NCBI GenBank assembly: GCA_937922155.1
Contig: CAKZVL010000005.1
Coordinates: 1 to 43,735, forward strand
Source of the DNA: an uncultured Paracoccaceae bacterium
Lineage (GTDB): Bacteria > Pseudomonadota > Alphaproteobacteria > Rhodobacterales > Rhodobacteraceae
Reading direction: 5' to 3'
Length of the DNA stretch: 43,735 nt
In this document: positions 1 to 43,735 of the stretch, in pieces
Layout: the number at the start of each line of letters is the position of its first letter
Numbering within the stretch: position 1 is the stretch's first letter
Notes under the pieces: model-generated
Databases searched by the model: none
What the model was told of the DNA's origin: nothing
The model's input: only the letters and a program-made list of their open reading frames with translations
Program-made: the position numbers and the translations under genes

Positions 1-68
1 GTCGCCATGCCCACGATGAACTTAGCAAGCTGGTTTGCGTCACGGGGTCTTTTGGGTTTATCAGTCAT
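1..68 (-). CDS. Partial CDS, N-terminus of a small basic conserved hypothetical protein (MTDKPKRPRDANQLAKFIVGMA...)
   Basis: Reverse-strand ATG at 68 reading open to the window edge; sequence resembles small Lys/Arg-rich proteins seen in alphaproteobacteria. Confidence 0.5.
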   Translation of the reverse strand, partial: MTDKPKRPRDANQLAKFIVGMA

Positions 69-209
69 GACCTCAAGATAAGCACCGCCTCGCGCGAGGG
101 CAAACTTTTATATTTCAAAGTGACCCACTACCGAAAAACACCTAACCCTTTCCTTTTGCCGCACGCCTGCTACATCGCGATCAAAGCCGATGTCATTAGG
201 GGGCGAACC

Positions 210-416
210 ATGCTGCGCGAAGATCCGTTATTTTTCCTCGTGGCGATATCCGTGTTGATCGTCCTTGGCATTTTGATGCTTGGGATCGGCAGCTTTGGCA
301 AAGGCGGCGAGTTTAACAAAAAATATGCCAACAAAATCATGCGCTGGCGCATTGGCGCGCAGGCCGTCGCGGTCGCTTTGATCTTGCTATATGTCTATCT
401 TCGTGGGGGAAACTAA
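210..416 (+). CDS. Small two-TM-helix membrane protein (twin transmembrane / HIG1-like)
   Basis: MLREDPLFFLVAISVLIVLGILMLGIGSFGKGGEFNKKYANKIMRWRIGAQAVAVALILLYVYLRGGN: two hydrophobic segments and a central NKIMRWRI motif; directly upstream of the PduO-type gene. Confidence 0.75.
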   Translation: MLREDPLFFLVAISVLIVLGILMLGIGSFGKGGEFNKKYANKIMRWRIGAQAVAVALILLYVYLRGGN

Positions 417-417
417 C

Positions 418-990
418 GTGGTCACGCTAAACAAAATCTACACCAAAACTGGGGATGCAGGCGAAACCGCCCTTGGCAACGGCAGCCGTGTGGCGAAACA
501 TTCCATGCGCGTGACCAGCTATGGCACGGTGGATGAACTGAACGCGACAGTGGGCATGGCCCGATTGCATGCAAGCGGTGACATGGATGCCCAGCTTGCC
601 ATGATCCAAAACGATCTTTTCGATCTTGGTGCCGATTTGTGCCGCCCTGACATGGAAAAGGACGCAGAGTCTGAATACCCCGTGTTGCGCGTGAGCGACG
701 CCCAGATCACCCGGCTTGAGGCAGAGTTGGACGCGATGACGCAATCTGTTGAACCCCTCAAAAGCTTTATTCTGCCCGGCGGCTCCGCACTTGCCGCGCA
801 TCTGCACCTGTCGCGTACCGTGGCGCGGCGCGCTGAGCGGCTGACAGTTGAATTGGCCACCGTGGAATCGGTGAACCCTGTTGCGGTGAAATACCTTAAC
901 CGTTTGTCAGATTGGTTCTTCCAAGCCTCCCGCATCGCCAACGACAATGGCCGCAACGACGTGTTGTGGGTGCCGGGCGCGAACCGCTAA
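418..990 (+). CDS. Cob(I)yrinic acid a,c-diamide adenosyltransferase, PduO type
   Basis: KIYTKTGDAGETALGNGSRVAK and FILPGGS...ARRAER motifs; likely GTG start at 418. Confidence 0.9.
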   Translation: MVTLNKIYTKTGDAGETALGNGSRVAKHSMRVTSYGTVDELNATVGMARLHASGDMDAQLAMIQNDLFDLGADLCRPDMEKDAESEYPVLRVSDAQITRLEAELDAMTQSVEPLKSFILPGGSALAAHLHLSRTVARRAERLTVELATVESVNPVAVKYLNRLSDWFFQASRIANDNGRNDVLWVPGANR

Positions 991-1141
991 AAATTTCCAA
1001 TGCGGCACGTTTTCCAGTCGGGGCCACACTACGTGGCGTCCCTGCCCGCTGCTGCGTCGATTTTATGCTGTCCTCTAAGGCCCTCACTTGTTATTCCAGA
1101 AAGCAAGATAAATACGTCTGGATAAATGGGAGAATAACGCG

Positions 1142-1900
1142 ATGAAGGTCCTCGTACCCGTCAAACGCGTCATCGACTATAACGTCAAAGTCCGCGTCAA
1201 AGCGGACGGCAGCGGTGTCGATCTAGCAAATGTCAAAATGTCGATGAACCCTTTCGACGAAATCGCAGTCGAAGAAGCGATCCGTCTAAAGGAAGCTGGA
1301 AAAGCGGAAGAAGTGATCGCCGTTTCCATCGGTGTCAAACAATGTCAGGAAACCCTGCGTACCGCTTTGGCGATGGGCGCGGATCGCGCGATCCTCGTGG
1401 TTGCTGCTGACGATGTTCACAACGACATCGAACCCCTGGCGGTTGCCAAAATACTCAAAGCGATCGTGGACGAGGAAGCGCCCGGTCTTGTCCTGTGTGG
1501 TAAGCAGGCCATCGACAACGACATGAACGCCACAGGTCAAATGCTGTCCGCCCTGCTGGGCTGGTCACAAGCGACCTTTGCCTCCGAAGTGAGCGTTGAC
1601 GGCGATAGCGCCGTGGTGACCCGCGAAGTGGACGGCGGCTTGCAGACGATCAAGGTCAAGATGCCGACAATCGTCACTGTTGACCTACGCCTGAATGAAC
1701 CGCGCTATGCGTCGCTTCCCAACATTATGAAGGCCAAGAAAAAGCCGATGGATGAAAAAACGCCAGCTGATTACGGCGTTGATGTATCACCCCGTCTGGC
1801 CATTGTGTCCACCACCGAACCCGAAGCGCGCGCTGCGGGTATCATGGTTGGATCGGTCGATGAATTGGTCGAAAAACTAAAAGAAGTGGGGGCTGCATAA
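1142..1900 (+). CDS. etfB: Electron transfer flavoprotein subunit beta
   Basis: [26 protein letters not shown]..., 252 aa, directly followed by etfA with overlapping stop/start. Confidence 0.96.
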
Positions 1901-2826
1901 TGGCTGTTCTACTGATTGCTGACATTAACGCGGGCGAATTGTCCGTTGATGCAACGGCCAAGGCGGTTGCGGCTGTTATCTCGCTCGGGGATGTCACTGT
2001 CCTGTGTGTGGGGGCCAATTGCAGCGGTGCTGCCGATGTCGCGGCCACGATTGATGGCGTCGCCAAAGTGCTGTGCGCCGAAGACGCGGTTTTGGGCCAC
2101 CAGATGGCGGAACCTGCGGCTGATTTGATTGTCTCCCTTGCGGGCGACTACAGCCACATCGCGGCACCGGGCACGACAGATGCGAAAAACATCATGCCCC
2201 GCGTTGCCGCCCTGCTGGACACGCAGATCATTTCTGAGGTCACCGCCGTTGTGGACGCAGATACGTTTGAACGTCCGATCTATGCAGGCAACGCGATCCA
2301 AACCGTGAAATCGGGCGATGCAACAAAGGTCATGACCATTCGCACCGCAGGGTTTGATGCCGCAGGCCTTGGCAATTCTGCATCCGTGGAAAAGGTCGCA
2401 GCACCCGCTGATCCCGGCCTGTCATCATGGGTCGAAGACAAGGTCGCAGCCAGCGACCGCCCTGAACTGACCTCAGCAGGCGTTGTTGTGTCTGGCGGGC
2501 GCGGTGTTGGGTCCGAGGATGACTTTAAAATCATCGAAGCTTTGGCGGATAAGCTGAACGCGGCCGTCGGTGCCTCCCGCGCAGCGGTGGATTCAGGCTA
2601 TGCGCCCAACGATTGGCAAGTAGGCCAAACCGGTAAGGTCGTGGCGCCTGATCTTTACATTGCTGTCGGTATCTCAGGTGCGATTCAGCACCTTGCGGGC
2701 ATGAAAGACAGTAAAGTCATCGTGGCTATCAACAAAGACGAAGAAGCACCGATTTTCCAAGTCGCCGACTTTGGACTTGTGGCAGATCTGTTTGACGCCG
2801 TGCCGGAGCTAACAAGCAAGCTTTAA
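1900..2826 (+). CDS. etfA: Electron transfer flavoprotein subunit alpha
   Basis: C-terminal FAD-binding motifs [12 protein letters not shown] and [22 protein letters not shown]. Confidence 0.96.
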
Positions 2827-2860
2827 GGTGGATCTCACTCTGCGTTAGTAGTCAAATACC

Positions 2861-2889
2861 AAAGGCCCGCCCAATACTGGCGGGCCTTT
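2861..2889. terminator. Bidirectional intrinsic terminator between convergent etfA and the DUF6473-like gene
   Basis: Perfect inverted repeat AAAGGCCCGCC-caatact-GGCGGGCCTTT, A/T-rich at both ends. Confidence 0.85.
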
Positions 2890-2903
2890 CGCGTTTGATC
2901 CCC

Positions 2904-3746
2904 TTACCTTTGACCGATTTTGCGCAAGACCGGCGCAAGCTTTGCGCTAGCCTCTTGGTGGCAGGCGACTCCCAACATCTCTGACGCGGCCTTTTGCTGC
3001 ATCGGGGAAAAATACATCCCCCGGGTGCCGCGCGCCAAAGCGACCTCTGATGGGTTGGCCACAACAACCTCTGCCACCAGATCGCGCAACTTATCAATCA
3101 TCTCTACATTGATGAAAAGCGGATCTGCCTGCATCCCGCTTTCCCGTTCATTCCAGGGGGTGTTGTCCATTCTTTCGTTGGAGAACCACAAAAGAACAGC
3201 CCGCGGTCCAATCTGGCCCAGCATATTGCGCATGCGGGCAACCCAGGCTTCCCTCAATTCCTGTACAACGATGTCAAAGCGTTCAGCGGATTTTGCATAA
3301 AGCGCGCTCAACATATGTCGGGTGAATGTGAAATCGGAAAAGTCCACGTCACTATAAATCGCCTGCATGACGGTGGACGCACGCAAAAATCTGTCATTGC
3401 GTCTGGGATGAACGGAATAGAAACGATTTGACAGATAATTTGCCCCCATAATTTGAACAACCGTGGCTTGGGCATCATGGCAGGCAGACATAATCGTTGG
3501 ATCGTTGACAAAGGCATCAACACCGCCGTTCACACAGCCAAAGTTGACGCAGGTTTGTTTCAACTCCTTTTCAACAAGGGCTGGCAAAGGTTTGTCTATA
3601 AACTTGCCATAGGTTTCCGTCCCACCGATAAAGGCGTAATAAGGCTGATCCAGCCGCCGCCGGGGCCCCCGGAAAAAGATTCTGGACATACCATATCGGC
3701 ATGGTGCGTAGGATAAGCCGCCGCCGTCTATCGTTTCATGTTTCAT
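2904..3746 (-). CDS. DUF6473-like hypothetical protein
   Basis: 280 aa ORF, MKHETIDGGGLSYAPCRYGMSRIFFRGPRRRL...YAFIGGTETYGKF; resembles a Rhodobacteraceae hypothetical family. Confidence 0.65.
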   Translation of the reverse strand: MKHETIDGGGLSYAPCRYGMSRIFFRGPRRRLDQPYYAFIGGTETYGKFIDKPLPALVEKELKQTCVNFGCVNGGVDAFVNDPTIMSACHDAQATVVQIMGANYLSNRFYSVHPRRNDRFLRASTVMQAIYSDVDFSDFTFTRHMLSALYAKSAERFDIVVQELREAWVARMRNMLGQIGPRAVLLWFSNERMDNTPWNERESGMQADPLFINVEMIDKLRDLVAEVVVANPSEVALARGTRGMYFSPMQQKAASEMLGVACHQEASAKLAPVLRKIGQR

Positions 3747-3911
3747 TTCTATCTTTCAACCACTTCGCTTGACGCGCCCCTTTAAGCAGAATCAACCAAA
3801 GCCCTTGCGAAATCGCTAATGCGCATCTTTGTTGCGTTTTTTAACCAATTCGGTCACTTGAAGAATTGCGGCACCGCGGCATAGTGTGCAGCAGCGATCA
3901 GGAGAAAGCGC

Positions 3912-4787
3912 ATGAGCATTAAACAGGTTGGCATTGTCGGATCTGGACAAATGGGCAATGGAATTGCCCATGTCTTTGCGATGTCCGGTTTCGACGTTCT
4001 GATGACGGACATCAGCGCAGAGGCGCTCTCGGCTGCGATGGCAAAGATTGACAAAAACCTGGACCGTCAGGTCAGCCGCGATGTTCTGAGCCCCGATGAC
4101 AAAGCCGCCGCAATGGCCCGCATCAAAACCACCCAAACGCTGACCGATTTGGGCCAAATGGATTTGATTATTGAGGCAGCTGTTGAACGCGAAACAGTCA
4201 AGGCCGCCATTTTCGAAGACCTGCTCCCGCACCTAAAACCCACAACGATCCTGACGTCCAACACCTCGTCCATTTCAATCACGCGGCTGGCCTCCCGCAC
4301 GGATCGGCCGGAGAAATTCATGGGGTTCCACTTTATGAACCCGGTGCCTGTGATGCAATTGGTGGAACTGATCCGCGGAATCGCAACGGACGAAGAGACG
4401 TTTAAGGCTTGCTATGATGTCGTTGAAAAGCTTGGCAAAACGTCCTCCACCTCCGAGGACTATCCGGCCTTTATCGTCAACCGCATCCTGATGCCGATGA
4501 TCAACGAAGCGGTCTATGCCCTGTACGAGGGGGTCGGATCGGTGGAATCCATCGACACATCCCTCAAGCTGGGGGCAAACCACCCGATGGGCCCGCTGGA
4601 ATTGGCGGATTTTATTGGTTTGGACACCTGCCTTGCCATCATGAACGTGTTGCACGACGGGCTGGCCGACACCAAATACCGCCCCTGCCCCTTGCTGACC
4701 AAATACGTCGAAGCCGGGTGGTTGGGCCGCAAGACAAAACGCGGGTTCTATGACTACCGTGGCGAAACGCCGGTGCCGACGCGTTAG
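3912..4787 (+). CDS. 3-hydroxybutyryl-CoA dehydrogenase
   Basis: GIVGSGQMGNGIAHV Rossmann motif, LTSNTSSISIT, GFHFMNPVPVMQLVE, C-terminal RKTKRGFYDY. Confidence 0.95.
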   Translation: MSIKQVGIVGSGQMGNGIAHVFAMSGFDVLMTDISAEALSAAMAKIDKNLDRQVSRDVLSPDDKAAAMARIKTTQTLTDLGQMDLIIEAAVERETVKAAIFEDLLPHLKPTTILTSNTSSISITRLASRTDRPEKFMGFHFMNPVPVMQLVELIRGIATDEETFKACYDVVEKLGKTSSTSEDYPAFIVNRILMPMINEAVYALYEGVGSVESIDTSLKLGANHPMGPLELADFIGLDTCLAIMNVLHDGLADTKYRPCPLLTKYVEAGWLGRKTKRGFYDYRGETPVPTR

Positions 4788-4825
4788 GGTTGGTCCGGTG
4801 CCTGTCGCGCGCTTCCGGACCGACC
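4788..4825. terminator. Hairpin immediately after the 3-hydroxybutyryl-CoA dehydrogenase stop codon
   Basis: GGTTGGTCCGG ... CCGGACCGACC, 11-bp arms with one G-U, 16-nt loop; no clear U-tract, so terminator function is uncertain. Confidence 0.5.
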
Positions 4826-4890
4826 GCTAAGGGTTAAGGATGGAAGCCTAGCGAGTGTTACTTGCCGCAATGCCTAAAAGCACGCAACCC

Positions 4891-5784
4891 TCAGGATTTA
4901 CCCAAATCCAGCGTGGTTTCCCGCAGCCACGCCATAAACTCGCGCGGCTTTTTCACCCGTTCTGCCGCCTCTTCCGCCGAAATCGCCTCCCCAATCACAG
5001 GGGCCTGATCCTTACCCGTGGCATGAACGATCTCGTGCAGCAGCAGCCCTTGGCGCAGCGTCGCGGATATCTTGTCGGCAATCTGATACCAGCGCGAATT
5101 TGATCCCGGGAAAAAGCACGGAACGACCGTCGCGCCGGATTTGCGGATCATCTTCGCGGTAAAGACGTTCCACTCCCGCTCGATCGCGGGACCAAAAAAC
5201 GTATCACTGGAAGCCACAACGCCAGAAGGAAACAGCGTGATCAATCCACCGGCCTCCAGATGTTCCATGGCAAGACGGCGCATCTCCACCATCTTTTCCT
5301 GTGCGTCCGCTTCGTGGGTAAAGGGCACGGGGATCATATACTTGGTCGCGTCTTCATCGATGCCCGTCAGCAAGGACCGGGTCAGAATACGATAATCGTC
5401 GCGGCGGCGGCCAATCAGTTCTGCCAAAATCATCCCATCAACCAACCCATGCGGATGGTTGGCAACTAGAACGACGGGCCCCTCTTTTGGAATATTGGCA
5501 AGCTGGTCATCGGGCGTCGTCACTTTGATGCGCATCACATCCAGCGTCGCCTTCCAAAAGGCTTGCCCCTTTACCGGGCCCATGGCCTCGAACTCACGGA
5601 CCATCCGCATGATCCAAATCTTACCCGTCACCCATTCCATAACTTTGATGAAATTGCGCTTGAACGGCTCCTCAAACGTGCCGGAATAGGTCAGCGCGCC
5701 ACGGTCATAATTGGGCACGTCGACAACATCGCTTTGCGGGTTATCTGAGGTCGTCTCTGTCAATTGTTCAGTTCCCAAGGCCAA
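4891..5784 (-). CDS. Lysophospholipid (1-acyl-sn-glycerol-3-phosphate) acyltransferase-family protein
   Basis: PlsC-type motifs VLVANHPHGLVDGMI and LFPSGVVASS. Confidence 0.8.
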   Translation of the reverse strand: MALGTEQLTETTSDNPQSDVVDVPNYDRGALTYSGTFEEPFKRNFIKVMEWVTGKIWIMRMVREFEAMGPVKGQAFWKATLDVMRIKVTTPDDQLANIPKEGPVVLVANHPHGLVDGMILAELIGRRRDDYRILTRSLLTGIDEDATKYMIPVPFTHEADAQEKMVEMRRLAMEHLEAGGLITLFPSGVVASSDTFFGPAIEREWNVFTAKMIRKSGATVVPCFFPGSNSRWYQIADKISATLRQGLLLHEIVHATGKDQAPVIGEAISAEEAAERVKKPREFMAWLRETTLDLGKS

Positions 5785-5793
5785 ACATGGGCA

Positions 5794-6063
5794 TCAGTCG
5801 CCCTCTCCAAACTTGTCATCCACAAGCGCCTTGATCGCCACAGATAACGCGTCCGCCTCCGCTCCGGAGGTTTCAACCTCAATAAAGGTTCCGATGGTGG
5901 CTGCCAACATCAAAAGCCCCATGATGCTATCTCCGTCCGCAGACATGCCATCCTTGCGGACCGTTGCGGTTGCATCGAACTCTTCAACGACTTCCACCAA
6001 TTTGGCAGAGGCGCGGGCATGCAGCCCTTTGATGTTCTGGATTTCAAGTGTGAGTGTCGGCAT
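5794..6063 (-). CDS. HPr-family phosphocarrier protein
   Basis: IKGLHARASAKLVE (catalytic His) and GDSIMGLLMLAA (regulatory Ser). Confidence 0.93.
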   Translation of the reverse strand: MPTLTLEIQNIKGLHARASAKLVEVVEEFDATATVRKDGMSADGDSIMGLLMLAATIGTFIEVETSGAEADALSVAIKALVDDKFGEGD

Positions 6064-6456
6064 CTAAGCTGGGTTAACTTTCTGGGCATCTATGTATTTA
6101 TGCGCCGCCTCTAATGCGGCTTCGACCGCTTCGGGCACGGATTTGCGCCGACTTTTGGCCAGCTTGATCAACATCGGTAAATTAGCGCCATACATGATCC
6201 GCCGATTGGCCAGCGAACAGGCCCGCAGCGATAGGTTGGACGGTGACCCGCCAAACATGTCAGTCACAACAACAACGCCGCCGCCCAAATCTACGTCATT
6301 TGCCGCCTCGCAGATTTCGTCCTGTTTGTCAGAACGATTATCATCCGGGGCAATCGCAATCGCGCGAATGCCATCTTGCGCACCCACAACGTGTTCCATC
6401 GCCGACAGATATTCCTGAGCCAGCCCACCATGGGCCACGATGACGATTCCAATCAC
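6064..6456 (-). CDS. PTS EIIA component, mannose (Man) family
   Basis: MIGIVIVAHGGLAQEYLSAMEH (active-site His), VVVTDMFGGSPSNLS. Confidence 0.92.
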   Translation of the reverse strand: MIGIVIVAHGGLAQEYLSAMEHVVGAQDGIRAIAIAPDDNRSDKQDEICEAANDVDLGGGVVVVTDMFGGSPSNLSLRACSLANRRIMYGANLPMLIKLAKSRRKSVPEAVEAALEAAHKYIDAQKVNPA

Positions 6457-7373
6457 TAAACAGGTCCCCGTCGCGCATTCTGGTCCGCCTTAAGCTTGCG
6501 GTCCAATTCCCGATGCCTCTTAGACACCTGCCAGCCGCTCTGCGCAAGCCGCTCTGACAGCATTTGCGCAAGCGCGACAGATCGGTGTTGCCCACCCGTA
6601 CAGCCAAGCCCGATGGATAAATGCGCGCGCCCTTCATCCTTGTGCGCGGGCAGCGTCAATTCCAAGAGGGCCATGATCTTGTCCATAAACGGGGCCAGCC
6701 GTTCATCATCGTTGATATAGGCCGCCACGCGGGGGTCGCGTCCGTCAAGCGGGCGCAGCGCGTCATCCCAATGCGGATTGCGCAGGAAACGGCAATCAAA
6801 CACGATGTCGAGGCCCCGCGGCAAACCCCGTTTATAGCTAAAGGATTGCACCGACACGCCCAGCAGCTTGCCCTTAGCCGGCGCGAACAAACGATCAATT
6901 TCAGCGCGCAGGTCATGCGGGCTCATCTTGGTGGTGTTGATCAACAGTTCAGCGCGATCGCGGATCGGGGCCAACAGCTCTTTGTCGCGGTCAATGCCCG
7001 TGATCGGTGGCCCGTCGCCTGCCAATGGATGACGACGGCGGGTTTCGGAATAACGGCGCAGCAAAACATCGTCGTCTGCATCAAGATACAGCACCTGCAA
7101 ACGGTGCCCAAGTTCTTCGGTCATTTGGTCAATCGCCGCGATCAGACCTTGGGTGGTGAAATCGCGGTTGCGCACATCCAACCCCAGCGCAAGCGGGCTA
7201 GCCAGCGGTCCAGAGATCAAACGCGGTAAGAGGGAAAGGGGCAGATTATCAATCACCTCAAACCCCAGATCCTCAAGCGCGTTGACGGCTGTGGAACGCC
7301 CTGCCCCCGACGGGCCTGTCACAAGGATCGTCATTGGTTTGGAATGGCTGTCCATCGCGGGCCGCAGGGTCAT
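6456..7373 (-). CDS. rapZ: RNase adapter protein RapZ
   Basis: VTGPSGAGRSTAVNALEDLGFEVIDNLP P-loop, FDCRFLRNPHW, IGLGCTGGQHRSV. Confidence 0.95.
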   Translation of the reverse strand: MTLRPAMDSHSKPMTILVTGPSGAGRSTAVNALEDLGFEVIDNLPLSLLPRLISGPLASPLALGLDVRNRDFTTQGLIAAIDQMTEELGHRLQVLYLDADDDVLLRRYSETRRRHPLAGDGPPITGIDRDKELLAPIRDRAELLINTTKMSPHDLRAEIDRLFAPAKGKLLGVSVQSFSYKRGLPRGLDIVFDCRFLRNPHWDDALRPLDGRDPRVAAYINDDERLAPFMDKIMALLELTLPAHKDEGRAHLSIGLGCTGGQHRSVALAQMLSERLAQSGWQVSKRHRELDRKLKADQNARRGPV

Positions 7374-7789
7374 CGCTCACTTCGTCCAGACTTTAGGAAT
7401 TGCAGAATTGCTGGTGCGAAATGTATGCCATCAACCTTGTGAAACAAGGGAAAGCTTTGGCCCTGCAATATAACGTTACGTTGAGGCGGAATACGCTTTG
7501 TCTCGACGGTGTCCATATCAATGACCAGTTCAACCGCCGTTGGCGGCGCCGATTGCGCGCATAACACGCCCACGCCGCGCGCTTCGATCAGGCCGTTTAG
7601 GGTGTCAGGTGCCTGCGCGATCACTTTATCGCCTTTAGTCAACACGACCCGATCATCCGCCACCAACGCCGCCCCATAGGCCATCAGTTGCAACGCCAGT
7701 GACGATTTTCCGCTGCCTGATGCACCAGTGATCAACACCCCGGCCCCATCTATCGCCACACAAGTGGCATGAAGCGGGGCTGGTTCCAT
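7370..7789 (-). CDS. hprK: Short-form HPr kinase/phosphorylase
   Basis: VLITGASGSGKSSLALQLMAYGAALVADDRV; position between rapZ and chvG. Confidence 0.88.
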   Translation of the reverse strand: MEPAPLHATCVAIDGAGVLITGASGSGKSSLALQLMAYGAALVADDRVVLTKGDKVIAQAPDTLNGLIEARGVGVLCAQSAPPTAVELVIDMDTVETKRIPPQRNVILQGQSFPLFHKVDGIHFAPAILQFLKSGRSER

Positions 7790-7799
7790 CGCCCAAGGT

Positions 7800-9551
7800 T
7801 TAGATTGGCAAACCCACGACGAAACGCGCGCCGAGGGGTTCAGAGGTCATGTCAGCTTCGGTGGGGCGAATGTTTTCTGCCCAGATAACACCGCCATGCG
7901 CCTCAACAATCTGTTTGGATATGGCAAGACCAAGACCAGAGTTATTGCCAAACTGCTGTTCAGGCCGTTCGGAATAGAAACGCTGGAACACTTTGGACAA
8001 GGCTTCGTTTGGAATGCCCGGCCCCGTGTCTTCGACAACGACTAGCACACGGTTTTCACGTGCACGGGCCCAAACCCGGATTGCGTCGCCATCTTCGCAG
8101 AACGAAATCGCGTTGGTAATTAGGTTGACAAATACCTGCGCCAAGCGTCCTTCGAGGCCCATTACCAAAATCGGATCGTCCGGCAGATCAGAGATATAGT
8201 CGATCCCTTTCTCTTCTGCTTCGCGGCCAAGGAATTGGCTGAGGTTGCGCATCATTTTCAGCAGGTCAAAGGCTTCTTCTTCTTCCTTCACCAGTTCACT
8301 GTCCAAACGCGATGCGTTGGAAATGTCGCTGACCAAACGGTCAAGGCGACGCACGTCGTGTTCGATGACCTCTAGTAGCTTTTCGCGTTGATCGTCTCGC
8401 TTTGCCACACGCATCGTTCCGACCGCAGATCGCAAGGATGCCAGCGGGTTCTTAATCTCATGGGCCACGTCAGCGGCGAATTGTTCGTTGCCTTCAATGC
8501 GTTCGTACAGCGCCTGAACCATCCCGCGCAGCGCGCCGGACAAACGGCCGATTTCATCAGGGCGCCCGGTCAGGTCAGGAATTCGGACGCGCGTTGGCGA
8601 CATCTTGCGCGCGTTCTTGTCGCGGCCAAGTTCAGCAGCAGCCGCCAGATCAGCAAGCGGGTTGGCGATTGTGGATGCAAGGACAAGCGACAGCCCAACA
8701 CTAACCACGATCCCCACAAGGAACAGACGCAATACTTGTTCGCGTTCGCGCTGGACCAATTCATCCAATTCACCCGCCGCACTTGAAATAGAAACAAATC
8801 CAACAGGTTGCGCGCCTTGCTTAATCGGTGTTGTGACGATGAATGCAGTGCCCGACGACAAACCTGTCCGCGTTTGCACCGAGGCCCCTTTTTCAAGCGC
8901 CTCTGCGATGCCCTCTTCCGTCAGGACAAAATCATTTGTTTCCGCGTCCTCAGGCATTGGATCGCTTGTGATCACCGCACGCGTCCCGCTCCAGACTTTG
9001 CTCAGCAGGTCGGTAAAGAATGTCCCGCCTTGATCGGGGCCAATACCGTCCACTTCGACGGTCCGACTGGCCCCCGTTGCAGACGCGATCAACGTCCCGT
9101 TGGCGTCAAACACGCTGACGACGATGCCGCCGCGCAAATCCATATTGGCAAGGGTAAAGGGGACGTCGATACCGTCCCCCGTGATCATATTAACCGGCGC
9201 ACTAACCGGCATTCGTGCTTCTAAGACGTCTGCGATCAATTCTGCTTCGTTGACCAGGCCGTTGGCCCGTTGAAACGCCAGATTGTCGCGCGATGGGTTC
9301 AAATACAGAACCCCCGCGACAAGCAGGATCATCGCGATGAGGTTAAAAGTGATGATTTTGCGCGCAATCGGGGATTTGCGCAAATTGATCCAGCCGCGCC
9401 GACGCCGAATTTCCAGCAGTTCACCATCTGCGGAGGTCGGCGGCGCAACCCAATCATCGCCCAAAACCACTGACGGCTGGGAAGCATCAGCCGCGCGCCG
9501 GACCGAGTCAAGGTCCCGCACGTCGACATTTGACGTTACATCACTCATCAC
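7800..9551 (-). CDS. chvG: Sensor histidine kinase of the ChvG family
   Basis: ADVAHEIKNPLASLRSAVGTM H-box, LVNLITNAISFC N-box, DTGPGIP; adjacent to chvI and pckA. Confidence 0.9.
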   Translation of the reverse strand: MMSDVTSNVDVRDLDSVRRAADASQPSVVLGDDWVAPPTSADGELLEIRRRRGWINLRKSPIARKIITFNLIAMILLVAGVLYLNPSRDNLAFQRANGLVNEAELIADVLEARMPVSAPVNMITGDGIDVPFTLANMDLRGGIVVSVFDANGTLIASATGASRTVEVDGIGPDQGGTFFTDLLSKVWSGTRAVITSDPMPEDAETNDFVLTEEGIAEALEKGASVQTRTGLSSGTAFIVTTPIKQGAQPVGFVSISSAAGELDELVQREREQVLRLFLVGIVVSVGLSLVLASTIANPLADLAAAAELGRDKNARKMSPTRVRIPDLTGRPDEIGRLSGALRGMVQALYERIEGNEQFAADVAHEIKNPLASLRSAVGTMRVAKRDDQREKLLEVIEHDVRRLDRLVSDISNASRLDSELVKEEEEAFDLLKMMRNLSQFLGREAEEKGIDYISDLPDDPILVMGLEGRLAQVFVNLITNAISFCEDGDAIRVWARARENRVLVVVEDTGPGIPNEALSKVFQRFYSERPEQQFGNNSGLGLAISKQIVEAHGGVIWAENIRPTEADMTSEPLGARFVVGLPI

Positions 9552-9555
9552 TCAA

Positions 9556-10257
9556 CTACTCTTCGTTGTAGCGATAACCGATCCCGTACAGCGTTTCGAT
9601 CGCAGAAAATTCATCATCCGCTGTCCGCATCTTTTTGCGCAAGCGCTTGATATGACTGTCGATAGTCCGGTCATCTACATATACCTGATCATCATACGCC
9701 ACATCCATCAATTGGTCACGTGATTTCACGAACCCTGGACGCTGTGCCAATGCTTGGAGGAGTAAAAATTCTGTTACGGTCAGCGAAACGTCTTTGCCCT
9801 GCCATTTCACGGCATGGCGCAGCGGGTCCATCGTCAGACCACCGCGGATCATAATCTTGGTGTCTTCTGTTTCTTCGATTTCTTCGCCGCTGATCGCATC
9901 CTGACGACGCAATAGCGCGCGAATACGTTCCACCAACAAACGCTGCGAGAACGGTTTTTTCACGTAATCGTCCGCGCCCATACGCAGGCCAAGAACTTCA
10001 TCAATTTCATCGTCTTTCGACGTTAGAAAAATCACAGGCATAGATGTTTTCTGGCGCAAGCGCTGTAACAGATCCATTCCGTCCATGCGGGGCATCTTAA
10101 TATCCAGAACGGCAAGTTCTGGCATATCCTTGTTGAAAGCATCCAAAGCGGATTGACCATCATTATACGTCTGAACATCAAACCCCTCTGCTTCAAGGGT
10201 CATAGATACAGACGTCAGGATATTCCTGTCGTCGTCGACAAGTGCAATTTTAGACAT
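9556..10257 (-). CDS. chvI: OmpR-family response regulator of the ChvI type
   Basis: [28 protein letters not shown] receiver domain and winged-helix C-terminus; divergent from pckA. Confidence 0.92.
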
Positions 10258-10435
10258 AGGGTTTACCCTTACTGCTCGTTAATTTGTTTAGCCTGCTCTT
10301 TTTTTTTGATCTTTCGTCAATTTGCGACAGCGAATCAATCCCAATCTCAGATTCGGGAAAAGGGCGTGCCTTATTTGCTCCACTAACCACTAATTTCTGG
10401 CTAAAGTGTGTCGATTTTGGACATTGTCGAAATTT

Positions 10436-10467
10436 GTTTACGCTAACGGTCATTTGGTTGCGCTAAC
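10436..10467. promoter_or_regulatory. Twin CGCTAAC operator-like sites upstream of pckA
   Basis: GTTTACGCTAAC (10436-10447) and GGTTGCGCTAAC (10456-10467), 20 bp apart, each 10/12 to the palindrome GTTAGCGCTAAC. Confidence 0.45.
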
Positions 10468-10557
10468 GCAAAAAAACAGGGTATTCGCAGCCGAAGTCTT
10501 GATGTTAAGCCGGTCTTGTTAGGTCAAAAACGACCCGTTAATCATAGGAGACTCCCC

Positions 10558-12156
10558 ATGGACCACGGCAAGGTCAACCCGCAGATGAAACTTGAAGATC
10601 AAGGCATCACAGGGCTGGGGCACGTCTATTATAACCTGTCTGAGGCCGATTTGCAGGCCGCCGCGATCAAAGCGGGCGAAGGCGAAGAAGGCCAAGGCGG
10701 GACGTTCCTTGTCAGCACCGGCAAGCACACGGGCCGTTCCCCCAAAGACAAATTCGTTGTTCGCACCCCCTCCGTCGAAGACAAAATCTGGTGGGACAAC
10801 AACCCTCCGATGAACCCTGCGGCCTTTGATCAGCTTTATGACGATATGCTGGCCCACATGAACGGCGGCACCTATCAGGTGCAGGATTTGTTCGGTGGCG
10901 CGGACCCCGCGCATCGTTTGGATGTGCGCGTCGTGACAGAGCTGACGTGGCACGGTTTGTTCATTCGCCACCTGCTGCGCCGCCCCGAACCGGCAGAGCT
11001 GGAAACCTTTGACCCTGAATTTACCATCATCAACTGCCCCTCGTTCAAAGCCGACCCAGCCAAGCATGGCTGCCGCACGGATACCGTGATCGTCACGAAC
11101 TTTGATCGCAAACTGATCTTGATCGCTGGCACCGAATACGCAGGCGAGAACAAGAAATCGGTGTTTAGCTTGCTGAACTACCTACTGCCGGAAAAAGGCA
11201 TCATGCCGATGCATTGCTCTGCCAACCACGCGCCAGGCAATCCTGTGGATACGGCCGTCTTTTTTGGCCTGTCTGGCACAGGTAAAACAACACTGTCTGC
11301 GGATCCATCACGCGTCTTGATCGGCGATGATGAACACGGCTGGTCAGAACGCGGCATCTTTAACTTTGAAGGGGGCTGCTACGCCAAGACGATCGGCCTC
11401 GACCCCAAAGCGGAACCAGAAATTTATGCCACCTGTTCGATGCCCCATACGGTGATCGAAAACATGGTCTACGACAAAGACACCAAAGAACTGGATTTCA
11501 ACGATGACAGCCTGACAGCCAACATGCGCTGCGCCTATCCGTTGAATTACATCTCCAACGCGTCTGATAAGGCGCTTGGCGGCCACCCCAAGAACATCAT
11601 CATGCTGACCTGCGATGCTTTTGGCGTGCTGCCCCCGATTGCGCGGCTGACGCCAGCGCAGGCGATGTACCACTTCTTGTCCGGCTTCACATCAAAGGTT
11701 GCAGGCACAGAACGCGGCGTAACGGAACCTGAACCCACGTTTTCAACCTGTTTCGGCGCGCCCTTCATGCCACGCCGCCCAGAGGTGTACGGCGACCTGC
11801 TCCGCTCCAAGATCGCGTCCCACGGCGCGACCTGCTGGCTGGTCAACACGGGCTGGACAGGTGGGGCCTATGGCACAGGGTCACGGATGCCGATCAAAGC
11901 GACCCGCGCGTTGCTAGCCGCCGCGCTTGATCAGTCATTGGTCGAAAACACATTCCGCAAAGATCCCAACTTTGGCTTTGAAGTGCCGGTGTCCTGCGAC
12001 GGCGTCGATGATCAGCTGCTTAACCCGCGTGAGACATGGGCGGACAAAGCCGCCTATGACGCCCAGGCGCAAAAGCTGGTGGAAATGTTCGGCGACAACT
12101 TTGAAAAATATGTCCCCTTCATTGACGAGGACGTGAAAGCCGCCGCAATCGGCTAG
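10558..12156 (+). CDS. pckA: Phosphoenolpyruvate carboxykinase (ATP)
   Basis: [42 protein letters not shown]; upstream Shine-Dalgarno-like AGGAGA. Confidence 0.97.
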
Positions 12157-12193
12157 GCTGGCGCTAATCAGCACATTTGCTAAGGTGCAGGGC

Positions 12194-12724
12194 ATGAAGA
12201 CACCATTGTTCTTGCTTGCCCTCACCCTGCCCCTGCCCTGCCTGGGGCAAGACCTGACGTCTGCCCAAATCGCATCCCTAGAAACCGGCGTCATCTGCGC
12301 GCCCGACGTTGTTGGCACATCGCCCGCGCCTGATACGGTGGCCGGTGTCACCAACGTGATCGAGGGCGAACCGCCATTCGTATCAGTGGTGAACCGGGTG
12401 CCTGCCGTCCTTGGCATCGGGTTCGGTGCCAAAGCACAAGCCAGCGATATTTTGGGTCTCAGCGACGTCGTCGTCACGGTGCGCCATCCCGCAATGGGGC
12501 CAGAAAAGGTCACGGTGCAATCTTATGGCAGCTATATCAGCGGGATCGACCGATCTCTGACGTTTTATCAATTCGACTATGACTACGAATTGCTGCCCGG
12601 CCCGTGGACGATCGAAGCGCGCCAAAACGGCAATCTTTTGTACCGGAGCAAGTTCGAAGTCGTCCCGCCAGAGCAAATTCCCGAACTTGCTGGCGTTTGT
12701 GGATATTTGGAATTGCTATCTTAG
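12194..12724 (+). CDS. Secreted hypothetical protein, DUF3859-like
   Basis: Signal peptide MKTPLFLLALTLPLPCLGQ; VIEGEPPFVSVVNRVPAVLGIGFG, EKVTVQSYGSYISGI. Confidence 0.65.
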   Translation: MKTPLFLLALTLPLPCLGQDLTSAQIASLETGVICAPDVVGTSPAPDTVAGVTNVIEGEPPFVSVVNRVPAVLGIGFGAKAQASDILGLSDVVVTVRHPAMGPEKVTVQSYGSYISGIDRSLTFYQFDYDYELLPGPWTIEARQNGNLLYRSKFEVVPPEQIPELAGVCGYLELLS

Positions 12725-12839
12725 AGCCCAAAACGGTGACGACACAAAAATTCAATTCTGAACATTCTTTTGAATTATTATTGCGCTGCAAGTGCAAATA
12801 CGATATTGCTGCAGTTGCGAAATTCAAAGGAGTCGCCCG

Positions 12840-14528
12840 ATGCCCCGTGATGGACAGGACATGCCCGAAAACCCATCCATAGTCTTGGACGACCTTTTGG
12901 GTCTGACCTCCGCCGCGCTGCCTGCGGTGGATGATGTTTTGGCACGTGCGAAAGCAAGCGTTGCAGCGCTTTGTTCTGAGAATGGCAAAGTCAGCGGGGC
13001 ATTGATCGAAGAACATCAAACAGCCGCGCACGGGTTTGCATGGCTGGCCACATATGCGCAGGCTTTGCATCAGATGCAGGCATGGGCAGATCGGCTAGAG
13101 ACGGATGGCAAATTTGGTGAGGTCGAACAGCTGATCCACCAAATCGCGTTTGGTGAATACCTTTGGCAGATCTACGGCGGCATCCAGATGAACCAAGGTG
13201 AAATCGTGCGCCTTCAGGACTTGGGGCTTTCGCAATCTGACATGGGCGCGCTTATGATCCCCGCCGTGATGACCCTCACCCAAACCGGCAACACGCAAGC
13301 CGCGCGCAGTCGCCTATGCGCCCTGATGGAAGAACAAGCCGCCAATCTCACGGTCGGAAACAGCGGGCTGGATGATGAGCTGGAAATGATCCGCGAACAA
13401 TTCCGCCGCTTTTCGATAGACCGCGTCGAACCACACGCCCACGAATGGCACCTCAAGGATGAGCTTATCCCGATGGATATCATCGACGAAATGGCAGAAC
13501 TTGGCGTCTTCGGGCTGACCATCCCCGAAGAATACGGCGGTTTTGGCCTATCCAAAGCGTCCATGTGCGTGGTGTCTGAGGAACTTTCCCGCGGCTATAT
13601 CGGTGTTGGCTCCCTTGGCACCCGCAGCGAGATTGCAGCAGAACTGATCCTTTGTGGCGGGACCCAAGCGCAAAAGGAAAAATGGCTGCCGCGTCTGGCC
13701 TCCGCTGAAACATTGCCCACAGCTGTGTTCACCGAACCCAACACCGGCTCCGACCTCGGGGCGCTGCGTACCAAAGCCACCAAAGACGGCGACGATTGGC
13801 TGATCAACGGCAACAAAACATGGATCACCCACGCCGCCCGCACCCACATGATGACAGTGCTGGCCCGCACCATCCCCGACACCGACGACTACAAAGGCCT
13901 GTCAATGTTTCTGGCCGAAAAGACGCCGGGTACGGATGCAGACCCTTGGCAAGATCCCGGCATTTCCGGTGGCGAGATTGAGGTTTTGGGCTATCGCGGC
14001 ATGAAAGAATACACCCTCAACTTTGACAACTTCAAAGTGAAGGGCGAAAATCTACTGGGCACCGAACAAGGCCAAGGGTTCAAGCAGCTGATGCAAACCT
14101 TTGAAAGCGCGCGCATTCAAACCGCCGCCCGCGCCATTGGGGTGGCGCAATCCGCGCTGGACGAAGGCATGAAATACGCGCTGGATCGCAAACAATTCGG
14201 CAAAGCGCTGATCGACTTTCCCCGCGTCTCTGGCAAGCTGGCGATGATGGCGGTGGAAATCATGATCTCCCGCCAGCTCACCTATTTTTCCGCCCATGAA
14301 AAAGACAACGACCGCCGCTGCGACCTAGAGGCAGGAATGGCCAAATTGCACGGCGCGCGCGTGGCCTGGGCCAATGCCGACAACGCGCTGCAAATCCACG
14401 GCGGAAACGGCTTTGCGCTGGAATATAAAATCAGTCGCATCCTTTGTGACGCCCGAATCCTGAACATTTTTGAAGGTGCCGCCGAAATTCAGGCCCAAGT
14501 CATCGCAAGACGGTTGCTTGCCACCTAG
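12840..14528 (+). CDS. mcd: Acyl-CoA dehydrogenase with N-terminal extension, likely methylsuccinyl-CoA dehydrogenase (ethylmalonyl-CoA pathway)
   Basis: FTEPNTGSDLGALRTKA, QIHGGNGFALEYKISRILCDARILNIFEGAAEIQ; about 560 aa with an N-terminal extension typical of Mcd. Confidence 0.75.
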   Translation: MPRDGQDMPENPSIVLDDLLGLTSAALPAVDDVLARAKASVAALCSENGKVSGALIEEHQTAAHGFAWLATYAQALHQMQAWADRLETDGKFGEVEQLIHQIAFGEYLWQIYGGIQMNQGEIVRLQDLGLSQSDMGALMIPAVMTLTQTGNTQAARSRLCALMEEQAANLTVGNSGLDDELEMIREQFRRFSIDRVEPHAHEWHLKDELIPMDIIDEMAELGVFGLTIPEEYGGFGLSKASMCVVSEELSRGYIGVGSLGTRSEIAAELILCGGTQAQKEKWLPRLASAETLPTAVFTEPNTGSDLGALRTKATKDGDDWLINGNKTWITHAARTHMMTVLARTIPDTDDYKGLSMFLAEKTPGTDADPWQDPGISGGEIEVLGYRGMKEYTLNFDNFKVKGENLLGTEQGQGFKQLMQTFESARIQTAARAIGVAQSALDEGMKYALDRKQFGKALIDFPRVSGKLAMMAVEIMISRQLTYFSAHEKDNDRRCDLEAGMAKLHGARVAWANADNALQIHGGNGFALEYKISRILCDARILNIFEGAAEIQAQVIARRLLAT

Positions 14529-14571
14529 TTAAGCCCGTATTCATCCCTTCAAGAGACATGGGGTGGAATCG

Positions 14572-15594
14572 ATGAAAACTGTGCTGTTGACCGGTATAAC
14601 CGGGTACATCGCAAAACATATCGCAGCGCAATTGCTTGACGCAGGCTATGCTGTGCGCGGCTCAATGCGCAGCACCAAACGGGTGCAAGAGGTAAACGCC
14701 GCTGTCGCCAAAGGGTTAAAAGATCCCAGCAACCTCACCCGCCTCAGCTTTTGTGAATTGGACCTGACCAAAGATCTGGGATGGACAGACGCCATGCGCG
14801 GGGTCGATGCGGTTTTGCACACAGCCTCCCCCTTTCCTTTGGTCCAGCCCAAAAACGAACAAGACCTGATCACACCCGCAGTGGATGGTACGCTGCGCGC
14901 GATGAAAGCCGCGCAAGATGCAGGCGTGACCCGCGTGATCCTCACCTCCTCCACCGTCGCGATCTCCGGTTCTGACCTGACGTCCAGCCAAACCGCCTAT
15001 AGCGAGGAAAATTGGACCGACGTAAACGACAAAGGCACCAGTGCGTATGCCAAATCCAAAACGCTGGCGGAAAAGGCCGCGTGGGATTTCGTCAAAGACA
15101 CAGCGCCCGATATCCAGCTGACGACCATCAACCCCGGTTTCGTGATCGGCCCGCCACTTGATCGCAACTACGGCACCTCGCTTGCCGTGATCGAACGCGT
15201 GCTCAAGGGCAAAGATCCGATGGTGCCAAACCTCTGCTTTGCTTGCGTGGATGTGCGCGACGTGGCCGCCTTGCATATTGCTGCGCTAAAAGACGACAAA
15301 ACCGCAGGGCAGCGGGTGTTGTCCGCAGCCGATAGCTTGTGGTTCAAAGACATATCGCAGGTGTTGAAAGACAGCGAACCCAAGCGCAAAATCTCAACCC
15401 GGGTCGCACCGACATTTGCGATCAAACTGCTTGGGCTATTTGATCCCGCCATCCGGGGGATCATCCCGCAGCTTGGCAAAGCACAACCCATCAACAACGC
15501 CCGTGCGCGGGCCCTGCTGGGGCGCGACTTGTTGGACCCGCGCGACGCCGTGAAAGAGGCCGGGAAATACCTGATCGACGAAGGACTGGTATGA
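14572..15594 (+). CDS. NAD(P)-dependent epimerase/dehydratase family, dihydroflavonol reductase-like
   Basis: VLLTGITGYIAKHIAAQLLDAGYAVRGSMRS; YAKSKTLAEKAAWDF. Confidence 0.88.
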   Translation: MKTVLLTGITGYIAKHIAAQLLDAGYAVRGSMRSTKRVQEVNAAVAKGLKDPSNLTRLSFCELDLTKDLGWTDAMRGVDAVLHTASPFPLVQPKNEQDLITPAVDGTLRAMKAAQDAGVTRVILTSSTVAISGSDLTSSQTAYSEENWTDVNDKGTSAYAKSKTLAEKAAWDFVKDTAPDIQLTTINPGFVIGPPLDRNYGTSLAVIERVLKGKDPMVPNLCFACVDVRDVAALHIAALKDDKTAGQRVLSAADSLWFKDISQVLKDSEPKRKISTRVAPTFAIKLLGLFDPAIRGIIPQLGKAQPINNARARALLGRDLLDPRDAVKEAGKYLIDEGLV

Positions 15595-15971
15595 AAACGC
15601 TTTGGGCTGCATCGCTTTTGCTGGCCGCCTGCGGCGATGAAACCGTGACGGGGTTTGCCGATACGACCCTGTTCGTGCTTTCCACAATCGACGGGCGCGC
15701 GTTTGAGGCCAGCGCGACACTGGACATCGCCACATCCGGACAGATCAGCGGCACAGGTCCTTGCAACAGCTACCGCGCCACGCAATCCGCACCCTACCCT
15801 TGGGTGGACATCGGCCCTATCGCCGCCACACGAAGGGCCTGTCCCGATCTGGATACAGAACAGCAGTTCTTTGAAACCCTTAGCCAAATGACAAACGTAG
15901 AAGTGCTGGGCGATGTGCTGATATTGCGCAATGATGCCGGGGCGGAAATGGTGTTTGAGGCAGCGGATTAG
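15591..15971 (+). CDS. META-domain lipoprotein-like protein
   Basis: Signal/lipobox-like [19 protein letters not shown] and ATRRACPD motifs of the META/HslJ family. Confidence 0.7.
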
Positions 15972-16690
15972 CGCCCCAAAACCTCAACCAGCCGCGCCCG
16001 CGCGGGCGGGCTTGGGCGATCGCCCAAAGACCGGATCAACTTGTTCTCAATGAACCAACCCGTAGTGCGCAAGGCTGTGACAATCTCGCTGTTGGTAGCA
16101 TCGCCCTGGCCAGCCAAAACAGGCGGTAAGGGCAACAAACGATCCGCCCATTCCCCCGCCGCCTGACGGCTGACAGCCTTGCCCGTGCGCGGCGATACAA
16201 AGGCGAGATCTTCGTTCGTGCCGCGCACCGCACAGGCACTGAGGTCCAGAGCGAATCCCATGTCCTCTAAAACTGCCTTTTCCCAATTGAGGTAGGCCAA
16301 AGGCCAAACCTCCGATTGCCCCAAAAGATCCAACAGCTGAACCGATCTTGTGTAAAGGGCTGGATGCGCCACGCGCTCAGGCAAGACCGCGCTCAAAAGG
16401 GCGCAGACGGCATTCATACCCGCTAGCGCCAAACGGTCGCTCATCGCAACAGCGGCGCGACTGCGCAAAGGTTCAATGGTAAAGGCGCCCAGATGATCCT
16501 CAAGTCGGGCTTTCCACACCAGATCAAGCTGTGCGCCCGGTTGCAGATGCGGGGTTTTCTTGCGCGACGCCCCGCCCCGCACGACGCCCGCGTGGCGCCC
16601 TTGGGTCGGGGTGAACACATCCAAGATCAGGGCGTTTTCGCCAAACGGGCGCGCGGCCAAAACGAAACCTTCATCGCGCCATTCCCTCAT
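15968..16690 (-). CDS. recO: DNA repair protein RecO
   Basis: [27 protein letters not shown]...[14 protein letters not shown]. Confidence 0.93.
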
Positions 16691-16720
16691 GCCAGCCGCC
16701 CGCTATGTGTGAACCGGGGG

Positions 16721-16971
16721 ATGCCTTCGGCGAGAGTATTTTGGGCAAGATGATACATCCTCCCCAGAATGCCCGCTGACGGCACGATTTGAAAGCAAGC
16801 ATTAGGTGGGGCAAGTTGGACGGCGCTCCAACCTGCCCCGGGATAACCCGTCAGACGGGCGATCACCTTGCACGGCCATCGGCTCTCCAGCCTGTACCGC
16901 ACCTTTGGGATAGCAGGTTAACCTTAATATCAGGTGAAGACGTACTGTATCATCTTGCCAAAAAATACTCC
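16721..16971. repeat. Nested inverted-repeat element between DUF1491 and recO
   Basis: Terminal inverted repeats (about 24-25 bp, GAGTATTTT..GGCAAGATGATACA) enclosing a 12-bp stem with one bulge and a 13-bp stem with a 6-nt loop. Confidence 0.75.
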
Positions 16972-16983
16972 AAAACCGTCAGA

Positions 16984-17310
16984 TCATGCCAATGAAGGAT
17001 CGTCCAACAAGTGGCGGGCGTCTTTGTCTTCGACTTCGATTACCCAAAGGTCAGGATCAAAGCTGCGTTGTGCCGTGACTGACGTATCCACGTCCGTTTC
17101 CCGGCCTTCGCTGAGCACAACCCAGGTTCGATCCCCAGACATCAAATCAAAGGCACGTTGATAAAGCCGTGCGTTCCCGTCCAATGTATTCAGCTTGATC
17201 AAAACAGCCCCTGCCGTCGTATCCCCCTTGGCCACAACAAAGGCCGGAATATTCAAAAGGCTGAGGCGTTTGAGGTAGGCCGCGACCCAAATCTCGGCCC
17301 TGAGCCTCAT
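16984..17310 (-). CDS. DUF1491 family protein
   Basis: [41 protein letters not shown]...; located between era and recO. Confidence 0.85.
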   Translation of the reverse strand: MRLRAEIWVAAYLKRLSLLNIPAFVVAKGDTTAGAVLIKLNTLDGNARLYQRAFDLMSGDRTWVVLSEGRETDVDTSVTAQRSFDPDLWVIEVEDKDARHLLDDPSLA

Positions 17311-18209
17311 GAATTGCCATCCTTAAAGTTTAGCCCCATTTCCGAATATCGTTCCGCATCTTCCAGCCAGTTGGGCCGCACTTTAACCTTTAGGAACAGG
17401 TGCACGCGGCGGCCCAAAAACTCTTCTAATTCTTCGCGGGCGGCTTTGCTGACCGCTTTGATCGTTTCACCCTTGTTGCCCAGCACGATGCCCTTGTGCC
17501 CGTCGCGCATCACGTAAATCAGCTGATCCACACGCGCCGTGCCGTCTTTGCGTTCTTCCCAGTTTTCAGTCTCAACCGTTAACTGGTAAGGCAATTCTTG
17601 GTGTAGGCGCAGCGTCAGTTTTTCGCGCGTCATTTCGGCGGCGATCATGCGCATGGGCAAATCGGACAGCTGATCCTCGGGATACAACCACGGCCCCTCG
17701 GGCAGGGCGCCTGCCAGCCATGTGCGCAGCTGGTCGCAACCGTGGCCCTTTTCAGCAGAGATCATAAAGGTTTCTTCAAACGCAAAGGCCTCGTTCAGCT
17801 CTTGGGTCAGCTCCAGCAGCTTTTCGGTGGGCACGCGATCAATTTTGTTGATCGCCAGCGCAATGCGCCGTTGCCCAAAATCACCCAACGTGTCCAGAAT
17901 GGCTTGCACGCCTTCGGTCAGCCCCCGGTTCGCTTCGATCAACAGCACGACGACATCTGCATCTGCCGCCCCGCCCCAGGCGGCGGCGACCATGGCACGG
18001 TCCAACCTGCGGCGCGGCTGAAACAGACCGGGCGTGTCGACAAAGACCAACTGGCTGCCCCCTTCCATCGCTACGCCGCGAATGCGCGCCCGCGTTGTTT
18101 GCACCTTGTGGGTGACGATGCTGACCTTGGCGCCCACCATCCGGTTCAACAGCGTGGATTTGCCTGCGTTCGGCTCTCCGATCAGGGCAATGAAACCAGC
18201 ACGGGTCAT
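17307..18209 (-). CDS. era: GTPase Era
   Basis: [38 protein letters not shown] domain [34 protein letters not shown]. Confidence 0.97.
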
Positions 18210-18886
18210 GTGGATACTTTCTCTAGCAGGGCGCTTGCGGCGGCTTGTTCTGCGTGGCGTTTGGACCCAGCGACGGCCTGTTCATGCGCGCCAGAAGCCA
18301 AGCGCACTTCGATCGTAAACATAGGCTGATGATCCGGCCCATCACGGGCCACTTCGATATATTGCGGCGGCGCTTCGCCGCGGGCTTGTGCCCATTCCTG
18401 CAGGGCGGTTTTCGCATCGCGCGCATCGCTTTTCACTTCCGTAATGCGCGGCCCCCAAAGGCGGATCACCATCGCCTCCGCCGCACCATATCCGGCGTCC
18501 AGATAAACCGCCGCGATCACCGCTTCCATCGCATCCGCCAGCAACGCGTCTTTGCGCCGCCCGCCTGATTTCATCTCAGAACGGCCCAGTTTCAGCACAG
18601 AGCCCATATCAATCTGACGCGCCACATCCGCGCAGGCTTCCTTGCGCACAAGCGCGTTAAAGCGCGGCGCAAGCTGCCCCTCAGAGGCGCTCTTGTCCGC
18701 CTTGAGCAGCGCATCCGCCATCACAAGGCCCAACACCCGGTCGCCCAAGAATTCCAGCCGCTGATTGTCATCCCGGTTGGCGGTCATCATCGACGAATGC
18801 GTCACCGCGCGAACCAAAAGCGCGGGGTCGGCAAATTCATGGCCCAACCGGTCCTGAAAGTCTGTAAGGTCGCCAGACAGCTTCAC
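18206..18886 (-). CDS. rnc: Ribonuclease III
   Basis: [33 protein letters not shown]; likely GTG start overlapping the lepB stop (GTGA). Confidence 0.95.
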
Positions 18887-19722
18887 TCGATCGCCTTGAA
18901 ATAGCGGTCGCTGCGCCATGTCCAGAACGCCAGCATCGCCCGACCAGCGGAAGAAAACATGATCCGGTCTGCACGGCCAACGATGTCTTCGCGCGGGACA
19001 AATCCAACACCGCGCGCGGTTTGCGCAACCCGGCTGTCAGTGGAATTGTCACGGTTGTCACCCATGAAAAAGAAATGATCCTCAGGCACCGTGTAAACAC
19101 CCGTATCGTCTGATCGCTGCTCTCCGATATCCAAAATCGAATGACGCACGCCATTGGGCAGCGTTTCATACTGGCGCACCTTTGGGCATTCCGCACCGGG
19201 GCCAACAGCCTGATTGCCACTACACCGGGGCGGCACCCCTTGGGGGCCTTGCAGTTCCATCGTTTCCACAAACGTCCCGCCCGCCTCTAGCTGAACAGGT
19301 TCATCATTGATGTGCAGCACGCCGCCCTTCATCTGAATGCGATCACCCGGCAAGCCGATCAAGCGTTTGATGAAATCAACACCCGTCACAGGGTGGCGAA
19401 AGACAACGACGTCGCCTTGTTCTGGTTCTGATCCCATAATCCGATCTGTGCGCCCTTTGAGGAAGCCACAGAAATCATCGGCCCCCACATCCACGCCAAG
19501 ACTTGGAATACGGATCGACGGACAAGACGCATAGGAATAGCCATAGGCCATTTTATTGACGAACAGGAAATCACCGATCAGCAGCGTGTCTTTCATTGAT
19601 CCGGTCGGAATCCAGAACGGCTGGAAAAACAGGGTGCGAAACGCCCCTGCGATCAACAGGGCGTAAACCACTGTTTTGACTGTCTCAATGATGCTTGCAC
19701 CAAAACTGGTTTTCTCTGCCAT
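18883..19722 (-). CDS. lepB: Signal peptidase I
   Basis: [58 protein letters not shown]. Confidence 0.96.
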
Positions 19723-19773
19723 CAGAACGTTCCTTAACGGTTTGGGGCTTCATGCGTGGCTTGCCGGTCCAAG

Positions 19774-20181
19774 TCAAGCATCGGGCAAGGGTCTGGCTTC
19801 AATCACAACAAAGGCCTGCGCCCATGGGCGGTCATCGGTCAAGGTTACATGGATGATCGCATCATGGCCCGGCGGGGTCATGCTGGCCAAACGCTCTGCC
19901 GCCCATCCGGTGACAGCCATCACAGGCTGGCCTGTGTCCAGATTGCTAACAGCCATGTCTTTCCACGCGATGCCCATGCGCAATCCGGTGCCCAGCGCCT
20001 TGGAACAGGCTTCTTTGGCGGCCCAGCGTTTGGCATAAGTGCCCGCCACATCTTTGCGCCGCTCCGCTTTGCGCTGTTCTACCTCAGTGAACACCCGGTT
20101 GCGAAACCGGTCACCAAAACGATCCAAGGTGCCTTGGATACGTTCAATGTTCGCAAGGTCAGTGCCGATGCCAAGGATCAT
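19774..20181 (-). CDS. acpS: Holo-[acyl-carrier-protein] synthase
   Basis: [34 protein letters not shown]. Confidence 0.95.
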
Positions 20182-20486
20182 ACGTCTAAATCCATCACCA
20201 TAATCCCCGCAGCCCCACCGCGACACATCGCCACCAACCGCGCGCCCAGCGCCTTGTGGGTCGCATCATCGGCATAGGCCGACAGCGCCGCCGCATCGTT
20301 AAAGGTGCAGATGAACCCATACGGATACTCTTGCGATTTGCGTTCAAAGTCGCGGTTGATCCCATGTTCAAAGGCCACAAATCCGTCGATCTGCGGCTGC
20401 AAATCTGCCAACCCCTGCATCACGTCGCCCAGGTCCTTGGCGTTGTGACCGGGTTCAAGGTTTAGCATCACGATATGACGGATCAT
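20178..20486 (-). CDS. Dabb-family (stress-responsive A/B barrel) protein
   Basis: [13 protein letters not shown]...[28 protein letters not shown]. Confidence 0.85.
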
Positions 20487-21094
20487 GTCAGCCTCGTGGT
20501 GAGCAGTTTCAAACTCGCCAGCCCAAACAACACGCCAAAGGCCACATCAAACGCGCGCCGCATCTGCAGATACCCCCGCGCAATCGGCGCAGACGAAAAC
20601 AGGATCGCATAACCCAAGAACATCAGCGCCGATACGCTGATCAACATCCCAAACAACGACCAGACCTGCGTGGCATCCGCGCCCATAGGCAAGGCAATGG
20701 CATAGATCGACCCCCAAGCCAAAATCGCCTTGGGATTGGTCAAGTGCAGCAGCATCCCCTTGGCAAACAGGCGCGAGGTCAAAAGCGGTGTGTGCGTTGC
20801 AGGTTTTGGAAACATCGCGCTGCGCAAGGATTTGATCGCAAGGTACAACAGATACAGCGCGCCAGCGTAACGGATCACTTCAAACATCCACGCATTGGCC
20901 ATCATGATCGCGCTCAGGCCAAGGGCCGCCGCAATACCCCATGCCGCTGATCCGCATAAAACACCGCTCGCAATTGCCAAACCGGACCGCCGCCCAAGGT
21001 TCACAGACGTCCCCGTGATCGCCAAGGTCGCCGGCCCGGGGCTGCCACCCGCAATGGCCCAACCCAAAAGGATGAGGTAAATCTCAGCCCCCAT
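20483..21094 (-). CDS. LysE-family translocator
   Basis: GGSPGPATLAITGTSVNLGRRSGLAIASGV; multiple TM segments. Confidence 0.88.
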   Translation of the reverse strand: MGAEIYLILLGWAIAGGSPGPATLAITGTSVNLGRRSGLAIASGVLCGSAAWGIAAALGLSAIMMANAWMFEVIRYAGALYLLYLAIKSLRSAMFPKPATHTPLLTSRLFAKGMLLHLTNPKAILAWGSIYAIALPMGADATQVWSLFGMLISVSALMFLGYAILFSSAPIARGYLQMRRAFDVAFGVLFGLASLKLLTTRLT

Positions 21095-21830
21095 TGCGCG
21101 CCTCATCCATGCAGCGGCGCATCTCGGCAATCGCCGGGCCCAACCCGCGAAAAATTGCCTCGCCAATGATGAAATGCCCGATGTTCAGCTCTGCAACCTG
21201 CGGCAAGGCAGCAATCGGGCCAACGCTGTCATAGGTCAACCCATGGCCCACATGAACCTCTAGCCCGATTGAGGCACCATAGGCCACCATGTCCGTGATC
21301 TTGGCCAACTCATCATCCCGCGTCGCCCAATCCCCTTCGGCCCAGGCATCAGCGTAAGCCCCCGCGTGCAGTTCCACCACAGGCGCGCCGATCCGGGCAG
21401 AGGCATCAAGCTGCGCCTTATCGGCTGCAACAAACATCGACACACGCGCCCCCGCCCCGCGTAGCGGTTCAATGAACGCAGCCAGTGCGTTGTCGTTGGC
21501 AACCACATCCAAACCACCCTCCGTCGTGCGCTCCTCACGCTTTTCAGGGACCAAACAGACCGCATGGGGTTTATGACGCAGCGCAATCGCCTGCATTTCA
21601 TCCGTCGCGGCCATCTCGAAATTCAGCGGAACGCGCAAGGCCTCCATCAAACCATCAATGTCGCTGTCGATGATATGGCGGCGGTCTTCGCGCAGGTGGG
21701 CCGTGATCCCATCCGCGCCCGCGTCCTGCGCGATCAGGGCCGCGCGCACAGGGTCCGGCACGTTTCCACCACGGGCATTGCGCACCGTCGCGACGTGGTC
21801 GATGTTCACACCCAAACGCAGCTTATCCAT
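21084..21830 (-). CDS. pdxJ: Pyridoxine 5'-phosphate synthase
   Basis: LRLGVNIDHVATVRNARGG, DGITAHLREDRRHI, VGHGLTYDSV. Confidence 0.96.
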   Translation of the reverse strand: MDKLRLGVNIDHVATVRNARGGNVPDPVRAALIAQDAGADGITAHLREDRRHIIDSDIDGLMEALRVPLNFEMAATDEMQAIALRHKPHAVCLVPEKREERTTEGGLDVVANDNALAAFIEPLRGAGARVSMFVAADKAQLDASARIGAPVVELHAGAYADAWAEGDWATRDDELAKITDMVAYGASIGLEVHVGHGLTYDSVGPIAALPQVAELNIGHFIIGEAIFRGLGPAIAEMRRCMDEARNGG

Positions 21831-21901
21831 GTCACTCACTTTCCTCTACATTCCAGCAAAGCCTAGACGTTTGGCGCAGCCTTGCCATACAAAATGGGGC
21901 T

Positions 21902-22537
21902 CTAATTCTTTAACTCGCCCATTTTCTTGCGCAATTTCTTGCGGCGGCGGTTCTGGTAAGCGGTGATCAGCGGCACAGACAGGTAATAACACACCGTGGC
22001 GGCAATGACGCCGGGCAAAAGCCCCCCGACCATATAGGGCCAATAGACCTCGTGCCAAAACTCTGACAACCCACGCCAATCCATCGTCTCATCGGAAAAG
22101 ATCGCCTGAAAGTTCTGCCCCAAATCAGCAAACGCATTTGAAAACCGACAGCCAATACTGCAATTCTCAGGACCACCGCCTGTAAACAAATGCCTGTCCA
22201 TCGGACGCCCCAAAATGGTGTACCCCGTCCCAAGCGAGGCGACGCCAATCGGGATATAGGTCAGCGGATTGCCAAAAAACGTGCCCATCAAGGCCGACAG
22301 GATATTGCCGCGCATGATCGCCGCAAGGCCCGCCGCGATGAAAAAGTGGAATCCGTAAAACGGTGTGAACGACGTAAAGACCCCCGCCCAAACCCCACGC
22401 GAAATGCGCTGCGGTGTGTCCGGCAATCGGCGCAGGCGATGCTTGACGTACTCAAACGCCCGCGCCCAGCCACCGCGCGGCCAGACAAAATCGCGCACGG
22501 CCCTCCAGGCTGGCCGTCTGTCCCTACGCTTGAACAC
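21902..22537 (-). CDS. DUF2062 domain membrane protein
   Basis: GVWAGVFTSFTPFYGFHFFIAAGLAAIMRGNILSALMGTFFGNPLTYIPI. Confidence 0.85.
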   Translation of the reverse strand: MFKRRDRRPAWRAVRDFVWPRGGWARAFEYVKHRLRRLPDTPQRISRGVWAGVFTSFTPFYGFHFFIAAGLAAIMRGNILSALMGTFFGNPLTYIPIGVASLGTGYTILGRPMDRHLFTGGGPENCSIGCRFSNAFADLGQNFQAIFSDETMDWRGLSEFWHEVYWPYMVGGLLPGVIAATVCYYLSVPLITAYQNRRRKKLRKKMGELKN

Positions 22538-22553
22538 GTGTCATGCCCCTTGC

Positions 22554-24686
22554 CTATTCCCGTACATTGGCCTGCCCCAAATCACGATGCCGCGCGACAG
22601 AGCTGACGGTGTTTTCAGCTTCTAACGCCGTAACCACCCTGTGCAAATGCTCACTATCGCGCAGATCCACGTCAATCATCAGTCGATAATAATCTGGTTT
22701 GCGATCCACGAATTTCAAATCGGAGATATTGGCCTCTTGTTCGGCGATCAGGCTACAGATGCGGCCCAGAACCCCAGTGTTGTTGCTGATGGAAATATCA
22801 ATCGTCACGCTGTTGGTGGCCGGATGGGTGCCCTCTTGCCAATGCACATCGACCCAGCGATCTAATTGTTCCTCAAAATCAACAAGGGCTTCGCAGTCAA
22901 TCGCATGGACCACAACGCCCTGACCGCGATAGGTGATCCCAACGATCCGCTCCCCCGGGACTGGTCGACAGCACAAGGCGCGCTGATGGGTCTGATCAGG
23001 CCCAAGGCCGACAACCGCCCGCTCCTTTTCCACCTCATTGCCCCGGTGTTCGACCAGATCAGGATAAATCGACGCCACAACCTCGCGCGCGCTCAGCTCT
23101 GCACTGCCCAGCCGCAACAACATTTCATCCACGTCATTGCCAAAAACAAACGACTTTGCCGCCGTTCTCAGCGCCTTTTCAGTGGCGCGTTTGCCGACGT
23201 TTTCAAACGCGACACGCGCCAACTCTCGGCCCAGTTGCATGAACTTTTCGCGGTCTTCCTCGCGCAGGGATTTGCGGATCGCGGTCTTGGCTCGGCCCGT
23301 CACAGCAATATCAATCCAAGGCACCTGCGGCTTTTGCCCTTCGGCAATGATGATATCCACCGATTGCCCGTTCTTCAGACGGGTCCAAAGCGGCACGCGG
23401 ATACCATCGACCTTGGCACCAACGCATTTGGAGCCGATCCGCGTATGAATAGCATAGGCAAAATCAATCGGCGTCGCCCCACGGGGTAGTTTGATGACAT
23501 CGCCCTTGGGCGTGAAACAGAATACCTGATCGGTATACATTTCCAGCTTCACGGCCTCCAAGAACTCATCGTGATCGTGATCGTCGTCTAGACGTTCGGT
23601 CAGCATGGAAATCCATTTGACGGGATCAACAGCAAACCGGTTTTCAACCCGTTCCCCATTGCGATAGGACCAATGCGCAGCAACGCCCGTCTCAGCCACC
23701 TCATGCATTTCGCGGGTGCGGATCTGCACCTCAACCCGCTTCCCATCGCGCCCCGACACCGTGGTGTGGATAGATCGATAGCCGTTGGATTTCGGCTGGC
23801 TGATATAATCCTTAAACCGGCCCGGCACCGCGCGCCAACGCTGGTGGATCGCGCCCAGAACGGCGTAACACTCCGCCTCCGTGGCCGTTAGAATGCGAAA
23901 CCCATAGATGTCAGACAGCCGGCTAAAGCCTTGGTCCTTTTCCTGCATCTTGCGCCAAATACTATAGGGCTTTTTGGCGCGACCATGAACCTCGGCCTTG
24001 ATACTGGCCTTTTCCAGTTCCACCCGCATATCTGCGGTAATCTGCTGCACCACATCACCGGTTTCCCGCTGCAAGGTGATAAACCGTCGAATGATCGAAT
24101 TGCGCGCCTCAGGGTTCAGAACGCGAAACGCAAGATCCTCCAGCTCTTCGCGCATCCACTGCATCCCCATGCGCCCAGCAAGGGGGGCATAGATATCCAT
24201 CGTCTCGCGCGCCTTTTGCACCTGTTTTTCCGGCTTCATCGACTTGATCGTGCGCATATTATGCAGCCGGTCGGTCAGTTTTACCAAGGTCACGCGCAAA
24301 TCGCGACTGGTCGCCATAAACAGCTTGCGGAAATTTTCCGCCTGCTTCGTATGGGCAGAGTTCAGCTGCAGATTGGTCAGTTTGGTCACACCATCCACAA
24401 GATCCGCAATTTCGCGACCAAACCGCTCCTCAACAACCGTATAACTGGCAGAGGTGTCTTCAATCGTGTCGTGCAAAAGGGCTGTGATCAGCGTGGCATC
24501 ATCCATCTGCTGTTCGGCGAGCAATCGAGCGACTGCAACGGGATGGGTGAAATACGGATCACCAGAATGGCGAAATTGCCCGTCGTGCATTTCTGCACCA
24601 AAGGCAAACGCATCCCGCATCAACTCTTCATTGGTGTTTGGATTATAGGTGCGGACCAGCGCTGTCAGGTCATCAACAGTCGTCAT
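22554..24686 (-). CDS. RelA/SpoT-family (p)ppGpp synthetase/hydrolase
   Basis: HD domain LITALLHDTIEDT; KLTDRLHNMRT; SDIYGFRI synthetase; TGS and ACT domains. Confidence 0.95.
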   Translation of the reverse strand: MTTVDDLTALVRTYNPNTNEELMRDAFAFGAEMHDGQFRHSGDPYFTHPVAVARLLAEQQMDDATLITALLHDTIEDTSASYTVVEERFGREIADLVDGVTKLTNLQLNSAHTKQAENFRKLFMATSRDLRVTLVKLTDRLHNMRTIKSMKPEKQVQKARETMDIYAPLAGRMGMQWMREELEDLAFRVLNPEARNSIIRRFITLQRETGDVVQQITADMRVELEKASIKAEVHGRAKKPYSIWRKMQEKDQGFSRLSDIYGFRILTATEAECYAVLGAIHQRWRAVPGRFKDYISQPKSNGYRSIHTTVSGRDGKRVEVQIRTREMHEVAETGVAAHWSYRNGERVENRFAVDPVKWISMLTERLDDDHDHDEFLEAVKLEMYTDQVFCFTPKGDVIKLPRGATPIDFAYAIHTRIGSKCVGAKVDGIRVPLWTRLKNGQSVDIIIAEGQKPQVPWIDIAVTGRAKTAIRKSLREEDREKFMQLGRELARVAFENVGKRATEKALRTAAKSFVFGNDVDEMLLRLGSAELSAREVVASIYPDLVEHRGNEVEKERAVVGLGPDQTHQRALCCRPVPGERIVGITYRGQGVVVHAIDCEALVDFEEQLDRWVDVHWQEGTHPATNSVTIDISISNNTGVLGRICSLIAEQEANISDLKFVDRKPDYYRLMIDVDLRDSEHLHRVVTALEAENTVSSVARHRDLGQANVRE

Positions 24687-24727
24687 ATCGGTCCGGCACC
24701 TTTATCATACAGGCCGGGGAACCAGCC

Positions 24728-25081
24728 TTAGCTCTGCCCTTGCGCTTCCATCAGCGCACGCAGCAGTTTCTCTTCGGACATATCGTCCTCTTGCGGCTTG
24801 TCGGGTTCTGCGCCCATCAACAGCGCCATGCTGTCTTCTTCTGGCTCATCCACCTCGATCTGGGTCTGATGCGCTTCGATCATCCGCTCCCGCAGATCAT
24901 CGGCCTGCTGTGTTTCCTCTGCAATCTCACGCAGGGACACGACAGGGTTCTTGTCATTGTCACGGCTAACAGTCGTGGGCGAGCCCGAGGAAATCTCACG
25001 TGCGCGATGGGCGGCAAGCATTACCAACTCAAACCGGTTGGGGACTTTATCGACGCAATCTTCAACGGTAACGCGGGCCAT
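24728..25081 (-). CDS. rpoZ: RNA polymerase omega subunit
   Basis: [33 protein letters not shown]. Confidence 0.97.
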
Positions 25082-25268
25082 CAGGCATTCTCCTACAATA
25101 TAGGCTGGATCAGAAATCAGGACATAAGGGCTGTTGGCAATATTGACAAGGCGATTGTTGGCGGGTCAGGGCGCGTGCCATGGTCAGATCACATAGCCAG
25201 CAAGTGGCATACAAGCCAAACGGCTTCCGGTCGGGCCAACTAGGCTTTGGTCAATGCACGAAAAAAGA

Positions 25269-25297
25269 ACCCCCGCCAGACCAAATCTGACGGGGGT
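25269..25297 (-). terminator. Intrinsic terminator of the repeat-lipoprotein gene
   Basis: ACCCCCGCCAGA-ccaaa-TCTGACGGGGGT hairpin followed on the minus strand by TTCTTTTTT. Confidence 0.85.
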
Positions 25298-25304
25298 AAA
25301 ACCA

Positions 25305-25904
25305 TTATTCGTCGACAAAACCGGGAGGCGGTCCAGGTTTGATCGGATCTGGTGTCGCCGGTTCCGGAGTTGTCGTGTCAGTGCCAACGTCCGGCCCCGA
25401 CCCAGTATCCGGTGTCGTTGTCCCAGTATCAGGCGTCACCGCCCCGGTATCAGGCGTTGTTGTGCCAGTATCAGGCGTTGTAGCACCAGTATCAGGCGTT
25501 GTTGTACCAGTATCAGGCGTCACCGCTCCAGTATCAGGCGTCGTTGTGCCAGTATCAGGCGTTACCGCCCCAGTGTCAGGCGTCGTTGTGCCAGTATCTG
25601 GCGTCACCGCACCAGTATCCGGCGTATCCGGATCATTGTCAGTCGTATCATCGTTCACAACAGTGACGCCGAGGACTTCTGTCGGCGGTCTGTCAAAATT
25701 ACCGTCGTCGTCAGCACCCACTCTGTCGCCAAAGAAATTGCGTGGCGTCACAGTCGGCACCGCTTGGGCAACACAATTGTCCTCAACGGTCTGATACTTA
25801 TCCCAAACCTGCGCTTCACGATCACAAATAATCGGCGGAGGCGTTTTTGCGCACGCGGCCAACGAAATGGCAGAAACGGCACATACGATCATGTAGGTTT
25901 TCAT
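25305..25904 (-). CDS. Lipoprotein with tandem TPDTG(A/T)(V/T) repeats
   Basis: Lipobox AISLAAC; 11 consecutive TPDTG units; followed by a strong terminator. Confidence 0.75.
   Translation of the reverse strand: MKTYMIVCAVSAISLAACAKTPPPIICDREAQVWDKYQTVEDNCVAQAVPTVTPRNFFGDRVGADDDGNFDRPPTEVLGVTVVNDDTTDNDPDTPDTGAVTPDTGTTTPDTGAVTPDTGTTTPDTGAVTPDTGTTTPDTGATTPDTGTTTPDTGAVTPDTGTTTPDTGSGPDVGTDTTTPEPATPDPIKPGPPPGFVDE
25395..25630. repeat. 21-bp tandem repeats (often paired as 42 bp) inside the lipoprotein gene
   Basis: Recurrent GTATCAGGCGT(C/T)(G/A)... units, about 11 copies encoding TPDTGxx. Confidence 0.9.
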
Positions 25905-25943
25905 GTCAGCATCCTATCATTGGCTGATTTTGAGGCGAAAAAT

Positions 25944-26666
25944 TTATGTTCGTTGCGCTGCGCGACGGCGGCGCGCGGTCAAACCGCCCGCGCCAATCAA
26001 TACGCTCGCCAACATCAATCCAGACGCTGGGACAGGCACGGCGGCGATCTGAATGCTGGTCAGCAAGTCTTGTTCCGTATCAGAACTCAAGATCAAAAAG
26101 GACGACGTAGGCGCCGACCATACATTAGTTTCGATGTTGTTTAACCAAACGCCTGCCAGATCCTTGGCGGCATTCGCGTTATTGGATCCACCGGCAACCG
26201 AAAACTCACCGTCGTCCAAACCAAAGGACAATGCGCTTTCTGTCGTGATCTCCCACGCAGCCATCTGAAACGCAGCAGCCGTTGCGTGGCTATTCACCTC
26301 GCCCAGGGCATTCTCTGCCAGCATATTCAGGTGCATAGTCACATCCGCACCAAACCGGTTAACTTGTTGATATTCGGACGGCAGTTCGAAACTTTGCAGT
26401 GGCTCAAGACAGAACGCCAAAAAGTTGGCGATGCCACCCATCAAATCAGCTTTGATGTGATATGCACCGATCGCTGCATTCGGGATTGTTGCTGACCCAA
26501 CGGTATAGTCAGTTTGCACCAACCAAGAATTTTCGCCATTTTCGTCAAGAAAGACGCTAGTCTCGTTTTGTTTTTCCAAGGTCACAGTCGACGCGGCAGC
26601 GGTCGAACCAGACATCAGAGCAGCTGTTACAAGTACAGTTCCAAACGTGTTACGGATAGTCATCAT
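25944..26666 (-). CDS. VPLPA-CTERM-sorted surface protein with thioester-domain-like motifs
   Basis: N-terminal signal peptide; FLAFCLEPLQ and AAAFQMAAWEI motifs; C-terminal VPVPASGLMLASVLIGAGGLTARRRRAAQ. Confidence 0.7.
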   Translation of the reverse strand: MMTIRNTFGTVLVTAALMSGSTAAASTVTLEKQNETSVFLDENGENSWLVQTDYTVGSATIPNAAIGAYHIKADLMGGIANFLAFCLEPLQSFELPSEYQQVNRFGADVTMHLNMLAENALGEVNSHATAAAFQMAAWEITTESALSFGLDDGEFSVAGGSNNANAAKDLAGVWLNNIETNVWSAPTSSFLILSSDTEQDLLTSIQIAAVPVPASGLMLASVLIGAGGLTARRRRAAQRT

Positions 26667-26889
26667 GTGCTCCTGTTTGTGGCCGTTAAAGCCTTTTTCA
26701 ACCAGAAAGCACTTATATCGTTCCTAAAAAAGGGGGCTTAGGAAGAAACTTTTCCCCTACTTTAAGTTGCTGCAAAATACTCACATAATTGTGTCTTTTT
26801 TGTGTCACATGCCAAAATTGATAGCAGAAACGTGCGTTTTTCGCTGGATGTGTCAAAGCTGGCTTTCCACCGCAAACAGCGCAACGCCC

Positions 26890-27327
26890 TCAGGAAAAAT
26901 TGGCCAATTGCTTTAGACATTTTTGCAAAATCGCCTGCTCTTCCACCGTGAACGACGCAACAAGGGTTTCGTGATACCGCGTCGCTTCGGTTTGCAAATG
27001 GCCAAAGGCCGCCTGCCCCTGCTTGGTCAGCGACAGCAATTCGTTACGCCGATCTGTGGGCACTCGCGTACGCTCCAGAAACCTTTGCCGCTCAAGGGCC
27101 GAAACCGCGCGACTGACTTTGGTCTTGTGCAAATCGGCCATGGTGCAAATCTGTTTCGCGGTCAAATCTCCATAGCGGCCCAGATGAAAAAGGACGCGCC
27201 ATTCGGTCCGCAACATCCCATAACGATCTTTATACGTCTTTTGAAAATCAAGACTGGTGTTTTCCGCCGCGCGATTCAGCAGATAAGGCAGGAAATCTTG
27301 AATTTGCAGATGATTTTTTTCCTTCAT
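26890..27327 (-). CDS. MarR-family transcriptional regulator
   Basis: Winged-helix AKQICTMADLHKTKVSRAVSALERQRFLERTRVPTDRRNELLSLT; divergent from hmgA. Confidence 0.9.
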   Translation of the reverse strand: MKEKNHLQIQDFLPYLLNRAAENTSLDFQKTYKDRYGMLRTEWRVLFHLGRYGDLTAKQICTMADLHKTKVSRAVSALERQRFLERTRVPTDRRNELLSLTKQGQAAFGHLQTEATRYHETLVASFTVEEQAILQKCLKQLANFS

Positions 27328-27398
27328 AGCTCCAAAATACCATTGATAGTTACAAATGCAACAAATATCGACGTCGGTGTCGCTAGAAAGGATGCCCC

Positions 27399-28760
27399 AT
27401 GAACAAGGTCACCGCACCCCACGGATTGCAACAAGCGCCAACCCCCGTTGGCACGCTTGCAGGTTACATGCCCGGCTTTGGCAATGATTTTGAGACAGAA
27501 GCCCTGCCCGGTGCCCTGCCCCAAGGCATGAACAGCCCGCAAAAGTGTAATTACGGTCTGTATGGCGAACAGCTCTCCGGCACGGCTTTTACCGCGCCCA
27601 GCCATCAGAACGAACGCACGTGGTGCTACCGCATTCGCCCATCGGTCAAACATACCCATCGGTTTACACCAATTGATCTGCCCTATTGGAAATCTGCGCC
27701 CAACATCGTCGAAAACGTTACCTCTTTGGGTCAATACCGTTGGGATCCGGTCGCACATTCTGACCAACCGCTCACGTGGCTGAAAGGCATGCGCACGATG
27801 ACGACCGCGGGGGATGTGAACACGCAGGTCGGCATGGCAAGCCATATCTATCTGGTTACGCAAAGCATGGTGGACGCCTATTTCTATTCGGCCGATTCCG
27901 AAATGCTGGTCGTCCCACAAGAGGGGCGTTTGCGGTTCTGCACAGAACTTGGCGTCATCGACGTCGCACCACAAGAAATCGCAATCATTCCGCGCGGTCT
28001 AGTTTATCGTGTCGAGGTGCTAGAAGGGCCGTGTCGTGGCTTTGTCTGTGAAAACTACGGTCAGAAATTCGAAATGCCCGGTCGCGGGCCCATCGGGGCC
28101 AACTGCATGGCCAACCCACGGGATTTCAAAACCCCCGTCGCCGCGTTCGAGGATCGCGAAACGCCCTCTACCGTGACGATCAAATGGTGCGGCCAATTCC
28201 ACGAAACCAAAATCGGCCATTCGCCTTTGGACGTGGTCGCATGGCACGGGAACTATGCGCCCTGCAAATATGACCTCAAAACCTATTGCCCCGTCGGCGC
28301 GGTTCTGTTCGACCATCCTGACCCGTCCATTTTTACCGTCCTGACCGCTCCATCTGGCCAAGAGGGCACAGCCAACATCGACTTTGTTCTGTTCCGCGAA
28401 CGCTGGATGGTGGCAGAGGATACGTTCCGCCCGCCGTGGTATCACAAAAACATCATGTCCGAATTGATGGGCAATATTTACGGCCAATACGACGCCAAAC
28501 CCAAAGGATTCATTCCCGGCGGCGTCAGCCTACACAACATGATGCTGCCCCACGGGCCGGACAAGAACGCCTTTGAAGGGGCCTCAAACGCCGACCTCAA
28601 GGCTCAAAAGCTCGACAATACCATGTCCTTCATGTTCGAAACCCGCTTCCCCCAGCATTTGACGACATTCGCGGGCAAGGAAGCCCCGCTTCAGGATGAT
28701 TACATTGATTGCTGGACCGATATCGAAAAGAAATTCGATGGCACACCGGGGGTCAAATGA
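27399..28760 (+). CDS. hmgA: Homogentisate 1,2-dioxygenase
   Basis: [60 protein letters not shown]. Confidence 0.97.
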
Positions 28761-29395
28761 AGCTTTATAGCTATTGGCGATCCACAACATCCTACCGCGT
28801 GCGGGCCGCGCTTAACCTTAAGGGGTTAGCCTTTGAAACCTGCCCGGTCGATCTTGTGGCGGGGGAACAAAAGGCGCCCTCCTATACCGCGCTCAACCCC
28901 GGTGCAGGGGTGCCAACACTGGTGCTCGATGATGGAACGACGCTGACGCAATCCATGGCGATCCTTGATTATATCGACGCCACATGGCCCCAACCGCGCC
29001 TGATCCCCGCAGACCCCTTGGAACGGGCCCGCGTGTTGGCCGTGGCCCATAGCGTCGCGCTGGATATTCACCCGGTAAACAACCTGCGCGTCGTCCAAGC
29101 GCTCGGCACCGAATTTGGCGCAACCCCCGCCCAGAAAAAGGCATGGATGCAAGACTGGATGACAAAAGGGTTCACCGCCGTTGAGGCGCAACTGCCATCC
29201 AACACCCCCTTTGCATTCGGCGCGACCCCCAACATCGCCGACCTTTGCATCGTCGCCCAAATGTACAACGCAGATCGCTGGGAGGTCGCGCTTGACGCTT
29301 TCCCAAACCTCACCCGCATAACCGCCAACTGCTTGGCCGTGCCAGCCATCATGGCGGCCCACCCCGACAACCAACCTGACGCGAAAGAAACATAA
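28757..29395 (+). CDS. maiA: Maleylacetoacetate isomerase (GST zeta family)
   Basis: [23 protein letters not shown] (SSCSWR-like motif region); ATGA overlap with hmgA. Confidence 0.94.
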
Positions 29396-30639
29396 TGACA
29401 TTGCTCCGCTCCTGGGTCGACAGCGCGAACAGCGCAGAGACGCCATTCCCCCTCAACAACCTCCCCTACGGAGTTTTCTCCACCGATCCCGAAACGATGC
29501 CGCGCTGTGGCGTCGCGATTGGTGATAAGATCTTTGATCTGTTCAAAGCGGAAAGCGACGGTTTGATCGACATGGGGGCGACTGTCTTCGACGTGCCCTA
29601 TTGGAACGAAGTGATGGACCTCGGGCCAGAGGCATGGACAACCCTGCGCGCCCGTCTGACGGCCTTGCTGTCCGAAGGGGCAGAACCATTGCCAAACTAC
29701 CTGGTGGCACAATCCGATGCCACGATGCAGATGCCCTTTAAGGTCGCTGAATTCACAGACTTCTACGCAGGCAAACACCACGCAATGAACGTCGGCACGA
29801 TGTTTCGCGGCCCTGAAAACGCGCTACCGCCCAACTGGCTGCACATCCCAATCGGCTACAATGGCCGCGCATCAACCGTTGTGGTCTCTGGCACCGACAT
29901 CATCCGTCCTAATGGCCAGACCAAAGCGCCAGACGCAGACATGCCCTCCTTCGGTCCTTGCAAACGCCTAGATATCGAACTTGAAATGGGCGCGATCATT
30001 GGTGGTGCAAACGCCATGGGCGACCCGATCACCGTACAACAGGCCGACGATATGATCTTTGGCTATGTGTTGCTGAACGACTGGTCCGCGCGCGATATTC
30101 AGGCATGGGAATACCAACCGCTTGGGCCTTTTCAGGCCAAGGCATTCGCCACCTCCATCAGCCCGTGGATTGTAACCAAAGACGCGCTTGACCCCTTCCG
30201 CACCAGCACGCCGGATCGGGAAAAAACGCTGCTACCGCATTTGGTCGAACCGGGTCCGATGCTTTATGATATCGATCTTGCGGTCACGATGGCCCCCAAG
30301 GGCAAAGCGGCGACAACCATCGCGCGCACCAACTACAACCAGATGTATTATTCCGCAGCCCAGCAATTGGCCCATCACGCCACATCGGGCTGCGCGATGA
30401 ACATCGGCGATTTGATCGGCACGGGCACAATCTCTGGCCCCGAAAAATCCGAACGCGGATCGCTGCTCGAACTCACCTGGGGCGGCAAGGAACCGATGAC
30501 GTTAGACACAGGCGACACCCGCACCTTTATCGAAGACGGGGATACGTTGACACTGCATGGTGCCGCCAAAGGTGACGGCTATCAAATCGGCTTTGGCAGC
30601 TGCACCGGCACGATCAAGCCTGCAATCAAATACCCTTAA
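29395..30639 (+). CDS. fahA: Fumarylacetoacetase
   Basis: FPLNNLPYGVFS, DFYAGKHHAMNVGTMFRG, LELEMG-type motif (DIELEMGAIIGGAN); TAATG overlap with maiA. Confidence 0.95.
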   Translation: MTLLRSWVDSANSAETPFPLNNLPYGVFSTDPETMPRCGVAIGDKIFDLFKAESDGLIDMGATVFDVPYWNEVMDLGPEAWTTLRARLTALLSEGAEPLPNYLVAQSDATMQMPFKVAEFTDFYAGKHHAMNVGTMFRGPENALPPNWLHIPIGYNGRASTVVVSGTDIIRPNGQTKAPDADMPSFGPCKRLDIELEMGAIIGGANAMGDPITVQQADDMIFGYVLLNDWSARDIQAWEYQPLGPFQAKAFATSISPWIVTKDALDPFRTSTPDREKTLLPHLVEPGPMLYDIDLAVTMAPKGKAATTIARTNYNQMYYSAAQQLAHHATSGCAMNIGDLIGTGTISGPEKSERGSLLELTWGGKEPMTLDTGDTRTFIEDGDTLTLHGAAKGDGYQIGFGSCTGTIKPAIKYP

Positions 30640-30677
30640 TATCATCTTGCCAAAAATACTCCCGCCGGAGGCATCCG
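30640..30677 (+). repeat. Third copy of the TATCATCTTGCCAAAAATACTC motif
   Basis: TATCATCTTGCCAAAAATACTCCCGCCGGAGGCATCCG begins directly after the fahA stop; shares at least 20 nt with the termini of the 16.7-kb element. Confidence 0.8.
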
Positions 30678-30700
30678 TCGGCACAATAAGGACGAAACCT

Positions 30701-31651
30701 ATGGCCAAAGCATTCGCATCCCAAGGGGACATGAGCGAAAAGAAAATCACCTTTGATGAAATCGGCGACGGGCTTTATGCCTTTACCGCTGAGGGAGATC
30801 CAAACTCTGGCGTGATCATCGGCGACGACAGCGTCATGATCGTCGAGGCGCAGGCGACACCGCGATTGGCAAATAAAGTCATCGACAAGGTGCGCGAGGT
30901 GACGGACAAACCCATCAGCCACATTGTGCTCACCCACTACCACGCCGTGCGCGTTCTGGGGGCATCGGCCTATGGCGCATCGCAGATCATCATGTCCGAT
31001 GCAGCGCGATCCATGGTTATGGAGAGAGGGCAAGAGGATTGGGACAGTGAATTCCAACGCTTCCCACGTCTCTTTGAAGGCCACGAAAGCATTCCGGGCC
31101 TGACCTATCCAACCACCACATTCAGCGACGCCATGACCGTTTATCTTGGCAACCGCCGCGTTGACATCAAACAAATCGGGCGCGCTCACACGGCGGGCGA
31201 TGCGATCATCCATGTCCCCGATCAAAACGTCATGTTCACCGGCGATATCGTCGAAGACCACTCCGCTTGCTATTGCGGCGATGGGCATTTTGCCGATTGG
31301 GGCAACACGCTGGACGCAATCAAAGATTACGACGTGGACGCCATCGCGCCCGGTCGCGGCGGCGCCCTTATCGGGAAAGACGCCGTAGAACGCGCCATCG
31401 AAAGCACGCGTGATTTCGTCAACTCCACCTATGCCCCCGCCGCCCGCGTCGCCGTCAAAGGCGGCAGCCTGAAGGATGCATGGGACGCCGTGCGCGCCGA
31501 ATGTGACCCGAAATTCGCCGATTACGCGATCTACGAACACTGCCTGCCCTTTAATGTCGCCCGCGCTTATGATGAGGCCCGCGGCATCCATCACCCGCGC
31601 ATCTGGACAGACAAGCGTGACATCGAAATGTGGGAGGCCCTGCAAGGGTAA
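30701..31651 (+). CDS. MBL-fold protein with degenerate metal-binding motif
   Basis: MBL topology motifs (GVIIGDDSVMIVEAQ, HIVLTHYHAVRVLGA, GRAHTAGDAIIHVP, MFTGDIVED), but HxHxDH reads HYHAVR and PGHG reads PGRG. Confidence 0.85.
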   Translation: MAKAFASQGDMSEKKITFDEIGDGLYAFTAEGDPNSGVIIGDDSVMIVEAQATPRLANKVIDKVREVTDKPISHIVLTHYHAVRVLGASAYGASQIIMSDAARSMVMERGQEDWDSEFQRFPRLFEGHESIPGLTYPTTTFSDAMTVYLGNRRVDIKQIGRAHTAGDAIIHVPDQNVMFTGDIVEDHSACYCGDGHFADWGNTLDAIKDYDVDAIAPGRGGALIGKDAVERAIESTRDFVNSTYAPAARVAVKGGSLKDAWDAVRAECDPKFADYAIYEHCLPFNVARAYDEARGIHHPRIWTDKRDIEMWEALQG

Positions 31652-31657
31652 ATCGCC

Positions 31658-33286
31658 ATGGTTGCAGTCAGATACAAAACCGCGTTCAAGCTATATCCTT
31701 ACGAAAAAGTCGCCGATCAGGACGTGCCAGCACCCAAACGTCACCCGGTGGTAATTGTGGGCGGTGGCCCCATTGGCATGGGCCTCGCCCTTGATCTGGG
31801 AAAGTCGGGCGTGCCGTGTCTGGTTCTGGATGATCACGATGGCGTTGGCACCGGCAGCCGCGCGATCTGTTTTGCCAAACGAACGCTGGAAATTTGCGAC
31901 CGTTTGGGATGCGGCGACCCGATGGTCGATAAGGGCGTCGTTTGGAATGTCGGCCGCGTGTATCGTGATGAGCGGGAAGTTTATAATTTCAACCTCTTGC
32001 CTGAGGAAGGCCACAAACGCCCCGCGTTTATCAATCTACAGCAACCCTATTTCGAACAGTTCCTTGTTGAAGAAATCAGACGCCAACAGGCCGCAGGCGC
32101 GCCCATTGAAATTCGCGGGAAAAACTGCGTGACAGCGATGGATCAAAAGGCAGACCATGTCGTCTTGGACATCGACACACCCGACGGCCCCTACAGGCTA
32201 GAGGCGGATTATCTGGTCGCTTGCGATGGCGCAAACTCCCCCACCCGCGCCATGATGGGCCTTGATTTCGATGGCCGCGTGTTCGAGGACAATTTCCTCA
32301 TCGCGGATATCAAGATGACCGCAGATTTCCCAACCGAACGCCGGTTCTGGTTCGACCCACCCTTTAACCGAGGCGAAACAGCCTTGCTGCACAAACAGCC
32401 CGACGATGTTTGGCGGCTTGACTTCCAACTGGGCTGGGACATCGACCGCGAAGCTGAATTGAAGCCAGAGCGGATCAGCGACCGGGTTGCGGCAATGATC
32501 GGCGCGGATATCGACTTCGAATTGGTCTGGACATCAATCTACACCTTCCGCTGCTGCACGATGGACGACTACCGCCATGGGCGCGTGTTCTTTGCCGGTG
32601 ACGCCGCCCATCAGGTCAGCCCGTTTGGCGCACGCGGTGCCAACGGCGGCATGCAGGACGTCGACAACCTTGGCTGGAAACTGGCCGCTGTGATCAACGA
32701 TGGCGCGGATGATGCGCTGCTCGACAGCTATCACGACGAACGCAAATTAGGCGCGATGGAAAACATCAAAAACTCTAGCCGCACCGCCGACTTTTTAACC
32801 CCGCGCAACCCCGCCCACAGGCTATTTCGCGACGCGGTGCTTGATCTTGTCGAACACCACGCCTTTGCCCGCCCGCTGGTCAATTCCGGCCGACTTTCAC
32901 AGCCCTGCACCTATGATGCCTCTGCGCTGAACAGCCCGGATGCTTTGCCCGACGGACCAAAGCAAACCCGACCGGGAAGCCCCTGCCCCGATGCCCCCTT
33001 GGCCGATGGCCATTTGCTCGACAAACTTGGCGGTCGCTTTACGGTCTTGGCGATCGGCGCCGATGATCCCGGCAACTTCACGATCGCAAACACTGAAATC
33101 GACGTGCTCACACTCTCTGCAAGCGACGATACAACCGGCGCCGTTGCCACGCGCTATCTGGGGCAAAACCCATCCGCGATCTACCTCATCCGCCCCGACC
33201 AACACATCGCGGCACGATGGGCAAAATGCGATGCCGATGCGATCAATCAGGCGGTGGCGCGCGCATTGGCAGGGAAAACGAAATGA
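31658..33286 (+). CDS. FAD-dependent aromatic-ring hydroxylase (MhpA/MhaA-like)
   Basis: VVIVGGGPIGMGLALDLGKSGV; GDAAHQVSPFGARGANGGMQDVDNLGWKL. Confidence 0.88.
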   Translation: MVAVRYKTAFKLYPYEKVADQDVPAPKRHPVVIVGGGPIGMGLALDLGKSGVPCLVLDDHDGVGTGSRAICFAKRTLEICDRLGCGDPMVDKGVVWNVGRVYRDEREVYNFNLLPEEGHKRPAFINLQQPYFEQFLVEEIRRQQAAGAPIEIRGKNCVTAMDQKADHVVLDIDTPDGPYRLEADYLVACDGANSPTRAMMGLDFDGRVFEDNFLIADIKMTADFPTERRFWFDPPFNRGETALLHKQPDDVWRLDFQLGWDIDREAELKPERISDRVAAMIGADIDFELVWTSIYTFRCCTMDDYRHGRVFFAGDAAHQVSPFGARGANGGMQDVDNLGWKLAAVINDGADDALLDSYHDERKLGAMENIKNSSRTADFLTPRNPAHRLFRDAVLDLVEHHAFARPLVNSGRLSQPCTYDASALNSPDALPDGPKQTRPGSPCPDAPLADGHLLDKLGGRFTVLAIGADDPGNFTIANTEIDVLTLSASDDTTGAVATRYLGQNPSAIYLIRPDQHIAARWAKCDADAINQAVARALAGKTK

Positions 33287-33492
33287 CCACATTGAACACC
33301 GCCCCGAACCTAGAACGCGCCGATGATTTCTACGCCGCCCTACTGTCCGCCCATGACGGGCTGGAAGAGGCAGAAATGCACGCCCTCAACGCACGGCTGA
33401 TCTTGGTCCTCGCCAACCACATCGGCGATCAAACCGTTCTAGAGGCCGCGATCGAGGCCGCAAAAATCCCGCCGCCCGAGGCGCAGACTTAA
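33283..33492 (+). CDS. DUF2783-like small protein, possible hydroxylase coupling protein
   Basis: 69 aa, ATGA overlap with the upstream hydroxylase; MTTLNTAPNLERADDFYAALLSAHDGLEEAEMHALNARLILVLANHIGD. Confidence 0.75.
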   Translation: MTTLNTAPNLERADDFYAALLSAHDGLEEAEMHALNARLILVLANHIGDQTVLEAAIEAAKIPPPEAQT

Positions 33493-33535
33493 CAAAGTCC
33501 GGTAAACAGCCGCAGACCCGGCCAACCGAACCGGC

Positions 33536-34633
33536 CTAGTTCAGGCGCAAGCCCGTTTCCGGCTCAAAATACGACACCTTGCCCAGATCAAACGCAAGGC
33601 GCTGTGCTGTGCCCGCCGCAGCTTTTGTTTCCGCGTGCAAACGCGCGGTCACGGGTTTACCTCCCAGCTGCATCACAGCAAACGTATCCGCACCCGCCGG
33701 TTCAACGATATCGATCAGGCAATCGGCCTCCTGCGTTTTGCCCGCTCGCCCAAGCGCTGCATCGGCGATATCCTCTGGGCGCACACCAATAATCACGTTC
33801 TCAGGCAAGTCTTTGTTCTTGGTGTCGATCAAAAAGATCGGATCGCCACTTTCACGCGCGATTTCAATCTTTGAACCCTTGCCGTTCTTGCGCGCCGTCG
33901 CAGGGATCAGGTTCATCGCAGGCGATCCCATAAAATCGGCCACAAACAGGTTCGCAGGCCGGTTATAAATCTCCGTCGGAGAACCGATTTGCTGGATAAT
34001 GCCGCCCTTCATTACGACAATCTTGGTCGCCAACGTCATGGCCTCGATCTGGTCATGCGTCACATAAACCATCGACGCGCCTAGGTTCTGATGCAGGGCC
34101 TTGATCTCGGTGCGCATTTCGACGCGCAGCTTGGCATCAAGGTTGGACAGCGGTTCGTCAAACAAAAACAACTTTGGATCCCGCACCAAGGCACGACCCA
34201 TCGCGACCCTCTGGCGTTGACCACCCGACAACTGCCCCGGCTTGCGATGCAAAAGTGGTTCAATCTGCAACTGCCCTGCGACCTGTTTCAGCTTCGCGTC
34301 CTGCGTCGCTTGATCCACGCCGCGCACTTTCATGCCAAAGGTGATGTTCTTGGCGACGCTCATCGTGGGGTAAAGCGCATAAGATTGGAACACCATCGCG
34401 ATATCGCGATCTTTGGGGCTGACATTGGTCATATTCTGCCCGTCGATAAACATATCGCCTCGGGTGATCGGCTCTAGACCTGCAATGCAGTTCAGCAACG
34501 TTGACTTACCGCAACCTGACGGCCCGACAAGCACAAGGAAATCGCCTTCGTCAATAGACACGTTGATGTCTTTCAAGACCTCAGTGCCGCCATAGTTTTT
34601 AAACAGGTTCTTAACTTCGAGAATGGGTGACAT
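33536..34633 (-). CDS. Carbohydrate ABC transporter ATP-binding protein (UgpC/MalK-like)
   Basis: VGPSGCGKSTLLN, LSGGQRQRVAMGRALVRDPKLFLFDEPLSNLDAKLR. Confidence 0.95.
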   Translation of the reverse strand: MSPILEVKNLFKNYGGTEVLKDINVSIDEGDFLVLVGPSGCGKSTLLNCIAGLEPITRGDMFIDGQNMTNVSPKDRDIAMVFQSYALYPTMSVAKNITFGMKVRGVDQATQDAKLKQVAGQLQIEPLLHRKPGQLSGGQRQRVAMGRALVRDPKLFLFDEPLSNLDAKLRVEMRTEIKALHQNLGASMVYVTHDQIEAMTLATKIVVMKGGIIQQIGSPTEIYNRPANLFVADFMGSPAMNLIPATARKNGKGSKIEIARESGDPIFLIDTKNKDLPENVIIGVRPEDIADAALGRAGKTQEADCLIDIVEPAGADTFAVMQLGGKPVTARLHAETKAAAGTAQRLAFDLGKVSYFEPETGLRLN

Positions 34634-34638
34634 CTGAT

Positions 34639-35532
34639 TTATCCCTTAACAGAACCGGCTGTGAGGCCGCGGATGAAGTATTTGCCGGCAACGACATAGA
34701 CGAACAATGTGGGTAGGGCAGCGATGATCGCGGCGGCCATATCAACGTTGTATTCCTTAACGCCAGTGGTCGAATTGACAATGTTGTTCAACGCGACCGT
34801 TACAGGCTGTGTACCCGCTTGGCTAAAGCTGACGCCGAACAAAAAGTCGTTCCAAATTTGGGTGAATTGCCAAATGACAGCCACAACGATGATGGGCAAT
34901 GACAGCGGCAGAAAGATCGACCAAAAGATGCGAAAAAAACCGGCGCCGTCGACTTTGGCTGCTTTCGTCAATTCCGACGGGATACTGACGTAATAGTTGC
35001 GGAAAAACAGCGTGGTAAAGCCAAGTCCATAAATCACATGGACAAAAATCAGCCCCGGAATGGTTCCCGCGACGCCCATCAGGCCCAGCACGCGCGCCAT
35101 CGGCAACAAGACGACCTGAAACGGGATAAAGCAGCCAAACAGCATCAGCGCAAAAAAGATGTTAGATCCTTTGAAACGCCATTGCGCCACCACATAACCA
35201 TTCAGCGCACCAATCAAGGTAGAGATCATGACAGCGGGAACCGCAATCAACAATGAGTTCAGGAAAAAGGGCTTTACCCCTTCACACTGAATTCCGGTGC
35301 AGGCGCCGGACCAGGCCGTGCGCCATGCATCGAATGTGACCTCGCGTGGGAGGGACACGAGGTCACCGGTGCGGATTTCGTCAAGCGACTTCAGCGATGT
35401 TGTGATCATCACAAACAACGGCATCAGATAAAACAGCGCAAACAAGCCAAGCAAAATATAAAGGATCGAACGCAAAACCAGTTTAAGGGCTGGGCTTTGG
35501 CCACGGGACGGGCTGTAGGACATATCAGTCAT
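34639..35532 (-). CDS. Carbohydrate ABC transporter permease (MalG-type)
   Basis: EAA-like loop ELTKAAKVDGAGFFRIFWSIFLPLSLP. Confidence 0.93.
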   Translation of the reverse strand: MTDMSYSPSRGQSPALKLVLRSILYILLGLFALFYLMPLFVMITTSLKSLDEIRTGDLVSLPREVTFDAWRTAWSGACTGIQCEGVKPFFLNSLLIAVPAVMISTLIGALNGYVVAQWRFKGSNIFFALMLFGCFIPFQVVLLPMARVLGLMGVAGTIPGLIFVHVIYGLGFTTLFFRNYYVSIPSELTKAAKVDGAGFFRIFWSIFLPLSLPIIVVAVIWQFTQIWNDFLFGVSFSQAGTQPVTVALNNIVNSTTGVKEYNVDMAAAIIAALPTLFVYVVAGKYFIRGLTAGSVKG

Positions 35533-36397
35533 CTTTGGTCCTCAATTCCGAATAGAGGTAAGGGACAACAATCGCAAAAACGACAAGCATCATGACCATG
35601 GCCGAACTTGCTGCTTGACCAATGTCGCCACGTGAAAACGCCATCGCATACATATACGTCGCTGGCAGATCGGTGGCATAACCGGGGCCCCCTCCCGTCA
35701 AGGCAATGACAAGGTCAAAGCTCTTGATCGCGAGGTGGGCAAGCACGATAAACGCGCTTAGGAAAATCGGGGCCATCGACGGAATGATGATGGCAGAATA
35801 GACGCGCCATGTCGGGATACCATCGACCTGCGCGGCCTTGATAATCTCTTCATCTACGCTTCGCAGACCGGCCAGAAACAGCGCCATCACAAAGCCAGAG
35901 CTTTGCCAAATCGCGGCAAGGACGACAGTGTAAATGGCCATGTCAGGATCAACGAGCCAGTTAAATTCGAAATTGGCAAAGCCCCAGCCTTGGACCGTTG
36001 CCTCGATCCCTAGTTCGGGATTCAAAATCCATTTCCACGCGGTCCCGGTGACGATCATCGACAGGGCCATAGGGTATAGATAGATGGTGCGGATTGCGCC
36101 TTCGGTGCGGATTTTCTGATCCAGTAAGATGGCCAAAAGCAGGCCAAGCACCATGGCGATAACGATAAAGAGTGCGCCAAAAATGAACAGGTTTGTCATT
36201 GCCACTTCGAAACGGGGCGAACTGGCAAGCCGCTCATATTGGATAAAACTGTCGATCTCATAGCGTGGCATCAAACGCGAGCGTGTCAGCGACACCCAAG
36301 CGGTCCATGCGATAAAGCCATACACAAACACCATGACAGCGATGAATGACGGCGCCAAAACGATCTTTGGCATATTGTCTTGCAGCCAGCGTGTCAT
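35525..36397 (-). CDS. Carbohydrate ABC transporter permease (MalF-type)
   Basis: EEIIKAAQVDGIPTWRVYSAIIIPSMAPIF; overlaps the next permease gene. Confidence 0.93.
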   Translation of the reverse strand: MTRWLQDNMPKIVLAPSFIAVMVFVYGFIAWTAWVSLTRSRLMPRYEIDSFIQYERLASSPRFEVAMTNLFIFGALFIVIAMVLGLLLAILLDQKIRTEGAIRTIYLYPMALSMIVTGTAWKWILNPELGIEATVQGWGFANFEFNWLVDPDMAIYTVVLAAIWQSSGFVMALFLAGLRSVDEEIIKAAQVDGIPTWRVYSAIIIPSMAPIFLSAFIVLAHLAIKSFDLVIALTGGGPGYATDLPATYMYAMAFSRGDIGQAASSAMVMMLVVFAIVVPYLYSELRTKDD

Positions 36398-36421
36398 GTG
36401 ATGTCCCCCTTTTTAGTTAGG

Positions 36422-36450
36422 TGGTCCTACCCCATAAAGGGATAGGACCA
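36422..36450 (-). promoter_or_regulatory. Intercistronic hairpin between the substrate-binding protein and first permease genes
   Basis: TGGTCCTACCCC-ataaa-GGGATAGGACCA: 12-bp arms, one mismatch, 5-nt loop. Confidence 0.75.
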
Positions 36451-36476
36451 GTTTTCGCCTGCTCTATAGCCGAAGC

Positions 36477-37727
36477 TTACATAGAATTTGCAATAGCCTC
36501 AGACAGCATCTGAACCGCATCCGCAGATGACATGTCAGAGTTGAAATGCGCTGTTACAACGTCGGTAATCGCACCAGACTGCGCACCAAACAATGCCATC
36601 CCATGTGCATAAGACGGCTTTAGCGTCCCCCCATCGTTAGTAGAGGCCATGTCAGCCGCAGACAGCTGCGCGCATGCGTCAAACCCAGAAAGATCAACGT
36701 CGGTACGAACCGGGATAGACCCCTTGTTCATGTTGAACACTTCCTGGAAATTTGGCCCCATAATCAATTCAGCCAGAAGATCCTGACCGGCTTCTTTGCC
36801 CTCACCATCAACTGAGAACATCGCAAAGCTGTCGACATTGTAAAGATAGCCATCGCCCGGTGTAGACGCACATGAGAAATCAACGCCCGGCACCTTGCCA
36901 GCCGCCATGAACTCACCCTTTGCCCAGTCACCCATAATCTGGAACGCAGCTTCGCCGTTCATAACCATTGCCGTGGCAAGGTTCCAATCGCGACCGGAAA
37001 AGTTGTCATCGACATAACCGCGCATCGTGCGCATTTGGTCAAATACGGCAACCATCGTGTCAGATGTCAGCGCATCTTGGTCTAGATCAACCAAAGCAGC
37101 CTGATAGAAATCCGCGCCACCTACGCCAAGAACAACAGTTTCAAACACTGTCGCGTCTTGCCATGCCTGACCACCGTGCGCCAATGGGATGATACCCGCG
37201 GCTTGCAATTTATCAGCAGCGGCGTTGAACTCTTCCCATGTTGTTGGCATTTCGATGCCGTTTGCAGCTAGGATTTCTGTGTTCGCCCAGATCCAGTCAA
37301 CGCGGTGCACGTTCACTGGCGCGGCACACCATGTACCTTCGCACTGCATGTGGCTTGCGATGGCAGCTGGCAACAGGTTGGCCCAGTCGTTTGCTTCTGC
37401 AACTGAAGAAATATCGGCCAAAACGCCCTCTTCAAACCATTCCTGAATGGCCGGGCCTTTGATCTGTGCCGCTGTTGGCGCGTTGCCAGCCAGAACGCGT
37501 GCGCGCAAGGCTGTGCCCGCTGCGTCACCGCCGCCGCCTGCAACAGGCATATCGGTCCATGTGCCACCATTGGCTGCAAATTCTTCCTGCAACACAGCGA
37601 CTGATTTCGCTTCGCCACCAGATGTCCAATAGTGCAGCACTTCTGCTTCGGCGTGACCGTCGGCAAATACCGCTCCAGCGGCACAAACGGCAATCGCGGA
37701 CGCGGTGCTAAATACGTAAGATTTCAT
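36477..37727 (-). CDS. ABC transporter substrate-binding protein, glucose/mannose type
   Basis: Signal peptide; VLHYWTSGGEAKSVAVLQEEFAANGGTWTDMPVAGGGGDAAGTALRARVLAGNAPTAAQIKGP. Confidence 0.88.
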   Translation of the reverse strand: MKSYVFSTASAIAVCAAGAVFADGHAEAEVLHYWTSGGEAKSVAVLQEEFAANGGTWTDMPVAGGGGDAAGTALRARVLAGNAPTAAQIKGPAIQEWFEEGVLADISSVAEANDWANLLPAAIASHMQCEGTWCAAPVNVHRVDWIWANTEILAANGIEMPTTWEEFNAAADKLQAAGIIPLAHGGQAWQDATVFETVVLGVGGADFYQAALVDLDQDALTSDTMVAVFDQMRTMRGYVDDNFSGRDWNLATAMVMNGEAAFQIMGDWAKGEFMAAGKVPGVDFSCASTPGDGYLYNVDSFAMFSVDGEGKEAGQDLLAELIMGPNFQEVFNMNKGSIPVRTDVDLSGFDACAQLSAADMASTNDGGTLKPSYAHGMALFGAQSGAITDVVTAHFNSDMSSADAVQMLSEAIANSM

Positions 37728-37806
37728 TTTGAGTCCTCCCTAGGATCTGCCCATAACGGGCTAAGTCGGCTCAGACTGTTGCGCGCACCTGCCCCTTGCA
37801 ACGATT

Positions 37807-37821
37807 GAATGACGGTCATTC
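37807..37821. promoter_or_regulatory. Perfect odd-centred palindrome GAATGAC-g-GTCATTC
   Basis: 7-bp perfect arms in the divergent intergenic region. Confidence 0.5.
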
Positions 37822-37850
37822 GCTGTGATCATAGAATAAATCACACCATC

Positions 37851-37897
37851 CGTTACAACTTGTTACGCAGCCCTCGATTCTGTTGCACGATGTTACA
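37851..37897 (+). promoter_or_regulatory. Phased TGTTACA half-site array
   Basis: cGTTACA 37851, TGTTACG 37861, TGTTGCA 37881, TGTTACA 37891: offsets of 10, 20 and 10 bp. Confidence 0.6.
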
Positions 37898-37949
37898 TAT
37901 GATGAAACGCACCGCGCCTCAGCGGCGGTTTGAAGAAGGTAAATCAGAA

Positions 37950-38687
37950 ATGGCGATTCCACGCATTCTCGTGGTTGATGACGATCCGGACATGCGCCAG
38001 ATGATGACTCAATTCCTGCGCCAGAACGGAACCATCGCCCTGCCCTCCGCCACCGAGACTGAGGTGCGCAATCACCTGGACGGGGGGCGCGTCGACCTCA
38101 TCTTGCTGGATGTCATGCTAGGGGACGAAAACGGGCTAGAGATTTGCAGACGTCTACGCCAGGAACAGGACGTGCCGATCATCATGGTCTCTGCTCTGTC
38201 GGCTGATCATCAGCGCATGGAAGGCTATGCCGTGGGTGCGGATGACTATATCGCCAAACCATTCAACCCCGAATTATTGCTGGCTCGTGTCAGGGCCGTG
38301 CTGTCGCGCACGCGGCGCTCTGCCTCGCTGGTGCACCGGCGCAATACCAAAACCTTTCAGTTCTGCGGCTGGACCTATGATGCCAAATCGGGCGAGGTTT
38401 TGTCCCCCGCTCAGGTTCAGGTCGCCTTGTCACACCGCGAAACTGCCCTGCTTCAGGTGCTGCTGGCCAACCCGCATATTCCACTGACCCGCGAAGAAAT
38501 CGCAACCAACCTTGATGTCACCGGACAGGCCCAATCCATAGGCGAGGCATCGGGTCGCGCCATTGACGTGCTAGTGGGCCGATTGCGCAACAAAATCGAA
38601 CGCACGCCCAAAGATCCGCAAATCCTCAAAACCGAACGCGGCGTCGGCTATGTGTTCGCAGTCGATGTCGCGGTCTCTGACAGTTGA
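37950..38687 (+). CDS. OmpR-family response regulator
   Basis: MAIPRILVVDDDPDMRQMM receiver and winged helix; start chosen after GAAGG; longer in-frame starts exist upstream (e.g. 37902). Confidence 0.9.
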   Translation: MAIPRILVVDDDPDMRQMMTQFLRQNGTIALPSATETEVRNHLDGGRVDLILLDVMLGDENGLEICRRLRQEQDVPIIMVSALSADHQRMEGYAVGADDYIAKPFNPELLLARVRAVLSRTRRSASLVHRRNTKTFQFCGWTYDAKSGEVLSPAQVQVALSHRETALLQVLLANPHIPLTREEIATNLDVTGQAQSIGEASGRAIDVLVGRLRNKIERTPKDPQILKTERGVGYVFAVDVAVSDS

Positions 38688-40135
38688 AGGGACCGCTTAA
38701 CAGCTTGGGCGTCCTTTTGCCCTGCTTGGTCGTTGTCACTTTGTTGTTGGGCGCTGGCACCGTTTGGATGTGGGAAAAATCCTCATCCGCATGGCGCCTA
38801 CATACGGCAAATGCGGAAAAGGCGGGCGTTACGCTGTATTACGCGCTGCAAAACGGCACCGCCCCGCCCGTTGGGGCGGGCATCGTTCAACTGCCCGACA
38901 GGGATCAAACCTTCGCAGCAAACGGATCGTTTCGCCAGATTGACGGCACACCACCTGCACCACGGATCACCATCGTTCCTATCTTACCCGATGCCGCCAA
39001 CCAGATCACCGGGGCGTCACTGACCTTGGTCATCCTGTCCCCCAACCTAACCTACGGCCTCGCAGACCTGCCCAATCGCATCGGTCAAACCGCCGCTGAA
39101 ACCACGGGTGCGATTACCCGCAAATTGGCCACCTACTGCAGCGATCCCGTCGTGTTGGCACGAATGGGTGATGCCCCTTGGGTCAAAATCGACGGCAACG
39201 CCATCTGGGGTTGCGACGCGACCCCGCCGGATCGTCGGATGTTCGCTGCTCTATTGGCCATCGTGGCCACCGCAACGCTGCTGACGCTGGTGTTGAACGT
39301 ACGCCAACCCTTCCTCTCTTTTGCAGAACAGCTTCGAAACTTGCGACGCGGCGGCGGCGCGACACGCTATGAACCGCAAGGACCGCAGGAACTGCAAGAG
39401 ATCATTGGCGCAGTGAACAACTACCTTGATATCGAACGGGAACAACTGGCCGGGCGTGCTGCCGTTCTGTCAGGTGTCAGCCACGATCTTGGCACCCCCG
39501 CCACGCGACTGCGCCTGCGCGCCGCGCTGATCAAAGACCCAAGCTTGCGTGGCAAATTTGAAACCGACATCGACAGCATGACCGGCATCATCGAAAGCGT
39601 GCTGACCTACACCAACGTTGAAATGGGCGCCGAAGAACCGCGCAACCTGTCGCTCACATCGCTGTTGGACGCAATCGTCGCCAATTATCAAGACATGGAC
39701 AAACCCGTCACATTCCAAACCGCCAAGGATGTGATTGTTCAGGGGGGTAAATCGATCTTTATGTCGCGCCAAGGCTATGGGGTTTTGTCCAACGACCGCG
39801 ACGTCGTCGTGTTCGGGCGCACCGTGGCGCTGGAACGGGCGATCATCAACCTGATTGATAACGCCCTGAAATATGGCCGCCGTGCGACAGTCTCGCTTAC
39901 CGCGGACGCCCATACCGCCACGATCATGATCGAAGACGAAGGATCACAAGCCCGCGCCGCCGATATCGAGGCGCTGCTGGCCCCGTTTCAACGCGGCAAG
40001 AACACCGCAACAATTGACGGCCACGGCTTGGGCCTCACGATTGTTGCCACCATCGCAAAGCTTCATGGTGGACAGCTTCAGTTCGAAGATACCGCCACAG
40101 GCATCATGGCGCGGCTCATTATCCAGCGCGATTGA
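38684..40135 (+). CDS. Sensor histidine kinase
   Basis: LSGVSHDLGTPATRLRLRAALI H-box, NLIDNALKYG N-box, GHGLGLTIV; TTG start overlapping the response-regulator stop. Confidence 0.9.
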   Translation: MKGPLNSLGVLLPCLVVVTLLLGAGTVWMWEKSSSAWRLHTANAEKAGVTLYYALQNGTAPPVGAGIVQLPDRDQTFAANGSFRQIDGTPPAPRITIVPILPDAANQITGASLTLVILSPNLTYGLADLPNRIGQTAAETTGAITRKLATYCSDPVVLARMGDAPWVKIDGNAIWGCDATPPDRRMFAALLAIVATATLLTLVLNVRQPFLSFAEQLRNLRRGGGATRYEPQGPQELQEIIGAVNNYLDIEREQLAGRAAVLSGVSHDLGTPATRLRLRAALIKDPSLRGKFETDIDSMTGIIESVLTYTNVEMGAEEPRNLSLTSLLDAIVANYQDMDKPVTFQTAKDVIVQGGKSIFMSRQGYGVLSNDRDVVVFGRTVALERAIINLIDNALKYGRRATVSLTADAHTATIMIEDEGSQARAADIEALLAPFQRGKNTATIDGHGLGLTIVATIAKLHGGQLQFEDTATGIMARLIIQRD

Positions 40136-40144
40136 CGGCGTATT

Positions 40145-40160
40145 TTAACCCGACCTTAAC
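40145..40160. promoter_or_regulatory. CtrA-like box TTAA-N7-TTAAC
   Basis: TTAAcccgaccTTAAC, exact match to the full-site consensus. Confidence 0.5.
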
Positions 40161-40227
40161 CACATCCGACCGATTTGCCATGACGAGCAACCGAACGGTA
40201 CATTAATCCGCCAAATTCGAGATTTCG

Positions 40228-40260
40228 GTGTACAGGTTGTGTACGCGTTGTGTACAGCCC
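40228..40260. repeat. Three 11-bp direct repeats beginning GTGTAC
   Basis: GTGTACAGGTT / GTGTACGCGTT / GTGTACAGCCC at 40228, 40239, 40250. Confidence 0.8.
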
Positions 40261-40608
40261 GTGCCCTGCGATTTCCCTTATAAACAAAGGCGCTAACCCT
40301 AATTTCGTTACCACAGGTCCAAAGCACACCAAACCGTTGCACGCAGCTGTCGCAATCCACAGCCAAAATTTGATCAACATCCCTCGCTTTCGCCGATGGG
40401 GTTAAATCCACGCTGTTCCCACATTTTAGCCAATTCAAAACACACTGCTGCTAGGTCTTGGCGAAAAATTAGCCCGGATAGAGAAAATTGGTGCGGAAAC
40501 GTCATCTCTGCGCCGAAAATAAGGTTGTTTACGATTTGACATGCAATTGCCAAATTTTTGGCGTATTCAGGACGTAACGCACAAAGATGCGGACTTAGGA
40601 GAGCAGAT

Positions 40609-40755
40609 ATGAGAACCACCCCACTTCTGGCGGCGGCTTTGCTGATGGCCTTAGGCGCTTGCGCGTCACCCGCGGCCGTAACCGGCCGCGCGGACAACGA
40701 CTTGCTCCGTTTTTCGGCCAAAAACTACATCGTCCAACCAGATTACGCGCACTAA
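40609..40755 (+). CDS. Small lipoprotein, 48 aa
   Basis: MRTTPLLAAALLMALGACASPAAV... with lipobox; AGGAGA upstream and intrinsic terminator downstream. Confidence 0.7.
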   Translation: MRTTPLLAAALLMALGACASPAAVTGRADNDLLRFSAKNYIVQPDYAH

Positions 40756-40781
40756 TCGCGCGCCAAGTTGCAAAAGATCAC

Positions 40782-40814
40782 CCGCCCGCGCAGACATGCG
40801 TTGGGGCGGTTTTT
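40782..40814 (+). terminator. Intrinsic terminator after the 48-aa lipoprotein gene
   Basis: CCGCCC(gCGCA gaca TGCGttg)GGGCGG followed by TTTTT. Confidence 0.7.
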
Positions 40815-40865
40815 GGCGTTCGTCGCTTTGCTCGTGACCCCAAGGTCTTTCGAAGGATCAACTAA

Positions 40866-41288
40866 ATGGCCAATGCCTTGGTGCCAGAATTTGCGGTGTC
40901 TGATTGGATCGCCTCCAAGGCGTTTTATTGCGACGTTTTGGGATTTGCCTGCCAATATGAACGCCCAGAGGATGGGTTTTGCTACCTAAGTCTCGGCCAA
41001 GCTGAAGTGATGATTGATCAGATCGGCGAAGGGCGCACGTTTGACGACGGGCATCTGCCGAAGGCTTATCCGTTCGGGCGCGGGTTGAATGTGCAAATCG
41101 AAGTGCCCGATGTTGCCCCTTTGCTAAAGGCCTTAAAAGACGCGGGCGTCCCACTTTACCTTGAAGTTGAGGACAAGTGGTATCGCAAAAGCGCAATTGA
41201 GGTTGGCAACCGGCAATTCGTTGTGGCGGATCCGGATGGGTATCTGTTGCGGTTCTTTCAATCGCTTGGGTCACGAGCGCGCGACTAG
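40866..41288 (+). CDS. VOC-superfamily (glyoxalase/bleomycin resistance-like) protein
   Basis: LVPEFAVSDWIASKAFYCDVLGFACQYERPEDGFCYLSLG; FVVADPDGYLLRFFQSLG. Confidence 0.9.
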   Translation: MANALVPEFAVSDWIASKAFYCDVLGFACQYERPEDGFCYLSLGQAEVMIDQIGEGRTFDDGHLPKAYPFGRGLNVQIEVPDVAPLLKALKDAGVPLYLEVEDKWYRKSAIEVGNRQFVVADPDGYLLRFFQSLGSRARD

Positions 41289-41301
41289 GTAAGTAAGCGG
41301 T

Positions 41302-42288
41302 TTAGACCATGCTGGGCGTCACAAGATCCGGCGGCCTATGCCCGTCGGCAAATGTCTTGATATTGATCAAGACCTTTTCACCCATCTCGATCCGGCCCTC
41401 AGTCGTCGCTGATCCCATATGCGGCAACAAAATCACGTTGGGCAGTTCTTTTAGCCTCGGGTTAATCTCATGCCCCCGTTCGAACACATCCAAACCTGCG
41501 CCCGCCAGTTCGCCAGCGCGCAGCATCCGTGTCAGCGCGTTTTCGTCGATAACTTCGCCTCGGGATGTGTTCACAATCACCGCCCCCGGTTTCATCAACT
41601 TTAACCGGCGCGCATTCATCAGGTGAAACGTCGACGGCGTATGCGGGCAATTGATCGACAGGATATCCACGCGGGACGCCATTTGATCCAAACTATCCCA
41701 ATATGTTGCATCCAAAGCGTCCTCAATCTCTGGCCGTAGCTGTTTGCGGTTGTGGTAATGCACTTGCATCCCAAAGGCCGCAGCGCGCCGTGCAACGGCT
41801 TGTCCGATCCGCCCCATGCCAAGAATCCCCAGCCGGCGTCCTGCAATCCGCCCACCCAGCATCGCGGTGGGCGCCCAGCCTTTCCATTCACCCGATTGCG
41901 CCATACGCATCCCCTCCGCCACGCGGCGGGTGACGCCAAGGATGAGGGCAAGGGTCATATCCGCAGTATCATCCGTCATCACATCAGGCGTGTTGGACAC
42001 AAGGATGCCACGCTGCCGGGCTGTCGCTACATCAATATGGTCCACACCAGCGCCATAGTTTGCAATGAGTTTCAGTTTTTCACCCGCTTGGGCCAGCATC
42101 GCCGCATCAATGCTGTCCGTGATCGCAGGCACCAGAACGTCAGCCTCTTTCATCGCAGACACAAGCGCGTCTTTGCTAAGCGGGACATCATCCTCACGTA
42201 ATTTGACGTTGAAAAGTTCGGACATCCGGGTTTCGACCGGATCAGGCAACCGTCGCGTGACGACAACACTTAACTTCTTACCGGGCAT
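41302..42288 (-). CDS. D-2-hydroxyacid dehydrogenase (glyoxylate reductase/hydroxypyruvate reductase type)
   Basis: RRLGILGMGRIGQAVARRAAAFGM, VNTSRGEVIDENAL, LLPHMGSATTEGR. Confidence 0.93.
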   Translation of the reverse strand: MPGKKLSVVVTRRLPDPVETRMSELFNVKLREDDVPLSKDALVSAMKEADVLVPAITDSIDAAMLAQAGEKLKLIANYGAGVDHIDVATARQRGILVSNTPDVMTDDTADMTLALILGVTRRVAEGMRMAQSGEWKGWAPTAMLGGRIAGRRLGILGMGRIGQAVARRAAAFGMQVHYHNRKQLRPEIEDALDATYWDSLDQMASRVDILSINCPHTPSTFHLMNARRLKLMKPGAVIVNTSRGEVIDENALTRMLRAGELAGAGLDVFERGHEINPRLKELPNVILLPHMGSATTEGRIEMGEKVLINIKTFADGHRPPDLVTPSMV

Positions 42289-42394
42289 CGGTTGCTTCCT
42301 CCCCTTTGCATTTTATGCGTCTCATGTCAGGTTGCCCGCAACAACGACAGGGCGCAAGAACCCTGCGGGCGAGATATGCAGTTTAGGGGCAGGT

Positions 42395-42922
42395 ATGACC
42401 ATTTGGTTGAGCGTTTTTTTGGCTGTGGCTTTAGTGGCTTCCAACGTAAATGCACAAGAGGTGTCCCAATCAACGAACGCGCCGTCAGCTGCGCCCGTTC
42501 TTGGCCCTGAAACCAACTTACCCTTGCCTCGCTACGTCTCCCTCAAAGCAAGCGAAAGCAACGTGCGCCGAGGTCCATCGTTAAGCCACCGTATTGATTG
42601 GGTCTTTCAGCGCAAATCAATGCCCTTGCGCGTCGTTGCAGAATACGGCCATTGGCGTCGCGTTGTCGACCGTGAGGGCCAAGGAGGCTGGGTTCACTAC
42701 ACCATGTTGTCGGGGGCGCGCACCGTCCTTATCGAAGAGGACGTGATGATCAGACGCCGCCCGGACCAAAGCGGTCTAGAGGTCGCCGAACTTCAAGCGG
42801 GTGTTGTTGCGCGCCTTGGTGAGTGCGGCCCGGATTGGTGCCTTTTGACTGCAGCAGGCCATCGAGGATGGTCACAAAAAGCGCATTTATGGGGTGTCGC
42901 CCCACAGGAATTGCGCGAGTGA
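42395..42922 (+). CDS. Secreted SH3-domain protein
   Basis: Signal peptide; YVSLKASESNVRRGPSLSHRIDWVFQRKSMPLRVVAEYGHWRRVVDREGQGGWVHYTMLSG. Confidence 0.88.
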   Translation: MTIWLSVFLAVALVASNVNAQEVSQSTNAPSAAPVLGPETNLPLPRYVSLKASESNVRRGPSLSHRIDWVFQRKSMPLRVVAEYGHWRRVVDREGQGGWVHYTMLSGARTVLIEEDVMIRRRPDQSGLEVAELQAGVVARLGECGPDWCLLTAAGHRGWSQKAHLWGVAPQELRE

Positions 42923-42959
42923 TCCTTCAACTGGCCTTTGAATTGGGCTAAACACCCAC

Positions 42960-43735
42960 ATGGCCGATCAAGACACCAAATTGAACCTCTCTGCCGGGGC
43001 TTTCTCCGTTACGGTTGCCCTTGTCCTTGTGATCGCAAAACTATGGGCATTGGGACAAACTGGATCGCTTGCCATCGCGGCGACGTTGATGGATTCCGCA
43101 TTGGATCTGATGGTCTCTTTGGGCGGACTTCTGGCCATTGCATATGCCGCGCGCCCCGCCGATGATGATCACAACTTTGGCCACAGCTCTGCCGAAGATT
43201 TGGCCGCCCTTGGTCAATCCATATTCATCCTTATTTCCGCAGGCGTGATCACTATTGCAGCTGTGATGCGTCTGCTGGATGACACCGTAACCCTGCCCGA
43301 ACGCGAAGAACGTGGGATGGCGGTCGTTTTCTTTTCAATCGTAATCACACTCGCGCTGGTTTGGTGGCAACGAAAGGTTGCGGCCCAAACAGGGAACAAA
43401 GTCGTCAAGGCCGACTCCCTTCACTACATGGGCGACTTGATCCCGAATATCGGCGCACTTCTGGCGCTTTGGGTCTCTGCACAGTTTGGCATGGGACAAG
43501 TGGATTCTGTCGTCGCCTTGGGTGCGGCCGTGTTTTTGGCCATTGGCGCGTTGCGGATCGGCAAAGGCGCGTGGGACGCGCTGATGGACCGCCAAGCGGA
43601 CGCAGACATGATCGCCGGGATTGAGGCAATTGCAGCATCGCATCCCGGGGTGCGCGGTTTCCATGATCTGAAAACCCGCATTTCCGGGAGCCAAGTCTTT
43701 GTAAACCTGCATATTGAACTGGACGGCGATCAAAG
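42960..43735 (+). CDS. Cation diffusion facilitator family transporter, truncated by the window edge
   Basis: Not in the supplied ORF track (no stop before the window end); ATG at 42960 reads MADQDTKLNLSAGAFSVTVALVLVIAKLWALGQTGSLAIAATLMDSALDLMVSLGGLLAI...DDDHNFGHSSAEDLAALGQ...KADSLHYMGDLIPNIG. Confidence 0.92.
   Translation, partial: MADQDTKLNLSAGAFSVTVALVLVIAKLWALGQTGSLAIAATLMDSALDLMVSLGGLLAIAYAARPADDDHNFGHSSAEDLAALGQSIFILISAGVITIAAVMRLLDDTVTLPEREERGMAVVFFSIVITLALVWWQRKVAAQTGNKVVKADSLHYMGDLIPNIGALLALWVSAQFGMGQVDSVVALGAAVFLAIGALRIGKGAWDALMDRQADADMIAGIEAIAASHPGVRGFHDLKTRISGSQVFVNLHIELDGDQ

What the first reader, a model, noticed from the sequence alone, without database searches (positions are those of the whole stretch)
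16721..16971. Nested inverted-repeat element between DUF1491 and recO
Seen directly: the ends form a 24-25 bp inverted repeat (GAGTATTTTGGGCAAGATGATACA at 16734-16757 versus TGTATCATCTTGCCAAAAAATACTC at 16946-16970). Inside lies a 12-bp stem with one bulged A (GCCCGCTGACGG 16771-16782 with CCGTCAG-A-CGGGC 16848-16860). Inside that lies a 13-bp stem with one mismatch and a 6-nt loop (GGGGCAAGTTGGA 16808-16820, CGGCGC, TCCAACCTGCCCC 16827-16839). Three concentric stems in about 250 bp with no convincing CDS suggest a structured RNA, a MITE/REP-type element, or an intra-operon processing site. Which of these it is, is inference.
Basis: partly seen in the sequence, partly recalled or inferred. Interest (0 to 1): 0.72.

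Follow-up and report, generated by a model that had tools for sequence, protein, structure and literature searches.

The report
Guide-like RNA matching genome-wide repeats
The hairpin-rich gap before recO holds the gene for a previously undescribed small RNA, found in most relatives of this bacterium, whose two short variable segments match a short DNA repeat scattered through each genome and change together with it, as if the RNA were a guide and the repeat its target.

Summary
The inverted repeats are real (z = -4.3), but "nested stem element" is not the best description. The outer arms are two inverted copies of a 32-bp dispersed repeat with 66 copies in this genome. Between them, on the minus strand, lies a small RNA gene: a conserved hairpin (16900-16872) with a 4-nt loop, an exposed ~11-nt segment (16871-16861), and a variable stem.

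The family is absent from Rfam and I found no description of it. It occurs in 118 of 150 Rhodobacteraceae genomes (mostly one per genus) and in 8 sampled genomes of other alphaproteobacterial families.

The loop matches the nucleotides before TATTT in the 3' repeat arm (28 of 29 loci, shuffle maximum 18). The 11-nt segment matches the sequence after TATTT (111 of 120 named loci, shuffle maximum 29), with a nearly constant guide-G/repeat-A difference (95 of 98) at position 5-6. RNA and genome-wide repeats change together between genera; 6 of 8 genomes tested show the match.

Best reading: a CtrA-controlled, bipartite guide-like RNA acting in trans on its repeats. That it acts, the effector and the outcome are inferred. 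RAYT is absent from all 14 genomes tested, and IS110 and TnpB are too patchy to be the partner.

The parts
16872..16900 (-). Conserved hairpin of the RNA: GCGGU-ACA-GGCU-[GGAG]-AGCC-GAUG-GCCGU
   Evidence: 35-sequence alignment A1; 98.7% of cells paired, 5 of 9 pairs with double changes, 0/500 shuffles; CM R1 score 77.5 bits
16885..16888 (-). Loop guide GGAG, matching the nucleotides before TATTT in the 3' repeat arm
   Evidence: 28 of 29 loci match at the last three letters, shuffle maximum 18 of 29
16861..16871 (-). Second guide GCAAGGTGATC (repeat reads GCAAGATGAT; guide G opposite repeat A at position 6)
16916..16938 (-). CtrA-type box TTCA-N7-TTAA..GGTTAACC upstream of the hairpin (degenerate first half-site)
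   Evidence: TTAAC-N6/7-TTAACC at a near-fixed distance in most of the 35 homologues; CtrA assignment by consensus TTAA-N7-TTAA, known from the literature, not tested
16949..16970 (-). 5' arm: partial copy of the dispersed repeat, GAGTATTTTTTGGCAAGATGAT
16721..16754 (+). 3' arm of the RNA gene: full copy of the dispersed repeat, ATGCCTTCGGCGAGAGTATTTTGGGCAAGATGAT
   Evidence: one of 66 sites with at most 3 mismatches in G000
16771..16860 (-). Variable stem region downstream of the guide (12-bp stem 16771-16782/16848-16860 with inner 13-bp hairpin 16808-16839)
   Evidence: position of an intrinsic terminator in other members (L089, L163, L174, L227)
30640..30674 (-). Second copy of the dispersed repeat in the window, between a fumarylacetoacetase gene and a metallo-beta-lactamase-fold gene

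Best explanation
The interval is the gene of a small RNA (minus strand, about 70-200 nt) that carries two sequence-specific guide segments: a 4-nt hairpin loop and a following ~11-nt single-stranded segment. Together they match a genome-specific dispersed repeat N4-TATTT-n(2-6)-N11 whose TATTT is not read by the RNA. SHOWN: the RNA family, its hairpin, and coordinated change of loop, guide, flanking arms and, in 6 of 8 genomes tested, the genome-wide repeats. INFERRED: transcription is CtrA-controlled; the RNA pairs in trans with the repeats, on the strand complementary to the repeat as written, with one fixed G.U/G.T wobble; it does so in a ribonucleoprotein that treats the repeats as docking sites. 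I think the docking is more likely on DNA (repeats lie in both orientations relative to genes and are intergenic) than on transcripts. The outcome (roadblock or insulation at operon ends, chromosome organisation, or upkeep of the repeats) is not determined.
For: Core conserved at unrelated loci. Covarying hairpin. 118 of 150 Rhodobacteraceae genomes with 1-5 genes. Same anatomy in 8 genomes of other alphaproteobacterial families, where several genes have clear intrinsic terminators. Guide-arm match 111 of 120 against at most 29 for shuffled guides; in arms with one difference it is guide G/repeat A in 95 of 98, at position 5-6. Loop-arm match 28 of 29, including loops GGGG, GAGG, GGGA and, outside that set, GCCG, GGCG, GAGA. 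The second RNA of G029 matches its second repeat family, as predicted beforehand. Own guides fit own genome repeats best in 6 of 8 genomes. Orthologous RNAs of two Paracoccus groups: loop GGAG with both arms GAGTATTT, loop GGGG with both arms GGGTATTT. Repeat orientation 13 sense, 18 antisense between co-directional genes.
Against: No RNA-seq or binding data. No protein partner found; RAYT, IS110 and TnpB are absent or patchy. In two of eight genomes (G001, G013) the main repeat family matches no RNA that I found (G001 was not searched with the model). Only a few orthologous dispersed Paracoccus sites could be compared; at one of them P. versutus keeps GAG although its RNA loop is GGGG. The 3' arm is matched more strictly than the 5' arm, so a purely intramolecular fold explains part of the covariation. 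L164 is the only clear downstream arm in direct orientation.
Confidence: 0.55

Rival explanations
1. A trans-acting regulatory sRNA of ordinary type (hairpin, seed, terminator, perhaps Hfq-bound) that pairs with transcripts containing the repeat in antisense form (CUUCAUCUUGC-n-AAAUA-CUCC), for example just after stop codons, under CtrA control.
For: sRNA-like layout and terminators; the target strand is a plausible A-rich single-stranded RNA; in 33 of 52 sites with both neighbours called the tail side faces the 3' end of a gene, often within 20 nt of the stop codon; no dedicated protein partner needed.
Against: 13 of 31 sites between co-directional genes are in the wrong orientation for such pairing; divergent sites exist; a regulon of tens of sites would have to be retargeted in every genus.
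Confidence: 0.25
2. The RNA is the specificity component of a REP/REPIN-like mobile or replicating repeat system, in which it directs where or how the 32-bp repeat is copied.
For: Specificity gene flanked by inverted repeats and carrying its own genome-specific repeat population, like RAYT/REPIN; intergenic, orientation-free repeats; repeat missing at some orthologous sites.
Against: No Y1_Tnp in any of 14 RNA-bearing genomes, IS110 absent in 8 of 14, TnpB zinc-ribbon domain above cut-off in only 2 of 14; a T. mobilis repeat is stable across species; repeats keep A where the guide has G, so they are not direct copies of the guide; the Paracoccus changes between GAG and GG look like one-base indels in place.
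Confidence: 0.12
3. Only the intramolecular structure matters: guide and loop pair with the RNA's own 3' arm, and the dispersed repeats are inert copies of that arm.
For: 3' arm matched by 28 of 29 loops, more strictly than the 5' arm (25 of 31).
Against: The 5' arm, upstream of the presumed promoter, also covaries; many genes end in a terminator before the 3' arm, and some lack it (L089, L091); L164 has a direct-orientation arm; dispersed repeats stay homogeneous and matched within genomes.
Confidence: 0.1
4. Bidirectional terminator, attenuator or mRNA-processing element of the era-DUF1491-recO operon.
For: Intergenic position; CUCC-GGCG-GGAG hairpin followed by UAUUUU in the repeat.
Against: Homologues at unrelated loci; repeat orientation is not terminator-like.
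Confidence: 0.03

Closest known systems
REP/REPIN sequences with their RAYT transposase
   Same: Short palindromic intergenic repeats, often in inverted pairs, with a vertically inherited specificity gene flanked by the repeats
   Different: The specificity gene here is an RNA; no Y1_Tnp in 14 RNA-bearing genomes; no GTAG motif
IS110/IS1111 bridge (seek) RNA
   Same: Bipartite guide in a small structured RNA matching short DNA segments
   Different: No IS110 transposase in 8 of 14 RNA-bearing genomes; both guide parts read the same strand; not inside an IS element; targets are dispersed repeats
TnpB/IscB omega RNA and Cas12-type guide RNAs
   Same: Guide segment next to a T-rich, RNA-independent motif (TATTT) in the target
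   Different: Guide is internal and followed by a terminator, spacing to TATTT varies by 2-6 nt, an extra loop guide lies on the other side; TnpB zinc-ribbon domain above cut-off in only 2 of 14 genomes
Trans-acting bacterial sRNAs (Hfq class)
   Same: Hairpin, seed, intrinsic terminator, about 70-110 nt in distant members
   Different: The target is a dispersed repeat that covaries with two RNA segments; Hfq binding untested

Membership tests
Any Rfam 15 family | Score above the family's gathering threshold | tested here: not met
   no relevant match, even with permissive thresholds
REPIN/RAYT | Y1_Tnp (PF01797) transposase in genomes with the repeats | tested here: not met
   0 of 14 genomes; control genomes ring
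REPIN/RAYT | Palindromic intergenic repeats in many copies | tested here: met
IS110 bridge RNA | IS110 DEDD transposase (PF01548) present | tested here: not met
   absent in 8 of 14 RNA-bearing genomes
TnpB/IscB omega RNA | TnpB (PF07282) present | tested here: not met
   above cut-off in 2 of 14; IscB itself was not searched
Hfq-dependent sRNA | Binds Hfq; regulates mRNAs by pairing | not testable with these tools
   no RNA-seq or CLIP data at hand
CtrA-controlled gene | TTAA-N7-TTAA box upstream | tested here: met
   conserved at a near-fixed distance; binding itself not tested
MITE | Whole element in several near-identical copies with target-site duplications | tested here: not met
   interior single-copy; no duplication evident by eye

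The most novel reading that the evidence does not exclude
A new class of RNA-guided chromosomal system of Alphaproteobacteria: a cell-cycle (CtrA) controlled RNA with two guide segments directs an unidentified, probably housekeeping protein to dozens of DNA sites (N4-TATTT-n-N11) per chromosome, and RNA and sites coevolve as species-specific pairs, several independent pairs in some genomes.
Probability: 0.35. Interest if true: 0.95.

Novelty: categorically new. Interest (0 to 1): 0.83.

Why it matters
The RNA family is found in most Rhodobacteraceae genera and in other Alphaproteobacteria, yet it is not in Rfam and I found no paper that describes it. It would explain why the common TATTT-containing intergenic repeats of these genomes have species-specific tails, and it gives a direct handle (guide swap, RNA pulldown) on a possible RNA-guided mechanism whose protein is none of three known kinds tested. 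Programmable bipartite recognition would also interest tool builders.

Tried and rejected
(1) Leader peptide: GGAG loop plus AUG looks like a ribosome site, but loops GCCG and GGCG exist and reading frames disagree downstream. (2) Terminator or SD-sequestering hairpin: orientation and distances to genes do not fit. (3) RAYT, IS110, TnpB as partner. (4) Known sRNA 'Intergenic 134' of Paracoccus denitrificans (PMC5107571): coordinates near but not shown to be the same; its listed homologues in Streptomyces and Chloroflexus argue against; no tRNA found in the region; left open. (5) Phages: no match in INPHARED; one IMG/VR hit (L299, loop TATA, no arm) looks like chance. (6) Literature by sequence string and by topic: nothing; only open-licence papers are searchable. 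(7) A first repeat pattern with wrong spacing missed most copies; a class-2 (TTTGAT) pattern was badly designed.

Full report
WHAT IS THERE. The genes around them are rnc-era-DUF1491-[element]-recO, all on the minus strand. A search of the window's own genome (G000, 2.99 Mb) shows that the left outer arm (window 16721-16757) is one copy of a dispersed repeat, GCCTYCGGCGRGAGTATTTTNGGCAAGATGAT, with 66 sites at up to 3 mismatches and none for the reversed control pattern. The right arm is a partial inverted copy. Of 59 copies with gene calls, nearly all are intergenic: 18 antisense and 13 sense between co-directional genes, 15 between convergent and 6 between divergent genes.

THE CONSERVED CORE. 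A search of relatives gave an unexpected second signal: window 16863-16901, read on the minus strand as GCGGTACAGGCTGGAGAGCCGATGGCCGTGCAAGGTGAT, is conserved in about 20 of 36 family members sampled. The loci are mostly not the recO junction: thiolase/GST next to acyl-CoA dehydrogenase, valS, a tripartite tricarboxylate transporter, trkA-ntrX and carotenoid genes. The core aligns almost without gaps in 35 copies: a TTAAC-N6/7-TTAACC box (CtrA full site, consensus known from the literature), about 22 nt, then the hairpin GCGGU-ACA-GGCU-[4-nt loop]-AGCC-GAUG-ACCGC, then a segment of about 11 nt. The hairpin is supported by compensatory changes (98.7% of cells paired; 5 of 9 pairs with changes on both sides; 0 of 500 shuffles; slid controls fail). 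Rfam has no such family.

DISTRIBUTION. A covariance model (R1) finds 1-5 genes in 118 of 150 Rhodobacteraceae genomes, drawn evenly over genera, 4 in G000, and significant hits in 8 genomes of other alphaproteobacterial families (E from 3e-7 to 8e-5). Several of the distant genes have sigma-70-like promoters just upstream of the hairpin and canonical intrinsic terminators just after the guide, so the mature RNA there is about 70-110 nt.

THE GUIDE-REPEAT RULE. In nearly every full copy the RNA is flanked by an arm of form N4-TATTT-n(2-6)-N11. The 11 nt after the hairpin match the N11 of the same locus: 9.3 of 11 letters for the 3' arm, against 6.9 for shuffled pairs (observed 271, maximum of 2000 shuffles 219). 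In an independent set of 120 named loci, 111 have an adjacent arm with at least 8 of 11 matches, against a mean of 24 and a maximum of 29 with shuffled guides. Of the arms with exactly one difference, 95 of 98 have G in the guide and A in the repeat, and the difference falls at guide position 6 (79) or 5 (13), so a single G.U or G.T wobble is nearly constant. The loop matches the letters before TATTT in the 3' arm in 28 of 29 loci, shuffle maximum 18. This holds for GGAG, GAGG, GGGG and GGGA, and beyond that set for GGCG, GCCG (Thalassococcus plasmid) and GAGA. TATTT itself is not matched by the RNA.

GENOME-WIDE REPEATS FOLLOW THE RNA. Eleven of 12 relatives carry dispersed CTYCGGCGRRRGTATTT repeats, but each with its own tail. 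I noted the prediction that G029, which has two tail families, should have a second RNA gene with loop and guide to match; it does: loop GGGG, guide ACGAGGAAGAAGC, for GGGGGTATTT..ACGAGAAAGAAGC. Across eight genomes, own guides fit own repeats best in six. The exceptions are G001, not searched with the model, and G013. In Paracoccus the orthologous RNA near trkA/ntrX has loop GGAG with both arms GAGTATTT in P. denitrificans, but GGGG with both arms GGGTATTT in P. versutus, P. pantotrophus and P. ferrooxidans. The chromids of these species carry 13-26 dispersed sites each. At the few orthologous dispersed sites compared, P. pantotrophus has GGG where P. denitrificans has GAG, consistent with one-base changes in place, while P. 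versutus keeps GAG at one site, and P. ferrooxidans has a tandem copy that P. versutus UW1 lacks. The sample is small: suggestive, not proof, of selection on dispersed sites to follow the RNA.

MECHANISM. Shown by sequence: an RNA gene family, a covarying hairpin, and concerted change of two RNA segments, flanking arms and, in most genomes tested, dispersed repeats. Inferred: pairing in trans with the repeats. A purely intramolecular fold (guide and loop with the RNA's own 3' arm) explains the strict 3' arm match, but not the covarying 5' arm, the genes with a terminator before the 3' arm or without one (L089, L091), the direct-orientation arm of L164, or the matching dispersed repeats. DNA targets fit the orientation-free distribution; transcript targets fit the sRNA-like layout and the many sites just behind stop codons. 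No partner was found: Y1_Tnp 0 of 14 genomes, IS110 absent in 8 of 14, TnpB zinc-ribbon domain above cut-off in 2 of 14. A housekeeping protein (for example an RNA chaperone or nucleoid protein) is the default guess.

LIMITS. No expression data; gene calls by a simple codon model; repeat lists from patterns and partly cut by output limits; related sequences share history, so shuffle results are not strict probabilities, though the coordinated changes in orthologous Paracoccus genes and the confirmed G029 prediction are not explained by relatedness. Literature could be searched only in open-licence papers.

Noticed in passing
window 30640-30674 (-): Second copy of the dispersed repeat, antisense between a fumarylacetoacetase gene and a metallo-beta-lactamase-fold gene that are co-directional.
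   Followed up: partly
L149 (G000:C83:7652-7737) and L090 (G002:C1): A second class of the RNA whose arms carry AGTTTGAT instead of TATTT (arms CAGTTTGATCAGACAAGAGAAA and GGAAGTTTGATTGGACAAAGAAAG).
   Followed up: partly
L247 (Nitrospirales MAG NPIRA04) and L227 (Planctomycetota MAG): RNA genes in MAGs labelled as other phyla; L227 has a matching arm, L247 none nearby. Could be misbinning or transfer.
   Followed up: no
L316 against L318 (Paracoccus ferrooxidans / versutus UW1, between recG and an Fe-S scaffold gene): Tandem duplication of the repeat (about 46 bp longer) present in one strain and absent in the other.
   Followed up: partly
G001, G013: Main repeat families GCTCAAAAGA and AAGCAAAGAG match no RNA gene found so far; they predict RNAs with guides close to GCTCAGAAGA and AAGCGAAGAG.
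   Followed up: no
L158-L178, e.g. L165: In a small alphaproteobacterial genome (G382) three RNA copies share one guide (GAACGACC); a downstream ORF of L165 looks, by eye, like a HigB/RelE-type toxin.
   Followed up: no
L301/L305 (Leisingera rfbB-rfbD): Between related plasmids the upstream hairpin of a repeat is replaced while GGGGATATTT..GGCCAGATGAA is kept, so only the guide-matched part is retained.
   Followed up: partly
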